From the NCBI RefSeq assembly GCF_000423405.1, contig NZ_AUHX01000008.1, positions 1 through 64,000 on the forward strand: a stretch of DNA of 64,000 nucleotides. The letters are read 5' to 3'. Shown in pieces: positions 1-64,000 of this stretch. Numbering within the stretch: position 1 is the first letter of the stretch; each line of letters starts with the position of its first letter. The notes under the pieces were generated by a model. That model saw nothing but the letters and a program-made list of their open reading frames with translations. It was not told the origin of the DNA and searched no databases. Source of the stretch: Mesonia mobilis DSM 19841 (lineage in GTDB: Bacteria > Bacteroidota > Bacteroidia > Flavobacteriales > Flavobacteriaceae). Both the position numbers and the translations under genes were made by a program.

Positions 1-3000
1 GCTCCAGCTATAGCTGTACCATCTAAGTACCACTGATAGTTTACTCCTGCAGGAGCTCCGTCTGCTGAGGCTGTAAAAGTAATTGTATGACTTGGCACAG
101 GCTCACTATCTGAACAATAAGGGATTGTGATCGCTGTCTCTCCTTGGGTTGCTGTTATCGTTAAGTCGATAGCTGCTTCTGTATAAACTACACTTGCACT
201 TACCTCACAACTTCCATCAGAATCGTTTACTGATACTGCGGTCACCGTATAAGTACCAAAGCCATAGCTTGAAGGATCTAAAGTTGCACCTGTTTCAGAA
301 GTTAACTCTGTTCCATCTAAAGACCAAGTATAAACTACATCTGATGCAGGCATATTTATTGGAGTCGCATCGATTGTATAAGGCGTAAGATCACAAGTTG
401 TAACATCTGAACCTAGATCTATCTGTGGCGATAAATCAAACAACAGATTTACTGAAGCTGTATCTGCACAACCATTAATGGTAACTTCAACTGTATAAGT
501 ATCACTATCCATCACTGTTAGAGTTGAACCAGTCTCTCCTGCTATAGGACCTGAACTATCACTCCACTGATATGTCGCGTTAGTTGTATCTTCATCAATT
601 ACAGTAGCTGTGATCGTGTAAGGATCCATTCCGCAGAATTCTTGATCTCCTCCTAGATCGATGTTATAAGTTACATCATCGATAACGATCTCATCGGTTC
701 CTACACAACTAAAAGTCATCCCGTTATTAGTGAATTCTCCTTCAACTAAAACAGTATATACACCGCCAGGTAAAGATGGCATCGCATCGGTTGAAACTTC
801 TAACCCGTCTGCATCTAACCAAGAGTAAGTTAAACTATCAAAATCTGAAGCATTTAATGGCGTAGCGTCTAAACTATAAGTTGCACCACTACATACTATT
901 GCGTCTGCTCCTAAATCTACTTGAGGTGCTTCGGTAAATTCTGCATTATAAGTTGCAGTTTCAAAACAACCTAAATAACTAACAGTTACAGTATATTGAC
1001 CATCTTCAGTAATCGTGATAGATGAAGTTTGCTCTCCTCCTGGAGCCCAAGTATAGGTTAAGTCATTCATTTCATCTGCAGGAACACCAATAATATTTGG
1101 CTCTAAAACAAAACTATTAGTATCTCCTTCTTCTGTACAACCTATAGAAACATTAGAGAAATCTACCTGATAATTCACTTGCTCAACAACTACAGAATCT
1201 GAAACTGTACATTGATAACCTGTAACTTCAACCGTATATTCACCAGCTTCAGTCACGTTAATTGTTGCGTTTGTTTCTCCTGCGATTTCGTTTCCATCTA
1301 AATACCAAGCATAAGTCACATCATCTAACTCTGAAAGGTTAGTTGGAGTACCATCAATTACAGTGGCACCAGCTTCACAAATCGTAATTATGTCGTTACC
1401 TAAATCTACTTCAGGGTTTGGTAAAAATTCTACATTTATCACATCTGACAATGCACAAGAACCAAAGTAAATAACCGAAACTGCATACTCTCCTCCCTCA
1501 GTAACATCTATCGTAGGAGTATTAACCGGATCACCATTCGCATCTTCAACTAAACTACCATCTTGATACCAAGTAATATCTGCTCCGTTAGTATTTTCTA
1601 AACCAATATCTAAAGTGATTGCATCTCCAGAACAAGTATCTGCAGTACCATCATCGATCGTAATATCTTCCCCTAACGTAAAGTCTCCTAACTCAAATGA
1701 ACCAGCAGCCAAAAAAGTACTTGAATTAAAAGAAGAATCTGATCGATCACCAACTGCTAATTTAATATGGTATTGTGCGCCAGGTGTAACTTGCGCACTA
1801 GCCGTCATCACCACAGTTCTTCCTAACATATTTACCGGCGATGCTAAAGGATTCATCCCTGTAGTTCCATAAAACACATCAAAATAAGACGGATTCACTG
1901 AAGCACAACTTCCATTATGTGTATTATCACGAACCGTAGTCACCGCAATCGGATCTGTAGTACCCGGAACTATAGCAATATTCACTGTATTCCCGTCTTC
2001 ATCGGTTAAGAAAAAACCAAAAGGATCTGAGAAAGTACACTGATAAGTTCCATATTCATTAGAAGCAAATAAGAAATCGAATGAAATTTGCTCAATAAAT
2101 GGCACAAAATCAAATTCTATTACACTTGCATCATTAGAACTAAGAGCTCCCGCGCCTTCAATCTGATCGATCAAATCATCCAAATCTGGATCACCAGGCC
2201 AAGCCGTATTAAATCCTCCAGCTCCTGCTGGTCCAGGTAAATCATTTACATCGCCACTAGACAACACAATACCATTTTCTAATGGGAAATTTGAATCATT
2301 ATAATCAAAGTAACTAATACCATTTACGCTTCCAAAATCTGATCCTGTTGATGAAGTTACATTAGATACTTGCGCACAAGGGTTATCTATTAAAACATCG
2401 ATCACAAGTTCTTCTATTGTATAGGTCGTTTCATCAATAATAATTGGAGGTTGCGGACAGTAAGTTTGCGTCTGAATAGGACTCTCTATAGAACAGCTAT
2501 TATCCTGATCGTTAACAGCTGTAAAAATCACTTCTGTATTATTAGCAAAAGGCCCAAAGTTAAAAGTATCTGTAGCAGTAACATCTATTGCTGCACTACC
2601 TTGGTTATCGGTAAGTGTTAAAGAAGTTGCAGAACCTAAATCATCTACAGTTACATCTATAAAAAATTGATCTGTACCACTTGCGCAATCACTGATCACC
2701 TCATAAGAAAGCGAAGGATTTAAACAAGTTGAACATTCTACAGATAAATCGATACCGGTATAACCAGATTCTCCACAAGCGTAGAAACCTGCCGTATACA
2801 CTACAGTAATTGTATCTCCTGTAGACTGGACTTCGATACCACTTAAGTCACCACCATCTCCTGTACCTGAGTATAGCACTGTACCATCGGTATCTAGCAC
2901 TTGGAAATCACCTCCAAAAGTGTAAATTAAACCGGAGTTCACCGTCAAGTTAATGTTAGACCCATCGTCACTCACATAAGACAATTGCACTGTTTCATAA

Positions 3001-6000
3001 TCTTCATAACAGAAGCTTGAATCAAATACACCATCTGCACAATCAAAATAATTCACAGGACAATATTCCTGAGTTAATGTAGAACTTGTAATCACACAAT
3101 TAATATCTTGATTATTTTCAACTGTAAAATCCACTAATGTTCCGTTTGCATAGGGTCCAAAGGTATAAACACCAGTAGCTGAAACTGTTTGCGTATCCCC
3201 TTGGTTGTCTGAAATATCTAAATCTGTAGCATCTCCTAAACTTGTAATATCCACATCTACTAAAAACTGCGCTCCATTTAAACAATCTTCAACTACCGTG
3301 TATGTTGCTTGAGGATTAACACATGTCGCACAAGAAACGGTAACATCTATAGGCGTATAACCATTAGACTGACATCCTATAACACCATCTGCAGCTACTT
3401 GAATAGTTATTGTATCACCAGAAGACTGGAAAGTTAATCCTGAAATATCACCTGATGTTCCATACCCGTTATAAAGCTCTGTACCATCACTATCTAAAAC
3501 TATAAACTCATCCCAGCCACTTTCTACTTGACCTTCATTTACAGTTAAATTTAAAGGTGAACCATCTGTACTTGTATAAATAAACTCTGTTGTTTCTCCG
3601 TTTTCATAACAGAAATTTGTATTTATAGGACCAGCAGAACAATCAACATAATTATTAAGACATTCTGCTTGCGTTAAGCCTGCAACTGAAATATCACAAG
3701 TAGCGTCTTGATTATTTACAACTGTAAAATCTACTAAAGTTCCATTTGTATAAGGACCAAATGTATAAACTCCTGTTGAAGAAGCCGTTTGTGTATTTCC
3801 TTGGTTATCGGTTATATCTACATCTGTAGCATCTCCTAAGCTTGTTAGATCTACCTCAACATTAAATTGCGGCCCATTCAAACAATCTTCAACAACTGTA
3901 AAATCTGCCGCCGGATTAATACAGGTCGCACAAAAAACAGTTAAATCTATCGGATCATAACCATTAGAAGCACAACTAGTAAACGCACTAGGATCAATCA
4001 TTACAGAAATTTCATCTCCTGTAGATTGAAATTCTAAGCCTGTTAAATCTCCTTCATTTCCGTAACCATTGTATAATTCTGTTCCACCAGTATCATAAAC
4101 AATAAATTCATCAATGTTATTCTGAACAAAGCCACTATTTACTTCAACAGTAAGAGGAGAGCCATCATCACTTGTATATATAAAAGTTAAAGGCTCACTA
4201 TTTTCATAACAAAAAGAAGTATTTATAGGCGTACCGCACTCAACATAATTATCTAAACAAAACTCTTGTGTTAACTCATCGCTAGAAATAATACAGCTTG
4301 AATCTTGATTATTTTCAACCGTAAAATCCACTAAAGTACCGTTAGTATAAGGACCAAAAGTATACACCCCTACCGCAGAAGCAGTTTGCGTATTCCCTTG
4401 GTTGTCTGAAATATCTAAATCTGTAGCGTCTCCTAAACTTGTAATTTCAACATCAATTAAGAACTGCGCTCCATTCACACAATCGCTCACTACCGTATAA
4501 TTTGCCTGAGGATTCAAACAAGTTGAGCAGGTTGCTTCGATATTAATTGGCGTGTAGCCCTGAGAACCACAATCAAAAACACCATCTGCAGCTACCTGCA
4601 CTGTAATCTCATCTCCACTTGACTGAAAAACTAAACCTGAAATATCTCCAGCAACACCATAACCATTATAGAGCTCTGTACCATCTGAATCTAAAACTAT
4701 AAACTCATCAAAATTATTCTCCACTTGACCTTCGGTAACATTAATAGTAATTCCCGAACCATCTGTCGATGCAAAAATGTACTCAGTTGTTTCTCCACTA
4801 TCATAACAAAAATTCACTACTTCTGGTGTTCCTGCAGCACAATCTACATAAGTCTCCAGACATTCTTCTTGCGTAAGCGTATTACTCGCAACCACACAGT
4901 TAGCATCTTGATTATTTTCAACTGTAAAATCTACATCTGTACCATTAGCATATGGACCAAAAGTATACACTCCTGCCGCATTAACAGTCTGAGTATTCCC
5001 CTGATTGTCTGAAATATCTAAATCTGTAGCATCACCAATACTTGCTAAATCTACATCAACTAAAAATTGCGACCCGTTCAAACAATCACTCACTACTTCA
5101 AAAGTAGCTTGAGGCATTATACAAGTTGCACAAGTAACTGAGACATCGATTGGCGTATAACCTTGAGAAGCGCAATCAAAGACACCATCAGCATTCACCT
5201 GAATAGTAATTTGATCTCCAGAGGTCTGAAATGAAAGACCAGATATATCTCCGGCAGCACCATAACCATTATAAAGCTCTGTACCGTCTGAATCTAATAC
5301 AACAAACTCGTCCCAGCCACTCTCTACTTGACCTTCATTCACCACTAGGTTTAAAGCAGAACCATCAGTAGAAGTAAAAATATATTCTGTAACTGTCCCG
5401 CTTACATAACAGAAATTCACTTCAGTTGGACCTGCAGAACAGTCTACCGTAACCATCGGACTGTCTTCTGTTGTAAAACTATACTCTACACAACCTGAAG
5501 CGTCTCCATTTGAATTTTGTGGAGTAATCGTAACATAATATGTAGTCTCGAAATCTAAAGCTCCTAAATCATAAGATGTAGAAGATCCATTTTCGAAGTT
5601 ATCTAATATATCTACACCTCCAGGCGAAGTCCCTACAGAAAGCAAGTAAGAACTAGCACCTCCAGTAGCAGCATCCCATTCTAATGTAACATCTTCAACC
5701 AGCACTCCGGTAGCACCGTCTGCCGGCAAGGTTAAAACTGCATCACAATTAGGCGGGTTAACTAAAGGTGTTGCCGTAAAATCTGTAACATCAAAATCTA
5801 AGTCGTTAGGAGAACCCCATTGACCTACTGCTATGTAAACAGTTTCATTTGCACCAACTACAGCATCTACCGATTGCTCAAAATCAGAAGTAAAGCCAGC
5901 TCCTACAGCTCCTAAACAATTTGAAAACGATGTGCCGTCACAATCAGTAAAAACACCTAAACCAGTATAGGTGTTTCTCGTGTAAACAGTCATCGAAATT

Positions 6001-6251
6001 TCTTCATCTACAGCTCCTGCTGTATATTCAAAAAGATAAACATCATCATCCCAATATAAGCCATCAACACCGCAGCTTGCATCGGGATTATCATTCCAAT
6101 CTTCTACACCACCCGAACCCGGAGTGTTGATATTATCTTCGGTATACCCATCGGTAATGACCACAGCAGAATCACAGCCAAACTGAGCCATCACATTCGG
6201 ACAAACCAAAAATGTCATTAGTAAAATTAATAAAAAGGTAATTTTTTTCAT
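1..6251 (-). CDS. Giant secreted multidomain adhesin-like protein (5' part, cut by window edge)
   Basis: The reading frame is open on the minus strand from ATG 6251 through position 1 (about 2083 codons) with no stop, so the C-terminus lies outside. It begins with a Sec signal peptide (MKKITFLLILLMTFLVCPNVMA, then Q). Next come a Cys-containing beta domain (residues ~25-160), a fibronectin-III-like segment (~165-265) and five tandem ~200-residue units (~268-1265). A choice-of-anchor L-like domain follows (~1270-1525, with VNGISYFDYNDSNFP and FLFASNEYGTYQC), then Cys-paired Ig/PKD-like repeats with WYLDG and GEYTV motifs. Proteins of this build in Flavobacteriia usually end in a type IX secretion/gliding C-terminal signal; that end is not visible here. 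Probable role: cell-surface adhesion or matrix binding. The function is inferred; the secretion signal and repeats are seen. Confidence 0.85.
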   Translation of the reverse strand, partial: MKKITFLLILLMTFLVCPNVMAQFGCDSAVVITDGYTEDNINTPGSGGVEDWNDNPDASCGVDGLYWDDDVYLFEYTAGAVDEEISMTVYTRNTYTGLGVFTDCDGTSFSNCLGAVGAGFTSDFEQSVDAVVGANETVYIAVGQWGSPNDLDFDVTDFTATPLVNPPNCDAVLTLPADGATGVLVEDVTLEWDAATGGASSYLLSVGTSPGGVDILDNFENGSSTSYDLGALDFETTYYVTITPQNSNGDASGCVEYSFTTEDSPMVTVDCSAGPTEVNFCYVSGTVTEYIFTSTDGSALNLVVNEGQVESGWDEFVVLDSDGTELYNGYGAAGDISGLSFQTSGDQITIQVNADGVFDCASQGYTPIDVSVTCATCIMPQATFEVVSDCLNGSQFLVDVDLASIGDATDLDISDNQGNTQTVNAAGVYTFGPYANGTDVDFTVENNQDANCVVASNTLTQEECLETYVDCAAGTPEVVNFCYDSGETTEYIFASTDGSGITINVTEGQVENNFDEFIVLDSDGTELYNGYGVAGDISGLVFQSSGDEITVQVAADGVFDCGSQGYTPINIEATCSTCLNPQANYTVVSDCVNGAQFLIDVEITSLGDATDLDISDNQGNTQTASAVGVYTFGPYTNGTLVDFTVENNQDSSCIISSDELTQEFCLDNYVECGTPINTSFCYENSEPLTFIYTSDDGSPLTVEVNSGFVQNNIDEFIVYDTGGTELYNGYGNEGDLTGLEFQSTGDEISVMIDPSAFTSCASNGYDPIDLTVFCATCINPAADFTVVEDCLNGPQFNVEVDLTSLGDATDVDITDNQGNTQTASSTGVYTFGPYTNGTLVDFTVVNNQDATCDISVAGLTQAECLNNYVDCSAGPINTNFCYENGETTEFIYTSTDGSPLNLTVNEGQVESGWDEFIVLDSDGTELYNGYGTSGDISGLTFQSSGDTITIQVAADGVIGCQSNGYTPIDVTVSCATCVNPQATYTVVEDCLNGAQFLVDVDITSLGDATDLDISDNQGDTQTVSATGVYTFGPYANGTLVDFTVENNQDINCVITSSTLTQEYCPVNYFDCADGVFDSSFCYEDYETVQLSYVSDDGSNINLTVNSGLIYTFGGDFQVLDTDGTVLYSGTGDGGDLSGIEVQSTGDTITVVYTAGFYACGESGYTGIDLSVECSTCLNPSLSYEVISDCASGTDQFFIDVTVDDLGSATSLTLTDNQGSAAIDVTATDTFNFGPFANNTEVIFTAVNDQDNSCSIESPIQTQTYCPQPPIIIDETTYTIEELVIDVLIDNPCAQVSNVTSSTGSDFGSVNGISYFDYNDSNFPLENGIVLSSGDVNDLPGPAGAGGFNTAWPGDPDLDDLIDQIEGAGALSSNDASVIEFDFVPFIEQISFDFLFASNEYGTYQCTFSDPFGFFLTDEDGNTVNIAIVPGTTDPIAVTTVRDNTHNGSCASVNPSYFDVFYGTTGMNPLASPVNMLGRTVVMTASAQVTPGAQYHIKLAVGDRSDSSFNSSTFLAAGSFELGDFTLGEDITIDDGTADTCSGDAITLDIGLENTNGADITWYQDGSLVEDANGDPVNTPTIDVTEGGEYAVSVIYFGSCALSDVINVEFLPNPEVDLGNDIITICEAGATVIDGTPTNLSELDDVTYAWYLDGNEIAGETNATINVTEAGEYTVEVTGYQCTVSDSVVVEQVNYQVDFSNVSIGCTEEGDTNSFVLEPNIIGVPADEMNDLTYTWAPGGEQTSSITITEDGQYTVTVSYLGCFETATYNAEFTEAPQVDLGADAIVCSGATYSLDATPLNASDFDSLTYSWLDADGLEVSTDAMPSLPGGVYTVLVEGEFTNNGMTFSCVGTDEIVIDDVTYNIDLGGDQEFCGMDPYTITATVIDEDTTNATYQWSDSSGPIAGETGSTLTVMDSDTYTVEVTINGCADTASVNLLFDLSPQIDLGSDVTTCDLTPYTIDATPINMPASDVVYTWSLDGTELTSETGATLDPSSYGFGTYTVTAVSVNDSDGSCEVSASVVYTEAAIDLTITATQGETAITIPYCSDSEPVPSHTITFTASADGAPAGVNYQWYLDGTAIAG
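2455..5446 (-). repeat. Five tandem ~600-bp coding units in the secreted protein
   Basis: Five in-frame units begin near 5446, 4850, 4247, 3650 and 3050, a period of about 595-603 bp (~200 residues). Each has a start like YVDC, an FCY motif, a D(S/T)(D/G)GTELYNGYG-like stretch, a closing CATC or CSTC cysteine pair, then NPQA...VV.DC and a DNQGNTQT...GVYTFGPY segment. The first half looks CUB-like. Units 1-4 are very similar and the fifth has diverged most. Confidence 0.85.
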
Positions 6252-6488
6252 TAAGGATGGGTTTTTGAGTTAAGGCTTTGAAGATATAAAAATTATTAAT
6301 TATTTCTTAACTGAAGTTTTGTTTTTTTAAATCTTCAATCTTAAAATATCACAAAAACCATCAGCATTCACAAGGGTTGAAGCCGATTGTTAATTTTTTA
6401 GCATTTTGAAAAAATTTTTCACACTGTTAAATTAATATTAGAATAACATATGGCTAAATACTTAAGTAATACCTTAGAATACTTTTCT

Positions 6489-6496
6489 TAACTTTG
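6489..6496 (+). promoter_or_regulatory. Candidate -7 box TAACTTTG upstream of hflX
   Basis: TAACTTTG fits the Bacteroidetes -7 consensus TAnnTTTG and lies 24 bases before the hflX ATG, giving a short leader. No clear -33 TTG is present at the usual distance, so this rests on one element only. Confidence 0.5.
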
Positions 6497-6519
6497 AATG
6501 AATAATCGAAAATTAAAAT

Positions 6520-7752
6520 ATGCTCGAAAAAGAAAATATAGAATATGAAAAGTCTGTTTTAATTGGTATCATTAATCAGCAACAAGATGAAGAAAAATCT
6601 AAAGAATACTTAGACGAATTAGAATTTCTCACCTATACTGCCGGTGGAGAAGTTGCCAAAAGATTTACTCAAAAATTAGATACTCCTAACCCTAAAACCT
6701 TTATCGGAACGGGTAAAATGGAAGATGTGCGTACCTTTATTACAGAGAATGATGTAGGAACGGCAATTTTTGACGATGAATTAAGCCCGGCACAACAAAA
6801 AAATATTGAGAAGATCTTAAAGTGTAAGGTAGTCGATCGAACCTATCTTATTCTTGACATATTTGCTCAACGCGCACAAACTAGTTACGCAAGAACACAA
6901 GTTGAACTTGCTCAATACGAATATTTATTGCCAAGACTAGCCGGATTATGGACCCACTTAGAACGCCAGCGAGGAGGTATTGGAATGCGTGGTCCTGGAG
7001 AAACCGAAATTGAAACCGATCGTCGTATTGTTAGAGATAAAATCAAACAGTTAAAAGATAAATTAAAAATTATCGATAAACAGATGGCCGTGCAACGCGG
7101 TAATCGCGGTCAACTGGTAAGAGTTTCCCTGGTAGGTTATACCAACGTTGGGAAATCTACATTAATGAATGTGATTAGTAAAAGTGATGTTTTTGCTGAA
7201 AATAAGCTCTTTGCTACACTAGACACGACCGTACGAAAAGTGGTGATTAGAAATTTACCATTTCTATTAACCGACACAGTTGGTTTTATTAGAAAACTAC
7301 CAACACAATTGGTAGAATCTTTTAAATCTACTTTAGATGAAGTGCGAGAATCAGATTTGGTTTTACATATCGTAGATATTTCTCACCCAAATTTTGAAGA
7401 ACATATCGCTTCGGTTAATCAAATTTTAGATGAAATTGGCGCCGCAGATAAACCAACGGTGATGGTATTTAATAAAATTGACGCTTACCAACCGGAAGAA
7501 ATTGAAGAAGACGATCTGGTTACCGAAAGAACTTCGGCGCATTACACGTTAGAAGAATGGGAACGAACCTGGATGAATAGAATTGGCGATAATGCTTTAT
7601 TTATTTCAGCAATTAATAAAGAAAATATCGAAGATTTTAGAAGAAAAGTTTATGAGGAAGTAAGAAAAATTCATATCACCAGATTTCCTTACAACAACTT
7701 TCTTTACCCGGAATACGATAAATATACCGGTGAATTAAAAGACGAAGAATAG
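6520..7752 (+). CDS. hflX: GTPase HflX
   Basis: HflX is a ribosome-binding GTPase that splits or rescues stalled ribosomes, mostly under stress. The 410-residue protein has the HflX N-terminal domain (~residues 15-195, with the family stretch RQRGGIGMRGPGETE near 149-163). The GTPase domain follows, with G1 GYTNVGKS at 206-213, G3 DTVG and G4 NKID. The length is normal for Bacteroidetes HflX. It is a single-gene unit, with its own -7 box upstream and a strong hairpin terminator directly after it. The start ATG is the first in frame after the promoter. Confidence 0.96.
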   Translation: MLEKENIEYEKSVLIGIINQQQDEEKSKEYLDELEFLTYTAGGEVAKRFTQKLDTPNPKTFIGTGKMEDVRTFITENDVGTAIFDDELSPAQQKNIEKILKCKVVDRTYLILDIFAQRAQTSYARTQVELAQYEYLLPRLAGLWTHLERQRGGIGMRGPGETEIETDRRIVRDKIKQLKDKLKIIDKQMAVQRGNRGQLVRVSLVGYTNVGKSTLMNVISKSDVFAENKLFATLDTTVRKVVIRNLPFLLTDTVGFIRKLPTQLVESFKSTLDEVRESDLVLHIVDISHPNFEEHIASVNQILDEIGAADKPTVMVFNKIDAYQPEEIEEDDLVTERTSAHYTLEEWERTWMNRIGDNALFISAINKENIEDFRRKVYEEVRKIHITRFPYNNFLYPEYDKYTGELKDEE

Positions 7753-7773
7753 TTTTTCTTCAGTATAAATCAT

Positions 7774-7808
7774 AAAAAAAGCCACTTCATTTGAAGTGGC
7801 TTTTTTTT
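7774..7808. terminator. Bidirectional rho-independent terminator after hflX and the DUF5689 gene
   Basis: GCCACTTC (7781-7788) pairs with GAAGTGGC (7793-7800) around a four-base loop, with an A run before and a T run after. It lies between two convergent genes, so it can serve both strands. Confidence 0.9.
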
Positions 7809-7835
7809 GTTTCAAGCGCTAGCTTAGCTATATTA

Positions 7836-9239
7836 TTAGTAATCTACGCTAATTTCGTCTAACTCATAAGTACCATCTTGAGGAGCTTGACCGCTTCCTG
7901 TATATTTAAAAGCTATATAACCTGTTCCTTCCAAACAAGATAAATCTACATTTCCTGAATCTATAACATCTCTATAGAAATCGTCATCATTAACGATTGT
8001 AGCTGCAGATAATTCACCCCAAGTTGCAGAATTAATAGTACTAGTATCTCCATCCCAATCATTAGAGAATAAAAGTTGCAAGTTACTACCATCAGAGAAA
8101 CTATTAGAGCTTTTGAAATTTAAGGTTTCACCTTCTTGAGCATCAAAATCTACCTCTGGTAAAATTAACCAAGCAATACTACTACTATCTCCAGACTGAT
8201 AAGAATCTATCATTATACCTTTACCCATTGATGGCTCGTTATCAGAATCGTTAAACACCTGCCAAGACTGACTACCTGCTTCGATAAAATTAGTCCATCC
8301 CGCTCCTGAATAAGTTCCGTTAGAAGAACTTTCAAAATCTTCACTAATTAGGTTATTAGTTCCCTGAACTGAAGCAAGACCACAATCATATACCAAAGGA
8401 TCACATCTTTCACCTTCCATAGTTACGTCTTCAAGTGTATTTACTGCAATTACAAAAACATCTCCCTCATAAGTTCTAGACAAAACACCTGCAATGCTAC
8501 CACTACCATTAGGAAGTTCTAAAGAAGAGAAATCTGCAAAAGTACTCGTACTAAATATTGTTGAAGCTCCGGTTTCACAACTTTCAATAGTTCTTTCTCC
8601 ATCAAACTCATCTGTTGCTTCACCAGCAAAAGACAAATTGTTTTCTACATCTGCTCTTAAAAACTGAACATTGCTAAGTTGAACAAATATATTTTCAAGA
8701 TCATCAGAAAAATCATTAATATTCACTTCTAAAGGAACAATCTCTGCAACTTCTGCACTTCTTACGATTTTACTTTCAAACTGAGCAGGAGCCGGATCAA
8801 TATATTGACCGTCAGGAATACCTAAAGTAACTACTCCGTTAGAAGTTCCTACTGTAAATCCTTCTAAAGAAACATAGATTTTACGACCTACTTCATACTT
8901 TGTAAATAATGGATTTACAAATAAAGCGATTTTTAAACCTGCCGTTGGGTTTTCTGGAGCATCTTGAATAATGATTTCTCTAAAAAAGTTCCCTCCTTCA
9001 TCTGAAGATATCACATATCCTTCTACATAATCATCGGTATCTTCATAAGTATAAAGCTCTCCTTCGTTTTGAGCTGCATCACCTAATACTGTAGAAATAG
9101 AAACTACATTACCTTCTAATTCTGGCTCAGAGATCGAAGTGTTTGGCGTGTCAAAGTCATCGTCTTGCACACAAGAAGCTAAAAAGCCTACTGCAAGAAC
9201 CATTAAGATTAATTTTTTGTACATATTAATTGTTTTCAT
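7836..9239 (-). CDS. DUF5689 domain lipoprotein, TonB-receptor partner
   Basis: The 467-residue protein has a lipoprotein signal ending in the lipobox LASC, so it is likely an outer-membrane surface lipoprotein. Residues ~45-285 match DUF5689, an OB-like domain common in Bacteroidetes. Residues ~290-467 resemble a choice-of-anchor J/jelly-roll domain (LISEDFESSSNGTYSGAGW). The gene starts 14 bases after the TonB receptor stops, so the two form an operon, and the protein probably helps capture the ligand in place of SusD. A second in-frame ATG at 9224 gives a shorter signal peptide and is an equally good start. The ligand is unknown; the divergent secreted nuclease suggests nucleic acid or organic phosphate. 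Confidence 0.85.
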   Translation of the reverse strand: MKTINMYKKLILMVLAVGFLASCVQDDDFDTPNTSISEPELEGNVVSISTVLGDAAQNEGELYTYEDTDDYVEGYVISSDEGGNFFREIIIQDAPENPTAGLKIALFVNPLFTKYEVGRKIYVSLEGFTVGTSNGVVTLGIPDGQYIDPAPAQFESKIVRSAEVAEIVPLEVNINDFSDDLENIFVQLSNVQFLRADVENNLSFAGEATDEFDGERTIESCETGASTIFSTSTFADFSSLELPNGSGSIAGVLSRTYEGDVFVIAVNTLEDVTMEGERCDPLVYDCGLASVQGTNNLISEDFESSSNGTYSGAGWTNFIEAGSQSWQVFNDSDNEPSMGKGIMIDSYQSGDSSSIAWLILPEVDFDAQEGETLNFKSSNSFSDGSNLQLLFSNDWDGDTSTINSATWGELSAATIVNDDDFYRDVIDSGNVDLSCLEGTGYIAFKYTGSGQAPQDGTYELDEISVDY

Positions 9240-9253
9240 TTCAATAACTTTTT

Positions 9254-12130
9254 TTAAAATCTAACATATAAGTTTAAATAATACGTTGTACCGTATCCGT
9301 AAAAATATCTATTTCCGAAGAGTTGCCCGTTTTCACGAGATTGATCTTCATTTAAGTTTCGGTAGTTTGAATTTCTTGACTGCTCAAAACCTCCGGTTTT
9401 ATACTTTTGATCAAATATATTATTAATCGTCGCAAAGAAACCAATGAAATAATCGTCTATTTTCCAAGACTTACCTCCCACAGCATTGAACAACATATAG
9501 TCATCAAACTGTTCTTGTCTTAATAACTCTCTAGCTACATTTGGGTCGTAATCATTTATTGATAAACCATCATAATCTCTAGAGAAATTATCAGATCTAT
9601 TTAATGCTGAAACATCAATATAGGCATTAGAGAAATAATTAGATGTCATACCAAACCACCAGTAATCAGGATCTCTATATTCAAAACCTAATTGTAACGC
9701 TTTCTCCGGTCCTCCGGCAACATGGTAATCTTTAAGGTTTGTTTTGCCATTTCCGAATCTTACTTCTCCTAATGAATTTACTTGGTTTGTATTTGGTACA
9801 AAATCATCACTTGTTAAGTAAATATCTGGATTGTTGGTGTAAACATATTGACCAATTGAACCAGCAGCTTTTAATTTAATGGTTGGAGTCACTTGCGCTT
9901 CAATACCAAATTCTGCTCCAATATTTCTTCTATCGATACCATTAACCACTTCTTGCACAAATGCATCACCTTCATCAATACCAAAACCAGAAAGATCTTG
10001 AGTGAAATAGAAACCAATATCGGTACCGTCTTGAAATTGAGTGTAAAAACCGGTTAATCTTGCTTTTACTGTTGGTGATCTAAAAATATAACTTAAATCT
10101 ACCGACTGAACTTTTTCAGATTCTAAACCGCTAACAACATTATGGTTTTGTCTAGCGTTACTATAAGTATTTCTAATACTTGGCGCAGTGGTATAATAAC
10201 CCGCATTCAAATCGATTAAATGACGACCGGTTACTTTATAAGTTGCTCCTGCTTTAGCACCATAATTTGTAAAGTCTAATTTTTCACCTTCACCAAAGCT
10301 ATAATTTAAGAAATATCCGTTTTGATATAAACCTGTACGTTGATAGGTTGTGTTAGAAACATTTCCTGCTAAATAAAAGTCTACCTTATTATATTTAAAC
10401 TGAGCCTGTGCAAAAGCAGTAGCCACATTAGCATCTATTTCATAATTATATTTGTATCGTTCACCTTCTCTAACAATACGGTTAGGATTATTAACATCAC
10501 TTTGAGCGATATCTCCTAAACCTGCTTCAATGTTCTGAGTTTCTTCAGCAAAGAAATCTACATCTAAATAACCATTACCTCCTAAAAGGTCGTTCATCTC
10601 TGCGAAATACTCACTTTTTAAGTTTCTATAGTTTAAAGAACCATTTAAAGTAATGTGCTCATTAAGATCTGAAGTTAAAATAGTATTCGCTGTAAATTGT
10701 GTATCGTCTTGACGATCTTCTTGAATTGCATAAATTGAATTCCCACCATTTCTTACTGAAATCGCATTGGCCTCATAAAGAGAATTCCAGTCTAATTGAC
10801 CGTCATTCATAAACTCTTCTCTTGCTAAATAGGCAGCTTGATAATTAGAAGCACTTAGATTTGGAAATCTTAAATGATAACTAGGTAAGTTTTGATAATA
10901 CATAGGACTTGGGTTACTTGCTCCACCCTCATAATAAACTTGACCGTCAGGGCCATTTACTAATTTAGTACCACCATTATCGATTCTCGTATTACCAATC
11001 TTACCAAATTGATAAGCAACATTGGTATTTAATTTTGTTTTATCTGAAATTGTCCAGTAATGGTTCAACATTAAAACCGGCTCTGCAATTTCTTTAACTC
11101 TAGAGTTTCTCATCTCTCCATCTTGGTAACCCCAGTTAGGATTATATTGAATACCTCTTAAGTTTTCAACTTCTTCTGTGATAGCAGTAGATTTTCCTCT
11201 TCGGTTTGGAGTAAAAAAACCAGTAAAGTTCAAGCTATGTTTTTCTGAAATTTTCTTTTCAGCAGAAGCAAAGAAAGAATTTGCATCGTAAGAAGTTCCT
11301 TCAACAAAACCTTCATCGGCAAATCTTCTAGAAGCTAAAAAGCTAAAAGACCAACCACCTTTCATTAATCCGGTATTGTATGAAGCCATTACACGACCTC
11401 TGTAACTTCTATTCGAAGACGCATAAGATACACGACCACCTTCTCTATATTGAGAAGCTCTCATTACAATATTATTTGTACCGGCTAAACCTCCAAAAGT
11501 GTACTCATTTGCTTTAAGCCCCATCGTGAAGATTTGATTACGCTGCGCATCATTTAATCCTCCCCAACTACTCCATTGTGGTCTGCCGTCATACTGTTTA
11601 TTCATTTCGATACCGTTAATTAAAACCTTACCGTTTTCAGAATCGTAACCTCTAGGACGAAAGAAAGTAGCACTAAAATCGAAAGACGCCGCGTTTAGAA
11701 ATACATCTTTAGACGCTTGTAACAAACCGGATAAATTGTCTGCAGTACTTTCGTCGTTATTTAATTCGTTATCAGATAAACTAATTGTACCGATTTGAAA
11801 GTTCTCTTCGTTAATATCAACTTCCATTTCAATTAGATCTAAATCTAAAACTTCTCCTTCGTTAATAACAACAGGATATCGTCTCTGCGAATAGCCTTGT
11901 TTTTCTAAAGAAATAATTTGTTCCCCTAGTGGAACATCAAATGTGTCGAAGTTAAAATTACCTTCAGCATCTGTAGTTACCGTAAAGGCAGAGTTTTCAA
12001 TGGTCACTTCAACATCTGGTAATGCTTCATTATTACTGGCATCGACAACTCTTCCCTTAACCGTAGTTTGTTGTGCAAAAGCCGTAATCGAAAAACATAA
12101 AAATGTTAAAAAGAAATAAACTTTTTTCAT
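9254..12130 (-). CDS. TonB-dependent receptor with carboxypeptidase-regulatory-like domain
   Basis: Outer membrane, energy-coupled import receptor. From ATG 12130 the product has a clean signal peptide (MKKVYFFLTFLCFSITAFAQ), a CarboxypepD_reg-like domain (~20-110), a plug domain (~120-230, with FFRPRGYDSENGKVLINGIE) and a 22-strand-type barrel ending in an aromatic residue (YLNLYVRF). The longer start at 12145 adds only five residues before the signal peptide and is less likely. No SusD-like gene adjoins; the DUF5689 lipoprotein takes that place. A -7 box TACATTTG lies upstream at 12186-12193. The substrate is inferred only from the neighbours. Confidence 0.92.
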   Translation of the reverse strand: MKKVYFFLTFLCFSITAFAQQTTVKGRVVDASNNEALPDVEVTIENSAFTVTTDAEGNFNFDTFDVPLGEQIISLEKQGYSQRRYPVVINEGEVLDLDLIEMEVDINEENFQIGTISLSDNELNNDESTADNLSGLLQASKDVFLNAASFDFSATFFRPRGYDSENGKVLINGIEMNKQYDGRPQWSSWGGLNDAQRNQIFTMGLKANEYTFGGLAGTNNIVMRASQYREGGRVSYASSNRSYRGRVMASYNTGLMKGGWSFSFLASRRFADEGFVEGTSYDANSFFASAEKKISEKHSLNFTGFFTPNRRGKSTAITEEVENLRGIQYNPNWGYQDGEMRNSRVKEIAEPVLMLNHYWTISDKTKLNTNVAYQFGKIGNTRIDNGGTKLVNGPDGQVYYEGGASNPSPMYYQNLPSYHLRFPNLSASNYQAAYLAREEFMNDGQLDWNSLYEANAISVRNGGNSIYAIQEDRQDDTQFTANTILTSDLNEHITLNGSLNYRNLKSEYFAEMNDLLGGNGYLDVDFFAEETQNIEAGLGDIAQSDVNNPNRIVREGERYKYNYEIDANVATAFAQAQFKYNKVDFYLAGNVSNTTYQRTGLYQNGYFLNYSFGEGEKLDFTNYGAKAGATYKVTGRHLIDLNAGYYTTAPSIRNTYSNARQNHNVVSGLESEKVQSVDLSYIFRSPTVKARLTGFYTQFQDGTDIGFYFTQDLSGFGIDEGDAFVQEVVNGIDRRNIGAEFGIEAQVTPTIKLKAAGSIGQYVYTNNPDIYLTSDDFVPNTNQVNSLGEVRFGNGKTNLKDYHVAGGPEKALQLGFEYRDPDYWWFGMTSNYFSNAYIDVSALNRSDNFSRDYDGLSINDYDPNVARELLRQEQFDDYMLFNAVGGKSWKIDDYFIGFFATINNIFDQKYKTGGFEQSRNSNYRNLNEDQSRENGQLFGNRYFYGYGTTYYLNLYVRF

Positions 12131-12185
12131 TCTAAAATCCTTCATTAATAATTGTTTGAGTTAAGAAAATATTATTTTCGGGCTG

Positions 12186-12193
12186 CAAATGTA
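12186..12193 (-). promoter_or_regulatory. Candidate -7 box TACATTTG for the TonB receptor operon
   Basis: On the minus strand TACATTTG matches TAnnTTTG, about 55 bases before the receptor start. It sits only 20 bases from the opposing -7 box of the nuclease gene, so the two promoters face apart within a short shared region and may be co-regulated. Confidence 0.5.
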
Positions 12194-12213
12194 CATGTTT
12201 TATCTGCATTACC

Positions 12214-12221
12214 TACTTTTG
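12214..12221 (+). promoter_or_regulatory. Candidate -7 box TACTTTTG for the secreted nuclease
   Basis: TACTTTTG matches TAnnTTTG and lies 46 bases before the ATG at 12268. No obvious -33 TTG is seen at 19-21 bases upstream. Confidence 0.45.
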
Positions 12222-12267
12222 GTACCCGATTTGTCTAAAAGTTTACATTAACATAATATTAATAAAT

Positions 12268-13329
12268 ATGACTAAGCTAAGATACTCAATTTTAACGATT
12301 TGTCTATTCGCATTTTTTATGTCGAATGCACAGAACGAGAAAACATATCGAGTAAATACCGTTGCTTTCTACAATTTAGAGAACCTTTTTGATCCGGTAA
12401 ACGATCCCGAAAAATATGATGAAGCTAGCCCAATTATGGAAATGGCCGAAAGTCTTCGCGAAGAAGTTTATGCCAAAAAATTAACAAATATGGCTAAAGT
12501 GATCGCTAAAATTGGAGCCGATGTTACCGGTCATCCGCCGGCGGTTTTAGGAGTTTGTGAGGTTGAAAATCGTAGAGTGCTAGAAGATCTATTAAACGAA
12601 TCTACGTTGGTTAACGAAGATTACGGGATTGTACATTTCGACTCTCCCGATAAACGTGGTATCGATGTCGCGCTTCTTTATAAAAAATCAATTTTTAGAC
12701 CTATTAATACTTCCTCACACGAGCTATTAATCTACGATCAAGATGATCCTGAAAAAAGAGTTTACACGAGAGATCAGTTGTTAGTAACCGGTTTATTAGA
12801 TGGCGACAAAATTCATTTTATTGTCAATCACTGGCCTTCTAGAAGTGGCGGCGAAGCAAGAAGTAGATTTAAAAGAGAAAAAGCAGCTGCATTGAATAAG
12901 AAAATCATCGATTCTTTACAAGCTGAAGATCCTTACGCAAAAATCATTACGATGGGCGATTTAAACGATGGTCCTTACAATACGAGTGTAAAAGAAGTTT
13001 TAGGAGCTAAAGCCGAGAAAGAAGAGGTAAAACTTAAAGGTCTTTACAACCCGATGGAAAATATGCAGAAAAAAGGGATTGGCACCATTGCTTACCGTGA
13101 CAGCTGGGATCTTTTCGACCAAATGATCTTGTCTCAACCTTTATTAGACGACGATTATAGTTCGTATAGATATTATAAAGCCGGAGTTTACAACCCACAA
13201 TATTTAGCAAACCCAAGAGGACGCTACAAAGGTTATCCTTACAGAAGTTTTTCTGACGGAGGTTTTTCAGGAGGTTATAGTGACCACTTCCCGGTTTATG
13301 TTTACTTGGTTAAAGAAGTAAGAAAATAA
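12268..13329 (+). CDS. Secreted endonuclease/exonuclease/phosphatase-family protein
   Basis: The 353-residue protein has a signal peptide (MTKLRYSILTICLFAFFMSNAQ) and an EEP-family fold with FYNLENLFD at the start of the domain, CEVEN, GDLND near residue 231 and the terminal SDHFPV motif near 340. These carry the usual metal-binding and catalytic Asn/Glu/Asp/His residues. It probably cleaves nucleic acid or another phosphodiester in the periplasm or outside the cell. It is transcribed away from the TonB receptor/DUF5689 pair, a frequent arrangement in Bacteroidetes, suggesting that products are imported by that receptor. The function is inferred from family and context. Confidence 0.88.
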   Translation: MTKLRYSILTICLFAFFMSNAQNEKTYRVNTVAFYNLENLFDPVNDPEKYDEASPIMEMAESLREEVYAKKLTNMAKVIAKIGADVTGHPPAVLGVCEVENRRVLEDLLNESTLVNEDYGIVHFDSPDKRGIDVALLYKKSIFRPINTSSHELLIYDQDDPEKRVYTRDQLLVTGLLDGDKIHFIVNHWPSRSGGEARSRFKREKAAALNKKIIDSLQAEDPYAKIITMGDLNDGPYNTSVKEVLGAKAEKEEVKLKGLYNPMENMQKKGIGTIAYRDSWDLFDQMILSQPLLDDDYSSYRYYKAGVYNPQYLANPRGRYKGYPYRSFSDGGFSGGYSDHFPVYVYLVKEVRK

Positions 13330-13350
13330 TTTCAACATCATAAAATTAAA

Positions 13351-13380
13351 AAAGGCTTCAACATAAATTGAAGCCTTTTT
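13351..13380. terminator. Bidirectional hairpin terminator
   Basis: AAGGCTTCAA (13352-13361) pairs with TTGAAGCCTT (13368-13377), flanked by A and T runs. It lies between the convergent nuclease gene and the small lipoprotein gene. Confidence 0.9.
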
Positions 13381-13382
13381 TA

Positions 13383-13841
13383 TTACTCTTTTTTCAAGGA
13401 ATAAATATAATTTACCAACTCGACAATTTCTTCAGGCGGATTCTTTTTATCGAAAGTTGAAGATGTATAAACTGTATCATTCACATTAACATTGAGCGTA
13501 GTTGCCAAATCGCCATCAAACTGAAATTTTTTCGATGGTACTTCTAAGGTATTTATTCTCGCTAAATTAATCGCCGCGACCAAACCTTCAAGTTGCTCCC
13601 ATTGATCTTCATCGATAGTCATTTTTACTTTTTCTACGTTTGTCTCTCCTTTTGAAGTGCTTTTATAACTAAACTGTTTTGGATTGATCGAATAATTTTC
13701 TCGCTTTCCTCTCGTAATAGCTTCAATAGTTACTTCAGAAATATTAATTTTATTTTCTTTTTCTGCGGAAGTTTTTTCACTGCTTTTACACCCAAATTGA
13801 AATACAAACAAGAGCGCTAATAGTTTTATTGAAGATTTCAT
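13383..13841 (-). CDS. Small hypothetical lipoprotein
   Basis: A 152-residue protein with a lipoprotein signal (MKSSIKLLALLFVFQFGC). No catalytic motif or known domain was recognised. The mature part is short and charged, with TTLNVNVNDTVYTSSTFDKK near the C-terminus that resembles small flavobacterial periplasmic proteins of unknown role. It is separated by 58 bases from the upstream large outer membrane protein gene on the same strand and may be co-transcribed with it. It is followed by a terminator. Confidence 0.75.
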   Translation of the reverse strand: MKSSIKLLALLFVFQFGCKSSEKTSAEKENKINISEVTIEAITRGKRENYSINPKQFSYKSTSKGETNVEKVKMTIDEDQWEQLEGLVAAINLARINTLEVPSKKFQFDGDLATTLNVNVNDTVYTSSTFDKKNPPEEIVELVNYIYSLKKE

Positions 13842-13899
13842 AAAAGTTATTTTTTGCTGAAAGTTATTGCTTTTAAAAATAGTAACTCAAAATTTAGGC

Positions 13900-16800
13900 C
13901 TAAAAGTAAGCTCTTAATTGAACCGTCCCGGTATGAATTGTGTTCGAGCTTTCACTTTTTCTTCCAAAATAAGAAAAATTTAAATCTAAATAATCGGTGA
14001 TTTTCTTTTGCGCTAAAAGCGACCATGTGTAGTTTTTATCGGGTTGTAAACCTTGTAGCATTTGGTAAGCTACCGGCGAGAATGCACTGCCATCAAATTC
14101 ATTATAAATATAATTAAACTCTCCGTTGAGGGAATATTTCTGTGCGTTAGTGAAGGTAAACGACGCCCCAAGTTTATTCTGATGCAATTCTTCTAAATCG
14201 CCTAGTTGATTTTTTTGCTGCTGAAATTCATAAAAAACGCTAAACCTCGTATTTTGTGAAAGCAAATACGAAAGTTCAGGGTTTAAAGTGAGTCCGTCGA
14301 TGTTGTAATTTCTATTCTCAAAATTTTCTGCCGTGCTTTTGGTTTGGTTCCATTTATTTTGAAGCGAGACCAACCAACTTTCCTGAAATTTATGATTAAA
14401 ATTTAATTGATGACTTTCAATTTTATTCTCCTGTAAACCGGTTGAAAGTAGATTTTTATTTCTTGTTGAAATATAACTGTAAGAAGTCGTGTAATGTTGC
14501 CGGCCGCGATTAAAGAAAATCGTGTTTCTAAAGTTTAGATTTACCGCCAACTCATCGTCGGTTTCGTTAAACGGATTCAAATCAAAATTATCGCCATTTC
14601 GTTCAATTTTTCGATCGATCAAATAAGAGGTTTGATTGTAAAAATGAGAAAGAAATTTTTTCGTTTTTTCTTCATTACTCCATTGCTGAAAGTTAAGCGT
14701 CACGATTTGACTAAATTTATTTTGGTGCGTTCGTATAAAAATTTGATTAGGCAATAAAACTCGAATATACGTCGCTTCGTCCGGATAAGCAGCCGTTTCA
14801 AACTCTTCTAATTCTTGCACGCCATTCTCGTTATAATCGATCCAGGTGTATTGCCCTTCGCCCGCGTTTACTTCAACGTAAGTAAATTCTTGCTGCGGAA
14901 GCGTTCCGCTATTGGTTTCGTAAAGGGTATTTAAATTTACAATTCGGTTGAATAAAAATTGCGTGTATTGCACACGAGAATTGAGCGATTGTTCATCGGG
15001 AACATCCTCCAATTCATTTTTCAATGTTCTAAAATTGGCAAATACTGCAAGTTTTGTTTTTTCAGAATTAATTAATCGCGATTTTAAATAGTAGTTATTC
15101 GAAGTATTTACGCGCTCTAAACTTCCGTTTCTTAAACTATCGTTTACCCGATATCTGTAACCGACTTCCGCATAAATATTGGTGCTATCGCCCACACCGG
15201 TATAAACTTCATAACTATTAAATTTCTGACTTATTCCTGTTAATTCTTCCGTTTCCTTATCGGTTTGTTGGTTGTCTTCCAAAGAAATTCGAGATCCCGT
15301 CCAAACTTTTCTGAAGTCGTAAATAGCATTGGTATAAGCACGTAAAAATTCAGAATCGTAAAGTTCACCTTTACTTGATAAATAACTTCCGCTCGCCTGC
15401 AGTCGAAGTTTCCCGAATTTTAAATTAGACTGAAGTAATTGTCGCGCTCCGCTATAATTTTCAGAATAATCTAATTTCTGAAAGCTATATCGCGCTGTTC
15501 CGTGGTTTTTACTGTTAAATTCTAAACCCGTATCAACGTAACTTTGATTACCTTCTACTAAAGTCGGCAAATTCCAATCTCTGGTAAATTCAACATTATA
15601 TAAACGCTCGACACTTTGATAGTTTTGCTGAATAAAATTTACCGTTCCAAAAGCATCTAACGTATTTATTTCTGAAGTGATCACGTTTTGTTTCGCCTGC
15701 AACCTTCCCGCAAAGCCATCGTTATCATCATCATCCAGATCTGAAAATAAATTCTCGTCGTTCTTGCTTCCTGCCAACTCAAACCCAACACTTGTTTTTG
15801 CTGAAGGATCATACGTTCCGTTCACCACACCAATTTGCAGCCGAGTCGGGGCAAAAAGCTGAGTAACCGGCGCATAATTACCTTGCGGAATTCCGTTAAC
15901 CGGTGGCACATATTCATAAATCCTGCTCACCGAAGAAGCATTCGTTAACACATAATCACCTTGATTGGCGCCAACCAAACTAAAACGCACATTAAACAAT
16001 TCGTCTTCAGGATTGTTAGAATAAATGTAGACTTCTTCTCCATTAATGATCTCTCGGCGGTAAAGCACTTTATTTTCATCAAAGGTATCGGGCACGGCGC
16101 TTGGCGCAACCATTTCATCTTGATCATCACCGGCAGCAGCTAAAACTTGCTCTTGCTCATTGCTTAAGTTTTGCTGAAGCGGTTGGTTTCTTAAGTCATT
16201 TTCAGAATAAAGAAATCCGCCGATCGTTAATTTTTCGCTGTAATGTTTTCCGCCGCCCATGGCAACTACTCTAGAGAAATTTCGATCTGAATATTGAAAC
16301 TCTACCGTAATTCGCATTTCTGAAGTGATAGGAAATGTAGCATTAAAAATTATTTCACCGGCATTATAATCGATAATATAATCTTCATTTTCCCCGCGCT
16401 GCAATTGAATACCATTTACAAAAACCGCTTCACTGCCAGAAACAATAAGCGTGTACAACTCACCATTTGGCCCGGTTAATTTATACGGACCTTGATTACC
16501 TTCTTGCCCCTGAAATTGATTTCTAGTAAAAACTCCCCTCACCAAAGCTCCGGCGGCATAAACATCGGTACTATTGCCTTTCGGATTAATTTTTGCGCCC
16601 ACCGATAAACCTTGAACCTTTTTCGTAAAGCTGGCAAAATAAGAATCGTCTTGCACGAGATCTACATCTCCTGCTCGAATATTCCAGTTTTTGCCGTAGA
16701 GTTCAATAAAGATCTGATCAAATTCATCTAAATTTTGCGAATAACCACTTTCCTGAATTGGGATGTTCGAATCTTGTATCGAAGCGCGTAAACTTACATT

Positions 16801-17310
16801 GGGAGCGATCTTTCCGGTGATCTGTAGATCTAATTCAGAATCTAAAACGGTGTTTTGGTTGGTCCCGGTGGTAATTCCGCGAGAAATACTTCCGCTGGTA
16901 TTTAAACCTTCAAAAGGCGTAAAATTTCTGTTTCTCGATTTTTCACCCATCGTGTACATCCGTTGATTGAGTCCGCCTTCAACGATTCTTTTAGGATCAA
17001 ATTGATAGTAGCGTTTGGTCAAAAATTCGGGATATTCTCGGTATTCAATTTGTAACGAATCTTGTTGCGCAACCAGGCTGTCTTTTAAAACTAAAGTAGA
17101 AGTAGGAAAATCGATTTGATATAAAGTAGAATCGATTTCTTCATTTTTTAGGTTGAAAACTTTAAAATGTGAAGGATTTATACTTACACTATCAATACGT
17201 ATCGTATCGCGAGCCGCAACTCTCTTGGTCTGAAAGTCAGCTTTAAATTCTTGTGCTTGAGCAACAATACCCATACACAGTAAGAAAAATAGAAACGTAA
17301 GTATTCGCAT
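13900..17310 (-). CDS. Large SprA-like outer membrane protein
   Basis: A 1136-residue protein with a Sec signal peptide (MRILTFLFFLLCMGIVAQAQ) and an N-terminal beta domain (~25-125). A segment follows with GLNTSGSISRGITTGTNQN and SLRASIQDSNIPIQESGYSQ, which resembles repeats in the SprA/translocon family. Then comes a long beta-strand-rich part ending in an aromatic residue (VQLRAYF), typical of outer membrane barrels. Full SprA is about twice this length and carries other domains, so this is not SprA itself. No partner gene adjoins except a small lipoprotein. The function is unknown; the localisation is confident. Confidence 0.75.
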   Translation of the reverse strand: MRILTFLFFLLCMGIVAQAQEFKADFQTKRVAARDTIRIDSVSINPSHFKVFNLKNEEIDSTLYQIDFPTSTLVLKDSLVAQQDSLQIEYREYPEFLTKRYYQFDPKRIVEGGLNQRMYTMGEKSRNRNFTPFEGLNTSGSISRGITTGTNQNTVLDSELDLQITGKIAPNVSLRASIQDSNIPIQESGYSQNLDEFDQIFIELYGKNWNIRAGDVDLVQDDSYFASFTKKVQGLSVGAKINPKGNSTDVYAAGALVRGVFTRNQFQGQEGNQGPYKLTGPNGELYTLIVSGSEAVFVNGIQLQRGENEDYIIDYNAGEIIFNATFPITSEMRITVEFQYSDRNFSRVVAMGGGKHYSEKLTIGGFLYSENDLRNQPLQQNLSNEQEQVLAAAGDDQDEMVAPSAVPDTFDENKVLYRREIINGEEVYIYSNNPEDELFNVRFSLVGANQGDYVLTNASSVSRIYEYVPPVNGIPQGNYAPVTQLFAPTRLQIGVVNGTYDPSAKTSVGFELAGSKNDENLFSDLDDDDNDGFAGRLQAKQNVITSEINTLDAFGTVNFIQQNYQSVERLYNVEFTRDWNLPTLVEGNQSYVDTGLEFNSKNHGTARYSFQKLDYSENYSGARQLLQSNLKFGKLRLQASGSYLSSKGELYDSEFLRAYTNAIYDFRKVWTGSRISLEDNQQTDKETEELTGISQKFNSYEVYTGVGDSTNIYAEVGYRYRVNDSLRNGSLERVNTSNNYYLKSRLINSEKTKLAVFANFRTLKNELEDVPDEQSLNSRVQYTQFLFNRIVNLNTLYETNSGTLPQQEFTYVEVNAGEGQYTWIDYNENGVQELEEFETAAYPDEATYIRVLLPNQIFIRTHQNKFSQIVTLNFQQWSNEEKTKKFLSHFYNQTSYLIDRKIERNGDNFDLNPFNETDDELAVNLNFRNTIFFNRGRQHYTTSYSYISTRNKNLLSTGLQENKIESHQLNFNHKFQESWLVSLQNKWNQTKSTAENFENRNYNIDGLTLNPELSYLLSQNTRFSVFYEFQQQKNQLGDLEELHQNKLGASFTFTNAQKYSLNGEFNYIYNEFDGSAFSPVAYQMLQGLQPDKNYTWSLLAQKKITDYLDLNFSYFGRKSESSNTIHTGTVQLRAYF

Positions 17311-17332
17311 TAAGTTTACAACTAAAGCTTTT

Positions 17333-17340
17333 CAAAAATA
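17333..17340 (-). promoter_or_regulatory. Candidate -7 box TATTTTTG for the SprA-like gene
   Basis: TATTTTTG on the minus strand, 22 bases before the ATG at 17310. It fits TAnnTTTG, but the region is T-rich and the match could be chance. Confidence 0.35.
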
Positions 17341-17431
17341 TTTTATTTTGAAGGTTTTTAACGCTATTCTCTATTTAATTTTTGATTATCCGGAATCTCA
17401 TCCTGAATTGAAAACAAAACATTTAAAATGA

Positions 17432-17457
17432 GACCCTGAATCAAGTTCAGGGTGACG
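17432..17457. repeat. Short palindrome with CCCTGAA arms
   Basis: CCCTGAA (17434-17440) and TTCAGGG (17446-17452) form a hairpin around five bases in the 253-base gap between the SprA-like gene and xth. The related string TCCTGAAT occurs about 35 bases earlier. Such short GC-richer palindromes are often repeated between genes in bacterial genomes. It is not a classic terminator because no T run follows. Confidence 0.55.
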
Positions 17458-17539
17458 GCTACTTGTTATGATTTACAGCGAATATTCTATTTAATTTTAC
17501 GATTAAACGCTCAAGAAAGTTTAGCTGATTAAAAAATTC

Positions 17540-17547
17540 TATTTTTG
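17540..17547 (+). promoter_or_regulatory. Candidate -7 box TATTTTTG for xth
   Basis: TATTTTTG matches TAnnTTTG, 17 bases before the ATG at 17564. No -33 element is apparent. Confidence 0.4.
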
Positions 17548-17563
17548 TTGAAAAACAGAATTC

Positions 17564-18331
17564 ATGGTTATTATCTCTTATAACGTTAACGGAATTAGAG
17601 CTGCACTTCGAAAAGAATTTACCACTTGGCTTTCACAAGCACAACCCGATGTGGTTTGCTTACAAGAAATTAAAGCCAATCCCGATCAATTTGATGAAAG
17701 CGTTTTTCACGAATTAGGCTATAAATATTGCTATTGGTATCCTGCTGAAAAAAAGGGTTATAGCGGTGTCGCAATTTTAAGCAAAATAGAACCTAATCAA
17801 GTTTCTTACGGTACAGGTATCGATTATATGGATGCTGAAGGAAGAAACATTCGAGCCGATTTTGATGGAGTTTCCGTAATGAGTTTGTATTTACCATCGG
17901 GCACAAACATAAACCGCTTAGAGTTTAAATTAGAATATATGGCAGATTTTCAGCAATATATCGATCAAATAAAACAAGATTACCCTAATTTAGTGATTTG
18001 CGGCGATTATAATATTTGTCACGAAGCCATCGATATTCACGATCCTGTTCGACTTAAAAATGTTTCAGGATTTTTACCGGTAGAACGCAAATGGATCGGT
18101 AATTTTATCGATAGTGGTTTTGTAGATTCTTTTCGTTACTTAAACGATGAAAAAGTACAATATTCTTGGTGGAGTTATCGTGCTAATGCGCGCGCCAACA
18201 ATAAAGGTTGGAGAATCGATTACAACATGGTCGCAAAACCATTACAAGAAAAAATAAAAAGAGCCGTTATATTACCAGAGGCATATCATAGCGATCACTG
18301 CCCAATTTTAGTAGAATTAACTGATCTATAA
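17564..18331 (+). CDS. xth: Exodeoxyribonuclease III (AP endonuclease)
   Basis: ExoIII cuts DNA 5' to abasic sites and degrades 3' ends in base excision repair. The 255-residue length is normal. All core motifs are present: SYNVNGIRAA near the N-terminus, CLQEIKA (metal-binding Glu), YSGVAILSK, GDYNICH (catalytic Asp/Asn), the DNA-contacting WWSYRANARANNKGWRIDY stretch, and the terminal SDHCPI catalytic His. It is followed after nine bases by an OmpA-family gene and is probably co-transcribed with it, although the functions are unrelated. Confidence 0.97.
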   Translation: MVIISYNVNGIRAALRKEFTTWLSQAQPDVVCLQEIKANPDQFDESVFHELGYKYCYWYPAEKKGYSGVAILSKIEPNQVSYGTGIDYMDAEGRNIRADFDGVSVMSLYLPSGTNINRLEFKLEYMADFQQYIDQIKQDYPNLVICGDYNICHEAIDIHDPVRLKNVSGFLPVERKWIGNFIDSGFVDSFRYLNDEKVQYSWWSYRANARANNKGWRIDYNMVAKPLQEKIKRAVILPEAYHSDHCPILVELTDL

Positions 18332-18340
18332 AAAGTGAGT

Positions 18341-19300
18341 ATGAAAAAAGTGTTTATTATTCCTGCAGTCGCTTTCGCTTTAGCAACCGCTTGCGTACCT
18401 GCAAAAAAGTTTAAAGAATTAGAAGATCGTTTTGCCGAGTTAGAGCAAAAGAACGAAAATTTAAATAATCAACTTTCAGATTGTGAAGACTTAAATAGTC
18501 TTCGGGATGAAGAATTGAAAATCGCAGAAAAGCAATTAGAAGAGTTAAAAGAAGAACAGCGAAAACTACAAGATGAGCATAGGCAATTATTAAGTAAACA
18601 AGAAAACTTACAAAATTCTTACAATGCTTTAGAAAAAAACAGCTCTTCTGCTTTAGCCGAAAATTCTAAGAGAAATAGAGAATTATTAGCAGAATTAGAA
18701 GCAAAAGAAAAAGCCTTAGCAGCAGAAAAAGATCGTCTTGAGAAACTTGAAAAAGATTTACAAGAACGTTCTCGAAGAATCGATGAGCTAGAAGGCGTTA
18801 TCGCCGCTAAAGATGCTAAAATGCAAGAACTTAAAAATAGTATCTCTAAAGCTTTAACTGCTTTTGAAGGTAAAGGACTAACTGTTGAAGAACGTGATGG
18901 GAAAGTTTATGTTTCAATGGAAAATAAATTACTTTTTTCTTCAGGAAGTTGGGCTGTAGGAAGTCAAGGTCGCCAAGCTGTAAAACAATTAGGGACGGTT
19001 CTGGCCGACAACCCTGACATTAATGTGCTCATCGAAGGTCATACCGACAATGTGCCTTACGGTGGCAGTGGAGCTTTAGAAGACAACTGGGATCTTTCTA
19101 CCAAACGTGCAACAGCCATCGTTCATATTTTACAAGAAAATAAAGAAATAGACCCTGAGCGCTTAACGGCTGCAGGACGTGGAGAACATTTCCCTATTGC
19201 CACTAATGAAACTGCTGAAGGAAAAGCCAAAAACAGAAGAATTGAAGTGATTCTCACTCCTAAATTAGATGAAGTCTCTCAACTACTTAATGAGATGTAA
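18341..19300 (+). CDS. OmpA-family lipoprotein with coiled coil
   Basis: The product has a lipoprotein signal (MKKVFIIPAVAFALATAC) and a long charged coiled coil (~20-165) rich in Glu, Lys and Leu. A C-terminal OmpA-like peptidoglycan-binding domain (~185-315) carries LLFSSGSW, EGHTDNVPYGG, KRATAIVHIL and NRRIEVIL. It probably tethers the outer membrane to the cell wall. An in-frame GTG at 18335 would add two residues; ATG 18341 is preferred because it gives a standard signal peptide. A GNRA-loop terminator follows. Confidence 0.92.
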   Translation: MKKVFIIPAVAFALATACVPAKKFKELEDRFAELEQKNENLNNQLSDCEDLNSLRDEELKIAEKQLEELKEEQRKLQDEHRQLLSKQENLQNSYNALEKNSSSALAENSKRNRELLAELEAKEKALAAEKDRLEKLEKDLQERSRRIDELEGVIAAKDAKMQELKNSISKALTAFEGKGLTVEERDGKVYVSMENKLLFSSGSWAVGSQGRQAVKQLGTVLADNPDINVLIEGHTDNVPYGGSGALEDNWDLSTKRATAIVHILQENKEIDPERLTAAGRGEHFPIATNETAEGKAKNRRIEVILTPKLDEVSQLLNEM

Positions 19301-19305
19301 AAATT

Positions 19306-19334
19306 AAAGCCATTCTGAAAAGAGTGGCTTTTTT
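19306..19334. terminator. Hairpin terminator with GAAA tetraloop
   Basis: AAAGCCATTCT (19306-19316) pairs with AGAGTGGCTTT (19321-19331) with one G-T wobble, closed by a GAAA loop and followed by T's. It lies between the convergent OmpA-family and M23 genes. Confidence 0.85.
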
Positions 19335-20466
19335 AATTTAACGGCGCTACCAAAGAAGAATGAACATAAGCTTTTTTATTTGCTGAAGTTTGAACGTGTA
19401 ACCAATTGTGATGACTTCCTAAAAGCTGAAGCGTATGGTTCTTTTTTAATTCTTCAATTTTATCATAAGAAGTATCCGGACCTTGACGCAAGTTTGCTTT
19501 AGCACTTTTTATGATTAAAAAATTATCTGCAAATGCTGAAGTAAGATTTTCTCGCTTAATTTTTTCAGTATTAAACACAAATGGTAACGGATTAATTGCG
19601 CCACCACGATAAATACCGAAATGTAAATGTGGCGGAGTTGTTCTTGCATTTCCCGTATTTCCTACCAAACCTAAAGTGTCGCCAACTTTTACTTGCTGCC
19701 CTTGTTGCGCAATAATACTATCTAAATGCGCGTAGTAAAGAGAATTACCAAACATACCTTCTCTTAACCAAACTTGTTTGCCGCCCAAACCGCGATTTCC
19801 TGTTCTGCTAACTCGCCCATCGACAGCGGCAACGACCGGAGTACCACGTTTGGCGAAAATATCGATCCCTTCATGGCTGCGTTTACCGCCATCTCGAGCA
19901 TTTCCCCAAAAACTTTGTATAGCTGCGTTTCCTTTTCCTGCGACGGGAAAATGATAAGCAGGCTGTTCTGATAATGAAATAAAAAAGGGCGTTTGCGCTG
20001 CAATTTCAGGCTGAATAATTATTTTATAACTTCCGGTTTGCTTGGGTTGAAAACCGATTGTGTTTTCTTCCGGTTGATTGCTTTCTAAATGCTTCAAAGC
20101 TGAACCTTGCTGCTGAAAAATATCGATAAAAACACGATGATCGAGAGAGTCTTTTTCTACTTCCGCAGTAAAAATTGTTCCGTTTTGAAGGGTTACTTCA
20201 TAAGTATAAATCTGACTTAGCTGCGAAGTGAAATGACCAACTTCAGCATAAGGTAAATTTACTTGAAGACTATCGTTTTGAGCTTGAATAAATTCAGCAT
20301 TCCATCGAGAAAAAACAGCGGGGCGTTCTTCAAACTCCCTTTCATAAACTTCTCTTGCAGAAGGTTTGGTGATCACATCGGTCACTTTATTCAGTTTAGA
20401 ACAGGCAAAAACACTACTCAATACAAGTATAAGTAGTGTTATTTTAAAATGATTTTTCTTCTTCAC
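19333..20466 (-). CDS. M23 metallopeptidase lipoprotein with SH3 domain
   Basis: A cell-wall endopeptidase of the LytM/M23 family, probably outer-membrane-anchored by its lipoprotein signal (lipobox VFAC). An N-terminal region of ~165 residues is followed by the M23 domain (~180-295). This has the zinc-binding SHEGIDIFA and HLHFG motifs, so it looks catalytically intact, unlike EnvC-type proteins. A bacterial SH3 domain ends the protein (~315-375, ANLRQGPDTSYDKIEEL). It lies 29 bases downstream of radA on the same strand and may be the last gene of the panC-radA unit. Confidence 0.9.
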   Translation of the reverse strand: MKKKNHFKITLLILVLSSVFACSKLNKVTDVITKPSAREVYEREFEERPAVFSRWNAEFIQAQNDSLQVNLPYAEVGHFTSQLSQIYTYEVTLQNGTIFTAEVEKDSLDHRVFIDIFQQQGSALKHLESNQPEENTIGFQPKQTGSYKIIIQPEIAAQTPFFISLSEQPAYHFPVAGKGNAAIQSFWGNARDGGKRSHEGIDIFAKRGTPVVAAVDGRVSRTGNRGLGGKQVWLREGMFGNSLYYAHLDSIIAQQGQQVKVGDTLGLVGNTGNARTTPPHLHFGIYRGGAINPLPFVFNTEKIKRENLTSAFADNFLIIKSAKANLRQGPDTSYDKIEELKKNHTLQLLGSHHNWLHVQTSANKKAYVHSSLVAPLN

Positions 20467-20495
20467 AGATAGATAAAGTCACGAATTATGCCAAC

Positions 20496-21860
20496 TTAGC
20501 CAAACAGATATTCAACCACTTCTTCGATTCTCGATACTTTTTGAATATGAATGTTGAAGTTTTTCTTCGGAAGTTTTACTTGTTTAGAAACCAAAATAGT
20601 AGCGAAACCTAATTTTTCTGCTTCCATAATGCGTTGATCGGCGCGGGTTACCGGTCTAATTTCTCCGGCCAAACCAACTTCAGCAGCAAAACAAACATCA
20701 CGCGCTATCGAAATATCTTCGTTAGAAGAAAGAATAGCAGCGATAACTGCTAGATCGATAGCAGGATCGTCTACAGAAATTCCGCCGGTAATATTGAGAA
20801 ACACATCTTTTGCTCCTAATCTAAAACCGGCACGTTTTTCTAAAACGGCTAACAACATATTTAAACGCTTTACATTGTAACCGGTAGCAGATCGCTGCGG
20901 CGTACCGTAAACGGCCGTACTTACCAGCGCCTGAATTTCGATCATCAGCGGTCGCATTCCTTCTAAAGTTGCTGCGATAGAAGTTCCGCTAAGGTCTTGA
21001 TCGGTTTTAGAAATGAGAATTTCTGAAGGATTGCTTACTTCTCGTAAACCTTCGCCTAGCATTTCGTAAATACCAAGCTCGTTAGTGGAACCAAAACGGT
21101 TTTTATGGGCACGCAAAATTCGATAAACGTGGTTGCGATCGCCTTCAAACTGAAGAACGGTATCGACCATGTGTTCTAAAATTTTGGGTCCGGCGATGCT
21201 CCCTTCTTTGGTAATGTGGCCAATTAATAAAACCGGAGTATGCGTTTCTTTAGCAAATTTTATAAGCTCGGTGGTGCATTCTCGAATTTGAGAAATACTT
21301 CCGGGAGAACTTTCGATAAAATCGCTATGTAAAGTTTGAATAGAATCGATAATCACCACTTCAGGCTCGATTGCTTCAACTTGTCGAAAGATATTTTGTG
21401 TTTTCGTTTCAGTTAAAATATAGCAATTGGCAGGGTTTGGATTAATACGTTCGGCACGCATTTTAATTTGTTGCGCGCTTTCTTCCCCAGAAACATATAG
21501 CGTTTTGTAGCTTAAATTCAATGAAATTTGAAGTAGCAATGTACTTTTACCAATACCGGGTTCTCCACCCAAAAGCGTTAACGATCCCGGCACTAAACCA
21601 CCACCTAAAACTCGATTTAATTCTTGATTATTGGTGTTGTAACGCGCTTCCTGTTCGTATTGAATTTCATTAACCAAAGTAGGTTTAGGGACGCGTTTTT
21701 TTGTTGCATGATTAGGAGTTTTCCAATCTTTTTTATCTTCTTTTTGAATAACTTCTTCTGCAATCGTATTCCACTGTTTGCAAGAAGAACATTGGCCTTG
21801 CCATTTTGCGTATTGTGCGCCACAATTTTGACAATAAAATGTGGTTTTTGTTTTTGCCAT
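20496..21860 (-). CDS. radA: DNA repair protein RadA (branch-migration ATPase)
   Basis: RadA processes recombination intermediates with RecA. The 454-residue protein has the N-terminal four-cysteine zinc finger (CQNCGAQYAKWQGQCSSC), a RecA-like ATPase domain with Walker A GGEPGIGKST, the RadA-specific KNRFG motif, and a C-terminal Lon-like domain. It starts six bases after the esterase-fold gene stops, so it is part of the same transcript. The length and motifs are typical. Confidence 0.97.
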   Translation of the reverse strand: MAKTKTTFYCQNCGAQYAKWQGQCSSCKQWNTIAEEVIQKEDKKDWKTPNHATKKRVPKPTLVNEIQYEQEARYNTNNQELNRVLGGGLVPGSLTLLGGEPGIGKSTLLLQISLNLSYKTLYVSGEESAQQIKMRAERINPNPANCYILTETKTQNIFRQVEAIEPEVVIIDSIQTLHSDFIESSPGSISQIRECTTELIKFAKETHTPVLLIGHITKEGSIAGPKILEHMVDTVLQFEGDRNHVYRILRAHKNRFGSTNELGIYEMLGEGLREVSNPSEILISKTDQDLSGTSIAATLEGMRPLMIEIQALVSTAVYGTPQRSATGYNVKRLNMLLAVLEKRAGFRLGAKDVFLNITGGISVDDPAIDLAVIAAILSSNEDISIARDVCFAAEVGLAGEIRPVTRADQRIMEAEKLGFATILVSKQVKLPKKNFNIHIQKVSRIEEVVEYLFG

Positions 21861-21866
21861 AAATAT

Positions 21867-23015
21867 TTACTCTCCGAAATCTGCTTTAATTTGATCCATT
21901 TTTTGAATGATGTAATCTTGGTTCAAAAAGGCAACTTTTTCTTTGGTATAAGCTGCTTGGTATTCTTTTAAAGCTCTTTTAGGTTTTCCTTCTTTCTCGT
22001 AGTAAACCCCCATCAAATAATTACCGATCATTTTGTTGGGATGTTCATCTTCTGCAAGTTTAGCTAAATCTTTTAATTGATCCCATTTTTCTTTGGCAAT
22101 TATTGCATTAGAAATTGCTAAAATATCATTGGTTCTTACATTTATTTCTAACTCATACAACTCTTCAATTTGCTCGTATTTATCTTCTAAATATTGAAAG
22201 TATTCTGTAGTTTCTTCATCATCGATTAATTGCTGGTAATCGTATTGCGTTATTGGTCTGTAAATAGCGAACATTTTTTCTAAGGCTGAAGGAATAGCTT
22301 TCCCCACCAGATTGTAATGATTCTGCCCTTTAAAATCGTTATAATAATAATGCACTAATTCATTAGACAATTCTTTCATCTGGTTATTAAAAGTAGTGAT
22401 GTCTGAATGCAGTTTTTCTATGTCTTGAGAACCTGTAGCAGTATAATACCAAAGTTTTTGTTCAGAAAACTCTAAAGCATTAAAGATGCGATCGTGCATT
22501 TCTGGTGCATAATCGGGACTCAAATTAATGTAACCTTTAAATAGCGGATTCTCTTTAAAAAGATAGTAATTGATGAAGTTTGCAGTGATATCGTGACCTA
22601 TTGCAATAGAAAATCTTGCAGTTCTATATTGTTCATCGATAAGCGGCATGAGTTCCATACCTAAGAATTCGAAAAAATCGGCACCACCATCGACCGGAAA
22701 ATAATTAGATTGGTCGTAAGAAGTATCGCCTTCTCTTGCTCCGATTTGATTAATACCAACAACAATAGCTTCCGGCATATCTTCCCAATAACTAAAATAA
22801 TCTACATTACCGGCAACGGGTTCAAATAAATAATCGCCGTCTAAAACGTAAATTACGGGATAAGTTTTTTCTGAATTAGAATTGTAATTTCGAGGAAGCT
22901 GAATTTTAATATCTCTTTTTTGACGAAGAATTTTAGATTCTACGGTCTTATATTCTGGTTGTGAGAAGGCTATAAATGGCAAAACCAAAAACAGCAGCAA
23001 AAGATTTGTTTTCAT
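21867..23015 (-). CDS. Esterase-fold (alpha/beta hydrolase) protein lacking the nucleophile serine
   Basis: A 382-residue secreted protein (signal MKTNLLLLFLVLPFIAFSQ) of the putative-esterase (Fes/esterase D-like) family, with PVIYVLDGDYLF near residue 55. At the nucleophile elbow, where the family has G-x-S-x-G, this protein reads IAIGHDITANF. Asp replaces Ser, so normal serine esterase activity is doubtful. The C-terminal ~100 residues look like a helical TPR-type tail. It lies between the flippase-like gene (39 bases upstream) and radA. A role in binding rather than hydrolysis is possible. The fold assignment is fairly safe; the function is unknown. Confidence 0.82.
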   Translation of the reverse strand: MKTNLLLLFLVLPFIAFSQPEYKTVESKILRQKRDIKIQLPRNYNSNSEKTYPVIYVLDGDYLFEPVAGNVDYFSYWEDMPEAIVVGINQIGAREGDTSYDQSNYFPVDGGADFFEFLGMELMPLIDEQYRTARFSIAIGHDITANFINYYLFKENPLFKGYINLSPDYAPEMHDRIFNALEFSEQKLWYYTATGSQDIEKLHSDITTFNNQMKELSNELVHYYYNDFKGQNHYNLVGKAIPSALEKMFAIYRPITQYDYQQLIDDEETTEYFQYLEDKYEQIEELYELEINVRTNDILAISNAIIAKEKWDQLKDLAKLAEDEHPNKMIGNYLMGVYYEKEGKPKRALKEYQAAYTKEKVAFLNQDYIIQKMDQIKADFGE

Positions 23016-23054
23016 GAGTTTGATGGTTGATTATCAAGCAAGTTATGAAAAAAA

Positions 23055-24023
23055 TCAACTTGTTTTGTTAAGAATAGGCAAAAACAATAAAGATAAACCT
23101 CCTAAAACAATGTTAAGTACGGTTTGCGTACCCCAAACCAGCCAACCAAAAGCTTCACCATCTTGCTGTGGAACCTCAAAGAAAAGTAGAACGGCACCAA
23201 TGACCACCGGGAAAATCCCAACACCACCATTGGTAACGGTTATGGCGAAAGAGCCGACAATAAATGCGACTAAAATTACTGAAAAATCTAGATTTTTAGT
23301 TCCCGGCACCGCATATTGAATAATCCAAAACATGGCGATATACATTACCCAGATAAAGAACGTGTGGAAGATAAAGGCAAAGAATTTTTTCATCTTAAAA
23401 ATACTCACCATTCCTTCTAAAATCCCTTTTATAAATGTTCGAAGTTTATCGAGTTTAGCTGAAGTTGATCTCAGAATAAATTTGAGTACACCAAAACCAA
23501 TTAATACAAGCAAAATTAAAATGAAAATACTCCAGATAGGATTAATGTTGTATTCTTCAAAAAAATAGAAAAGGCTTTCAAACTGAAGCAACAATGCAAC
23601 GCCTATAACTAATAAAAGCATGATCAAATCTGCGACACGTTCTGAGATAATTGTCCCAAAAACTTTTTGAAACGGAATATTCTCATACGTAGAAACGCTT
23701 GCGCCTCGTAAAACTTCACCCGAACGTGGAATCCCTAAATTGGCCAAATAACCAGCCATAATTGCCATAAAACTATTCGTAAATTTTACTCGATAACCCA
23801 ACGGACGAAGTAAAAACTTCCATCGATAAGCGCGAGAAAGATGAGAAAGTATACCAAAACTTATGGAGAGTAATAAATATAATGGGTTGGCTTTAGTAAT
23901 GTTTTGCCAAAGCGTTGCTCGTTCTTCTGGTGTGGCACTTGTGATCGAGTAATACACAAAAAATACTCCCAAAAGTAATGGGAGTATCGTTTTTAAAAGT
24001 TTTATGCGGTTTTTCTTATTCAA
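23055..24023 (-). CDS. Flippase-like integral membrane protein (LPG synthase TM-domain/UPF0104 family)
   Basis: A 322-residue protein with about eight hydrophobic helices and the family motifs LSRAYRWKFLLRPLG, GYLANLGIPRSGEVLRG and SERVADL. Relatives form the transmembrane part of lysyl-phosphatidylglycerol synthases or act as lipid flippases. The cytoplasmic aminoacyl-transferase domain is absent here. Its ATG directly abuts the panD stop codon, so translation is probably coupled. The lipid substrate is unknown. Confidence 0.88.
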   Translation of the reverse strand: MNKKNRIKLLKTILPLLLGVFFVYYSITSATPEERATLWQNITKANPLYLLLSISFGILSHLSRAYRWKFLLRPLGYRVKFTNSFMAIMAGYLANLGIPRSGEVLRGASVSTYENIPFQKVFGTIISERVADLIMLLLVIGVALLLQFESLFYFFEEYNINPIWSIFILILLVLIGFGVLKFILRSTSAKLDKLRTFIKGILEGMVSIFKMKKFFAFIFHTFFIWVMYIAMFWIIQYAVPGTKNLDFSVILVAFIVGSFAITVTNGGVGIFPVVIGAVLLFFEVPQQDGEAFGWLVWGTQTVLNIVLGGLSLLFLPILNKTS

Positions 24024-24374
24024 TTAATTCAATAAGTTATTTTCTTCATTCGGAAATAAAATTGCCGGTTTAAATTGTTTTGCCTCTTCAATAGGCATCA
24101 TAGCGTAAGTAATTAAAATAAGTACATCTCCTTTAGCTACTTTTCTTGCGGCAGCACCATTCAAGGTAATTTCTCCGCTATTTCTTGGCCCGGGAATGGC
24201 GTAAGTTTCTAAACGTTCTCCGTTATTATTATTTACGATCTGAACTTTTTCGCCTTCAATAATATTAGCAGCATCCATTAAATCTTCATCGATCGTGATA
24301 CTTCCAATATAATTTAAATCGGCTCCGGTAACTTTTACGCGATGAATTTTAGACTTTACAACGTGTACTTGCAT
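24024..24374 (-). CDS. panD: Aspartate 1-decarboxylase
   Basis: PanD makes beta-alanine from L-aspartate for pantothenate and CoA synthesis. The 116-residue proenzyme carries the self-cleavage site Gly24-Ser25 (YIGS), which gives the pyruvoyl group, as well as the expected [10 protein letters not shown] start and the later LNGAAAR stretch. It lies 30 bases after panC, so the two pantothenate genes form one transcript, and it abuts the flippase-like gene. Confidence 0.97.
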
Positions 24375-24404
24375 TTTTCTTTTTATTAGAACTTTTTAAA
24401 GTTT

Positions 24405-25256
24405 TTAGTTTAGTGCGATATTATCAATTAACCTTACATCATTTGCAAAAGCTGCAACGAAAGCTCGGTATTTTGTATTTTTATTAAATTCTGAAATCGG
24501 CTCGAGGGTGTTGGCTTCAGAAATCTCAAAATATTCAAGCTCTAAAAAGTCTTGATTTTCTTTAAAGCTATTTTCTATTTTCTCTTTTAATAGTAAAGCA
24601 TTATCTGTGCCAAATTGACCTTTTGCTTCTTGTAGTGTTTTATAGATAAATGAAGCTTTGTCTATTTCTTCAGCGTTGAGCCTTTTGTTTCTAGAACTTC
24701 TGGCCAAACCATTTTCTTCGCGACTAATTGGGCAGCCAATAATTTCAACTTCTTGCTGAGTTAATTCAACCAACTTTTTTACAATGAGTAGTTGTTGGTA
24801 ATCTTTTTCGCCAAAAAAAGCTTTGTCGGGTTGTACGACATCAAATAAGCGTTTTAAAATAGTACCTACTCCATCAAAATGACCATCTCTGTATTTGCCT
24901 TCCATTTGTTTTGCCAGCGGACCAAATTCAAATTTTTCAGACTCAATATTTTCTCCGTAAATTTCTTTTTCGGTAGGTGTAAATATGATTAAATCGTTAA
25001 AGTTTTGCTCTAAAAGTTGAATATCTTCTTCTAAAGTTCTTGGGTATTTCTCCAAATCTGAAGCGTTATTGAACTGAGTTGGGTTCACAAAAATGCTAAT
25101 CACTACTCGGTCGCAATGCTCTTCAGCTTTCCTAATTAAAGACAAATGTCCTTCATGCAAAGCTCCCATAGTGGGCACTAAGCCTACCGTTTGAGAGTTT
25201 TTTTTAATTTTTTGAACAGTGTCTAGAATAGCCTGCTTATCTTGATATACTTGCAA
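24405..25256 (-). CDS. panC: Pantothenate synthetase (TTG start)
   Basis: PanC joins pantoate and beta-alanine using ATP. The motifs VPTMGALHEGHLSL (with HxGH), FVNPTQF, FFGEKDYQQL and SSRNKRL are present. The frame is open back to 25385, but that longer start would overlap the divergent GT5 gene and lie upstream of the probable promoter. A TTG at 25254-25256 gives a 283-residue product that starts MQVYQDK, the normal family length. A -7 box TAATTTTG at 25278-25285 fits this start. Confidence 0.94.
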   Translation of the reverse strand: MQVYQDKQAILDTVQKIKKNSQTVGLVPTMGALHEGHLSLIRKAEEHCDRVVISIFVNPTQFNNASDLEKYPRTLEEDIQLLEQNFNDLIIFTPTEKEIYGENIESEKFEFGPLAKQMEGKYRDGHFDGVGTILKRLFDVVQPDKAFFGEKDYQQLLIVKKLVELTQQEVEIIGCPISREENGLARSSRNKRLNAEEIDKASFIYKTLQEAKGQFGTDNALLLKEKIENSFKENQDFLELEYFEISEANTLEPISEFNKNTKYRAFVAAFANDVRLIDNIALN

Positions 25257-25277
25257 AACGCTTAATTTTAATCGGCG

Positions 25278-25285
25278 CAAAATTA
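25278..25285 (-). promoter_or_regulatory. Candidate -7 box TAATTTTG for panC operon
   Basis: TAATTTTG on the minus strand, placing transcription start near 25271 and giving a short leader to the TTG at 25256. It helps reject the longer panC start. Confidence 0.5.
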
Positions 25286-25316
25286 ATACAATAGTGGCAA
25301 ACTGCATAAAATTTTG

Positions 25317-25324
25317 TAATTTTG
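25317..25324 (+). promoter_or_regulatory. Candidate -7 box TAATTTTG for the GT5-domain gene
   Basis: TAATTTTG on the plus strand, 45 bases before the ATG at 25369, and 32 bases from the mirror-image panC -7 box. The pair forms a compact divergent promoter. Confidence 0.5.
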
Positions 25325-25368
25325 CCTGTTTTTTATCGTTAATATTAATACTAAGAGTACAACTATTT

Positions 25369-26193
25369 ATGAAAGATAAGCGCATTTTGTACGTATCGTC
25401 AGAAGTAATCCCCTATTTACCAGAAACAGAAATTTCGTCAATGTCTTTTGAGGCACCTCGGATGGTAAACAATCAAGGCGGCCAAATACGTATCTTTATG
25501 CCAAGGTTTGGTAATATTAACGAGAGACGCCATCAATTGCACGAAGTAATTCGCCTTTCTGGAATGAATTTGGTAATTAATGATTTAGATATGCCGTTAA
25601 TTATTAAGGTTGCTTCTATCCCAAAAGAGCGTATGCAGGTTTATTTTATAGATAATGAAGATTACTTTAAAAGAAAAGCTACGTTTACCGATGAAGATGG
25701 CAATCTTTTTGAAGATAATGATGAACGTGCGATCTTCTTTGCTAAAGGCGTGATTGAAACTGTTAAGAAGTTAAACTGGGCTCCAGATATTATTCACGTA
25801 CATGGTTGGTTAGCATCATTGTTACCGTTATACTTAAGAAATTATTATGGTAACGAGCCTTTATTTAAAACCTCAAAAATCGTTACTTCTGTTTACGGTA
25901 AAGGTTTTGATGGTAATTTAGATGAAGAAATGCAGAAAAAAGTATTGTTCGATGGTTTAGAAGATGATACGGTGGCGCATTTAGAAACACCAGATTATGT
26001 AAACATCATGAAAACTGCGATCGATAATTCTGATGCAGTTATACAAGGAAGCGCAGAAATTCCTGAAGAATTAAAAACATATCTAGAAAGCGTAGAAAAG
26101 CCTAAATTAGAATTTAAATCGAAAGAAGAATTTGGGCAAGCTTATCAAGACTTTTATACATACGAAGTTTTAAAAGAAAAAAAAGAAGATTAG
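25369..26193 (+). CDS. Lone glycogen/starch synthase N-terminal (GT5) domain protein
   Basis: A 274-residue protein related to the N-terminal Rossmann domain of glycogen synthase, with RILYVSSEVIPYLPE at the start and PDIIHVHGWLASLLPLYL at ~145-165. It lacks the whole C-terminal GT-B half, which binds the nucleotide sugar in GlgA, and also the KxGGL substrate loop near the start. It is thus unlikely to be a normal glycogen synthase. An ATG at 25369 is preferred over an in-frame upstream ATG at 25294 that precedes the -7 box. It is followed after five bases by the DUF4270 gene and then glmS. The function is unknown; sugar binding or regulation is possible. Confidence 0.85.
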   Translation: MKDKRILYVSSEVIPYLPETEISSMSFEAPRMVNNQGGQIRIFMPRFGNINERRHQLHEVIRLSGMNLVINDLDMPLIIKVASIPKERMQVYFIDNEDYFKRKATFTDEDGNLFEDNDERAIFFAKGVIETVKKLNWAPDIIHVHGWLASLLPLYLRNYYGNEPLFKTSKIVTSVYGKGFDGNLDEEMQKKVLFDGLEDDTVAHLETPDYVNIMKTAIDNSDAVIQGSAEIPEELKTYLESVEKPKLEFKSKEEFGQAYQDFYTYEVLKEKKED

Positions 26194-26198
26194 TTTAT

Positions 26199-27767
26199 AT
26201 GAGAAAAGAATGGAAAGTTGCAAAAAAATATAATTATCTGGCAATTTTAATAATTGCCGTTTCTTTTTTTGCTGCCTGTGAAGATGATTTTAGTGAAGTA
26301 GGATCTGATTTAGTAAACAATAATAACTTTAACGCTTTACTTTACGACAGTTCCAGTTTAGATGCTTATAGCGTAAAGATCACCGGTGCTCAAACCAACA
26401 ATTTCAACAACTTATTACTAGGCGTTTATAACGATCCGAATTACGGAATGTTAACCGCTAATGTGGTTAGCCAGTTGAGTTTAGGTACAACAGGACCTGA
26501 TTTTGGTACAGATCCTGAGATCGACAGTGTTGTGATTTCTATACCTTATTTCAGCACCGCAATCGATATTGACGGAGAAACCACGATTTATGAATTAGAT
26601 AGTGTTTACGGGAACGAACCAATAAACCTTTCTATTCATCGAAATAATTATTACATCAGAAGTTTAGATCCAGATAATGATTATGAAGCGCAGGAGTATT
26701 ATACCGATCAATTTAGTACTTTCGAACAAAACTATGATGCTGAGCCTCTTTTAGAAGTTTCTAATTTCACACCTTCTGCTGAAGAAATTAAAACTTTAGA
26801 ATACAACGAAACAGCAAGCACTGATGATGAAGATGTTTTCGATTTAAATAGGTCTGCACCAAGATTTCGTTTTCATTTAGATGTTGAAGATTTTCAGCAG
26901 CTGATTTTCGATCAAGAAGGTTCTTCAGAATTAATTAGTAATGCGAATTTCCAAAACTATTTTAGAGGCTTATATTTTAAATCTGAAAGTATAAATGACG
27001 CAGGAAATATGTCTTTACTAAATTTCAGCCAAGGTAATATTACTATTTATTATACAGATACTTACGAAACGACTGAAGTAAACGAAAATGGAAATGAAAC
27101 TGAAGTTACCGTGGTAGATCGTGAAGAATTTGTTTTAAATTTTTCTGAAAACTTTAATGTTTTCGATAGTGAATACGAGCAAATACCAGATCAAAACAAT
27201 TTATATTTAAAAGGTGGAGCCGGATCAATGGCGGTAATTGATCTTTTTACCGACCAAAACCAATTAGATTCTATTCGAGACTTAAATTGGTTAGTTAATG
27301 AAGCAAATCTTACTTTTTACGTAGGTGATCAGGTTGAAGATAACGAAAATCAACCAGATCGTTTATTTATCTATGATATTAACAATAATCAAGTTCTTTC
27401 CGATTATACTTCAGACATTAGTGCTATCGATAATTTTCCTTTCCGATCGAGAGAAATTCATTTAGGTCCACTACAAACAGATGATAACGGAGATAGATTT
27501 TATAAAATCAGAGTAACAGGATTGGTGAATAATATCATTAATAATGACTCTACCAATACGAGGTTAGGTCTCTCAGTTTCGACGAACGTTAATAACACTC
27601 AGGTCACAAGTGGTAGATTTGGTGCTAATGCACCAGAGCAATTAGAGAATATACCTCAAATGCAAGTAATTACTCCAGAAGGTACTATTTTGCACGGTAC
27701 TAATCCGCCTGCAAATGAATCTTCTAAGCGACTTAAACTAAACATTTTTTACACTCAACCAGAATAA
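26199..27767 (+). CDS. DUF4270 domain lipoprotein
   Basis: A 522-residue protein of the Bacteroidetes DUF4270 family. A hydrophobic segment ends in the lipobox FFAAC (~residues 15-30), followed by EDDFSEVGSDL. The mature part is beta-rich with many Asn/Asp residues, as in surface-exposed lipoproteins. It is five bases downstream of the GT5-domain gene and 12 bases upstream of glmS, so all three probably share a transcript. No activity is known for the family. Confidence 0.88.
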   Translation: MRKEWKVAKKYNYLAILIIAVSFFAACEDDFSEVGSDLVNNNNFNALLYDSSSLDAYSVKITGAQTNNFNNLLLGVYNDPNYGMLTANVVSQLSLGTTGPDFGTDPEIDSVVISIPYFSTAIDIDGETTIYELDSVYGNEPINLSIHRNNYYIRSLDPDNDYEAQEYYTDQFSTFEQNYDAEPLLEVSNFTPSAEEIKTLEYNETASTDDEDVFDLNRSAPRFRFHLDVEDFQQLIFDQEGSSELISNANFQNYFRGLYFKSESINDAGNMSLLNFSQGNITIYYTDTYETTEVNENGNETEVTVVDREEFVLNFSENFNVFDSEYEQIPDQNNLYLKGGAGSMAVIDLFTDQNQLDSIRDLNWLVNEANLTFYVGDQVEDNENQPDRLFIYDINNNQVLSDYTSDISAIDNFPFRSREIHLGPLQTDDNGDRFYKIRVTGLVNNIINNDSTNTRLGLSVSTNVNNTQVTSGRFGANAPEQLENIPQMQVITPEGTILHGTNPPANESSKRLKLNIFYTQPE

Positions 27768-27779
27768 AACTAGCCAATT

Positions 27780-29627
27780 ATGTGCGGAATTGTAGGATAT
27801 ATCGGTCATAGAAAAGCTTACCCAATTATATTAAAAGGTCTACAAAGACTAGAATATAGAGGTTACGATAGTGCAGGAATTGCACTTTATGACGGAGAGC
27901 AATTAAAGCTTAGTAAAACCAAAGGTAAAGTTGCCGATTTAAAAGAGAAACTTGAAGATGAAATTTCTACCGATGGTTCTGTAGGGATTGGCCATACGCG
28001 TTGGGCAACTCACGGAGTTCCAAACGATGTCAATTCTCACCCGCATTATTCTAATTCCGGTGATTTAGTGATCATACATAATGGTATTATCGAAAATTAC
28101 GATACCATAAAAAAAGAATTAATCAAAAGAGGTTATCAGTTTCATTCAGATACCGATACTGAGGTTTTAGTTAATCTTATTGAAGATGTTCAATTAAAAG
28201 AAGGCGTTAAATTAGGAAAAGCGGTTCAGATTGCATTAAACCAAACGGTAGGCGCTTATGCTATTGCAGTGTTTGATAAAAAGAAACCAGACGAAATCGT
28301 AGTGGCAAGATTAGGAAGCCCACTAGCGATTGGTGTAGGAGAAGATGAGTTTTTTATTGCTTCAGATGCTTCGCCGTTTATTGAATATACCAGTTCTGCT
28401 ATTTATTTAGAAGATGGCGAAATGGCTGTAGTAAGAAGAGGAAAAGGCATTAAGATTAGAAAAATTGCTAACGATTCTTTGGTGGATCCATACATTCAAA
28501 AACTTCAGATCAATTTAGAGCAGATCGAGAAAAATGGTTACGATCATTTTATGCTGAAAGAGATTTACGAACAACCAAGCGCGATCGTAGATACGTATAG
28601 AGGCAGAATGTTGGTAGATCAAGGCCTAATTAGAATGGCCGGAGTAGATGATAACCTTACTAAATTCTTAAACGCAAAACGTATCATTATTGTTGCCTGT
28701 GGTACTTCTTGGCACGCCGGATTAGTTGCCGAATATATCTTTGAAGATTTTGCCAGAATTCCTGTTGAAGTAGAATACGCATCAGAATTTAGGTATAGAA
28801 ATCCGGTGATCAATCAAGACGATATTGTTATCGCTATTTCACAATCTGGAGAAACGGCAGATACGATGGCAGCGATCAAGCTAGCCAAAGAAAAAGGCGC
28901 TTTTGTATTTGGAGTTTGTAATGTAGTAGGTTCTTCAATTTCTAGAGAAACGCACGCAGGAGCTTATACGCACGCAGGACCAGAAATAGGAGTAGCTTCA
29001 ACAAAAGCATTTACCACACAAATTACCGTTTTAAGCTTAATTGCTTTAAAATTAGCCAAAGAAAAAGGAAGCATCAGCAATTCAGACTTCCATTTATATT
29101 TAAGAGAATTAGATTTAATTCCATCTAAAATTGAAGAAGCTTTAAAATCTAACGAGCATATTACCGGAGTTGCTTCAGAATATAAAGACGCATCGAACTT
29201 CTTGTATTTAGGTAGAGGTTTTAACTTCCCGGTCGCTTTAGAAGGAGCTTTAAAGTTGAAAGAGATTTCTTATATCCACGCAGAAGGTTATCCTGCTGCC
29301 GAAATGAAACACGGTCCGATCGCTTTAATTGATGAAATGATGCCGGTTGTGGTTATTGCTACAAGAAAAGGGCATTATGAAAAGGTAATTAGCAATATTC
29401 AGGAAATTAAATCAAGAAACGGTAAGATTATAGGAATTGTTACTGAAGGCGATCAAGAAGTTAGAGAATTAGCAGATTACGTGATTGAAGTGCCAGAAAC
29501 AGTAGAAGCATTTACGCCTTTACTTACAACAATCCCATTACAATTGCTTTCTTATCACATCGCATTAATGCTAGGAAAAAATGTTGATCAACCAAGAAAC
29601 CTTGCTAAATCGGTAACTGTTGAGTAG
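27780..29627 (+). CDS. glmS: Glutamine-fructose-6-phosphate aminotransferase (isomerizing)
   Basis: GlmS makes glucosamine-6-phosphate, the first step toward UDP-GlcNAc for peptidoglycan and LPS. The 615-residue protein has the N-terminal glutaminase domain with catalytic Cys2 (MCGIVGYIG), GHTRWATHG and NGIIENY. Two SIS isomerase domains follow, with CGTSWHAGL, SQSGETADT and a C-terminus ending PRNLAKSVTVE, which holds the active-site lysine. Length and motifs are canonical. Confidence 0.98.
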   Translation: MCGIVGYIGHRKAYPIILKGLQRLEYRGYDSAGIALYDGEQLKLSKTKGKVADLKEKLEDEISTDGSVGIGHTRWATHGVPNDVNSHPHYSNSGDLVIIHNGIIENYDTIKKELIKRGYQFHSDTDTEVLVNLIEDVQLKEGVKLGKAVQIALNQTVGAYAIAVFDKKKPDEIVVARLGSPLAIGVGEDEFFIASDASPFIEYTSSAIYLEDGEMAVVRRGKGIKIRKIANDSLVDPYIQKLQINLEQIEKNGYDHFMLKEIYEQPSAIVDTYRGRMLVDQGLIRMAGVDDNLTKFLNAKRIIIVACGTSWHAGLVAEYIFEDFARIPVEVEYASEFRYRNPVINQDDIVIAISQSGETADTMAAIKLAKEKGAFVFGVCNVVGSSISRETHAGAYTHAGPEIGVASTKAFTTQITVLSLIALKLAKEKGSISNSDFHLYLRELDLIPSKIEEALKSNEHITGVASEYKDASNFLYLGRGFNFPVALEGALKLKEISYIHAEGYPAAEMKHGPIALIDEMMPVVVIATRKGHYEKVISNIQEIKSRNGKIIGIVTEGDQEVRELADYVIEVPETVEAFTPLLTTIPLQLLSYHIALMLGKNVDQPRNLAKSVTVE

Positions 29628-29686
29628 TATTTTTAGGCAAATAATATTTTTCAAAATTAAGAGGAAATTATTTAATAAAAATAACC

Positions 29687-29694
29687 TATCTTTG
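29687..29694 (+). promoter_or_regulatory. Candidate -7 box TATCTTTG for atpDC
   Basis: TATCTTTG lies 60 bases before the atpD ATG and fits TAnnTTTG exactly. It is followed by GCAGCCG, a common sequence just after strong flavobacterial promoters. It separates atpDC from glmS transcription. Confidence 0.6.
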
Positions 29695-29751
29695 CAGCCG
29701 AAAAAAGCAAGCCTTTTTTTCAACATTACAAACTATAAATTAAACAATTAG

Positions 29752-31266
<1,515 letters not shown>

Positions 31267-31307
31267 TCAAATTGATAATTTAGATTATCGATTCTTAACT
31301 TAAAACT

Positions 31308-31586
31308 ATGTATTTAGAAATTGTATCTCCAGAAAAAGTTCTTTTAAGTGCTGAAGTAAATTCAGTTACAGTTCCTGGTGTTGAAGGAGAATTTCAGATG
31401 CTTAACAATCACGCGCCAATCGTTTCTGTATTAGAAAAAGGCTTTGTGAAAGTAGATGGAAACTTCGAGATCCCTAAGAATTTAAAAGCTGAAGTTACTA
31501 AAGCTCAAGACGGGAAATGGCATTTCCCTATTAAAGGAGGCGTTCTAGAGATGAAAAATAATAAAGCTATCGTTCTTGCTGATTAA
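31308..31586 (+). CDS. atpC: F0F1 ATP synthase subunit epsilon (short form)
   Basis: A 92-residue protein with the N-terminal beta-sandwich of epsilon (MYLEIVSPEKVLLSAEVNSV, then GEFQMLNNHAPIVSVL). The C-terminal two-helix inhibitory domain found in longer relatives of ~135 residues is absent, as is usual in this phylum. It is 41 bases after atpD and followed by a strong terminator. Confidence 0.95.
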   Translation: MYLEIVSPEKVLLSAEVNSVTVPGVEGEFQMLNNHAPIVSVLEKGFVKVDGNFEIPKNLKAEVTKAQDGKWHFPIKGGVLEMKNNKAIVLAD

Positions 31587-31607
31587 GCAAAAACTTAGCA
31601 ACCATAA

Positions 31608-31640
31608 AAAAACCTCGCATTTAAAATGCGAGGTTTTTTT
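31608..31640. terminator. Bidirectional hairpin terminator after atpC
   Basis: CCTCGCAT (31613-31620) pairs with ATGCGAGG (31626-31633), flanked by runs of A and T. It serves atpC and the convergent trans-sulfuration gene. Confidence 0.92.
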
Positions 31641-31660
31641 TATGGTTAAAAGATAGTTAA

Positions 31661-32803
31661 CTAGCCTAAAGCTTGTTTAAGATCGTTAATTAGATCTTCT
31701 TCATCTTCAATCCCAACACTTAAACGAATTAAAGAATCTACCACTCCGGTTTTTTCTCGTTCTTCTTTAGGGATAGAAGCGTGCGTCATACTCGCCGGAT
31801 GACCTGCTAAAGATTCAACTCCTCCTAAAGATTCAGCAAGGGTGAAAACTTTTAGCTTTTCAACAAAACTTACAGCGTCTTCCAATTCATTTCCTTTCGT
31901 AGTGAAAGAAACCATTCCGCCAAAATCTTTCATTTGCTTTTTAGCAATATCATGGTTAGGATGATTTTCTAATCCCGGCCAATATACTTTATCTACTTTC
32001 GGGTGATTGCTTAAATATTCTGCAACTGCTTTTCCGTTTTCACAATGACGCTGAACTCTTAAATGAAGCGTTTTAATACCTCGCAACACTAAGAAACTAT
32101 CTTGCGGACCGACTACTGCTCCACTCGCATTTTGAATAAAATATAACTTATCAGCCAATTCTTTATCTTTTACTACTAAAGCTCCCATCACAACATCACT
32201 ATGACCACCTAAATATTTGGTAGCGCTATGCATTACTAAATCTGCTCCTAAATCTAGCGGTTGCTGTAAATATGGCGTAGCAAAAGTATTATCTACTCCT
32301 AAAAGCACATTATGCTTTTTAGCGATTTTAGCAGCAGCTTCAATATCAATAATATTCATCATTGGGTTCGTTGGTGTTTCAACCCAAATTAATTTTGTGT
32401 TTTCAGTAATATGCTGTTCGATATCGGCTGCATTTTGCATTCCGATGAAGTTGAACTTAATTCCGAAATCTTTAAAAATACTTGTAAATAAACGGTAAGA
32501 ACCTCCGTATAAATCGTTGGTAGAAACAACTTCGTCACCAGGTTTCAATAATTTTAAAACAGCATCGATTGCTGCTAAACCAGAACCAAAAGCTAAACCA
32601 TATTTACCATTCTCAATACTTGCTAAAGAATTTTCTAAAGCAGTACGCGTTGGGTTACCACTTCTAGAATATTCAAAACCTTTATGACCGCCAGGCGTAT
32701 TTTGAGAATACGTTGACGTTTGATATATAGGCGGCATCACAGAACCGTATGCAGGATCGGTATTTTCTTGTCCGCCGTGTATTGTTTTCGTGTTAAATTT
32801 CAT
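31661..32803 (-). CDS. Cystathionine gamma-synthase or gamma-lyase (PLP enzyme)
   Basis: A 380-residue Cys/Met-metabolism PLP enzyme. It has the YSRSGNPTR phosphate/substrate motif (~45-53), AFGSGLAAI, VDNTFATPYLQQP and MHSATKYLGGHSD with PLP lysine Lys196. The C-terminus carries the usual LIRLSVGIEDEEDLI. Synthase (methionine synthesis) and lyase (cysteine from cystathionine) cannot be told apart from the sequence by eye. The gene stands alone, with a full -33/-7 promoter upstream. Confidence 0.94.
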   Translation of the reverse strand: MKFNTKTIHGGQENTDPAYGSVMPPIYQTSTYSQNTPGGHKGFEYSRSGNPTRTALENSLASIENGKYGLAFGSGLAAIDAVLKLLKPGDEVVSTNDLYGGSYRLFTSIFKDFGIKFNFIGMQNAADIEQHITENTKLIWVETPTNPMMNIIDIEAAAKIAKKHNVLLGVDNTFATPYLQQPLDLGADLVMHSATKYLGGHSDVVMGALVVKDKELADKLYFIQNASGAVVGPQDSFLVLRGIKTLHLRVQRHCENGKAVAEYLSNHPKVDKVYWPGLENHPNHDIAKKQMKDFGGMVSFTTKGNELEDAVSFVEKLKVFTLAESLGGVESLAGHPASMTHASIPKEEREKTGVVDSLIRLSVGIEDEEDLINDLKQALG

Positions 32804-32832
32804 AATCTATTTTTATTTTTGTCTTGTCTTAG

Positions 32833-32863
32833 CAAATGTACCAATCCGTTTGTGTTTAAACAA
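32833..32863 (-). promoter_or_regulatory. Promoter TTG-N20-TACATTTG for the trans-sulfuration gene
   Basis: On the minus strand TTG (32863-32861) is followed after 20 bases by TACATTTG (32840-32833), a full match to the Bacteroidetes -33/-7 consensus. The predicted transcription start near 32826 leaves a ~22-base leader. Confidence 0.7.
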
Positions 32864-32877
32864 AAAGGCATTATCTT

Positions 32878-32885
32878 TAATTTTG
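32878..32885 (+). promoter_or_regulatory. Candidate -7 box TAATTTTG for the DUF3298 lipoprotein
   Basis: TAATTTTG lies 20 bases before the ATG at 32906 and places the start site close to that codon. No -33 TTG is seen. Confidence 0.45.
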
Positions 32886-32905
32886 ATGACTAATTTAAAT
32901 TGACT

Positions 32906-33697
32906 ATGAAAAAACTCTTCAGCTTCAGTATTTTATTACTTTTACTGGTCACCGCCTGTAAAAATGATACCGAGAAAAAAATAGAAACTTCTGAAGATTC
33001 AAAAACTTCAGAAATAAAAACGCTTCAATTAACTACGGGAACTATTGAAGCAAATCAATTCGAAATTTGCCAAGAAAATGATTGCCCGAAAGTAGAGCTG
33101 AAGTATTTAGTGGCTGAAGGCGAACATTCAGAAAGAATCAATCAGCAAAATGAAGCTTATTTAATAGAAATATTCAATTCAACTCCAGATTCTTCTTCTG
33201 CAGAAACATTAGATGAAGCTGCTAAAAAGTTTATCAAAGAATATTTTAATTTCAAAAATGAGTTTCCGGAATCTCCCGCAACCTACGAAGCAGAAGTTAC
33301 TCAAGAAGAATTAGTGAAAAACGACAGCCTGCTTACTTACAAAACTAAATTTTATTTATTTACCGGTGGCGCGCACGGTTACGGTGCTACCCGTTTTTTA
33401 AACTTCAACCCGAAAACAGGAAACCGATTAACAAATGCTCAGTTGTTTTCAGATGAAACTGCTTTTACCGAGTTTGCCGAACAAAAATTTAGAGTACAAT
33501 ATGAGATCACTTCAGAAAGTATCAATTCTAAAGGATTCTTTTTTGAAGATGACGTCTATAAATTACCAGAAAATATTGCGATCACTAACGATGAAGTTAT
33601 TTTAATTTACAACCCTTATGAAGCGGCGAGTTACGCTCAAGGACAATTAGAATTAGTAATTAATAAAACTGAAGTTGAGCAATTTTTAAACTATTAA
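32906..33697 (+). CDS. DUF4163/DUF3298-like lipoprotein (RsiV-type fold)
   Basis: A 263-residue lipoprotein (MKKLFSFSILLLLLVTAC). The C-terminal half carries the DUF3298 signature FLFTGGAHGYGATRFLNFNPKTG and VILIYNPYEAASYAQG, shared with the RsiV anti-sigma extracellular domain, which binds lysozyme in Bacillus. No sigma factor gene adjoins, so a generic periplasmic role is likely. A TTG at 32900 is also in frame, but ATG 32906 gives the normal lipoprotein signal. Confidence 0.85.
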   Translation: MKKLFSFSILLLLLVTACKNDTEKKIETSEDSKTSEIKTLQLTTGTIEANQFEICQENDCPKVELKYLVAEGEHSERINQQNEAYLIEIFNSTPDSSSAETLDEAAKKFIKEYFNFKNEFPESPATYEAEVTQEELVKNDSLLTYKTKFYLFTGGAHGYGATRFLNFNPKTGNRLTNAQLFSDETAFTEFAEQKFRVQYEITSESINSKGFFFEDDVYKLPENIAITNDEVILIYNPYEAASYAQGQLELVINKTEVEQFLNY

Positions 33698-33707
33698 AAC
33701 CTACACC

Positions 33708-34061
33708 TTGAAAAAAGTTTATCACCTATCGACTTGCGACACTTGCAAACGAATTTTAAAAGAAGTAAACCTCCCCGATGATGTAGAACAACAAGACATC
33801 AAAACCGAGCCCATCACTTCTACTCAACTAGAAGAAATGCAATCGCTATCGGGAAGTTATGAAAGTTTATTTAGTAAACGAGCGCAACTCTATCGCAAAC
33901 GCGACTTAAAAAATAAAGACTTAAAAGAAGAAGATTTTAAAAATTTAATTTTAGAACATTACACCTTTTTAAAATGACCGGTTTTTATGTTAGACGGAAA
34001 AATTTTTATTGGCAACAGCAAAAAAACTGTTGAAGCTGTGAAGCAGCAACTTCATGGATAA
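33708..34061 (+). pseudogene. ArsC/Spx-family thioredoxin-fold gene interrupted by an in-frame TGA
   Basis: From a TTG at 33708 the frame encodes 89 residues with the ArsC-family N-terminus (VYHLSTCDTCKRIL, CxxC at 10-13), then stops at TGA 33975-33977. Beyond it the same frame stays open for 27 more codons (PVFMLDGKIFIGNSKKTVEA...) to TAA 34059-34061. Together they give 117 residues, the normal family length. The TGA falls where ArsC proteins have the conserved Arg of the R-P motif, so CGA to TGA is a likely cause. The full frame overlaps the next gene's start by eight bases, as expected for an intact coupled gene. The truncated form probably lacks function. Confidence 0.8.
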
Positions 34062-34959
34062 ACGTATTCTAGCCATTTTAGCCGCTATCGGCGCCAGTAC
34101 TATTTACGGAATTAACCATACGGTTGCCAAAGGCGTAATGCCAACTTATATCGAACCTTTTGGTTTTATTTTGCTTCGCGTTACCGGAGCAGCTGTTTTG
34201 TTTTGGCTAGTAAGTTTTTTTACACCTTGGGAAAAAATCGAACGAAAAGACTGGCCACGACTTGTTGCGTGTGCGCTATTCGGGATGGTGATCAATATGC
34301 TCTTTTTCTTTAAAGGCTTAAATATGTCAACACCCATTAACAGTTCGGTAATTACCACTTTATCTCCGGTAATGGTCATTATTCTTTCGGCATTTTTACT
34401 CAAAGAAAGAATAACTTTACTAAAAATCACGGGAATTATTATCGGTTTGGCGGGAGCTTTATTTCTGGTATTTTTTAGTAAAAGCAGTAATCAAACAGCG
34501 TCGAATATTCCATTGGGAAATTTATTTTTTATTGTCAATGCACTTTCATTTGGAGTTTACCTAATCATTGTAAAACCCTTAGCCAAAAAATACGATACGA
34601 TCACGCTAATGAAATGGATCTTCAGCATCGCTGTGATCATTAATCTACCTATTACTTTTTCAGAATTTCAAGCGGTAGAATGGGAAAGTTTATCTTTTGA
34701 TGCAGTTTGGAAAATGAGTTTTGTAGTGATTGGCACCACTTTTTTTACTTACTTACTCAATTTATACGCTCTCAAATATTTATCGGCTTCAACCTTAAGT
34801 GCTTTTATTTATTTACAGCCGCTTATTGCGATTTTCTATTCGATCACTACGGGAGTAGATACGTTAAACACCATTAAAGTGGTAGCTGCAATTTTGGTGT
34901 TTGTTGGCGTTTATATGGTATCTAAAAACCCGACTACGAAAGTTCAGAAAGATCAATAG
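34054..34959 (+). CDS. EamA/DMT-family transporter
   Basis: A 301-residue protein with ten predicted hydrophobic helices in two EamA repeats. The N-terminal repeat has IYGINHTVAKGVMP and SSVITTLSPVMVIILSAFLL; the second has ASTLSAFIYLQPLIAIFYS. Such proteins export metabolites or amino acids; the substrate is unknown. The ATG lies inside the 3' end of the ArsC-like frame, suggesting that the two were translationally coupled. Its last 26 bases overlap the convergent thioesterase gene. Confidence 0.92.
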   Translation: MDKRILAILAAIGASTIYGINHTVAKGVMPTYIEPFGFILLRVTGAAVLFWLVSFFTPWEKIERKDWPRLVACALFGMVINMLFFFKGLNMSTPINSSVITTLSPVMVIILSAFLLKERITLLKITGIIIGLAGALFLVFFSKSSNQTASNIPLGNLFFIVNALSFGVYLIIVKPLAKKYDTITLMKWIFSIAVIINLPITFSEFQAVEWESLSFDAVWKMSFVVIGTTFFTYLLNLYALKYLSASTLSAFIYLQPLIAIFYSITTGVDTLNTIKVVAAILVFVGVYMVSKNPTTKVQKDQ

Positions 34960-35425
34960 CTTGAGGCTTTTTACCAAAGCGTCGCGTATCTTCTTTAGTT
35001 AGCACTTTAAAGTCTTCGGTTTTATCGAGATGCTCTAAATTTTCAATTAAATAATCAGGCAAAATCGTTAAGCTACGTTCTTTTAAATCTATCCAAGAAC
35101 CTAACATTTCACAACTTGCGCAATGCTCCCCTTTATGGTTGTAAATGTTGTGTAGAAATTCAAAAAACATACCGTCTTCTGATAATCCTTTTAACTGAAG
35201 CGTCACGGTTACCGGTTTTCCTGCAAAAACTTCTTTAAAATAATAGATATGCTCGTAAAAAACCACCGGACCAATATTTAACTCGGCCAGCTGCTTTTGT
35301 CCAAAACCATTTTCCATTAGAAAAGCCATACGCGTGTGGCTCATAAAATTCATATAAGCAGAGTTCGCCAAATGACGATTCGCATCAATATCACTCCATC
35401 TAATTTCAAATTCTTTATGGTACAT
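34934..35425 (-). CDS. Acyl-CoA thioesterase (hotdog, 4HBT family)
   Basis: A 163-residue single-hotdog protein with the family start FEIRWSDIDANRHLANSAYMNF, which contains the 4HBT catalytic Asp region, then YKHIY-like strands. It probably hydrolyses acyl-CoA thioesters in the cytoplasm; the chain preference cannot be told. It is convergent with and overlaps the EamA gene by 26 bases. The upstream gap holds a REP-like element. Confidence 0.88.
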   Translation of the reverse strand: MYHKEFEIRWSDIDANRHLANSAYMNFMSHTRMAFLMENGFGQKQLAELNIGPVVFYEHIYYFKEVFAGKPVTVTLQLKGLSEDGMFFEFLHNIYNHKGEHCASCEMLGSWIDLKERSLTILPDYLIENLEHLDKTEDFKVLTKEDTRRFGKKPQAIDLSELS

Positions 35426-35499
35426 ATTCTATAATTTTGAGCAAAACTACTAAAATCTGTTATGCAAGCATAGTTTTTAAATAAAATTTATAAGACTTG

Positions 35500-35616
35500 G
35501 GCAATCCCTATCGGGCCGGGCTATTCGTTTGTATCTTTTTTAGTGATTCAACTAATTCATAAAATCAAAAAACCAGAACTTCACTAAAAAAGGATACCAC
35601 TGCTATCCCTATTGCA
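35500..35616. repeat. REP-like imperfect inverted-repeat element
   Basis: The left arm GTATCTTTTTTAGTGA (35531-35546) and right arm TCACTAAAAAAGGATAC (35581-35597) are complementary apart from a single extra base. Outer GC-rich parts (CCCTATCGGGCCGGGC at 35507-35522; CACTGCTATCCCTATTGC at 35597-35614) flank them. Similar intergenic elements are common in marine flavobacterial genomes. A related half element occurs at the right edge of this window. Confidence 0.65.
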
Positions 35617-35663
35617 AAAAAAATCAAATGCCCGTAAATCAAGGTATACATTATTGTTTTTAT

Positions 35664-35671
35664 TACCTTTG
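35664..35671 (+). promoter_or_regulatory. Candidate -7 box TACCTTTG for the yicC-gmk-nadD operon
   Basis: TACCTTTG followed by GCGCAAC lies 22 bases before the yicC ATG. It fits TAnnTTTG and precedes three closely spaced genes. Confidence 0.55.
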
Positions 35672-35692
35672 CGCAACTTTTAAAATAAACGC

Positions 35693-36559
35693 ATGATTCA
35701 ATCTATGACGGGTTTTGGGAAAAGCATTGTAGCGCTTCCCGGCAAAAAAATCACTATCGAACTTAAGTCTTTAAACAGTAAAAATTTAGACCTTAACGCT
35801 CGTATGCCTTCTCAATACCGAGAAAGAGAATTAGATCTACGAGGCAAAATTGCTAAATCACTATCTCGTGGCAAAGTAGATTTCTCGTTATATGTTGAAA
35901 TTACCGGCGAGGCCACCACCGCTTCCGTTAATGCAGCAGTCGTAAAAAAATACATTCAGCAATTAAAAGAAATTCCGTCTACAGGAAGAGCAGACGAAGC
36001 TTCTTTATTAGAAATTGCGATGCGTTTACCCGATACCTTAAAAACAGAACGAGAAGAAATTGACGAATCTGAATTTAATGCCATCGATCAAGGTTTAGAA
36101 GAAGCCTTAACAGAGATCAACGATTTTAGAGATGCAGAAGGAAAAGCTTTAGAAAAAGATTTTGTTTTAAGAATAGAAACACTTCAGCAACTATTACAAG
36201 AAGTGATCGAAATAGATCCGCAACGAATCGATGCGGTAAAAGAGCGTTTACAAAAAGGGATCGAAGAGCTAAAAGAAAATGTTGATGAGAACCGCTTTGA
36301 ACAAGAGCTTGTGTATTACATTGAAAAATACGACATCACCGAAGAAAAAACTCGATTAGAAAACCATTTAAGCTATTTTACAGAAACGCTAAATTCTAGC
36401 GATTCTAACGGTAAAAAACTTGGGTTTATTGGTCAAGAAATTGGTCGAGAAATAAATACCATTGGTAGTAAATCTAATTTTGCACCCATGCAAAAACTCG
36501 TAGTGCAGATGAAAGACGAGTTAGAAAAAATAAAAGAACAACTTTTAAACGTACTTTAA
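35693..36559 (+). CDS. yicC: YicC/YloC family endoribonuclease-like protein
   Basis: A 288-residue protein with the family N-terminus MIQSMTGFGKS and SLNSKNLDLNARMP, a middle helical region, and the C-terminal DUF1732 part with EKYDITEEKTRLENHL and GKKLGFIGQEIGREINTIGSK. The E. coli member is reported to be an RNase. It is directly followed by gmk with no gap, a common pairing across bacteria. Confidence 0.95.
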   Translation: MIQSMTGFGKSIVALPGKKITIELKSLNSKNLDLNARMPSQYRERELDLRGKIAKSLSRGKVDFSLYVEITGEATTASVNAAVVKKYIQQLKEIPSTGRADEASLLEIAMRLPDTLKTEREEIDESEFNAIDQGLEEALTEINDFRDAEGKALEKDFVLRIETLQQLLQEVIEIDPQRIDAVKERLQKGIEELKENVDENRFEQELVYYIEKYDITEEKTRLENHLSYFTETLNSSDSNGKKLGFIGQEIGREINTIGSKSNFAPMQKLVVQMKDELEKIKEQLLNVL

Positions 36560-37132
36560 ATGATAGAAGGTAAACTTATTGTCTTTTCCGCGCCTTCGGG
36601 TTCAGGTAAAACGACTATCGTTCAACACCTACTAAAGCAAGAAGATCTTAACCTGGATTTTTCGATCTCGGCTACTTCTAGAGCTCCGAGAGAAAATGAA
36701 GAAAACGGTAAAGATTACTATTTTATGTCGTTAGATGAATTTAAAACCCATATCAAAAACGACGATTTTTTAGAGTGGGAAGAGGTTTATCGCGATAATT
36801 TTTACGGTACGTTAAAAAAAGAAGTCGAACGTATTTGGGAACAAGGCAAACACGTCGTTTTTGATATCGATGTGGTAGGCGGTTTAGATATTAAACATAT
36901 TTACCCAGAGCGCACTTTGGCTGTATTTGTAGAGCCGCCAAGTATCGAAGAGTTAAAAATTAGACTTAAAAAGCGCAAAACCGAAACCGAAGATCGTATT
37001 AATATGCGCGTAGCAAAAGCCTCTATCGAGATGGCAACAGCGCCGCAATTCGACTTTATTATTGTAAATAACGATTTGCAAACCGCGCTAAACGAATCGT
37101 ATAGCTTGGTTAAAAATTTCATTAACAACTAA
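36560..37132 (+). CDS. gmk: Guanylate kinase
   Basis: Phosphorylates GMP to GDP. The 190-residue protein has the P-loop FSAPSGSGKTT near the N-terminus, SATSRAPRENEENGKDYYF for GMP binding, and FDIDVVGGLDIK. The ATG follows the yicC stop immediately and nadD starts six bases after its stop, so the three genes form one operon. Confidence 0.97.
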   Translation: MIEGKLIVFSAPSGSGKTTIVQHLLKQEDLNLDFSISATSRAPRENEENGKDYYFMSLDEFKTHIKNDDFLEWEEVYRDNFYGTLKKEVERIWEQGKHVVFDIDVVGGLDIKHIYPERTLAVFVEPPSIEELKIRLKKRKTETEDRINMRVAKASIEMATAPQFDFIIVNNDLQTALNESYSLVKNFINN

Positions 37133-37138
37133 GAAGTT

Positions 37139-37726
37139 TTGCAAAAGAAAGTAGGCTTATATTTTGGTACGTTTAATCCTATTCATATGGGTCATTTGGC
37201 AATTGCCAACCATATGGTTGAATTTTCAGATCTAGATGAAGTCTGGATGGTGGTCACTCCGCATAATCCACACAAGAAAAAAAGCACACTTTTAGCAGAT
37301 CATCATCGGTTAGAAATGGTATATCGCGCTACAGAAGCTTACGATAACATCAAGCCCAGTAATATTGAATTTGGTTTACCGCAACCCAATTATACGGTAA
37401 ATACCTTAGCGCATTTAGAAGAAAAATATCCCGATTATCAATTCGCCCTCATTATGGGAGAAGATAATCTAAACACTCTTCATAAATGGAAAAACAACGA
37501 AGTGATCTTAGAGCGTTTCGAAGTTTTTGTATATCCGCGAGTTACTTCAACAACCATCAAAGAAGAGTTTAAAAATCATCCGAAAATCACAAAAGTTGAT
37601 GCTCCTATTATGGAAATTTCAAGCACTTTTGTACGAAATGCCGTGAAAGAAGGTAAGAGAATTACGCCTTTACTTCCGCAGAAAGTTTGGGAATATATTG
37701 ATGAGATGAATTTTTATAAATCGTAA
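37139..37726 (+). CDS. nadD: Nicotinate-nucleotide adenylyltransferase (TTG start)
   Basis: NadD makes deamido-NAD from nicotinate mononucleotide and ATP. The 195-residue protein has the nucleotidyl transferase motifs GLYFGTFNPIHMGHLAIAN and ISSTFVR. The start codon is TTG at 37139; the first in-frame ATG lies inside the HxGH motif, so TTG must be used. It is the last gene of yicC-gmk-nadD. Confidence 0.95.
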   Translation: MQKKVGLYFGTFNPIHMGHLAIANHMVEFSDLDEVWMVVTPHNPHKKKSTLLADHHRLEMVYRATEAYDNIKPSNIEFGLPQPNYTVNTLAHLEEKYPDYQFALIMGEDNLNTLHKWKNNEVILERFEVFVYPRVTSTTIKEEFKNHPKITKVDAPIMEISSTFVRNAVKEGKRITPLLPQKVWEYIDEMNFYKS

Positions 37727-37760
37727 AGCCGCTCTGCAAAATCTTACAAAACGGCTTTAC
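37724..37760 (+). terminator. Possible weak terminator hairpin after nadD
   Basis: TAAAGCCG (37724-37731, including the stop codon) pairs with CGGCTTTA (37752-37759) around a 20-base loop. No T run follows, so it may be a weak or factor-assisted terminator. The rest of the 180-base gap holds only the gpsA promoter. Confidence 0.4.
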
Positions 37761-37879
37761 TAAATAACCAACCAAAAAATCTATTTTAATAACGGAAGCT
37801 TTTCTAGTTAATTGCATAAAACCTAGAAAATGAATGTTAAAAATATCGAATCTTACCATTAAAAATCGGTTAGAGGTTT

Positions 37880-37887
37880 TAACTTTG
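37880..37887 (+). promoter_or_regulatory. Candidate -7 box TAACTTTG for gpsA
   Basis: TAACTTTG lies 20 bases before the gpsA ATG and matches the same octamer as the hflX -7 box. No -33 TTG is evident. Confidence 0.5.
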
Positions 37888-37906
37888 AAATAAATTAAAA
37901 AGGGTT

Positions 37907-38908
37907 ATGAATAGAGATGCAAAATTTGCAGTTTTAGGTGGCGGTAGCTGGGCAACCGCGATTGCGAAAATGCTATGTGAAAATGTAGATAAGATCTATT
38001 GGTACATGCGTAATGAAGCTGCGATCGAGCACATTCGCAAAGAAGACCATAACCCAAATTATTTAAGCTCTGTTGAATTTGACAATAACCAACTACAGCT
38101 TACCAGCGATATTAATGAAGCGGTAGAAAATGCAGATTATTTGGTTTTTGTAATTCCTTCTGCTTTTTTAAAAACAGAATTAGACGCTCTTTCTGCCTCG
38201 CTTCAAAATAAAGTGATTTTTAGCGCTATTAAAGGTATCGTACCGGAAACCAGCTTGATCGTTGGTGAACATTTTCACAAAACCTATGATATCCCTTTTG
38301 AAAATATCGGAGTAATTACCGGACCTTGTCACGCTGAAGAGGTTGCTTTAGAACGTCTCTCCTATCTTACCATTGCTTGTGCTAACGAAGATCACGCTAA
38401 TTTCTTAGCAGAGCATTTAAGCAGCGAATACATAAAATGTACGACAAGTGAAGATGTGGTCGGTACAGAATATGCCGCTATGCTGAAGAATATTTATGCG
38501 ATCGCAGCAGGAATTGCACACGGTTTAGGTTACGGCGATAACTTTCAGAGTGTTTTAATGAGTAATGCGATTCGTGAGATGAAGCGTTTCATTAAAAAAA
38601 CCTATAAGATGAAACGTAATATCAATGATTCTGCCTATTTAGGAGATCTATTAGTGACCGGTTATTCGGTTTTTAGTAGAAACAGAATGTTCGGGAATAT
38701 GATTGGGAAAGGTTACACGGTAAAAAGCGCTCAAATGGAAATGAATATGGTTGCGGAAGGTTATTATGCCACCAAAAGTGCTTACCAGATCAATAAAGAA
38801 AAAGCTAAGAAAGCGCGTACACCGATAATTAATGCGGTTTATCAAATTCTTTACGAGCAGAAAAACCCTAAAAAGACTTTCATTAAATTAAGCGAAAAGC
38901 TTAATTAA
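37907..38908 (+). CDS. gpsA: NAD(P)-dependent glycerol-3-phosphate dehydrogenase
   Basis: Makes sn-glycerol-3-phosphate from dihydroxyacetone phosphate for phospholipid synthesis. The 333-residue protein has the Rossmann motif LGGGSWATAIAKML at the N-terminus, VITGPCHAEEVA, and the catalytic lysine region GTEYAAMLKNIYAIAAGI. It is slightly shorter than some family members at the C-terminus but complete. It is followed 11 bases later by an EamA gene with a TTG start. Confidence 0.96.
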   Translation: MNRDAKFAVLGGGSWATAIAKMLCENVDKIYWYMRNEAAIEHIRKEDHNPNYLSSVEFDNNQLQLTSDINEAVENADYLVFVIPSAFLKTELDALSASLQNKVIFSAIKGIVPETSLIVGEHFHKTYDIPFENIGVITGPCHAEEVALERLSYLTIACANEDHANFLAEHLSSEYIKCTTSEDVVGTEYAAMLKNIYAIAAGIAHGLGYGDNFQSVLMSNAIREMKRFIKKTYKMKRNINDSAYLGDLLVTGYSVFSRNRMFGNMIGKGYTVKSAQMEMNMVAEGYYATKSAYQINKEKAKKARTPIINAVYQILYEQKNPKKTFIKLSEKLN

Positions 38909-38919
38909 CTTCAACCGAC

Positions 38920-39813
38920 TTGAAAAACAATCATTTTTTTAGCGCACTTTTAGTAGCGCTTGGCGCGGCAAGCTATGGTATTCTAACCACCTTCGTAAAA
39001 TTAGCATACGCTGAAGGTTATAATACCTACGAGGTGACCTTCTCGCAGATGTTGTTAGGTTTTCTTGCTTTGTTAGTGATCAACTTCTTTTATAAAGGAA
39101 AAAAGCAGACAAAGCCAGTTACCAAAGCTTCTTCTAAAAATATAATTCACTTAGCGCTGGCAGGAACTTCTTTAGGCTTTACGAGTATTTTTTACTACTT
39201 AGCGGTTCAATATGTTTCGGTATCGATTGGTATTGTTTTATTGATGCAAAGTGTTTGGATGGGCGTGGTTTTTAACGCCATAAAATCAAAAGAGCGACCT
39301 ACCTTATTAAAAATTTTAGCTGTTGTGCTTATTTTAACAGGAACGTTCTTAGCCACCAATGTCTTTTTCGATGAGTTTACTATTAGTCCTCTAGGAGTTT
39401 TGTTTGGGTTATTAGCTGCTTTGTCTTACACAGTTACGATTTACACCTCAAATACCGTTGCCAAACATTTACCTGCCATCACTCGAAGTAAATGGATGAT
39501 GCTAGGCGGATTTATAATTGTTGCTCTTCTCGCTATTCCTTATTTGAATGAAAGCTTCAACTGGAATGTGTTTACGAAATGGGGACCCATTTTAGCATTG
39601 TTCGGCACCATTCTTCCACCTCTATTAATGACACAGGGAATGCCGAAATTGAATGTGGGTTTAGGTGTAATAATTACTTCAATAGAATTACCAGTCGCCG
39701 TGATTGCGGCTTATTTCATTTTAAATGAAGAAGTAAATTTGTATCAATGGTTGGGTATTTTATTCATCTTAACCGCAATTGTGGTGATGAATTTGAGAAA
39801 ACTTCAGCAATAA
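38920..39813 (+). CDS. EamA/DMT-family transporter (TTG start)
   Basis: A 297-residue ten-helix transporter with two EamA repeats (ALGAASYGILTTFVKLAYAEG; LGVLFGLLAALSYTVTIYTS). The start is TTG at 38920, 11 bases after the gpsA stop; no ATG lies near the beginning of the first helix. The substrate is unknown. It is not closely similar to the EamA protein at 34054. Confidence 0.9.
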   Translation: MKNNHFFSALLVALGAASYGILTTFVKLAYAEGYNTYEVTFSQMLLGFLALLVINFFYKGKKQTKPVTKASSKNIIHLALAGTSLGFTSIFYYLAVQYVSVSIGIVLLMQSVWMGVVFNAIKSKERPTLLKILAVVLILTGTFLATNVFFDEFTISPLGVLFGLLAALSYTVTIYTSNTVAKHLPAITRSKWMMLGGFIIVALLAIPYLNESFNWNVFTKWGPILALFGTILPPLLMTQGMPKLNVGLGVIITSIELPVAVIAAYFILNEEVNLYQWLGILFILTAIVVMNLRKLQQ

Positions 39814-39816
39814 AAT

Positions 39817-40212
39817 TTAACTCGCTAAAATACCTTCTTCCTTCATTAAAGGAACTTTCTTAGCGTTAGCTTCAGCAATTGTATGCTTTTTGAAAATGAA
39901 ATTCTTATGAAGCATTTTTCCTTCAGCAAAAAAGCTAACTGAAAATTCGTTATTCAGCTTTAAAACATTTGGTTCTAGATATTCAACTTTTGCAAAAGAC
40001 TTCGCACCCAAAACTTTTAACGTGTGACGCATAGTCGATGTTTTGTCTTTCTTATCATAACCACTAGAAACGATGAGTACAGTTTCTAACGGATAGTTGT
40101 TTTCATTAATTAAATATGCATACCAATCGTGCGTACGGTGGTCTTTATTAAACTCGTTAACCGCTACTAAATAAACGCCTTCTATTACAGGAATTTCAAT
40201 ATCTTTCTTCAC
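39817..40212 (-). CDS. Small conserved hypothetical protein downstream of pheS (GTG start)
   Basis: A 131-residue soluble protein with no signal peptide and the segment HDWYAYLINENNYPLETVLI followed by VSSGYDKKDKTSTMRH. I recognise it only as a flavobacterial conserved hypothetical, sometimes mislabelled as a PheRS subunit in databases. It starts with GTG at 40212, five bases after the stop of the small membrane protein gene, and is probably co-transcribed with pheS. No function is proposed. Confidence 0.8.
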   Translation of the reverse strand: MKKDIEIPVIEGVYLVAVNEFNKDHRTHDWYAYLINENNYPLETVLIVSSGYDKKDKTSTMRHTLKVLGAKSFAKVEYLEPNVLKLNNEFSVSFFAEGKMLHKNFIFKKHTIAEANAKKVPLMKEEGILAS

Positions 40213-40217
40213 AACTA

Positions 40218-40388
40218 CTAATCGTTAAGTCGATGTTTAATTTTTTGATAGGCAATCGCAAATAAGATCACGGCAACCGCTAACAAGATTAAACCAATGG
40301 TAATTTTTAAAAGTGCGATGATAAAGGTGACGTATAAAATAACACCTAACACAATGATTACCAATGCAAAAAAGCCTATCCTCTTCAT
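40218..40388 (-). CDS. 56-residue two-helix membrane protein
   Basis: A short gene between pheS and the 131-residue hypothetical. ATG 40388 lies one base after the pheS stop and the TAG ends at 40218, five bases before the next start. The product begins MKRIGFFALVIIVLGV, has two hydrophobic stretches (~5-27 and ~30-47) and a basic tail (YQKIKHRLND). The tight spacing on both sides supports it as real. The function is unknown. Confidence 0.75.
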   Translation of the reverse strand: MKRIGFFALVIIVLGVILYVTFIIALLKITIGLILLAVAVILFAIAYQKIKHRLND

Positions 40389-40389
40389 A

Positions 40390-41412
40390 TTATAAAACAG
40401 ATTTAAACTGATCTAAGAAACGAACATCGTTCTCATAAAACATTCGAATATCACCAATTTGATACAGTAACATCGCAATACGCTCGATACCCATCCCAAA
40501 AGCAAAACCAGAATATTCTGTTGGATCGATGTTACAGTTTTTAAGTACGTTAGGATCTACCATACCGCAACCCATAATTTCTAACCAACCGGTTCCTTTA
40601 GTGATTCTGTAATCGGTTTCGGTTTCTAAGCCCCAATAAATATCTACTTCGGCACTTGGCTCTGTAAATGGGAAATATGAAGGGCGTAATCTAATTTTAG
40701 ACTTTCCGAATAATTGCTTAGTAAAATATAGTAAAGTTTGCTTTAGATCTGCAAATGAAACGCCTTTGTCGATATATAAACCTTCTACCTGATGAAAAAT
40801 ACAGTGTGAACGCGCAGAAATTGCTTCATTTCTAAATACTCTTCCCGGAGAAATCGTACGAATTGGCGGCTGATTATTTTCCATATACCTCACCTGAACA
40901 CTAGATGTGTGCGTTCTTAGCAAAATCTCTTCAGGATCGGTTTGAATGAAAAACGTATCCTGCATATCTCTGGCAGGATGATATTCCGGAAGGTTTAAGG
41001 CCGTAAAGTTGTGCCAGTCGTCTTCCATCTCCGGACCTTCAGAAACATTAAAACCAATGTTTGAGAAGATGTCGATGATCTGATTTTTAACGATAGAAAT
41101 AGGATGACGTGAACCAATTTCGATAGGCTCACCGGGACGTGTTAAATCGCCATAAACGCCTTTTTCTTCCAGCTTACTTTCTAACTCGTCTTTTAGCTGG
41201 TTTACTTTATCTTGCGCGGCAGTTTTAAGCTCATTAATCGTTTGCCCAAACTCTTTTTTAGATTCGTTAGGCACGTTTTTAAATTCTGCAAAAAACTCTT
41301 TTAAGATCCCTTTTTGTCCTAAAAATTTAATTCTGAAGTTTTCTACTTCCTCTTGTGTCGAGGCTGAAAATTTTTCTACTTCAGCAATGTAATTTTTAAT
41401 CTTATCTATCAT
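40390..41412 (-). CDS. pheS: Phenylalanyl-tRNA synthetase alpha subunit
   Basis: Class II aminoacyl-tRNA synthetase catalytic subunit; pairs with PheT, which is not in this window. The 340-residue protein has an N-terminal coiled coil (~1-90) and motif 2 around [18 protein letters not shown]. Substrate-pocket segments [13 protein letters not shown] and motif 3 [16 protein letters not shown] are present. It heads an operon with two small genes downstream. Confidence 0.97.
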
Positions 41413-41469
41413 TTTTCTTCAACTTATAAAGGCGCAAAGTTAAGAAAATAGAAAACTAATGGAAGCTTT

Positions 41470-42165
41470 TTAACGGGGTATATTTTCAGAAGAAATTCTT
41501 AACCGATCTTTATAAATATAGCGCATTAAAAAGAAGACCGAAATTGCTCCGAAACTATGCCAAAGCCAATGCGTACCTACTTCAAAAATATCGGCTCTTA
41601 TATCTAAAATTCTGAACGTAATCGCACTACTAAACGATAATAAGGCGAATAAAATATTCTCACCGAATTTGAATTTCGTTTTTACCAAGTAAATACACAT
41701 CGGTAATAACAACCCGATAGCTGTAGAAATATAGTCGATAGAATTGCCCAATTTATAAGGCCATTTGATAAATTTGGGAGCAAAAAGCAAAAGCAGAACA
41801 ATGGCGAGCAAACCGTATTTTTGCAACGAATTTTCGCCGTCTTTAAAGGTAAAATAGATCGAAGCTGAAAGACATAAAATTACAATAGGCACCCAATCCA
41901 TCAACAACCAAATCTCGTGACTTCGCGTACCATGATAGATTGTACCACCTACAAAACCTACAAATAAAATGGGTAATGCATACACCAAAAATGCTTGCTG
42001 TTTTGCATTTTTATAAACGCGTACCGAAAAATAAATGACGATCGCTAAAAACAATAAGTTACTAAACGTATTAAATGGCTCTACCGGAAATCGACCTTCA
42101 ATGGTTTCCCGATAAATTGGTCCGCTATCGTTGGGAAAATTTATAGCGTTTAGAAAAAATATCAT
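41470..42165 (-). CDS. Ceramidase-like (CREST superfamily) membrane protein
   Basis: A 231-residue protein with about seven hydrophobic helices. It carries the pattern of CREST hydrolases: EPFNTFSNLLF in the first helix region, GGTIYHGTRS, LLMDWVPI with an acidic residue, and the paired histidines of THWLWHSFGA near the C-terminus. In ceramidases these residues bind zinc. The substrate in bacteria is unknown, though flavobacteria do make sphingolipids. Its ATG directly follows the stop of the 118-residue hypothetical upstream, so translation is coupled. Confidence 0.75.
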   Translation of the reverse strand: MIFFLNAINFPNDSGPIYRETIEGRFPVEPFNTFSNLLFLAIVIYFSVRVYKNAKQQAFLVYALPILFVGFVGGTIYHGTRSHEIWLLMDWVPIVILCLSASIYFTFKDGENSLQKYGLLAIVLLLLFAPKFIKWPYKLGNSIDYISTAIGLLLPMCIYLVKTKFKFGENILFALLSFSSAITFRILDIRADIFEVGTHWLWHSFGAISVFFLMRYIYKDRLRISSENIPR

Positions 42166-42522
42166 CTATAAAATATATTCTTTTTCTAAAAAATATTGCA
42201 CGATCGCTTCTTTCATCATAATGGCTTGTTCTCCTGCTTTTAAGTTGGGCAGTTGCTCTAAAACTTTATAATGCGGCCAGCCGTCTTCATCGATATAATC
42301 AAACTCGTAATACCCATAAGGTTCTAAAAGTCTGCAAATAGCAATATGCATTAGATCTAACTTTTGATCTTTCTTAAACCGTTGGTGCAGTTGCCCTAAT
42401 TCTTGCACGCCAATTAGGTAAATAATTGCATCTAATTCTAACACATCTCCATCTGCAAATTGCTGAGATAGTTTTTGCTGAACTCTCTCCCAATTTTGTT
42501 TTAATTCTTCATCTCTTGCCAT
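42166..42522 (-). CDS. Conserved small hypothetical protein, leaderless start
   Basis: A 118-residue soluble protein starting MARDEELKQNWERVQQKL, with YLIGVQELGQ and PYGYYEFDYIDEDGWPHYK. It is known to me only as a conserved Bacteroidetes hypothetical. A longer frame from a TTG at 42540 exists, but that codon lies upstream of the -7 box TATCTTTG (42535-42528), so ATG 42522 is chosen. The predicted transcript then begins at about the start codon. Confidence 0.82.
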   Translation of the reverse strand: MARDEELKQNWERVQQKLSQQFADGDVLELDAIIYLIGVQELGQLHQRFKKDQKLDLMHIAICRLLEPYGYYEFDYIDEDGWPHYKVLEQLPNLKAGEQAIMMKEAIVQYFLEKEYIL

Positions 42523-42527
42523 AGGTG

Positions 42528-42535
42528 CAAAGATA
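42528..42535 (-). promoter_or_regulatory. -7 box TATCTTTG for the 42522 gene
   Basis: TATCTTTG on the minus strand ends six bases before the A of the ATG at 42522. With the usual 5-7 base spacing the mRNA starts at the codon itself. Confidence 0.6.
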
Positions 42536-42559
42536 AGCAACTTCTTTTGCCAAAATAAT

Positions 42560-42567
42560 TATATTTG
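42560..42567 (+). promoter_or_regulatory. -7 box TATATTTG for the CvpA-family gene
   Basis: TATATTTG ends six bases before the A of the ATG at 42573, so this mRNA is also predicted to be leaderless. It forms a divergent pair with the box at 42528-42535. Confidence 0.6.
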
Positions 42568-42572
42568 CTTTT

Positions 42573-43085
42573 ATGAATTTAGTTGATGTTGTTATCGTAA
42601 TCATCCTAATCTTAGGGTTTGTACGCGGAGCTATGCGAGGCTTAATTGTTGAACTGGCTTCTTTAGTCGCACTCATTGCAGGGATTTACGGTGCCATACA
42701 TTTTTCTTACTTCGCCATCGATTTTCTGGGTGAAAGGCTTTCTTGGGATGAAGAGTATATTAAGATCGCAGGCTTTGCGCTTACCTTCTTACTCATTGTT
42801 TTACTTATTTTACTCATCGGAAAACTCCTTACCAAACTCGCCGGAATGATCGCTCTCGGAATTGTAAATCGAATTTTAGGCGGAATTTTCGGACTTATAA
42901 AGTTTGCTTTCGTTCTTAGCGTGATCGTTATGTTTTTAACCAACCTCAACAAAAGCATTACTTTTTTAGAAGAAGGTCATTTTAAGACTTCAATCTTATT
43001 AAAACCTATCAAAAAAGTAGCACCGATCGTTTTGCCACCGATTTTAGAAGGTTTTGAAGAAACCAACGATAAATTAAACGTATAA
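42573..43085 (+). CDS. CvpA family membrane protein
   Basis: A 170-residue protein with four hydrophobic helices and the CvpA-family start NLVDVVIVIILILGFVRGAM, followed by RGLIVELASL and GIVNRILGGIFGLIKF. Relatives affect envelope or peptidoglycan maintenance; the precise role is unsettled. A short basic tail follows the last helix. It is a single gene with a leaderless-type promoter and a terminator after it. Confidence 0.9.
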   Translation: MNLVDVVIVIILILGFVRGAMRGLIVELASLVALIAGIYGAIHFSYFAIDFLGERLSWDEEYIKIAGFALTFLLIVLLILLIGKLLTKLAGMIALGIVNRILGGIFGLIKFAFVLSVIVMFLTNLNKSITFLEEGHFKTSILLKPIKKVAPIVLPPILEGFEETNDKLNV

Positions 43086-43087
43086 AA

Positions 43088-43119
43088 AAAGAGCCGAAAA
43101 ATTATTCGACTCTTTAATT
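43088..43119 (+). terminator. Hairpin terminator after the CvpA-family gene
   Basis: AAAGAGCCGAA (43088-43098) pairs with TTCGACTCTTT (43105-43115) with one C-A mismatch and a six-base loop, followed by a short T/A tract. It lies between convergent genes. Confidence 0.75.
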
Positions 43120-43141
43120 TATTTTAAGTTGAAGTAAATTC

Positions 43142-43780
43142 TTAGAAATCTAATTTATATACTTCATCTAACTCATCGTTATTACTTAAATTCACGCCAA
43201 GATCGTTAACTAAACCGGTACCAACGCCGTAAGCCCAACCGTGAACGGTAAGTTTTTGGTCATTTTTCCAAGCGTTTTGCACGATAGAAGTTTCAGCAAG
43301 ATCAAAAACTTGCTCTACCACATTTAGTTCAACAAACTTATCCCAACGTTCTTTTTCATCTTCAATCTTTTCTAATTCTGCTTGATGTTTTCTGTAAACG
43401 TCTTTAATATGTCGAATCCAGTTATCGATTAAACCGATAGATTTATGCTCCATCGCTGCTTTTACACCACCACAACCATAGTGACCACAAACAATAATAT
43501 GTTCAATTTTAAGAGCATTTACCGCGTAATCTAAAACGCTCAACATATTCATATCGGTATGTACGACCATATTAGCAATATTACGATGTACGAAAACTTC
43601 TCCCGGAGGCGCTCCGATAATTTCATTTGCCGGCACACGACTATCTGCACAACCAATCCATAAAAGTGGTGGCTGCTGTCCATTTTCTAAGCGTTTAAAA
43701 AATTCTGGATCACTGGCTAACTTTTCGTTTACCCAGTTTTTATTATTATCAAGAATTTTTTTATAAAACTGTTGTCCCAT
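43142..43780 (-). CDS. Beta-class carbonic anhydrase
   Basis: Interconverts CO2 and bicarbonate. The 212-residue protein has the zinc and catalytic motifs WIGCADSRVPANEI (Cys, Asp, Arg) and VCGHYGCGGVKAAM (His, Cys). A family-typical FVHRNIANMV lies between them. It is 11 bases downstream of a SulP transporter, which points to a shared role in bicarbonate supply. Length and motifs are normal. Confidence 0.96.
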   Translation of the reverse strand: MGQQFYKKILDNNKNWVNEKLASDPEFFKRLENGQQPPLLWIGCADSRVPANEIIGAPPGEVFVHRNIANMVVHTDMNMLSVLDYAVNALKIEHIIVCGHYGCGGVKAAMEHKSIGLIDNWIRHIKDVYRKHQAELEKIEDEKERWDKFVELNVVEQVFDLAETSIVQNAWKNDQKLTVHGWAYGVGTGLVNDLGVNLSNNDELDEVYKLDF

Positions 43781-43791
43781 AATGTAAAGAT

Positions 43792-45375
43792 TTAAGCAAT
43801 TTGTTTTTTCTCTTTTTCAAAAAATTTCTTATAACTTTCAGGGTTTTCAAATTTCCCTTTCTTGGAGACAAAGGTAATGGTTATATTTCTTTCTTTAGCT
43901 TGAACAGAAAATTCATCTAAAATTTCAATCACATCATAATCAATAGATTTTACTTTTTGAGCATTGATTTCTAAGATCGCTCCGTTTGGTAATTGCTGAA
44001 GTTCTCTATTAATTGCTCCTTTATTTAAGAAGGTCACTTCTTCTGCTAATTCTAATTGATAGTTCTTGCTATTAGCAGCTACTTTTTCTTGATGTAAAAA
44101 ATGTGAATTTTTATAACTATTCAGTAAAATTACAATAATGCCGACCGCTAAGCCCAGACCAATACCAATAAGCAAATCGGTAAAAACAATACCAAGTATG
44201 GTAACAATAAAAGGGACAAATTGAGTTAAACCTAGACTCCACATTTTCTTGAAAAGTGATGGTTTTGCCAATTTATAACCCACAACTAATAAAATAGCAG
44301 CCAAAACAGCTAGCGGAATCATATTAAGCAATACCGGAATCGTTACTACAGAAATAAGCAAAAAGAAACCATGTAAAATTGCTGAAACTTTTGTTTTTGC
44401 GCCCGATTGCACGTTTGCAGAACTTCTTACAATAACCTGCGTAATAGGTAAACCTCCGATTAATCCTGAAATAATATTACCTGTTCCTTGCGCTAGTAAT
44501 TCTCGATTTGTTGGTGTTACTCGTTTTTGTGGATCTAATTTATCTGCAGCTTCTACACATAGCAATGTTTCTAAACTTGCCACAATTGCGATCGTAGCTC
44601 CGGTTAATAAAACACTGTAATTTGTGATCACGCTAAAACTAAAATTAGGAAATGTAAATTGCGAAGTAAAATCATCAAAACTTTCCGGTACAGGAACATT
44701 TACTAAATGCTCTTCAGCAATACCTAAATTACTTCCTTGCATCGTTACATAATAAACAACACCCGCCACGACAGCAACTAAAGGTCCCGGAATGATCGTA
44801 AAGATTTTAGATTTTTTTGCTAAAACAAATTCCCATAACAGTAGAATTGCAAGTGAAATTAAAGTTACAATTACCGCACCTACAGAAATATAATCAAGCA
44901 TATTGAAGAGTTCTGTAAAAGTATTTTCACCATCGGCTTGTAAAAATTGAAGTTCACCTTCATAATCTTTATCGTAACCAAATGCGTGCGGAATTTGTTT
45001 AAGAAAAATAATAATTCCGATACCGGCGAGCATTCCTTTAATCACAGATGAAGGAAAGTAATATCCAATGACTCCGGCTTTTAAAACACCTAATAAAATT
45101 TGTAGAACTCCGCCAATTACTACAGCCACTAAAAACTGCTCAAAACCTAAATTCGCGATCGCTCCCAAAACAATTACCGCCAAACCTGCTGCGGGACCGC
45201 TTACTCCTAACTGAGAACCACTAATAGCTCCTACCACAACGCCGCCAATAATCCCAGCAATTAATCCTGAAAAAGCCGGTGCTCCACTCGCTAATGCAAT
45301 ACCTAAACACAAAGGCAAGGCTACAAAAAAAACAACAATACTTGCAGGAATATCCTTATTTAAATGCTTAAACAT
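43792..45375 (-). CDS. SulP family anion transporter (probable bicarbonate uptake)
   Basis: A 527-residue inner membrane protein with 10-14 helices. The N-terminal SulP motif region is DIPASIVVFFVALPLCLGIA, followed by GSQLGVSGPAAGLAVIV. A STAS domain occupies roughly residues 430-520 (NGAILEINAQKVKSIDYDVIEILDEF). SulP proteins carry sulfate, bicarbonate and other anions. The adjacent carbonic anhydrase makes bicarbonate the most likely substrate, and fused or adjacent SulP-CA pairs are known. This substrate call is inference. Confidence 0.9.
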   Translation of the reverse strand: MFKHLNKDIPASIVVFFVALPLCLGIALASGAPAFSGLIAGIIGGVVVGAISGSQLGVSGPAAGLAVIVLGAIANLGFEQFLVAVVIGGVLQILLGVLKAGVIGYYFPSSVIKGMLAGIGIIIFLKQIPHAFGYDKDYEGELQFLQADGENTFTELFNMLDYISVGAVIVTLISLAILLLWEFVLAKKSKIFTIIPGPLVAVVAGVVYYVTMQGSNLGIAEEHLVNVPVPESFDDFTSQFTFPNFSFSVITNYSVLLTGATIAIVASLETLLCVEAADKLDPQKRVTPTNRELLAQGTGNIISGLIGGLPITQVIVRSSANVQSGAKTKVSAILHGFFLLISVVTIPVLLNMIPLAVLAAILLVVGYKLAKPSLFKKMWSLGLTQFVPFIVTILGIVFTDLLIGIGLGLAVGIIVILLNSYKNSHFLHQEKVAANSKNYQLELAEEVTFLNKGAINRELQQLPNGAILEINAQKVKSIDYDVIEILDEFSVQAKERNITITFVSKKGKFENPESYKKFFEKEKKQIA

Positions 45376-45474
45376 AACTATTAAATTTTACAATGCTTAG
45401 CTATTGTATAATTTACAAAAGCAACATTGTTTAGTTTTTTTAAATGAAATTTTTATAAAATACTACTAGAACGT

Positions 45475-45777
45475 TTAAGCTAATTCTGGTGGAGGGGAAA
45501 GTAAATCAAAGTAAATAACCGGTAAAGGCATTACATAATAGTCACCAAATGAAGTGATATTTTCTTCTAAAATAAAAGAAGTTAGGTTAGATTCTGGAAT
45601 GAGTTTAAATTGAAAATCATCACTTTTCTTTTTGCCATAACCGCGATGGTTTTCTTCTTCTTCACTATAATTATAAACATAAGAAATATCGGCATTATGC
45701 TTAATTAGCGTAACTACCGTTGGCGTTACTGTAAAAGCAATAAATAAAAAGAGAAATATAGATGCCAGTGATTTCAA
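45475..45777 (-). CDS. Small hypothetical membrane/exported protein
   Basis: A 100-residue protein with one N-terminal hydrophobic segment (ASIFLFLFIAFTVTPTVVTLI) that could be a signal or anchor, followed by an acidic/charged stretch (YSEEEENHRGYGKKK) and a Pro-rich tail (LSPPPELA). It resembles short flavobacterial proteins of unknown role. It lies 58 bases downstream of batE but no terminator separates them, so it may be the last gene of the bat transcript. Confidence 0.6.
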   Translation of the reverse strand: MKSLASIFLFLFIAFTVTPTVVTLIKHNADISYVYNYSEEEENHRGYGKKKSDDFQFKLIPESNLTSFILEENITSFGDYYVMPLPVIYFDLLSPPPELA

Positions 45778-45835
45778 TAGTGTATTGTTTTAGAAAACAA
45801 GACTAAAGTAAGAAAATTATAGCTTATTATGCCCA

Positions 45836-46584
45836 TTAGAGGACTTTTAAATCATTTTCTTTGATCCAGCCTTGTCGGCCATCGGCTAATTCAATTTTAT
45901 AGAAGTTATTAAATTCATCTAACAATTTAATTTTAGTGCCTTCGTGTAGAATAAATGCGTTTGAAGAACTTGGGTTAGGTTCAGATAAAACCGTAGATTC
46001 TTCAGCAAAAACTATTGCAAACTTCTTTTCTGCTGAATATCGAATTGTAAATAAGCAAATACTACAGAAGAGATCATTACCAAAGTACTTACCACAAAAA
46101 GCGTAAAAAAGGCTCTTTTTTTGGTGGTCGTTGCAGAAAAATAATACAAGAAAAAGAACACGACTAAAATTACAGAAGCCACAACTGCCAACCAAGCCCA
46201 GCCGTTGTAACTCAATTTAGAAATAATACCGTCTACGATTTTAGAAAGACTTCCTTTAGGCAAAGTTTCAATAGCATCTAAAGTCATATTCTGTGCAAAA
46301 ACCAGATTGTTTTGCGCATCTTTATGATTAGGATCGAGCAACAATGCTTTTTCGTAATTATAAACACTTGGCGCGATGTGATCTAGTTTGTAATGTGCAT
46401 TTGCCAGATTGTAGTAGAGATTAGCAGAAGTCTCACCATTCGCTAAAATCTGTTCATATTTATCGATGGCATTATTATAATTACCATTTGCATAATCTTG
46501 AGAAGCTTGCTCAAACAAAGCTTCGTTATCTTGAGCAAACAAACTTGTACTTAGCAATAAAAAAACAATCAATAACTTTTTCAT
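45836..46584 (-). pseudogene. batE: BatE (TPR-SH3 protein) split by a frameshift
   Basis: The first frame (46584 to 46012, 190 residues) has a signal peptide, TPRs (YYNLANAHYKLDHIAPSVYNYEKALLLDPNH) and two membrane helices, then ends in QQKRSLQ. A second frame continues with KKFAIVFAEESTVLSEPN and an SH3-like domain to the stop at 45836. Adding one A to the AAAA run near 46029 would join them as a ~249-residue protein, the usual BatE layout. This is either a real frameshift lesion or a sequencing/assembly error in a homopolymer. Without the SH3 domain BatE function may be lost or changed. It is the last bat gene. Confidence 0.8.
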
Positions 46585-46585
46585 C

Positions 46586-48355
46586 TTACCACTGCTTATC
46601 TAATTCTGAAATTGTTGTTTTGGCTTTATTGTAATCTTGTTGCATCCCAACATTAGAAGTTGGCGTATAGCGAGCAAACTCACAACTTTCTAAAATACCG
46701 ATAAATGCTGAAATCGTTTCTTGCTCTACGCCACGCTCTGCCAATAAAGCTTTGATCTTATCTTTGCTCATTTCTCCCGTTTTAATAGAAAGTTTCGCCT
46801 TTAAATAATTATGCAACGCGCGTTCTAAAGCTTCGTAAAACTGCTTTTGGTCGCCTAAATTTTTCTTTGCTTCAGATAAATATTTACGAGCAAGTTTATC
46901 GGCTTTTTTAGACGTATTATTGGCTGCATCTGCCAAATAGCTTTTACGTTTTTTTCCGGTAACAATCCCTATCGGAATTAATAATAACGGCATCACTACT
47001 CCTGTCCAAAAACCAACACTTTTAAAAAACGGAGAACGATCAATCGGTTTTAAATTAGCGTCTAGCTGAATATATTTAAATTGACTTGGCGCTGAAGCTA
47101 CCGCTTGTTTGGTGTTTCCATCAGAAGTTGTCGAAGTTACCTGAGCCGCATTATTGATCGGGCCGTTTTCAACATTTAATAAAATCTCTTCGGAAGTAAG
47201 CGTTTTATAGGTTTCTGTTCTTGGGTCGAAATAACTAAAACTTACCGGATTTATAGGGTATTTTCCTTTTAACTGCGGAACAACCGTGTAGTTATCAGAA
47301 ATGTTCCCGTACATTCCATTTAAATTGGTATTTACATTTTCTAGATGTTCCGGTTCGTAAACTTCTAAAGAAGACGGTAAATTTAACTTCGGAAGCTGAA
47401 ATAATTTTAAATTCCCATTCCCCGAAACCTGAAGCTTAATTTGCAAAGATTCTGTAGCATCCAACACGTCTTTTGTATTGGTCACTTTAAAGTTGAAACT
47501 CCCAACAGCTCCCGTAAAATTAGCCGGTTTGCCTTCGCTAGGCAACGCTTTTACATCGATGGTTTGATTGTTAGAAGAAACGGTGCGTTCAATGGTTTCA
47601 TATAAACGTCTTCCAAAAATATCTCGACGGTCTGAAGGTACATTTACAGGAACGGTAAGCGAAAGAGGTTCTATTTTTAACTTTCCGGTTTTCTGCGGAT
47701 AAAGTACCGTTTCTCGAATCACTACATATTGGTAAGGATCGCCACGATAGAGATCTTCTTTTACGCTTAAATGTTTAATATCGATATCTTGACTCCAAAA
47801 ATCGGCATACGTCGGGTTGTCTTTTGGGTACCATTGTCTAACGGTAATTTCCGGACTAAAATAGAGTTTGTATCGTACCGAAATACCTTCATTTAAATAC
47901 GGGTTTCGGTTAGAAATTTCAGCTACTAAATGAATATTATCGGCCGCAATAATTTCTGGGTTTCTTCCTTCGGTTGGTGTATCGACAGCGGCGGTTACTT
48001 CAATATCGATAAAAGGTGTTTTGTAGGTTTGCCCCTCTATTTCTACTTCAGCTTGACCAATTTTAAAGTTTCCTCTTCCGTTAGGTTGTAGAAAATAACT
48101 ATACTTTTTTTGAAAAGACATTCTACCATTGGTAAAACTCTGACTGATCGACTGGTTGGGACCACCAATTACCGTAAAGCCTTTAAAATCTGGCGGATTA
48201 AAATTATCTCCGTCTTGATTCATTGTAAAATCGACACGTAAACGTTCGTTAACGCCTAGCTTTTCTCGGCTGGCTTCGGCTTCAAATTTTACTTGTGCCC
48301 AACCGGAAACCGAAACAAACAACAGGATGTAAAAAATAAACTGCTTCATCTTCAT
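46586..48355 (-). CDS. batD: BatD, oxygen-tolerance protein
   Basis: A ~589-residue membrane protein with a signal peptide (ends SGWAQ), beta-rich periplasmic domains typical of BatD (EKLGVNERLRVDFTMNQDGDNF; SVRYKLYFSPEITVRQWYP), a membrane helix near residue 445 and a cytoplasmic helical tail. The ATG at 48355 overlaps the stop of batC as TAATG, so translation is coupled; a TTG at 48361 is less likely. Bat proteins were named for aerotolerance in Bacteroides; the mechanism is unclear. Confidence 0.93.
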   Translation of the reverse strand: MKMKQFIFYILLFVSVSGWAQVKFEAEASREKLGVNERLRVDFTMNQDGDNFNPPDFKGFTVIGGPNQSISQSFTNGRMSFQKKYSYFLQPNGRGNFKIGQAEVEIEGQTYKTPFIDIEVTAAVDTPTEGRNPEIIAADNIHLVAEISNRNPYLNEGISVRYKLYFSPEITVRQWYPKDNPTYADFWSQDIDIKHLSVKEDLYRGDPYQYVVIRETVLYPQKTGKLKIEPLSLTVPVNVPSDRRDIFGRRLYETIERTVSSNNQTIDVKALPSEGKPANFTGAVGSFNFKVTNTKDVLDATESLQIKLQVSGNGNLKLFQLPKLNLPSSLEVYEPEHLENVNTNLNGMYGNISDNYTVVPQLKGKYPINPVSFSYFDPRTETYKTLTSEEILLNVENGPINNAAQVTSTTSDGNTKQAVASAPSQFKYIQLDANLKPIDRSPFFKSVGFWTGVVMPLLLIPIGIVTGKKRKSYLADAANNTSKKADKLARKYLSEAKKNLGDQKQFYEALERALHNYLKAKLSIKTGEMSKDKIKALLAERGVEQETISAFIGILESCEFARYTPTSNVGMQQDYNKAKTTISELDKQW

Positions 48356-49215
48356 TACCAATCTTTATCTGTGCTTTTAGGCTGACCTTTTGCTCTTCGA
48401 GCGTTAATTTTATCTTGAATTTCTTTTTCTTGATTCTCCATAGCTTCTAACAAATTCTTCATTTGTTGCGGCGACATTTGTCCTTTTACCGGCTGCTGGC
48501 TTTGCTCTTTTCCTTCTTTACCGCTATCTTTTTGTTGTTGCTTATCGGGTTGCGGTTTTTCTTTATCGCCCTCGCCTTCTTTTTTCTCTTGCTTATTTTC
48601 TTCGCTTCCCTGCTCTTGATTTTTGCCTTGATCGCCTTCTTGGTTATCTTTTTTATCTTGGTTTTTCTGCTGGTCTTCTTTGTTTTCTCCTTCTTCGTCT
48701 TTATTCTTTTTATTCTGCTCTTCTTGATCTTTGCTCTTATCTTGATCTTGCTGCATTTGCTCAGCTTTCTTTTTGGCGATCGCTAAATTATAACGCGTTT
48801 CTTCATCGGTCGGGTCGTTTCTTAAAGCATTTTTATAAGCTTCGACCGCTTCGCCATATTTTTCTTCTTTCATAAAAACATTTCCTTGGTTGTGAAATGC
48901 TTTGTGTTTAGTCGATTTACTTTCTGAAACTTTGGCAGATTGATTAAGTCTCGAAACCGATTCTAAGTTTTTTTCTTTATTGTGATAAACCGTCCCCAAA
49001 TTATACCTTAGTTCAGCATTATCGGGATCTTTAGAGATCGCCTCGCGGTATTTGGCTTCAGCTTTTGCAAACTCGTTATTCGCCATCGCGTTTTGCGCTT
49101 CAAAAGCTAAGGTTTTAGCTTCAGTTTGTCGTTGTTTGGCTTCTTCATCTTGCGCTTTTGCCTGAAAAGCTACTGAAAAAACTAAACCTATAAGTACAAT
49201 TAGTTTATGCTTCAT
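48355..49215 (-). CDS. batC: BatC, TPR protein with charged low-complexity tail
   Basis: From ATG 49215 the product has a signal peptide (MKHKLIVLIGLVFSVAFQAKAQ) and TPRs at ~30-140 (AELRYNLGTVYHNKEKNLES; YGEAVEAYKNALRNDPTDEE). A Lys/Glu/Asp/Gln-rich stretch of over 90 residues follows, and a short conserved tail (MSPQQMKNLLEAMENQEKEI). An ATG 15 bases upstream is also in frame. The start overlaps the batB stop, consistent with coupling. The charged stretch may be flexible and periplasmic. Confidence 0.9.
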   Translation of the reverse strand: MKHKLIVLIGLVFSVAFQAKAQDEEAKQRQTEAKTLAFEAQNAMANNEFAKAEAKYREAISKDPDNAELRYNLGTVYHNKEKNLESVSRLNQSAKVSESKSTKHKAFHNQGNVFMKEEKYGEAVEAYKNALRNDPTDEETRYNLAIAKKKAEQMQQDQDKSKDQEEQNKKNKDEEGENKEDQQKNQDKKDNQEGDQGKNQEQGSEENKQEKKEGEGDKEKPQPDKQQQKDSGKEGKEQSQQPVKGQMSPQQMKNLLEAMENQEKEIQDKINARRAKGQPKSTDKDW

Positions 49216-50254
49216 CTTCTTTCTTTTCATTAAATAAATTCAGCCTTCTTATCCAAGAGGTTTTACGTTCTAACACCAATACATCTAAAACTATAAAAAG
49301 TATGCCAAAGCCTAAAAACCATTGAAACTGATCTTTATAATCTGCAAATTGCTGACTTTCGAATTCGGTTTTTTCAATATTGGCTAAAATGTCATTCACC
49401 TTATCGATCACTTGGCTTGTGTTATTCCCGCTAATATACTCGCCGTTGGTTTCTTCTGAAATTTGCTGAAGTGTACTTTCGTCTAACTTCGTGATCACCG
49501 TTTCACCACTACTATCTTTTTTATACGATTGCGTGACGTTATTTCTTTTGATGGGAATAGGTCCGCCTTTAGCTGAACCAACGCCGATGGTGAAAATGCG
49601 TATTCCTTTTTCGGCAGCTTGCTCTGCAATATCTTCAATATTACCACCGTGATCTTCACCATCGCTAATTAAAAATAGAACACGATTGGTTTCAGACTCA
49701 TCATTGTAATAGGTTTGTGCAAGTTCGATAGCTTCGTTAATCGCCGTACCTTGGCTAGAAACCATATCGGTATTCATCGCTTGTAAAAACAACTTGGCAG
49801 AACCGTAATCGGTTGTAATTGGCAACTGCGGAAATGCCGAACCTGCATAAGCAATGATCCCTACGCGATCGCTAGTTAGATTATTAATGATCTGCGTAAC
49901 CAGCTGCTTCGATTTTTCTAAACGGTTGGGTGCAATATCTTCTGCAAGCATACTTTTACTCACATCGATCGCAAAAACAATATCGACACCTTCACGTTTA
50001 ACGGTTTCCATTTTAGAACCGATCTTTGGGTTAACAAGCGCCATCGTTAAAAAAGCGATCGCTAAACTCCAAAACAAAACTTTTAATATCGGTTTAAACC
50101 TCGATTTATTCGGACTTAATTTTTCTAAAGAAACCGGAGTTGCGAATTTTTGCTGGGCTTTTTTCTTCCAAATAAGTTGAAGAAAATAAATAACAATCAC
50201 CACGGCAATTGCCAGTAAAAACCAAAAATATATTTTCTCTTCTAAAACTACCAT
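49205..50254 (-). CDS. batB: BatB, von Willebrand A domain membrane protein
   Basis: A 349-residue protein with two N-terminal helices, a vWA domain (~90-290) carrying a complete MIDAS motif (FAIDVSKSMLAED, with DxSxS) and a C-terminal helix. It resembles BatA, its upstream neighbour, and is probably a product of an ancient duplication. The vWA domain faces the periplasm and likely binds BatD/C partners through a metal. It abuts batA with no gap. Confidence 0.94.
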   Translation of the reverse strand: MVVLEEKIYFWFLLAIAVVIVIYFLQLIWKKKAQQKFATPVSLEKLSPNKSRFKPILKVLFWSLAIAFLTMALVNPKIGSKMETVKREGVDIVFAIDVSKSMLAEDIAPNRLEKSKQLVTQIINNLTSDRVGIIAYAGSAFPQLPITTDYGSAKLFLQAMNTDMVSSQGTAINEAIELAQTYYNDESETNRVLFLISDGEDHGGNIEDIAEQAAEKGIRIFTIGVGSAKGGPIPIKRNNVTQSYKKDSSGETVITKLDESTLQQISEETNGEYISGNNTSQVIDKVNDILANIEKTEFESQQFADYKDQFQWFLGFGILFIVLDVLVLERKTSWIRRLNLFNEKKEDEA

Positions 50255-51265
50255 TTATACAAAACTTCTAAATATTGTGTTTCTAAGTATAATTTCAATT
50301 AAAAAAAGTAAGCCGGCTAAGATGACTAACGGTCTATATTTTTCTTCGTAATTATAAAATTTAGATTCTTCTATTTCTGTTTTTTCCAGTTTATTGATCT
50401 CTTCGTAGATCTCTTCCAACTTTTCGTTATTAGTCGCTCTAAAATACTTCCCGTTGGTTTGGTTAGAGATCTGTTTCATTAAATCTTCGTCAATTTCAAC
50501 CTTTGTTGGGCCGTATCTAAATTGCCCGCTGCGATCGATACCAATTGGCCCCAAAGCGGTTCCGTTAGAACCTAAACCAATAGTGTACACTTTTATGTCG
50601 TATTCTACGGCTAATTCTCCCGCAATTTTAGGATCGATGAAACCCGTATTATTCACTCCGTCAGAAAGTAAAATGATCACTTTACTTTTTGCTTTACTAT
50701 CTTTTAAACGGTTTACTGAGGTTGCTAATCCCATCCCAATTGCAGTACCATTTTCTAACAAATCGCTATACTGAATATCTTCTAAGGCACTTTGCACAAT
50801 GGCTTTGTCGCTAGTGATCGGGGTTTTTGTAAAACTTTCACCGGCGTAAGCCACCAAACCAATACGATCGTTTGGGCGACCTTCGATAAACTCTGCAGCT
50901 ACTTCTTTTAAAGCTTCTAAACGATTAGGTTTTAAATCTCTTGCCAACATACTAGGCGAAACATCGATAGCCATTACAATATCGATCCCTTGCGTTTTTT
51001 TGGTTCTCGAAGTAACATCGACCGTTCTTGGTCTTGCCATTGCGGTAATTAATAAGGCAAGACAAAGCAACCTCAGCACAAATAGAACCGGTCTTAGTTT
51101 AGGTAAAATACCTTGTTTTATTTTGAAACCTTTGATGCTGGAAATTTTAACTTCCGGGGTTTGTAGGTTTCGCTTCCAGATATACCAAGCAATTAGTATT
51201 GGAAATAATAGAAATAACCAAAACCATTGCGGATTTTCGAAAGTGATGTTATTAAAATCGAACAT
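50255..51265 (-). CDS. batA: BatA, von Willebrand A domain membrane protein
   Basis: A 336-residue protein with two N-terminal helices, a vWA domain with intact MIDAS (MAIDVSPSMLARD) and a C-terminal helix (LVILAGLLFLIEIILR). The stop of the DUF4381-like gene upstream shares a base with the batA start. It belongs to the bat operon and is likely to form a membrane complex with BatB. Confidence 0.94.
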   Translation of the reverse strand: MFDFNNITFENPQWFWLFLLFPILIAWYIWKRNLQTPEVKISSIKGFKIKQGILPKLRPVLFVLRLLCLALLITAMARPRTVDVTSRTKKTQGIDIVMAIDVSPSMLARDLKPNRLEALKEVAAEFIEGRPNDRIGLVAYAGESFTKTPITSDKAIVQSALEDIQYSDLLENGTAIGMGLATSVNRLKDSKAKSKVIILLSDGVNNTGFIDPKIAGELAVEYDIKVYTIGLGSNGTALGPIGIDRSGQFRYGPTKVEIDEDLMKQISNQTNGKYFRATNNEKLEEIYEEINKLEKTEIEESKFYNYEEKYRPLVILAGLLFLIEIILRNTIFRSFV

Positions 51266-52899
51266 TAGTTTTCTCTGTTAAATTCTATTGAATTAATAAT
51301 ACGATTAGCTATTTCTTCAGCGTACTCATCTCCTTTATTGTAGATAACAGTAACTTGCTCAAAACCTCCATTTTCAAAAAGATTTAGAATCAAATATTCT
51401 TTAGTTTGATCTCTATCTAATAAAGGATTTTTATAGACGGCACTTCCAAAAACTTTAATTCCCTCCTGCCCGGTTGCTGTAGTAAATTTTTCATCTTTCA
51501 TGATAATATTCCTAGCTCCATTTTTTTCCATCTCATTAAGGATACCATCAACCGTTCCATTCAAATTAAAGTCTATACCAGATGGTATCGGCATTGTACT
51601 TAGCATAATGTGAAAATCCCCTAATTCTGGCCCGTAATTAAAGACTTCCATTTCTAAAGTTTGTTTACCAAAAGTCATTTTCACAGGCTCTTTAATTCTT
51701 GTTAGCACCGCTGGTGTACTTACGGTTACTGATGGAAAACCATATTCGCTTTTTACCCAATCGCCTTCTAATAGTTCTTTAGTAGGAGTACCAAGCAACT
51801 GATCTTTTACAGCATTATAGCCTTTAATGCCGATAAACGTAAAAATGCCGATAAAACCAATAGCAAATCCAAGAGCTACTGAAATGATTATCGTTCGCTT
51901 TTTCTTTTTTCTTCGTTTTTCTTCAGCGTAGGCTTCGTCTTTAAGCAATTCTTCTTCTGTAGGTTCTGGGATCGAATCTTTAATACTATTAATATCTTCT
52001 TCGATTAATTGACGGTCGGCTTTTGCTGTGAGTTTATCCATTCCGCCGCCGGCGAACTTAATTAAATCGGCTCGGCGTAGAATATCTTGCAGATCGTTTA
52101 TTACCTTATGTTTAACGAGTATAGATTTATTCGCTTTTAATTCATTTAAATGTTGAATAAGCTCTTCTGTGGTACTTTCTAAAGCGCGTTCGTCTATTTT
52201 TTCATCGATATATCTTTTTACCGCTAAAGTTAAGGTTGAATAATATTCCTTCATTTCACCACGCTCCAACGCCTGACTTTCATCTAATTTTTTAAGCGTA
52301 TCGATCGCTTTCTCGTAGGGCGGAATTTGCTGTTCTCTTTCAATCTTACGCTGACGCAATTTTAAGAACAACAACACTAAACCGGCTACTGCGGCAATCA
52401 CCAAAATTAACCAAAGAATCCACCACGGGAACGAAGAAGGTTCTTCTATCTCGATCGTTGGTTTTATAGGAAATAAGGCTTGTTTAGTCGTATCGACCAC
52501 GACCGTGGCAACTTCAACTTTAATTGAATCGGTAAATAAACTTTGGTCGTTTACGATTATTTTTTGCTTCGGAATCACATAAGAACCCGAATCCCATTGC
52601 GTTAATGCATATTCTCGCGTTAACTGCCAGGTTTTATTATCTTTTAGCCGAGTGGTATCTATTTGGTAAGCCTCGACCATTTCTAGCGGCATAAACGTTT
52701 GCCCTTCAGGAAAAACTACCGGAAAATCTTTATTGGCTTCAACTTTTATTTGATAACGAAATTGCTCACCGATCTTTAGCTGAGTCGTATCGATAGAAGA
52801 TATAACTTCTTGCGCGTAAGTTTGCTGAAGAAATAGCACTGCCAATACCGCAAAAAACAAGCTTTTGCTCTTAGCTATTTTTGTTACTAACTGCTTCAT
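51265..52899 (-). CDS. DUF4381-like membrane protein of the bat operon
   Basis: A 544-residue protein with a signal peptide (ends QQTYAQ), an N-terminal periplasmic beta domain similar to BatD (~30-150, SIDTTQLKIGEQFRYQIKVE), and a membrane helix (~160-180, FPWWILWLILVIAAVAGLVL). A cytoplasmic helical part follows (~190-330), then a second helix near 340 and a C-terminal domain of ~190 residues. The first half matches the DUF4381 proteins that sit between DUF58 and vWA genes; the extra C-terminal domain (EGDWVKSEYGFPSVTVSTPA) has no assignment. It is one base after the DUF58 gene. Confidence 0.8.
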   Translation of the reverse strand: MKQLVTKIAKSKSLFFAVLAVLFLQQTYAQEVISSIDTTQLKIGEQFRYQIKVEANKDFPVVFPEGQTFMPLEMVEAYQIDTTRLKDNKTWQLTREYALTQWDSGSYVIPKQKIIVNDQSLFTDSIKVEVATVVVDTTKQALFPIKPTIEIEEPSSFPWWILWLILVIAAVAGLVLLFLKLRQRKIEREQQIPPYEKAIDTLKKLDESQALERGEMKEYYSTLTLAVKRYIDEKIDERALESTTEELIQHLNELKANKSILVKHKVINDLQDILRRADLIKFAGGGMDKLTAKADRQLIEEDINSIKDSIPEPTEEELLKDEAYAEEKRRKKKKRTIIISVALGFAIGFIGIFTFIGIKGYNAVKDQLLGTPTKELLEGDWVKSEYGFPSVTVSTPAVLTRIKEPVKMTFGKQTLEMEVFNYGPELGDFHIMLSTMPIPSGIDFNLNGTVDGILNEMEKNGARNIIMKDEKFTTATGQEGIKVFGSAVYKNPLLDRDQTKEYLILNLFENGGFEQVTVIYNKGDEYAEEIANRIINSIEFNREN

Positions 52900-52900
52900 T

Positions 52901-53767
52901 TTACCCTCTTTGTTTAAAATAACCCAACAATTTTTTCACATAACTTTCGTCGGTTCTTGTATCGATACTACCAGAACCGCTTACTCGAAAACTTTGCTGA
53001 AAATAATCTGCTCGTTCTCTAAAATATTTGGCGTAACTCGTTCTTACCGATTTAGACCCCGTATTTACCCAAATAAGCTCACCGGTTTCTTCATCTTGCA
53101 TTTGCACCATTCCTACATTTGGCATTTCTTCTTCTCGCTTATCGTAAACACGAATACCGGTAACGTCGTGTTTGTTACCCATAATTTTGAGCGTATGCTG
53201 ATATTCGTCGGTTAAAAAGTCGGAAAGAATAAACACAATGGCTTTTTTCTTCATCATATTCTGAAGAAATTTGAGTGCTTTCGACAAGTCTGTTTGTTTA
53301 CTTTTTGGCTGAAATTCTAGTAACTCACGAATAATTCGTAACACGTGTGAACGCCCTTTTTTAGGCGGAATGTATAATTCTACCTCATCTGAAAATAGCA
53401 ACAAACCAATTTTATCGTTGTTCTGTGTTGCTGAAAAAGCCAAAGTTGCAGCAATTTCGGTGATAATATCTTTTTTAAAGGTTTCGGTTGAACCAAAAAA
53501 CTCGGAGCCCGAAACATCGGCTACTAACATCATGGTGAGTTCGCGCTCTTCTTCAAAAACTTTTACAAAAGGTTCGTTGTAACGCGCAGTCACATTCCAA
53601 TCGATGCTTCGCACATCGTCGCCAAATTGGTATTGACGCACTTCGCTAAAGGTCATCCCACGACCTTTAAAGGTTGAATGATATTCACCACCAAACACGT
53701 GATTGCTTAACCGCCGTGTTTTAATTTCTATTTTTCGTACTTTTTTAAGGAGTTCTTTCGTGTTCAT
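52901..53767 (-). CDS. DUF58 domain protein
   Basis: A 288-residue cytoplasmic protein with the DUF58 signature (GRGMTFSEVRQYQFGDDVRSIDWNVTAR shortened here as SIDWNVTAR) and a vWA-like fold with a partial MIDAS motif (VADVSGS). It always adjoins a MoxR ATPase, which is thought to act on it. It is followed by a DUF4381-like gene and batA. Confidence 0.95.
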   Translation of the reverse strand: MNTKELLKKVRKIEIKTRRLSNHVFGGEYHSTFKGRGMTFSEVRQYQFGDDVRSIDWNVTARYNEPFVKVFEEERELTMMLVADVSGSEFFGSTETFKKDIITEIAATLAFSATQNNDKIGLLLFSDEVELYIPPKKGRSHVLRIIRELLEFQPKSKQTDLSKALKFLQNMMKKKAIVFILSDFLTDEYQHTLKIMGNKHDVTGIRVYDKREEEMPNVGMVQMQDEETGELIWVNTGSKSVRTSYAKYFRERADYFQQSFRVSGSGSIDTRTDESYVKKLLGYFKQRG

Positions 53768-53821
53768 TATTCTGCATCAGATTAGATTTCAACTGAAAAA
53801 AATTAACCAGTTTTGTCTATT

Positions 53822-54823
53822 CTATGGCACTTCAATTTCATTTACGATCTTACCTACAATATCTTCTGAAGTAATATTTTCTGCTTCAGCTTCATAAGTA
53901 ATCCCTATTCTGTGGCGTAAAATATCGAGTACTACGGCTCTTACATCTTCCGGAATTACGTAACCTCTTCTTTTAATAAACGCATAACACTTGGCGGCTG
54001 TCGCTAAGTTAATACTTCCTCTTGGTGAAGCTCCAAAAGAGATTAAAGGTTTTAAGGATTCTAATTTATATTTCTCCGGGTAACGGGTCGCAAAAATGAT
54101 ATCGAGAATATATTTCTCAATTTTTTCATCCATATAAACTTCACGGACGGCTTGTTGAGCAGTTAAAATTTGCTCTAACGAAACTACCGGATTCACTTTC
54201 TCGAAAGATCCTTTTAAATTGGCTCTTACGACTAATTGTTCTTCTTCTAGTTTAGGATAATCGATTACCGTTTTTAGCATAAAACGGTCAACTTGTGCTT
54301 CTGGCAATGGGTAAGTACCTTCTTGCTCGACCGGGTTTTGCGTTGCCATTACTAAGAAAGGTTTGTCTAACACAAAGGTTTGTTCACCAATGGTTACTTG
54401 CTTTTCTTGCATCGCTTCCAGTAACGCCGATTGTACTTTTGCCGGCGCACGGTTGATCTCATCTGCCAGTACGAAATTTGCAAAAATTGGTCCTTTCTTA
54501 ATGCTGAAGTCATTGTCCTTCATATTATAAATCATCGTACCCACAACATCGGCAGGAAGTAAATCTGGCGTAAACTGAATTCTGCTGAAACTTCCTTTCA
54601 CTGCTTTAGAAAGGGTGTTAATGGCTAAGGTTTTTGCCAAACCGGGAACACCTTCTAGTAAAATATGACCTTGCCCTAATAAACCAATAAGCAAGCGTTC
54701 GATCATGTGTTTTTGACCGATGATCACTTTGTTCATCTCATTAGTTAGCAAATCTACAAACGCACTTTCACGTTGTATTTTTTCATTTAAACCTGCAATA
54801 TCTACGGATGTGTTTTCTTCCAT
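53822..54823 (-). CDS. MoxR family AAA+ ATPase
   Basis: A 333-residue AAA+ ATPase with Walker A EGVPGLAKT, Walker B VLADEINRAP and sensor region MATQNPVEQEGTYPLPEAQVDRFM. MoxR ATPases act as chaperones for vWA-domain proteins; here the partners are the DUF58 and BatA/BatB proteins encoded downstream. It heads the ~9-kb operon down to batE, with a full -33/-7 promoter ~100 bases upstream. Confidence 0.96.
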   Translation of the reverse strand: MEENTSVDIAGLNEKIQRESAFVDLLTNEMNKVIIGQKHMIERLLIGLLGQGHILLEGVPGLAKTLAINTLSKAVKGSFSRIQFTPDLLPADVVGTMIYNMKDNDFSIKKGPIFANFVLADEINRAPAKVQSALLEAMQEKQVTIGEQTFVLDKPFLVMATQNPVEQEGTYPLPEAQVDRFMLKTVIDYPKLEEEQLVVRANLKGSFEKVNPVVSLEQILTAQQAVREVYMDEKIEKYILDIIFATRYPEKYKLESLKPLISFGASPRGSINLATAAKCYAFIKRRGYVIPEDVRAVVLDILRHRIGITYEAEAENITSEDIVGKIVNEIEVP

Positions 54824-54929
54824 AATTTATAACTAAAGTTAAATTCTTTCTTTTCTGTTTATAAGACTTGGCAAAGTCCCAAAATATTCATTTAATACTG
54901 TTAATATTTGGTTAAAATACCGAATGCTT

Positions 54930-54960
54930 CAAATATAATCGATTCGCTAAAATGAAGCAA
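54930..54960 (-). promoter_or_regulatory. Promoter TTG-N20-TATATTTG for the moxR/bat operon
   Basis: Minus-strand TTG (54960-54958) is followed after 20 bases by TATATTTG (54937-54930), a full Bacteroidetes-type promoter. The predicted start near 54923 gives a ~100-base leader. Confidence 0.7.
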
Positions 54961-54963
54961 TTT

Positions 54964-54989
54964 TTAAGTCTTTTGTTCAAAAGACTTAA
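54964..54989. repeat. Perfect inverted repeat abutting the moxR -33 element
   Basis: TTAAGTCTTTTG (54964-54975) and CAAAAGACTTAA (54978-54989) are exact complements around TT. It starts three bases upstream of the -33 TTG. Because both adjacent genes point away, it is not at any gene end, and a protein-binding operator is more likely than a terminator. Confidence 0.65.
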
Positions 54990-55169
54990 CAAATGAGTTA
55001 GTGTTGCAATTTTTTTGATTTTTTTCGCTGAAGTTGGTTGCGAACTCTCTTTATAACGTAAACTATTCAGATTTAGTACTTCATGTGTTCATATCTTTAA
55101 ATTAATTTAATTATGCTCGTTTTCATTCCTGTCTAAATTGAATTACTTTTAAGCAAAAAGTATATTGTA

Positions 55170-55922
55170 ATGAATAAAACTGCCTTGATTACCGGAGCTA
55201 CCAGTGGAATAGGAAAAGCTACGGCTATAGAACTTGCTAAAGAAAATTTCAATTTAATTCTCTGCGGAAGAAGACAACAACGTTTAGACGATTTAAAAAC
55301 AGAACTTTCTAAAATTACAGATGTTCATACCTTAACTTTTGATGTTCGCCATAAAGATGAAGTAAAACAAGCTTTGGAATCGCTTCCGGAAGCATTTCAG
55401 CAAATCGATATTCTGATCAACAATGCAGGTAACGCTCACGGTTTAGACCCGATACAAGATGGAAGTACAGAAGATTGGGACGCGATGCTCGATATTAACG
55501 TAAAAGGCTTATTGTACGTGAGCAAGCAGATTATGCCACAGATGATCGAGCGCGGTAACGGACATATAATTAACATTGGCTCTACCGCCGGAAAAGAAGT
55601 TTACCCTAAAGGAAATGTGTATTGCGCCAGCAAACACGCTGTCGATGCGATTACACAAGGAATGCGAATAGACCTTAACGGAACCGGCGTGAAAGTTGGC
55701 GGCATTAATCCCGGATTGGTAGAAACCGAGTTTAGCGAAGTGCGTTTTAAAGGCAACTCTGAAAAAGCTACAAAAGTTTATCAAGGTTTTGAGCCGTTAA
55801 AACCGGAAGATATTGCAGACATTATCAAATTTGTGGTGACCAGACCTTACCACGTAAATATTGCCGACCTCATCGTGATGTGTACTGCGCAAGCTTCTTC
55901 AACCATCGTAGATAAAAAATGA
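55170..55922 (+). CDS. SDR family NAD(P)-dependent oxidoreductase
   Basis: A 250-residue classical short-chain dehydrogenase with the nucleotide motif TGATSGIGKAT, NNAGNAHG, and the catalytic Ser (INIGSTAG) and Tyr/Lys (VYCASKHAV). It is most like the YdfG/serine-3-hydroxy-acid dehydrogenase group (KVGGINPGLVETEFSEVRF). Substrates may be short hydroxy acids. The next gene starts one base after its stop. Confidence 0.92.
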   Translation: MNKTALITGATSGIGKATAIELAKENFNLILCGRRQQRLDDLKTELSKITDVHTLTFDVRHKDEVKQALESLPEAFQQIDILINNAGNAHGLDPIQDGSTEDWDAMLDINVKGLLYVSKQIMPQMIERGNGHIINIGSTAGKEVYPKGNVYCASKHAVDAITQGMRIDLNGTGVKVGGINPGLVETEFSEVRFKGNSEKATKVYQGFEPLKPEDIADIIKFVVTRPYHVNIADLIVMCTAQASSTIVDKK

Positions 55923-55923
55923 T

Positions 55924-57057
55924 ATGATTAACAAGCGCTTGCTCATTAAAAATCTTTTAGCTCATAACGATGAGAATAGTTTTTATGACAAAAAGCGCAG
56001 GTTAAATCTTGGCGAAAAAGAAGGAAAAGCAAAGTTTCTAAAACACGTTTGTGCACTTGCCAACAGTAATCCGTTTAACAACAGCTACATTGTGGTTGGT
56101 GTTGAAGATCGTGACAATAGTATTGTTGGTGTCGATTTTTTTGATGATAGTAAAATTCAGAATCTAGTGAATGCTTATCTTAAGAATCCGCCTAATATCA
56201 CTTACGAAAATATTCTTTTTCCGCATTTACCAAACGATCAAGTAGTTGGCTTAGTAATTATTAGAGCAAATCACGGACGCGTTTGTAGCCTTCGGAAAAA
56301 CATTTGGAAATACTATGGCGGCGCAGTATTTTTTAGAGACGGCAGCATTAGTATGCCTAAAGATTTCGGCATCGATCTAACCGATAGAAATTCTAAAATC
56401 GTAGCTTCTATTGAAAGTCATTCACAAAACACCATTGAGTATACGCTTGATGGTGTTTTCGATTTTATGCAGAAAAACAGGGATTATCATCCTACGTATA
56501 AAGTTTTTCAAGAGTATTTTGTGGTCTGTTGGGCCGGCAAAGAAAAGGTAGTCAAAGATCAAAAATATTACAGCCGCGTTAATATTGAATTGATCAACGA
56601 GCAGGTAAAATTATTTTATTCAGATCTAGATGAAATAAGTATCTTTTTTGCTCCCGATGAATTTAAAATTATTGAATATGTGTATCTCGGTTTGTATGAA
56701 AACTACCATTATTATCCGCTGGAAGAAGTAAAAATCCGCTTCAAAAATAATATGAGTTACGAGATTGAAAGTAAGATTTTATTTGAAGCGCCACAGTTCC
56801 CAAAGAAAACTTTATATCATATTTACAACAGTAATTCAGCTTTAATAAATAAGCTTTCAAAAAATCTCACCTTAAAACCTTCCGAAGAAAAAGACATCAA
56901 GCGTTTACCAGACACCTTACTCTTATGTTACCTCAACGGTATCGAAAAAGCTCACGACAAGCTTGAAGGCGCCAAAGTATATTTAAAAAAATATCCGCAA
57001 ACCTATCAACGCTTAAAAGATAACTTACGTATCTTACGAAAAGTGAGGTATAATTAA
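55924..57057 (+). CDS. AlbA_2/Schlafen-type domain protein
   Basis: A 377-residue soluble protein. Residues ~25-160 match the AlbA_2 domain of bacterial Schlafen-related proteins (GEKEGKAKFLKHVCALANS; SYIVVGVEDRDNSIVGVDFFD). The remaining ~215 residues have no recognised domain, and no helicase or winged-helix motif is seen. Such proteins may act in nucleic acid binding or regulation. It is one base after the SDR gene, so they share a transcript, but a functional link is not evident. Confidence 0.82.
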   Translation: MINKRLLIKNLLAHNDENSFYDKKRRLNLGEKEGKAKFLKHVCALANSNPFNNSYIVVGVEDRDNSIVGVDFFDDSKIQNLVNAYLKNPPNITYENILFPHLPNDQVVGLVIIRANHGRVCSLRKNIWKYYGGAVFFRDGSISMPKDFGIDLTDRNSKIVASIESHSQNTIEYTLDGVFDFMQKNRDYHPTYKVFQEYFVVCWAGKEKVVKDQKYYSRVNIELINEQVKLFYSDLDEISIFFAPDEFKIIEYVYLGLYENYHYYPLEEVKIRFKNNMSYEIESKILFEAPQFPKKTLYHIYNSNSALINKLSKNLTLKPSEEKDIKRLPDTLLLCYLNGIEKAHDKLEGAKVYLKKYPQTYQRLKDNLRILRKVRYN

Positions 57058-57126
57058 GTATTTAAATCTATGTTAATCTGAATCCCTTATGAGTAAACTT
57101 AACTTGGATGTTGTAATTTTACTCCA

Positions 57127-57852
57127 ATGAAAAGATTTGCAATAGGAGATATTCACGGCGGACTCAAAGCGCTGCAACAAGTATTAGAACGAGCAAAAAT
57201 CACCCCGCAAGATCAACTCATTTTCTTGGGCGATTATGTGGATGGGTGGAGTGATTCTGCCAACGTTATTTCATTTTTAATTGAACTTTCTCAGACACAC
57301 AATTGTATTTTTATACGAGGGAACCACGACGATCTAGTTCATCATTGGTTAAAAAACGACGAACAAAACGAAAATTGGCTTAAGCACGGCGGGCAATCGA
57401 GTAAAGATGCGTATTCTCGATTAACTAACACTGAAATTGAAGAACATAAAAGTTTCTTTAGTAATCTTGAAAATTATTACATCGACCAAAGCAACAATCT
57501 TTTTGTGCACGCAGGTTTTGCTAATATTCACGGACCTCAAAATGAATATGAACCTTATATGGTTTATTGGGATCGAACCCTTTGGGAAATGGCGCTTTCT
57601 TTAGACAAAAACCTAAAACCTGACGATCTTTTTTACCCGAAGCGTTTAAAATTATTTAATGAAATTTTTATCGGTCACACACCGGTGACCAGAATTAACA
57701 AAACCAAACCGGTAAACGCCGCCAATATTTGGAATGTAGATACCGGCGCCGCTTTTAAAGGACCGCTAACGATGTTGAATGTCGACACTAAAGAAATTAT
57801 ACAAAGTGATCCCGTTCACGAACTTTACCCTAACGAATCTGGAAGAAATTAA
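57127..57852 (+). CDS. PPP-family metallophosphoesterase (serine/threonine phosphatase-like)
   Basis: A 241-residue protein with all PPP metal-binding motifs: GDIHGGL, LGDYVDGW and RGNHDDL, followed by a later GHTPV. It is close to bacterial PrpA/PrpB-like or Ap4A-type phosphatases; the true substrate (phosphoprotein or dinucleotide) cannot be told. It is followed six bases later by a small outer membrane barrel gene. Confidence 0.93.
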   Translation: MKRFAIGDIHGGLKALQQVLERAKITPQDQLIFLGDYVDGWSDSANVISFLIELSQTHNCIFIRGNHDDLVHHWLKNDEQNENWLKHGGQSSKDAYSRLTNTEIEEHKSFFSNLENYYIDQSNNLFVHAGFANIHGPQNEYEPYMVYWDRTLWEMALSLDKNLKPDDLFYPKRLKLFNEIFIGHTPVTRINKTKPVNAANIWNVDTGAAFKGPLTMLNVDTKEIIQSDPVHELYPNESGRN

Positions 57853-57858
57853 ATTATC

Positions 57859-58410
57859 ATGAAAAAAGTATACCTATTATTCAGCCTTATTTTAGCTACA
57901 ACATTTGCAAAAGCTCAAACTGAAGAATATCCTAAAAACGAAGTAAAACTAAATATCGCCAACACGATTGCGATAGCTTCAGTAGAATTTGGTTACGAAC
58001 GTTTTATCGGTTTTAACCAATCGGTAGAAGTAAAAGGACTTATTAACGACCGCATTAATTACCATAGTGAAAGCGGCTCTAGAGATTTCAACACCAATAG
58101 CATCAAACTCGGTTACAACTACTATTTTGACCAAGAGAAAGCAGGTGCGGGCATTTACGCCAATCCTTTTGTAAAATACCGCTTTGGTGATTTTACTCAA
58201 GACCGAACAATCGAAGGGCAAACCGTTACTATCGAAACCGATATGAATACATTTATGGTTGGTCTCGGAGCCGGTTATAAATGGAACTTCGGTAACAAAT
58301 TTGTGCTTGGACCATTTGTAAATATTGCACGTAATTTTAGCGAAGAAGTAAAAGAACGTTTTTCTGCGATCGAATTTAATGCGGGTTTTAATGTAGGTTA
58401 TCGTTTTTAA
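57859..58410 (+). CDS. Small outer membrane beta-barrel protein (DUF3575-like)
   Basis: A 183-residue protein with a signal peptide (ends TFAKAQ) and alternating beta strands ending in VGYRF, as in eight-stranded barrels. Motifs such as LGYNYYFDQ and VGLGAGYKWNFG fit OmpW/DUF3575-type proteins. It has no paired gene to suggest a ligand. It is six bases after the phosphatase gene. Confidence 0.8.
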   Translation: MKKVYLLFSLILATTFAKAQTEEYPKNEVKLNIANTIAIASVEFGYERFIGFNQSVEVKGLINDRINYHSESGSRDFNTNSIKLGYNYYFDQEKAGAGIYANPFVKYRFGDFTQDRTIEGQTVTIETDMNTFMVGLGAGYKWNFGNKFVLGPFVNIARNFSEEVKERFSAIEFNAGFNVGYRF

Positions 58411-58469
58411 TCACTGAAATTGCTTCTGTTTCTCAAGTAAAGAATTATTTTTGCTGAAATTTTTAGAAA

Positions 58470-59054
58470 ATGAGCGTACTTGAAAAACGATTAACAGACC
58501 GTAGTGGTAACAAATGTGAATTATGTGGTTACGAACACGACTTACAGATCTATCAGGTACCGCCAACTTCTGAAGGTACTTTAGACGATTCGATCTATGC
58601 TTGTAAGAATTGTGTAGCGCAAATCGAAGATCCAGAAAAAGTAGATCCTAATCACTGGCGTTGTTTAAACGAAAGTATGTGGAGCGAACATTTACCGGTG
58701 CAAATCGTGGCCTGGCGAATGCTGAATCGCTTACGCAGCGAAGGCTGGCCGCAGGATTTATTAGATATGATGTATCTGGATGAAGAAGCTTTAGCCTGGG
58801 CAAAATCTACCGAAGAAACCGAAGATGAAGCTGAAAAAATTATCCATAAAGACAGCAACGGAAACATTCTGGCAGATGGCGACTCGGTTGTACTTATCAA
58901 AGATTTGGATGTAAAAGGCGCAAATTTTACGGCAAAACGTGGTACTGCCGTTCATCGTATTTCACTGGTTTGGGATAATGCTGAACAAATTGAAGGTCGT
59001 GTTGAAGGACAGCAGATTGTGATCCTTACGCAATACGTAAAGAAAACTAAGTAG
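58470..59054 (+). CDS. PhnA domain protein
   Basis: A 194-residue cytoplasmic protein with an N-terminal zinc ribbon (CELCGYEHDL; YACKNCVAQI), a central helical section and a C-terminal PhnA/SH3-like domain (DGDSVVLIKDLDVKGANF). Despite the name, PhnA family proteins are not shown to act on phosphonates in most species; no phn genes are nearby. The N-terminal cysteines are intact. Confidence 0.88.
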   Translation: MSVLEKRLTDRSGNKCELCGYEHDLQIYQVPPTSEGTLDDSIYACKNCVAQIEDPEKVDPNHWRCLNESMWSEHLPVQIVAWRMLNRLRSEGWPQDLLDMMYLDEEALAWAKSTEETEDEAEKIIHKDSNGNILADGDSVVLIKDLDVKGANFTAKRGTAVHRISLVWDNAEQIEGRVEGQQIVILTQYVKKTK

Positions 59055-59475
59055 CCAAAAACTATTTGATTACAAACACTTTATAAATAGGAATATTTTT
59101 CGCAGTTCTAGATCAAGTACAAGTACCAAACCTCTTTCCACATAGAAAAGCAAAATCTTGAAGATTACACCTTGTAATCGAAGATGCAACAGAGTTAGAG
59201 TTAATCAAGCTCAGGATAATAATATCTCCCAAGAAACTCTTTATGTCCTGCGATTGCATTTTTTAAATTTTCATTTTTAAGGTTGAAGCTGTTAATAACA
59301 ATTAAAAAAACAGAATAAGTAGGAATTACAGAATTTTTCAGTTAAAAGTGAAGAAAACATCAAATTTCATAATTTAGAAAAATAGGGTACTATATAATTC
59401 TAATATTTTTTAGCTTTCAACAATTAACCAAAAGAACTTTTATTACTTTAAGATTAAGCAAATTTTTAAAAATAA
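59055..59475. other. 421-base intergenic gap with a possible gene remnant
   Basis: AT-rich. On the minus strand a 46-codon open stretch ends at 59201 with the sequence NAIAGHKEFLGRYYYPELD, which reads like a protein C-terminus, but it has no ATG and a stop codon precedes it. A small hairpin (GATTACACCTTGTAATC) occurs near 59163-59179. No promoter or full gene is recognised. Confidence 0.4.
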
Positions 59476-60951
59476 ATGTTACAATATCAGCTCAGCTCAT
59501 ACAAAATAAGTACCGATCACGAACTCTTAGATAAAGAAAATCATATTACGTTCGAAGTACGAAAAATTTTGGAAGAAATTCAACCCGATGTTTTAAAAGG
59601 CAAAAGTCATCTATTAAAAAGACTACCAAGACTCATTAAGCAAAATCCTCGAGTTCCTGTATTTAAAAACCTATTGGCAACTTTGCATAATGAACGTGGA
59701 GAAAAAGAACAGGCTTTTAAGGCTAATCGTTGGCTCGTAAAAGAACATCCTAATTATCTTTTTGGTCGACTTAATTTAGCGGTAGAATATCTTGATACAG
59801 CACCAGAAAAAATCCCGTCAATTTTAGGAGAATCAATGGAGTTGAAAGCGCTTTACCCAAACCGAGAAGAATTTCATATTGAAGAATTTATCGCATTCAA
59901 TCAAATTGCAGCTTTATATTTTTTAGCAACCAACGATTTCCCTCAAGCTCAAATACGTTTAGAAATGATGCAAGGCATTGCTCCTGAGCATCCCAAAACA
60001 AACTATTTACAGGAACGAATACAACAGTTTAAATTAACCGAACATTCGGAAAATAAAAATCCCGAGAATCAAGATAAAATGCAAGCTCATCAAGCCCCAA
60101 AATTTAATTTTCCATTACAAATGCAATGGTTGTACGAAGAAGATTACGACTTCCCTAAAAATAAAATAGCTACTATTTTACGCTTAGATCGAAAACCGCT
60201 TATAGAAGATTTAAAAAAAGTACTTCAAGACAGCATTCTCCGCTTTAATTATTTTTCAGAAGAAGACGAGATCGATTTTCTTTTATTTCCCATACACGCC
60301 ATCTTTTTTTTAGAGGAATTGGAAGCCGAAGAAGCACTCCCAGAAATTTTAGAAGTATTAGCACAAAATGAAGAATATTATGAAATTATATTTGGCGATT
60401 TTATCAATGAAATCGTAAATTCTATCGTCTACAGTTTTGGAGAGCATCATCTAGACCAATTTTTTAGTTTCTTAGAACAGCCTAGTATTTACACTTTTTC
60501 CAAGTCTTACATTTCTGAAGCAATGCTTTTATTACTGAAAGAAAAACCAAACCTCGAAGAAAAAGTTCAAGCTCATTATAAAAGTCTTTTAGAAACATTG
60601 ATTGAAAAGAAAGATGATAAAACTTTGGTAGATCAATTGGCTTACGGACTCATAATTTCAGACATCGTAGAATTACGGATGAACGCTTTATATCCTGAAA
60701 TCAAAAAACTTTACCAACTCGATTTAGTTGCCGAAGATGTTTGCGGAACTATTGAAGAAGTAGAAGAAGATATTTTTAGCGACCCCGATCTCGATCAAAA
60801 AGATTACAGCCTTCCAAAAGGATCAATTTATAAAAAATATGAAATCTGGAAAAAAGACTACGAGGAGTTTCTTGAAAATGAGTTTAAAGACTTAGAAGAT
60901 GAATTTGGCGATAACTTCTTTGATGATTTTGATGAGGATGATGATTTTTAA
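59476..60951 (+). CDS. Large TPR/HEAT-like cytoplasmic protein
   Basis: A 491-residue protein with no signal peptide. The N-terminal ~190 residues contain TPR-like helices (LLATLHNERGEKEQAFKANR; YLFGRLNLAVEYLDTAPEKI). A charged linker follows, then a HEAT-like alpha region (~230-440, FFLEELEAEEALPEILEVLA) resembling DUF1186 proteins, and an extremely acidic tail (EFGDNFFDDFDEDDDF). The function is unknown. It is not close to any partner and is followed by a strong terminator. Confidence 0.78.
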   Translation: MLQYQLSSYKISTDHELLDKENHITFEVRKILEEIQPDVLKGKSHLLKRLPRLIKQNPRVPVFKNLLATLHNERGEKEQAFKANRWLVKEHPNYLFGRLNLAVEYLDTAPEKIPSILGESMELKALYPNREEFHIEEFIAFNQIAALYFLATNDFPQAQIRLEMMQGIAPEHPKTNYLQERIQQFKLTEHSENKNPENQDKMQAHQAPKFNFPLQMQWLYEEDYDFPKNKIATILRLDRKPLIEDLKKVLQDSILRFNYFSEEDEIDFLLFPIHAIFFLEELEAEEALPEILEVLAQNEEYYEIIFGDFINEIVNSIVYSFGEHHLDQFFSFLEQPSIYTFSKSYISEAMLLLLKEKPNLEEKVQAHYKSLLETLIEKKDDKTLVDQLAYGLIISDIVELRMNALYPEIKKLYQLDLVAEDVCGTIEEVEEDIFSDPDLDQKDYSLPKGSIYKKYEIWKKDYEEFLENEFKDLEDEFGDNFFDDFDEDDDF

Positions 60952-60976
60952 AAAAATCACAACACCTCCACACTAA

Positions 60977-61013
60977 AAAACCTCACAAGTTTTAAAAACT
61001 TGTGAGGTTTTAT
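60977..61013. terminator. Bidirectional hairpin terminator
   Basis: CCTCACAAGT (60981-60990) pairs with ACTTGTGAGG (60998-61007), flanked by A and T runs on both sides. It lies between the TPR/HEAT-like gene and the convergent aldehyde dehydrogenase. Confidence 0.92.
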
Positions 61014-61048
61014 CTTATTTCTAACTTCTAAAATCTCAGATCTAAATA

Positions 61049-62602
61049 CTATAAATCGAATTTGATTCCTTGTGCTAAAGGTAATTCTGTGGTGTAATTA
61101 ATTGTATTGGTTTGTCTACGCATATAGACTTTCCAGGCATCAGAGCCAGATTCACGACCGCCACCGGTTTCTTTCTCACCACCAAAAGCACCACCAATTT
61201 CTGCTCCGGACGTTCCAATATTTACATTCGCAATTCCACAATCTGAACCTTCAACCGATAAGAAACGTTCGGCTTCTCGTAAATTATTCGTCATAATTGC
61301 TGAAGAAAGTCCCTGACGAACGCCGTTTTGTAATTCTAGCGCGTTACTCACATCGCCTTTGTACTTCATAATATAAAGTACCGGTGCAAAAGTTTCGTGT
61401 TGTACGATTTCAAAATGATTCTCAGCTTCAGCAATTGCAGGTTTTACATAGCAACCGCTCTCGTAACCTTCGCCCTCTAAAACGCCACCTTCTACTAAAA
61501 CTTTTCCGCCTTCTTCAACCACTTTCTCTAAAGCAGCCTGGTATTTTTTTACCGCATCTTTATCGATTAACGGTCCAACGTGATTATTTTCATCTAACGG
61601 ATTCCCGATCTTAATTTGCTGGTAAGCATCTACGATCGCATTTTTCACTTTATCGTAGACATCTTCGTGCACAATTAATCTTCGCGTAGAAGTACAACGC
61701 TGTCCGCAAGTTCCTACAGCGCCAAAAACCGCACCGATCACGGTATTTTTAATATTCGCATCTGGCGTAACGATAATCGCATTGTTTCCTCCTAACTCTA
61801 AAAGCGATTTCCCTAAACGGCCGGCAACTTCTTTCGCTACGGTTTTTCCCATTCGAGTAGAACCTGTTGCAGAAATTAGCGGAATTCGCTCATCTTTCGT
61901 CATCAACTCGCCTACTTTATAATCACCGGTGATCAAACAGGAAATACCTTCTGGCACTCCGTTATCAGAAAACACGCGAGCAGCGATATTTTGGCAAGCT
62001 ACCGAGGTAAGCGGAGTTTTCTCTGATCCTTTCCAGATACAAGCGTCACCACAAACCCAGGCTAGAGCCGTATTCCAAGACCAAACTGCCACCGGAAAGT
62101 TAAAAGCTGAAATGATCCCAACCACGCCAAGCGGATGATACTGCTCGTACATTCTGTGTCCGGGACGTTCAGAATGCATTGTTAAACCGTGTAATTGTCG
62201 TGATAATCCTACTGCAAAATCACAGATATCGATCATCTCCTGAACTTCGCCTAAACCTTCCTGGTACGATTTTCCCATTTCGTAAGAAACCAGTTTTCCC
62301 AATGGTTCTTTCAATCGACGTAATTCGTCATTAAATTTTCTAACAATTTCACCTCGTTGTGGAGCCGGCATTGTTCGCCATTCCTTAAAGCCATTTTCTG
62401 CCGTATTGATCACTTTTTCGTAATCCTCAGGTGTGGTGGCTTTTACTTTTCCTATCAAAGCACCATCAACCGGAGAATAAGATTCGATAATTTCTCCGCC
62501 AGAAAAGAAATCTTTCCCGGTCGAAGTTCCATTGTTTATATCTTGAAGCCCTAATTCTTCTAAGGCTTTATCGATTCCAAAATCTTTTGCGATTTGACTC
62601 AT
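61049..62602 (-). CDS. Aldehyde dehydrogenase, ALDH7 (aminoadipate-semialdehyde type)
   Basis: A 517-residue NAD(P)-dependent aldehyde dehydrogenase. It has the antiquitin/ALDH7-like YHPLGVVGIISAFNFPVAVW start of the Rossmann core, SLLELGGNNAI (catalytic Glu) and GTCGQRCTSTRR (catalytic Cys). ALDH7 enzymes oxidise alpha-aminoadipate semialdehyde in lysine breakdown. Two bp-level signals sit in its 5' region (a -7 box and a palindrome). Whether it feeds lysine degradation here is inferred from family alone; the next gene is a kynurenine pathway enzyme. Confidence 0.9.
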   Translation of the reverse strand: MSQIAKDFGIDKALEELGLQDINNGTSTGKDFFSGGEIIESYSPVDGALIGKVKATTPEDYEKVINTAENGFKEWRTMPAPQRGEIVRKFNDELRRLKEPLGKLVSYEMGKSYQEGLGEVQEMIDICDFAVGLSRQLHGLTMHSERPGHRMYEQYHPLGVVGIISAFNFPVAVWSWNTALAWVCGDACIWKGSEKTPLTSVACQNIAARVFSDNGVPEGISCLITGDYKVGELMTKDERIPLISATGSTRMGKTVAKEVAGRLGKSLLELGGNNAIIVTPDANIKNTVIGAVFGAVGTCGQRCTSTRRLIVHEDVYDKVKNAIVDAYQQIKIGNPLDENNHVGPLIDKDAVKKYQAALEKVVEEGGKVLVEGGVLEGEGYESGCYVKPAIAEAENHFEIVQHETFAPVLYIMKYKGDVSNALELQNGVRQGLSSAIMTNNLREAERFLSVEGSDCGIANVNIGTSGAEIGGAFGGEKETGGGRESGSDAWKVYMRRQTNTINYTTELPLAQGIKFDL

Positions 62603-62650
62603 TAATATAATAAATTTTAGTTTTATGGTAATTTTTAAAGTCTACTAAAA

Positions 62651-62670
62651 GTGAAATATGAATATTTCAC
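62651..62670. repeat. Perfect inverted repeat in the ALDH leader
   Basis: GTGAAATAT (62651-62659) and ATATTTCAC (62662-62670) are exact complements around GA, between the candidate -7 box and the ALDH start codon. The short two-base centre fits a dimeric regulator site better than an RNA hairpin. Confidence 0.55.
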
Positions 62671-62721
62671 AATATTTTGCCTAAAATAAAAATTTTATAT
62701 CAAATAAAAGATTTCTTGATT

Positions 62722-62729
62722 CAAAGATA
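62722..62729 (-). promoter_or_regulatory. Candidate -7 box TATCTTTG for the aldehyde dehydrogenase
   Basis: TATCTTTG on the minus strand, 120 bases before the ATG at 62602. It fits TAnnTTTG but has no clear -33 TTG. The inverted repeat at 62651-62670 lies downstream of it. Confidence 0.45.
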
Positions 62730-62776
62730 TCGTTAAATAGATATATAACTTCATTTTAAATTATAACGGAATTATA

Positions 62777-62784
62777 TATGTTTG
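62777..62784 (+). promoter_or_regulatory. Candidate -7 box TATGTTTG for the small membrane protein
   Basis: TATGTTTG on the plus strand, 25 bases before the ATG at 62809. Confidence 0.45.
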
Positions 62785-62808
62785 TAATTACATAAACTTT
62801 ATTTATCA

Positions 62809-63324
62809 ATGGTAAATCATATCGAGGAGGAAGTCGAGCAATTTAAAATTGCCAAGATCGCTGAAACCGAATTAAAACTAGAACAATTTCAGAATGCCTA
62901 TCAGGAAATAAATGAAAATATAGCTATAAAAATCTCTAAAAATGCAACCTTTAATTTATTTAGGGTTGTATTCATATTGCTATCTCTATTTTTATTTGCT
63001 CTCGGGGTATACTGTTTTTTCCCAGGAGAATTCATTTTATTAATGGAAGAGAATGGCGAATCATTTAATTCAGAAGAAAAAAATATTATCGTGTTAGTTT
63101 TTAAAGCTTTAAGGTATGTATTCTTTTCAACAGCTGTTGTACTATACTTTGTCTCTTACTTATTAAAACTAAATAATAGAAAAAGAAATACTATTTATTC
63201 CCTTTCTCATTTACTCGAAGAAATGATATCATTTTTAGATAAGTCTTCTAAAGATGAAAAGATTAAATACGAACAGTATCTAGATTATTTAGCAGAAAAC
63301 AGACGCTCATCTTCCGCTAAATAA
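62809..63324 (+). CDS. Hypothetical two-helix membrane protein
   Basis: A 171-residue protein with an N-terminal Glu-rich helical stretch (IEEEVEQFKIAKIAETELKL), two hydrophobic helices (~50-70, FRVVFILLSLFLFALGVYCF; ~102-124), and a charged C-terminal helix. No domain was recognised. It is convergent with the HAAO gene 15 bases away and divergent from the aldehyde dehydrogenase. The function is unknown. Confidence 0.7.
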   Translation: MVNHIEEEVEQFKIAKIAETELKLEQFQNAYQEINENIAIKISKNATFNLFRVVFILLSLFLFALGVYCFFPGEFILLMEENGESFNSEEKNIIVLVFKALRYVFFSTAVVLYFVSYLLKLNNRKRNTIYSLSHLLEEMISFLDKSSKDEKIKYEQYLDYLAENRRSSSAK

Positions 63325-63339
63325 TTGATCTTGTTGAAA

Positions 63340-63882
63340 TTACTCCTCTTCAGCAACAAAACGTTTATCAACAGGCATTACTTCTCCGCAATGATCACAC
63401 GTTCTTAACTCTTCACTTGCATAAAAGTATTTAAAATGTTTTAAGAAATCTTTTTCAATATCGTGTAACGGGAAGTAAACTTCATACAATTTATGGTTGC
63501 AATTGTCGCAGAACCACAGTAAACCATCTTTACCTTCAAGATGCGCACGTTTACGCTCGACCACCAAACCGATCGATCCTTCTTGTCTTGCCGGAGAATG
63601 CGGAACGCTCGCCGGATGCAAATACATATCTCCCGGACCTAATTTCATCGTTTTCTTTTCTCCATCTTCCTGAATATGCACTTCAATATTACCTTCTAAC
63701 TGATAAAACAATTCTTCCGTTTCATTGTAATGGTAATCCTTTCTGGCATTGGGACCGGCAACGATCATCACAATATAATCACCGGCATCTTTGTATAAAT
63801 TTTTATTGCCAACAGGCGGCTTTAACGTATCTCTGTTTTCTTCAACCCATTGGTGAAGATTAAATGGTTTTTGGATAGCCAT
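63340..63882 (-). CDS. 3-Hydroxyanthranilate 3,4-dioxygenase
   Basis: HAAO opens 3-hydroxyanthranilate in the kynurenine route from tryptophan to quinolinate and NAD. The 180-residue cupin has the iron ligands His51, Glu57 and His95 and the substrate residues Arg47 and Arg99. A C-terminal rubredoxin-like four-cysteine site (CDNC, CDHC) also matches bacterial family members. Other kynurenine genes are not visible in this window; they may lie beyond the right edge. Confidence 0.95.
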   Translation of the reverse strand: MAIQKPFNLHQWVEENRDTLKPPVGNKNLYKDAGDYIVMIVAGPNARKDYHYNETEELFYQLEGNIEVHIQEDGEKKTMKLGPGDMYLHPASVPHSPARQEGSIGLVVERKRAHLEGKDGLLWFCDNCNHKLYEVYFPLHDIEKDFLKHFKYFYASEELRTCDHCGEVMPVDKRFVAEEE

Positions 63883-63944
63883 AATTTTAAATTTTTAAAC
63901 ACTTAAAGTTACATATTTTAGCGCTATCTCTTCAGTATTCTAAT

Positions 63945-64000
63945 TCTTTTTTGGGCGTGACCCTTTGGGTCGGGCTCTCGGCAGTCGCTTTTTTGTTTTG
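63945..64000. repeat. REP-like GC-rich half element at the window edge
   Basis: A GC-rich tract (GGGCGTGACCC, 63953-63963, then GGGTCGGGC and CAGTCGC) ends in a T run at the window edge, in otherwise AT-rich intergenic DNA. It has the same GC-tract-then-T-run order as the left part of the element at 35500-35616. The inverted partner would lie outside the window. Confidence 0.5.

Follow-up and report, generated by a model that had tools for sequence, protein, structure and literature searches.

Is the broken reading frame of batE in Mesonia mobilis DSM 19841 a lesion carried by the strain, an error of the assembly, or a slippage site from which intact protein is still made? These three options were raised by a sequence-only reading of the window, i.e., the whole stretch of 64,000 nucleotides analyzed here (positions 1 to 64,000 of contig NZ_AUHX01000008.1), which also claimed that batE is split by a one-base frameshift in an A run near 46029, that one extra A restores a BatE of about 249 residues, and that the rest of the operon is intact.

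The batE frame break and its operon

The batE gene, a member of a bacterial operon that is widespread and encodes a membrane complex, lies on the minus strand between 46584 and 45836, and its 749 bases correspond to 250 codons minus one base. The frame opened by the ATG at 46584 encodes 190 aa and ends at a TAG stop (46012-46014), with TPR matches in Pfam (TPR_2, E 5.9e-9); coding for the SH3_3 domain continues in a different frame, whose stop ends at 45836. The break sits in CAGAAAAGAAG, which contains four As at 46029-46026. The features of the locus, all on the minus strand, are the following:

45836..46030, minus: batE 3' part, in the other frame, with the SH3_3 domain (Pfam E 6.5e-7; 95% to intact relative)
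46012..46584, minus: batE 5' part, with a hydrophobic N-terminus, a TPR region and two predicted long helices, 190 aa to the TAG (Pfam; AlphaFold2 model of intact relative)
46026..46029, minus: four-A run at the frame break, five As in G010 and G004 (alignments)
46116..46122, minus: seven-A run upstream in batE, where a one-frame slip would also lead to the SH3 frame, through a scrambled second helix (sequence)
46586..48361, minus: batD, intact (Pfam BatD, E 7.7e-39; match to relatives)
48355..49230, minus: batC-like TPR protein, intact (Pfam; match to relatives; name from operon place)
49205..50254, minus: batB-like VWA protein, intact (Pfam VWA; NCBIfam BatB 7e-46, below cut-off; match to relatives)
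50255..51265, minus: batA-like VWA protein, intact (NCBIfam BatA 1.3e-61, below cut-off; match to relatives)
53822..54823, minus: MoxR-like AAA ATPase at the operon head, intact (weak AAA family matches; match to relatives)

When batE was aligned with the DNA of the nearest relative, G010, a single gap was found in 750 columns, located precisely at the A run, which has five As in G010 and in G004, the two nearest relatives. The intact BatE of G010 has 249 residues, of which residues 1-187 match one frame of the window at 97% and residues 186-249 the other frame at 95%. This match of both frames to one protein indicates that the break is more than chance. Thus, both the split and its repair by one additional A, as claimed from the sequence alone, were confirmed by comparison with G010.

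The claim of an otherwise intact operon also held. Seven genes are found upstream of batE, encoding a MoxR-like protein, two unnamed proteins, BatA, BatB, BatC, and BatD, and all of them have near full-length matches, free of stops and in conserved order, in G010 and G004. Their names deserve some caution, as the NCBIfam Bat models are, by name, Leptospira models whose cut-offs are not reached by the matches obtained here, and MoxR is a name that we assume from operon context. Regarding batE itself, its place after batA-batD and the presence of a TPR region followed by two membrane helices (the former from Pfam, the latter deduced from the model of a 97%-identical relative) are those of a BatE, whereas the C-terminal SH3_3 domain, present in the DNA, is not in the same frame. 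A second copy that could compensate for the break was not found in the strain's own genome, in which the three other matches are of TPR type with 28-37% identity.

Two further observations were made in the window. The operon gene upstream of batA (51265-52899, minus strand) shows only 73.5% identity to G010 and 63% to G004, whereas the six remaining genes that precede batE reach 97-100% and 81-98%, respectively; fast evolution or recombination within the operon could account for this low identity. In addition, no closed ORF of at least 100 aa is listed for positions 1-6519, and this empty first 6.5 kb perhaps corresponds to one large gene running off the left end.

batE in relatives and the age of the break

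A search for batE in 99 genomes, including that of the strain, gave matches in 88. All 15 other genomes of the same genus carry open batE frames of 251-262 codons, and outside the genus two best matches had frames shorter than 240 codons (186 in G081 and 218 in G093). The seven best named BatE matches belong to six Mesonia and to Salegentibacter sp. R32. A total of 73 loci, comprising the window, the best 29 relatives' loci from the genome search and 43 from a second search, were read and yielded 65 distinct BatE proteins. The 64 proteins other than that of the window are all closed, encoded in a single frame and 240-260 aa long, and hence this is the one genome in which the break was observed. 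This comparison with relatives, which had been proposed as a check, therefore shows that the break is not conserved; intact orthologues in close relatives and a break restricted to one genome are the pattern expected of a frameshift lesion.

The same data bear on whether the short BatE could be a selected, functional form without SH3 domain. The intact TPR and helix part would be compatible with this idea, as would the 9-10 synonymous changes, with no clearly assigned non-synonymous change, that accumulated in the 5' part on the window branch. However, TPR_2 and SH3_3 were found together in 43 of the 43 relatives scanned, none of the 64 proteins read is short, and the lost part holds 8 of the 26 invariant columns, making selection for a short form barely credible.

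Substitution patterns were used to date the break. Between the window and G010, 13 synonymous and 2 non-synonymous changes separate the last 61 codons when counted by codon (pN/pS 0.039), or 12 and 3 when counted by site, and the first 186 codons show 19 synonymous and 4 non-synonymous changes (pN/pS 0.054). Both parts are alike in this respect (Fisher P = 1.0), and the two changed residues of the SH3 part are also variable in relatives. When the changes of the SH3 part were sorted with outgroups, the numbers of synonymous and non-synonymous changes assigned to the window branch were 6 and 2 with G004, 3 and 0 with G002, and 4 and 1 with G014, small numbers in each case and with 3-5 changes left unassigned by each outgroup. 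This pattern fits an SH3 frame that has been under selection for the greater part of the period since divergence from G010. With 13 synonymous and 2 non-synonymous differences from the nearest relative, the break would be either recent, or an error and thus absent from the living strain.

Deletion in the strain or error in the sequence

A recent one-base deletion in the short A run, present in the strain and generated by what would have been replication slippage, is the explanation that we consider probable. Nothing unusual is needed to explain the break, which is an ordinary case. The competing explanation is an isolated sequence or assembly error, in which the batE gene of the strain would be intact and one A would be missing from the consensus. 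One-base losses in A runs are common among consensus errors, the break occurs in a single assembly, and an isolated error would leave just the intact-looking selection pattern, free of relaxation, that was observed in the SH3 frame.

To set against this, a census of frame disruptions was carried out on 349 gene places (362 kb) in 1.35 Mb of the strain's own genome, queried with ORFs of G010 and G004. These places contain 2,433 homopolymer runs of five and 1,097 longer ones, i.e., 3,530 runs of at least five. On inspection, four places looked disrupted, and batE was the sole single-base homopolymer break. The second is a 117-residue Spx/ArsC-like gene (33708-34061, plus strand) whose frame is uninterrupted in G010 as well as in G004 and which has suffered a nonsense change, the arginine codon of G010 being replaced by an in-frame TGA (33975-33977); its 89-residue fragment matches TIGR01617 with an E of 3.2e-7, below the family cut-off. 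The other two, compared with G010 only, are a 251-codon gene (C2:234609-235353) with an 8-base tandem-repeat contraction plus a nonsense codon, and a 107-codon gene (C10:3072-3388) with a 4-base gap.

Three candidates were discarded: G004 C1:117187-118197, whose stop at residue 68 of 336 probably reflects an over-long start; G010 C9:1136-1552, for which the query ORF already includes a stretch of N; and G010 C22:6649-7401, where the break affects only the first 16 residues, with a one-base gap just before a plausible ATG, and which was also taken as an over-long start. In reverse searches, ORFs of the strain's genome pointed to 1 candidate in G004; of the 9 obtained in G010, two were inspected, and one of these two lies at a run of N.

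As a control, 348 places each received a randomly positioned single-base deletion, and the procedure flagged 313 of 317 checked genes with G010 queries and 124 of 127 with G004 queries (about 98%), counts that include a few genes already flagged without the planted deletion. The census was run with a loosened merging rule. Stricter rules overlooked batE when the query came from G004, owing to an overlap of about 50 residues between its two matches, and one of those rules overlooked it with the G010 query as well.

A platform that often lost bases in A runs would have left more breaks than the one found among 349 places and 3,530 runs, making a systematic homopolymer error unlikely. Moreover, a five-base run is easy for most sequencing platforms, and the contigs are long (up to 562,720 bases), with no N in C7 (215,339 bases). 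Thus, an error confined to this site is the less likely explanation, albeit one of appreciable weight, and of the three options initially raised the lesion is the best supported. The third, a slippage site at the four-A run, found little support.

Slippage, the predicted product and known systems

Ribosomal or transcriptional slippage, on the four As of the junction or on the seven As upstream, would allow some full-length BatE to be made. The conservation of the SH3 part is consistent with such recoding, as is the SH3 frame being open from 46195 on, which would make it accessible to slippage on the seven As as well. Nevertheless, relatives encode BatE in one frame, indicating that there is no conserved need for a frameshift, and neither a split frame nor a slippery site is conserved in the orthologues. 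The upstream run varies among relatives, with 6-8 As at this position in 7 of the 12 relatives read, and fewer in the other 5; G010 lacks the seven-A run. A slip there would put a less hydrophobic stretch in place of the second helix (best 19-residue hydropathy 1.09 vs 2.33). At the junction itself, inspection of the sequence revealed no in-frame A AAA AAG, the classic slippery heptamer. There is neither a long A/T run nor a stimulatory structure, since the run has four As and RNA folding from the junction onwards is no better than that of shuffled sequences (z -0.06). Recoding is therefore very improbable, and it is even harder to accept that the strain makes BatE as a mixture of short and long forms through low-level slippage, whether on the four As of the junction itself or, about 90 bases upstream of it, on the seven As.

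If the deletion is present in the strain, as we favor, its consequences for the protein can be anticipated from the AlphaFold2 model of an intact relative (mean pLDDT 86), which consists of TPR-like helices, two long helices (126-149 and 153-186), and, starting at residue 188, a distinct beta domain. According to this model, a break at codon 187-188 would sever the SH3 domain from the second helix. The ribosome would stop at the TAG, releasing a 190-residue, membrane-anchored TPR protein without SH3 domain whose last four residues would be foreign, and BatE function would presumably be lost or reduced. In a fold comparison against the PDB, the best 50 of 1178 matches were mainly TPR proteins, together with some cell-wall peptidases and an endolysin matching over about 70 columns, which we take to correspond to the SH3 part of BatE. 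Separate production of the SH3 domain is probably not to be expected, given that no start codon occurs in its frame shortly after the break: the sole ATG, GTG, or TTG is a TTG placed 36 codons into the 66-codon stretch, deep in the domain. A TTG at 46195, before the break, opens the SH3 frame and is a candidate start.

In annotation, batE should be marked as a single frameshifted gene. A real lesion would make this strain a natural experiment on whether BatE can do without its SH3 domain. With regard to bat function, reduced aerotolerance is reported for a bat transposon mutant of Bacteroides fragilis, and no oxidative-stress defect after deletion of bat genes in Leptospira biflexa (PMC3557215). 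Literature searches returned no paper on a batE frameshift by title among the matches listed (Flavobacteri scope), and nothing was found on frameshifts in Mesonia genomes.

Three known systems help to place this locus. As in the transcriptional slippage genes described in PMC1088944, the batE frame is disrupted at an A run; unlike those genes, which have runs of about nine A or T, batE has a run of four As and relatives without a split frame. The BatE of Mesonia sp. UWMA-0090 (DTTX01000021.1), which is the same protein as that of G010 and belongs to a bat (Bacteroides aerotolerance) operon, likewise follows batD and comprises a TPR region, two helices, and SH3_3, with identities of 97% over residues 1-187 and 95% over the rest, and differs in that the frame in the window is broken ahead of the SH3 part. 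Finally, one-base deletions in short homopolymers give rise to bacterial pseudogenes or strain lesions, and batE resembles these in having one base fewer in an A run, in a single genome, with little relaxation.
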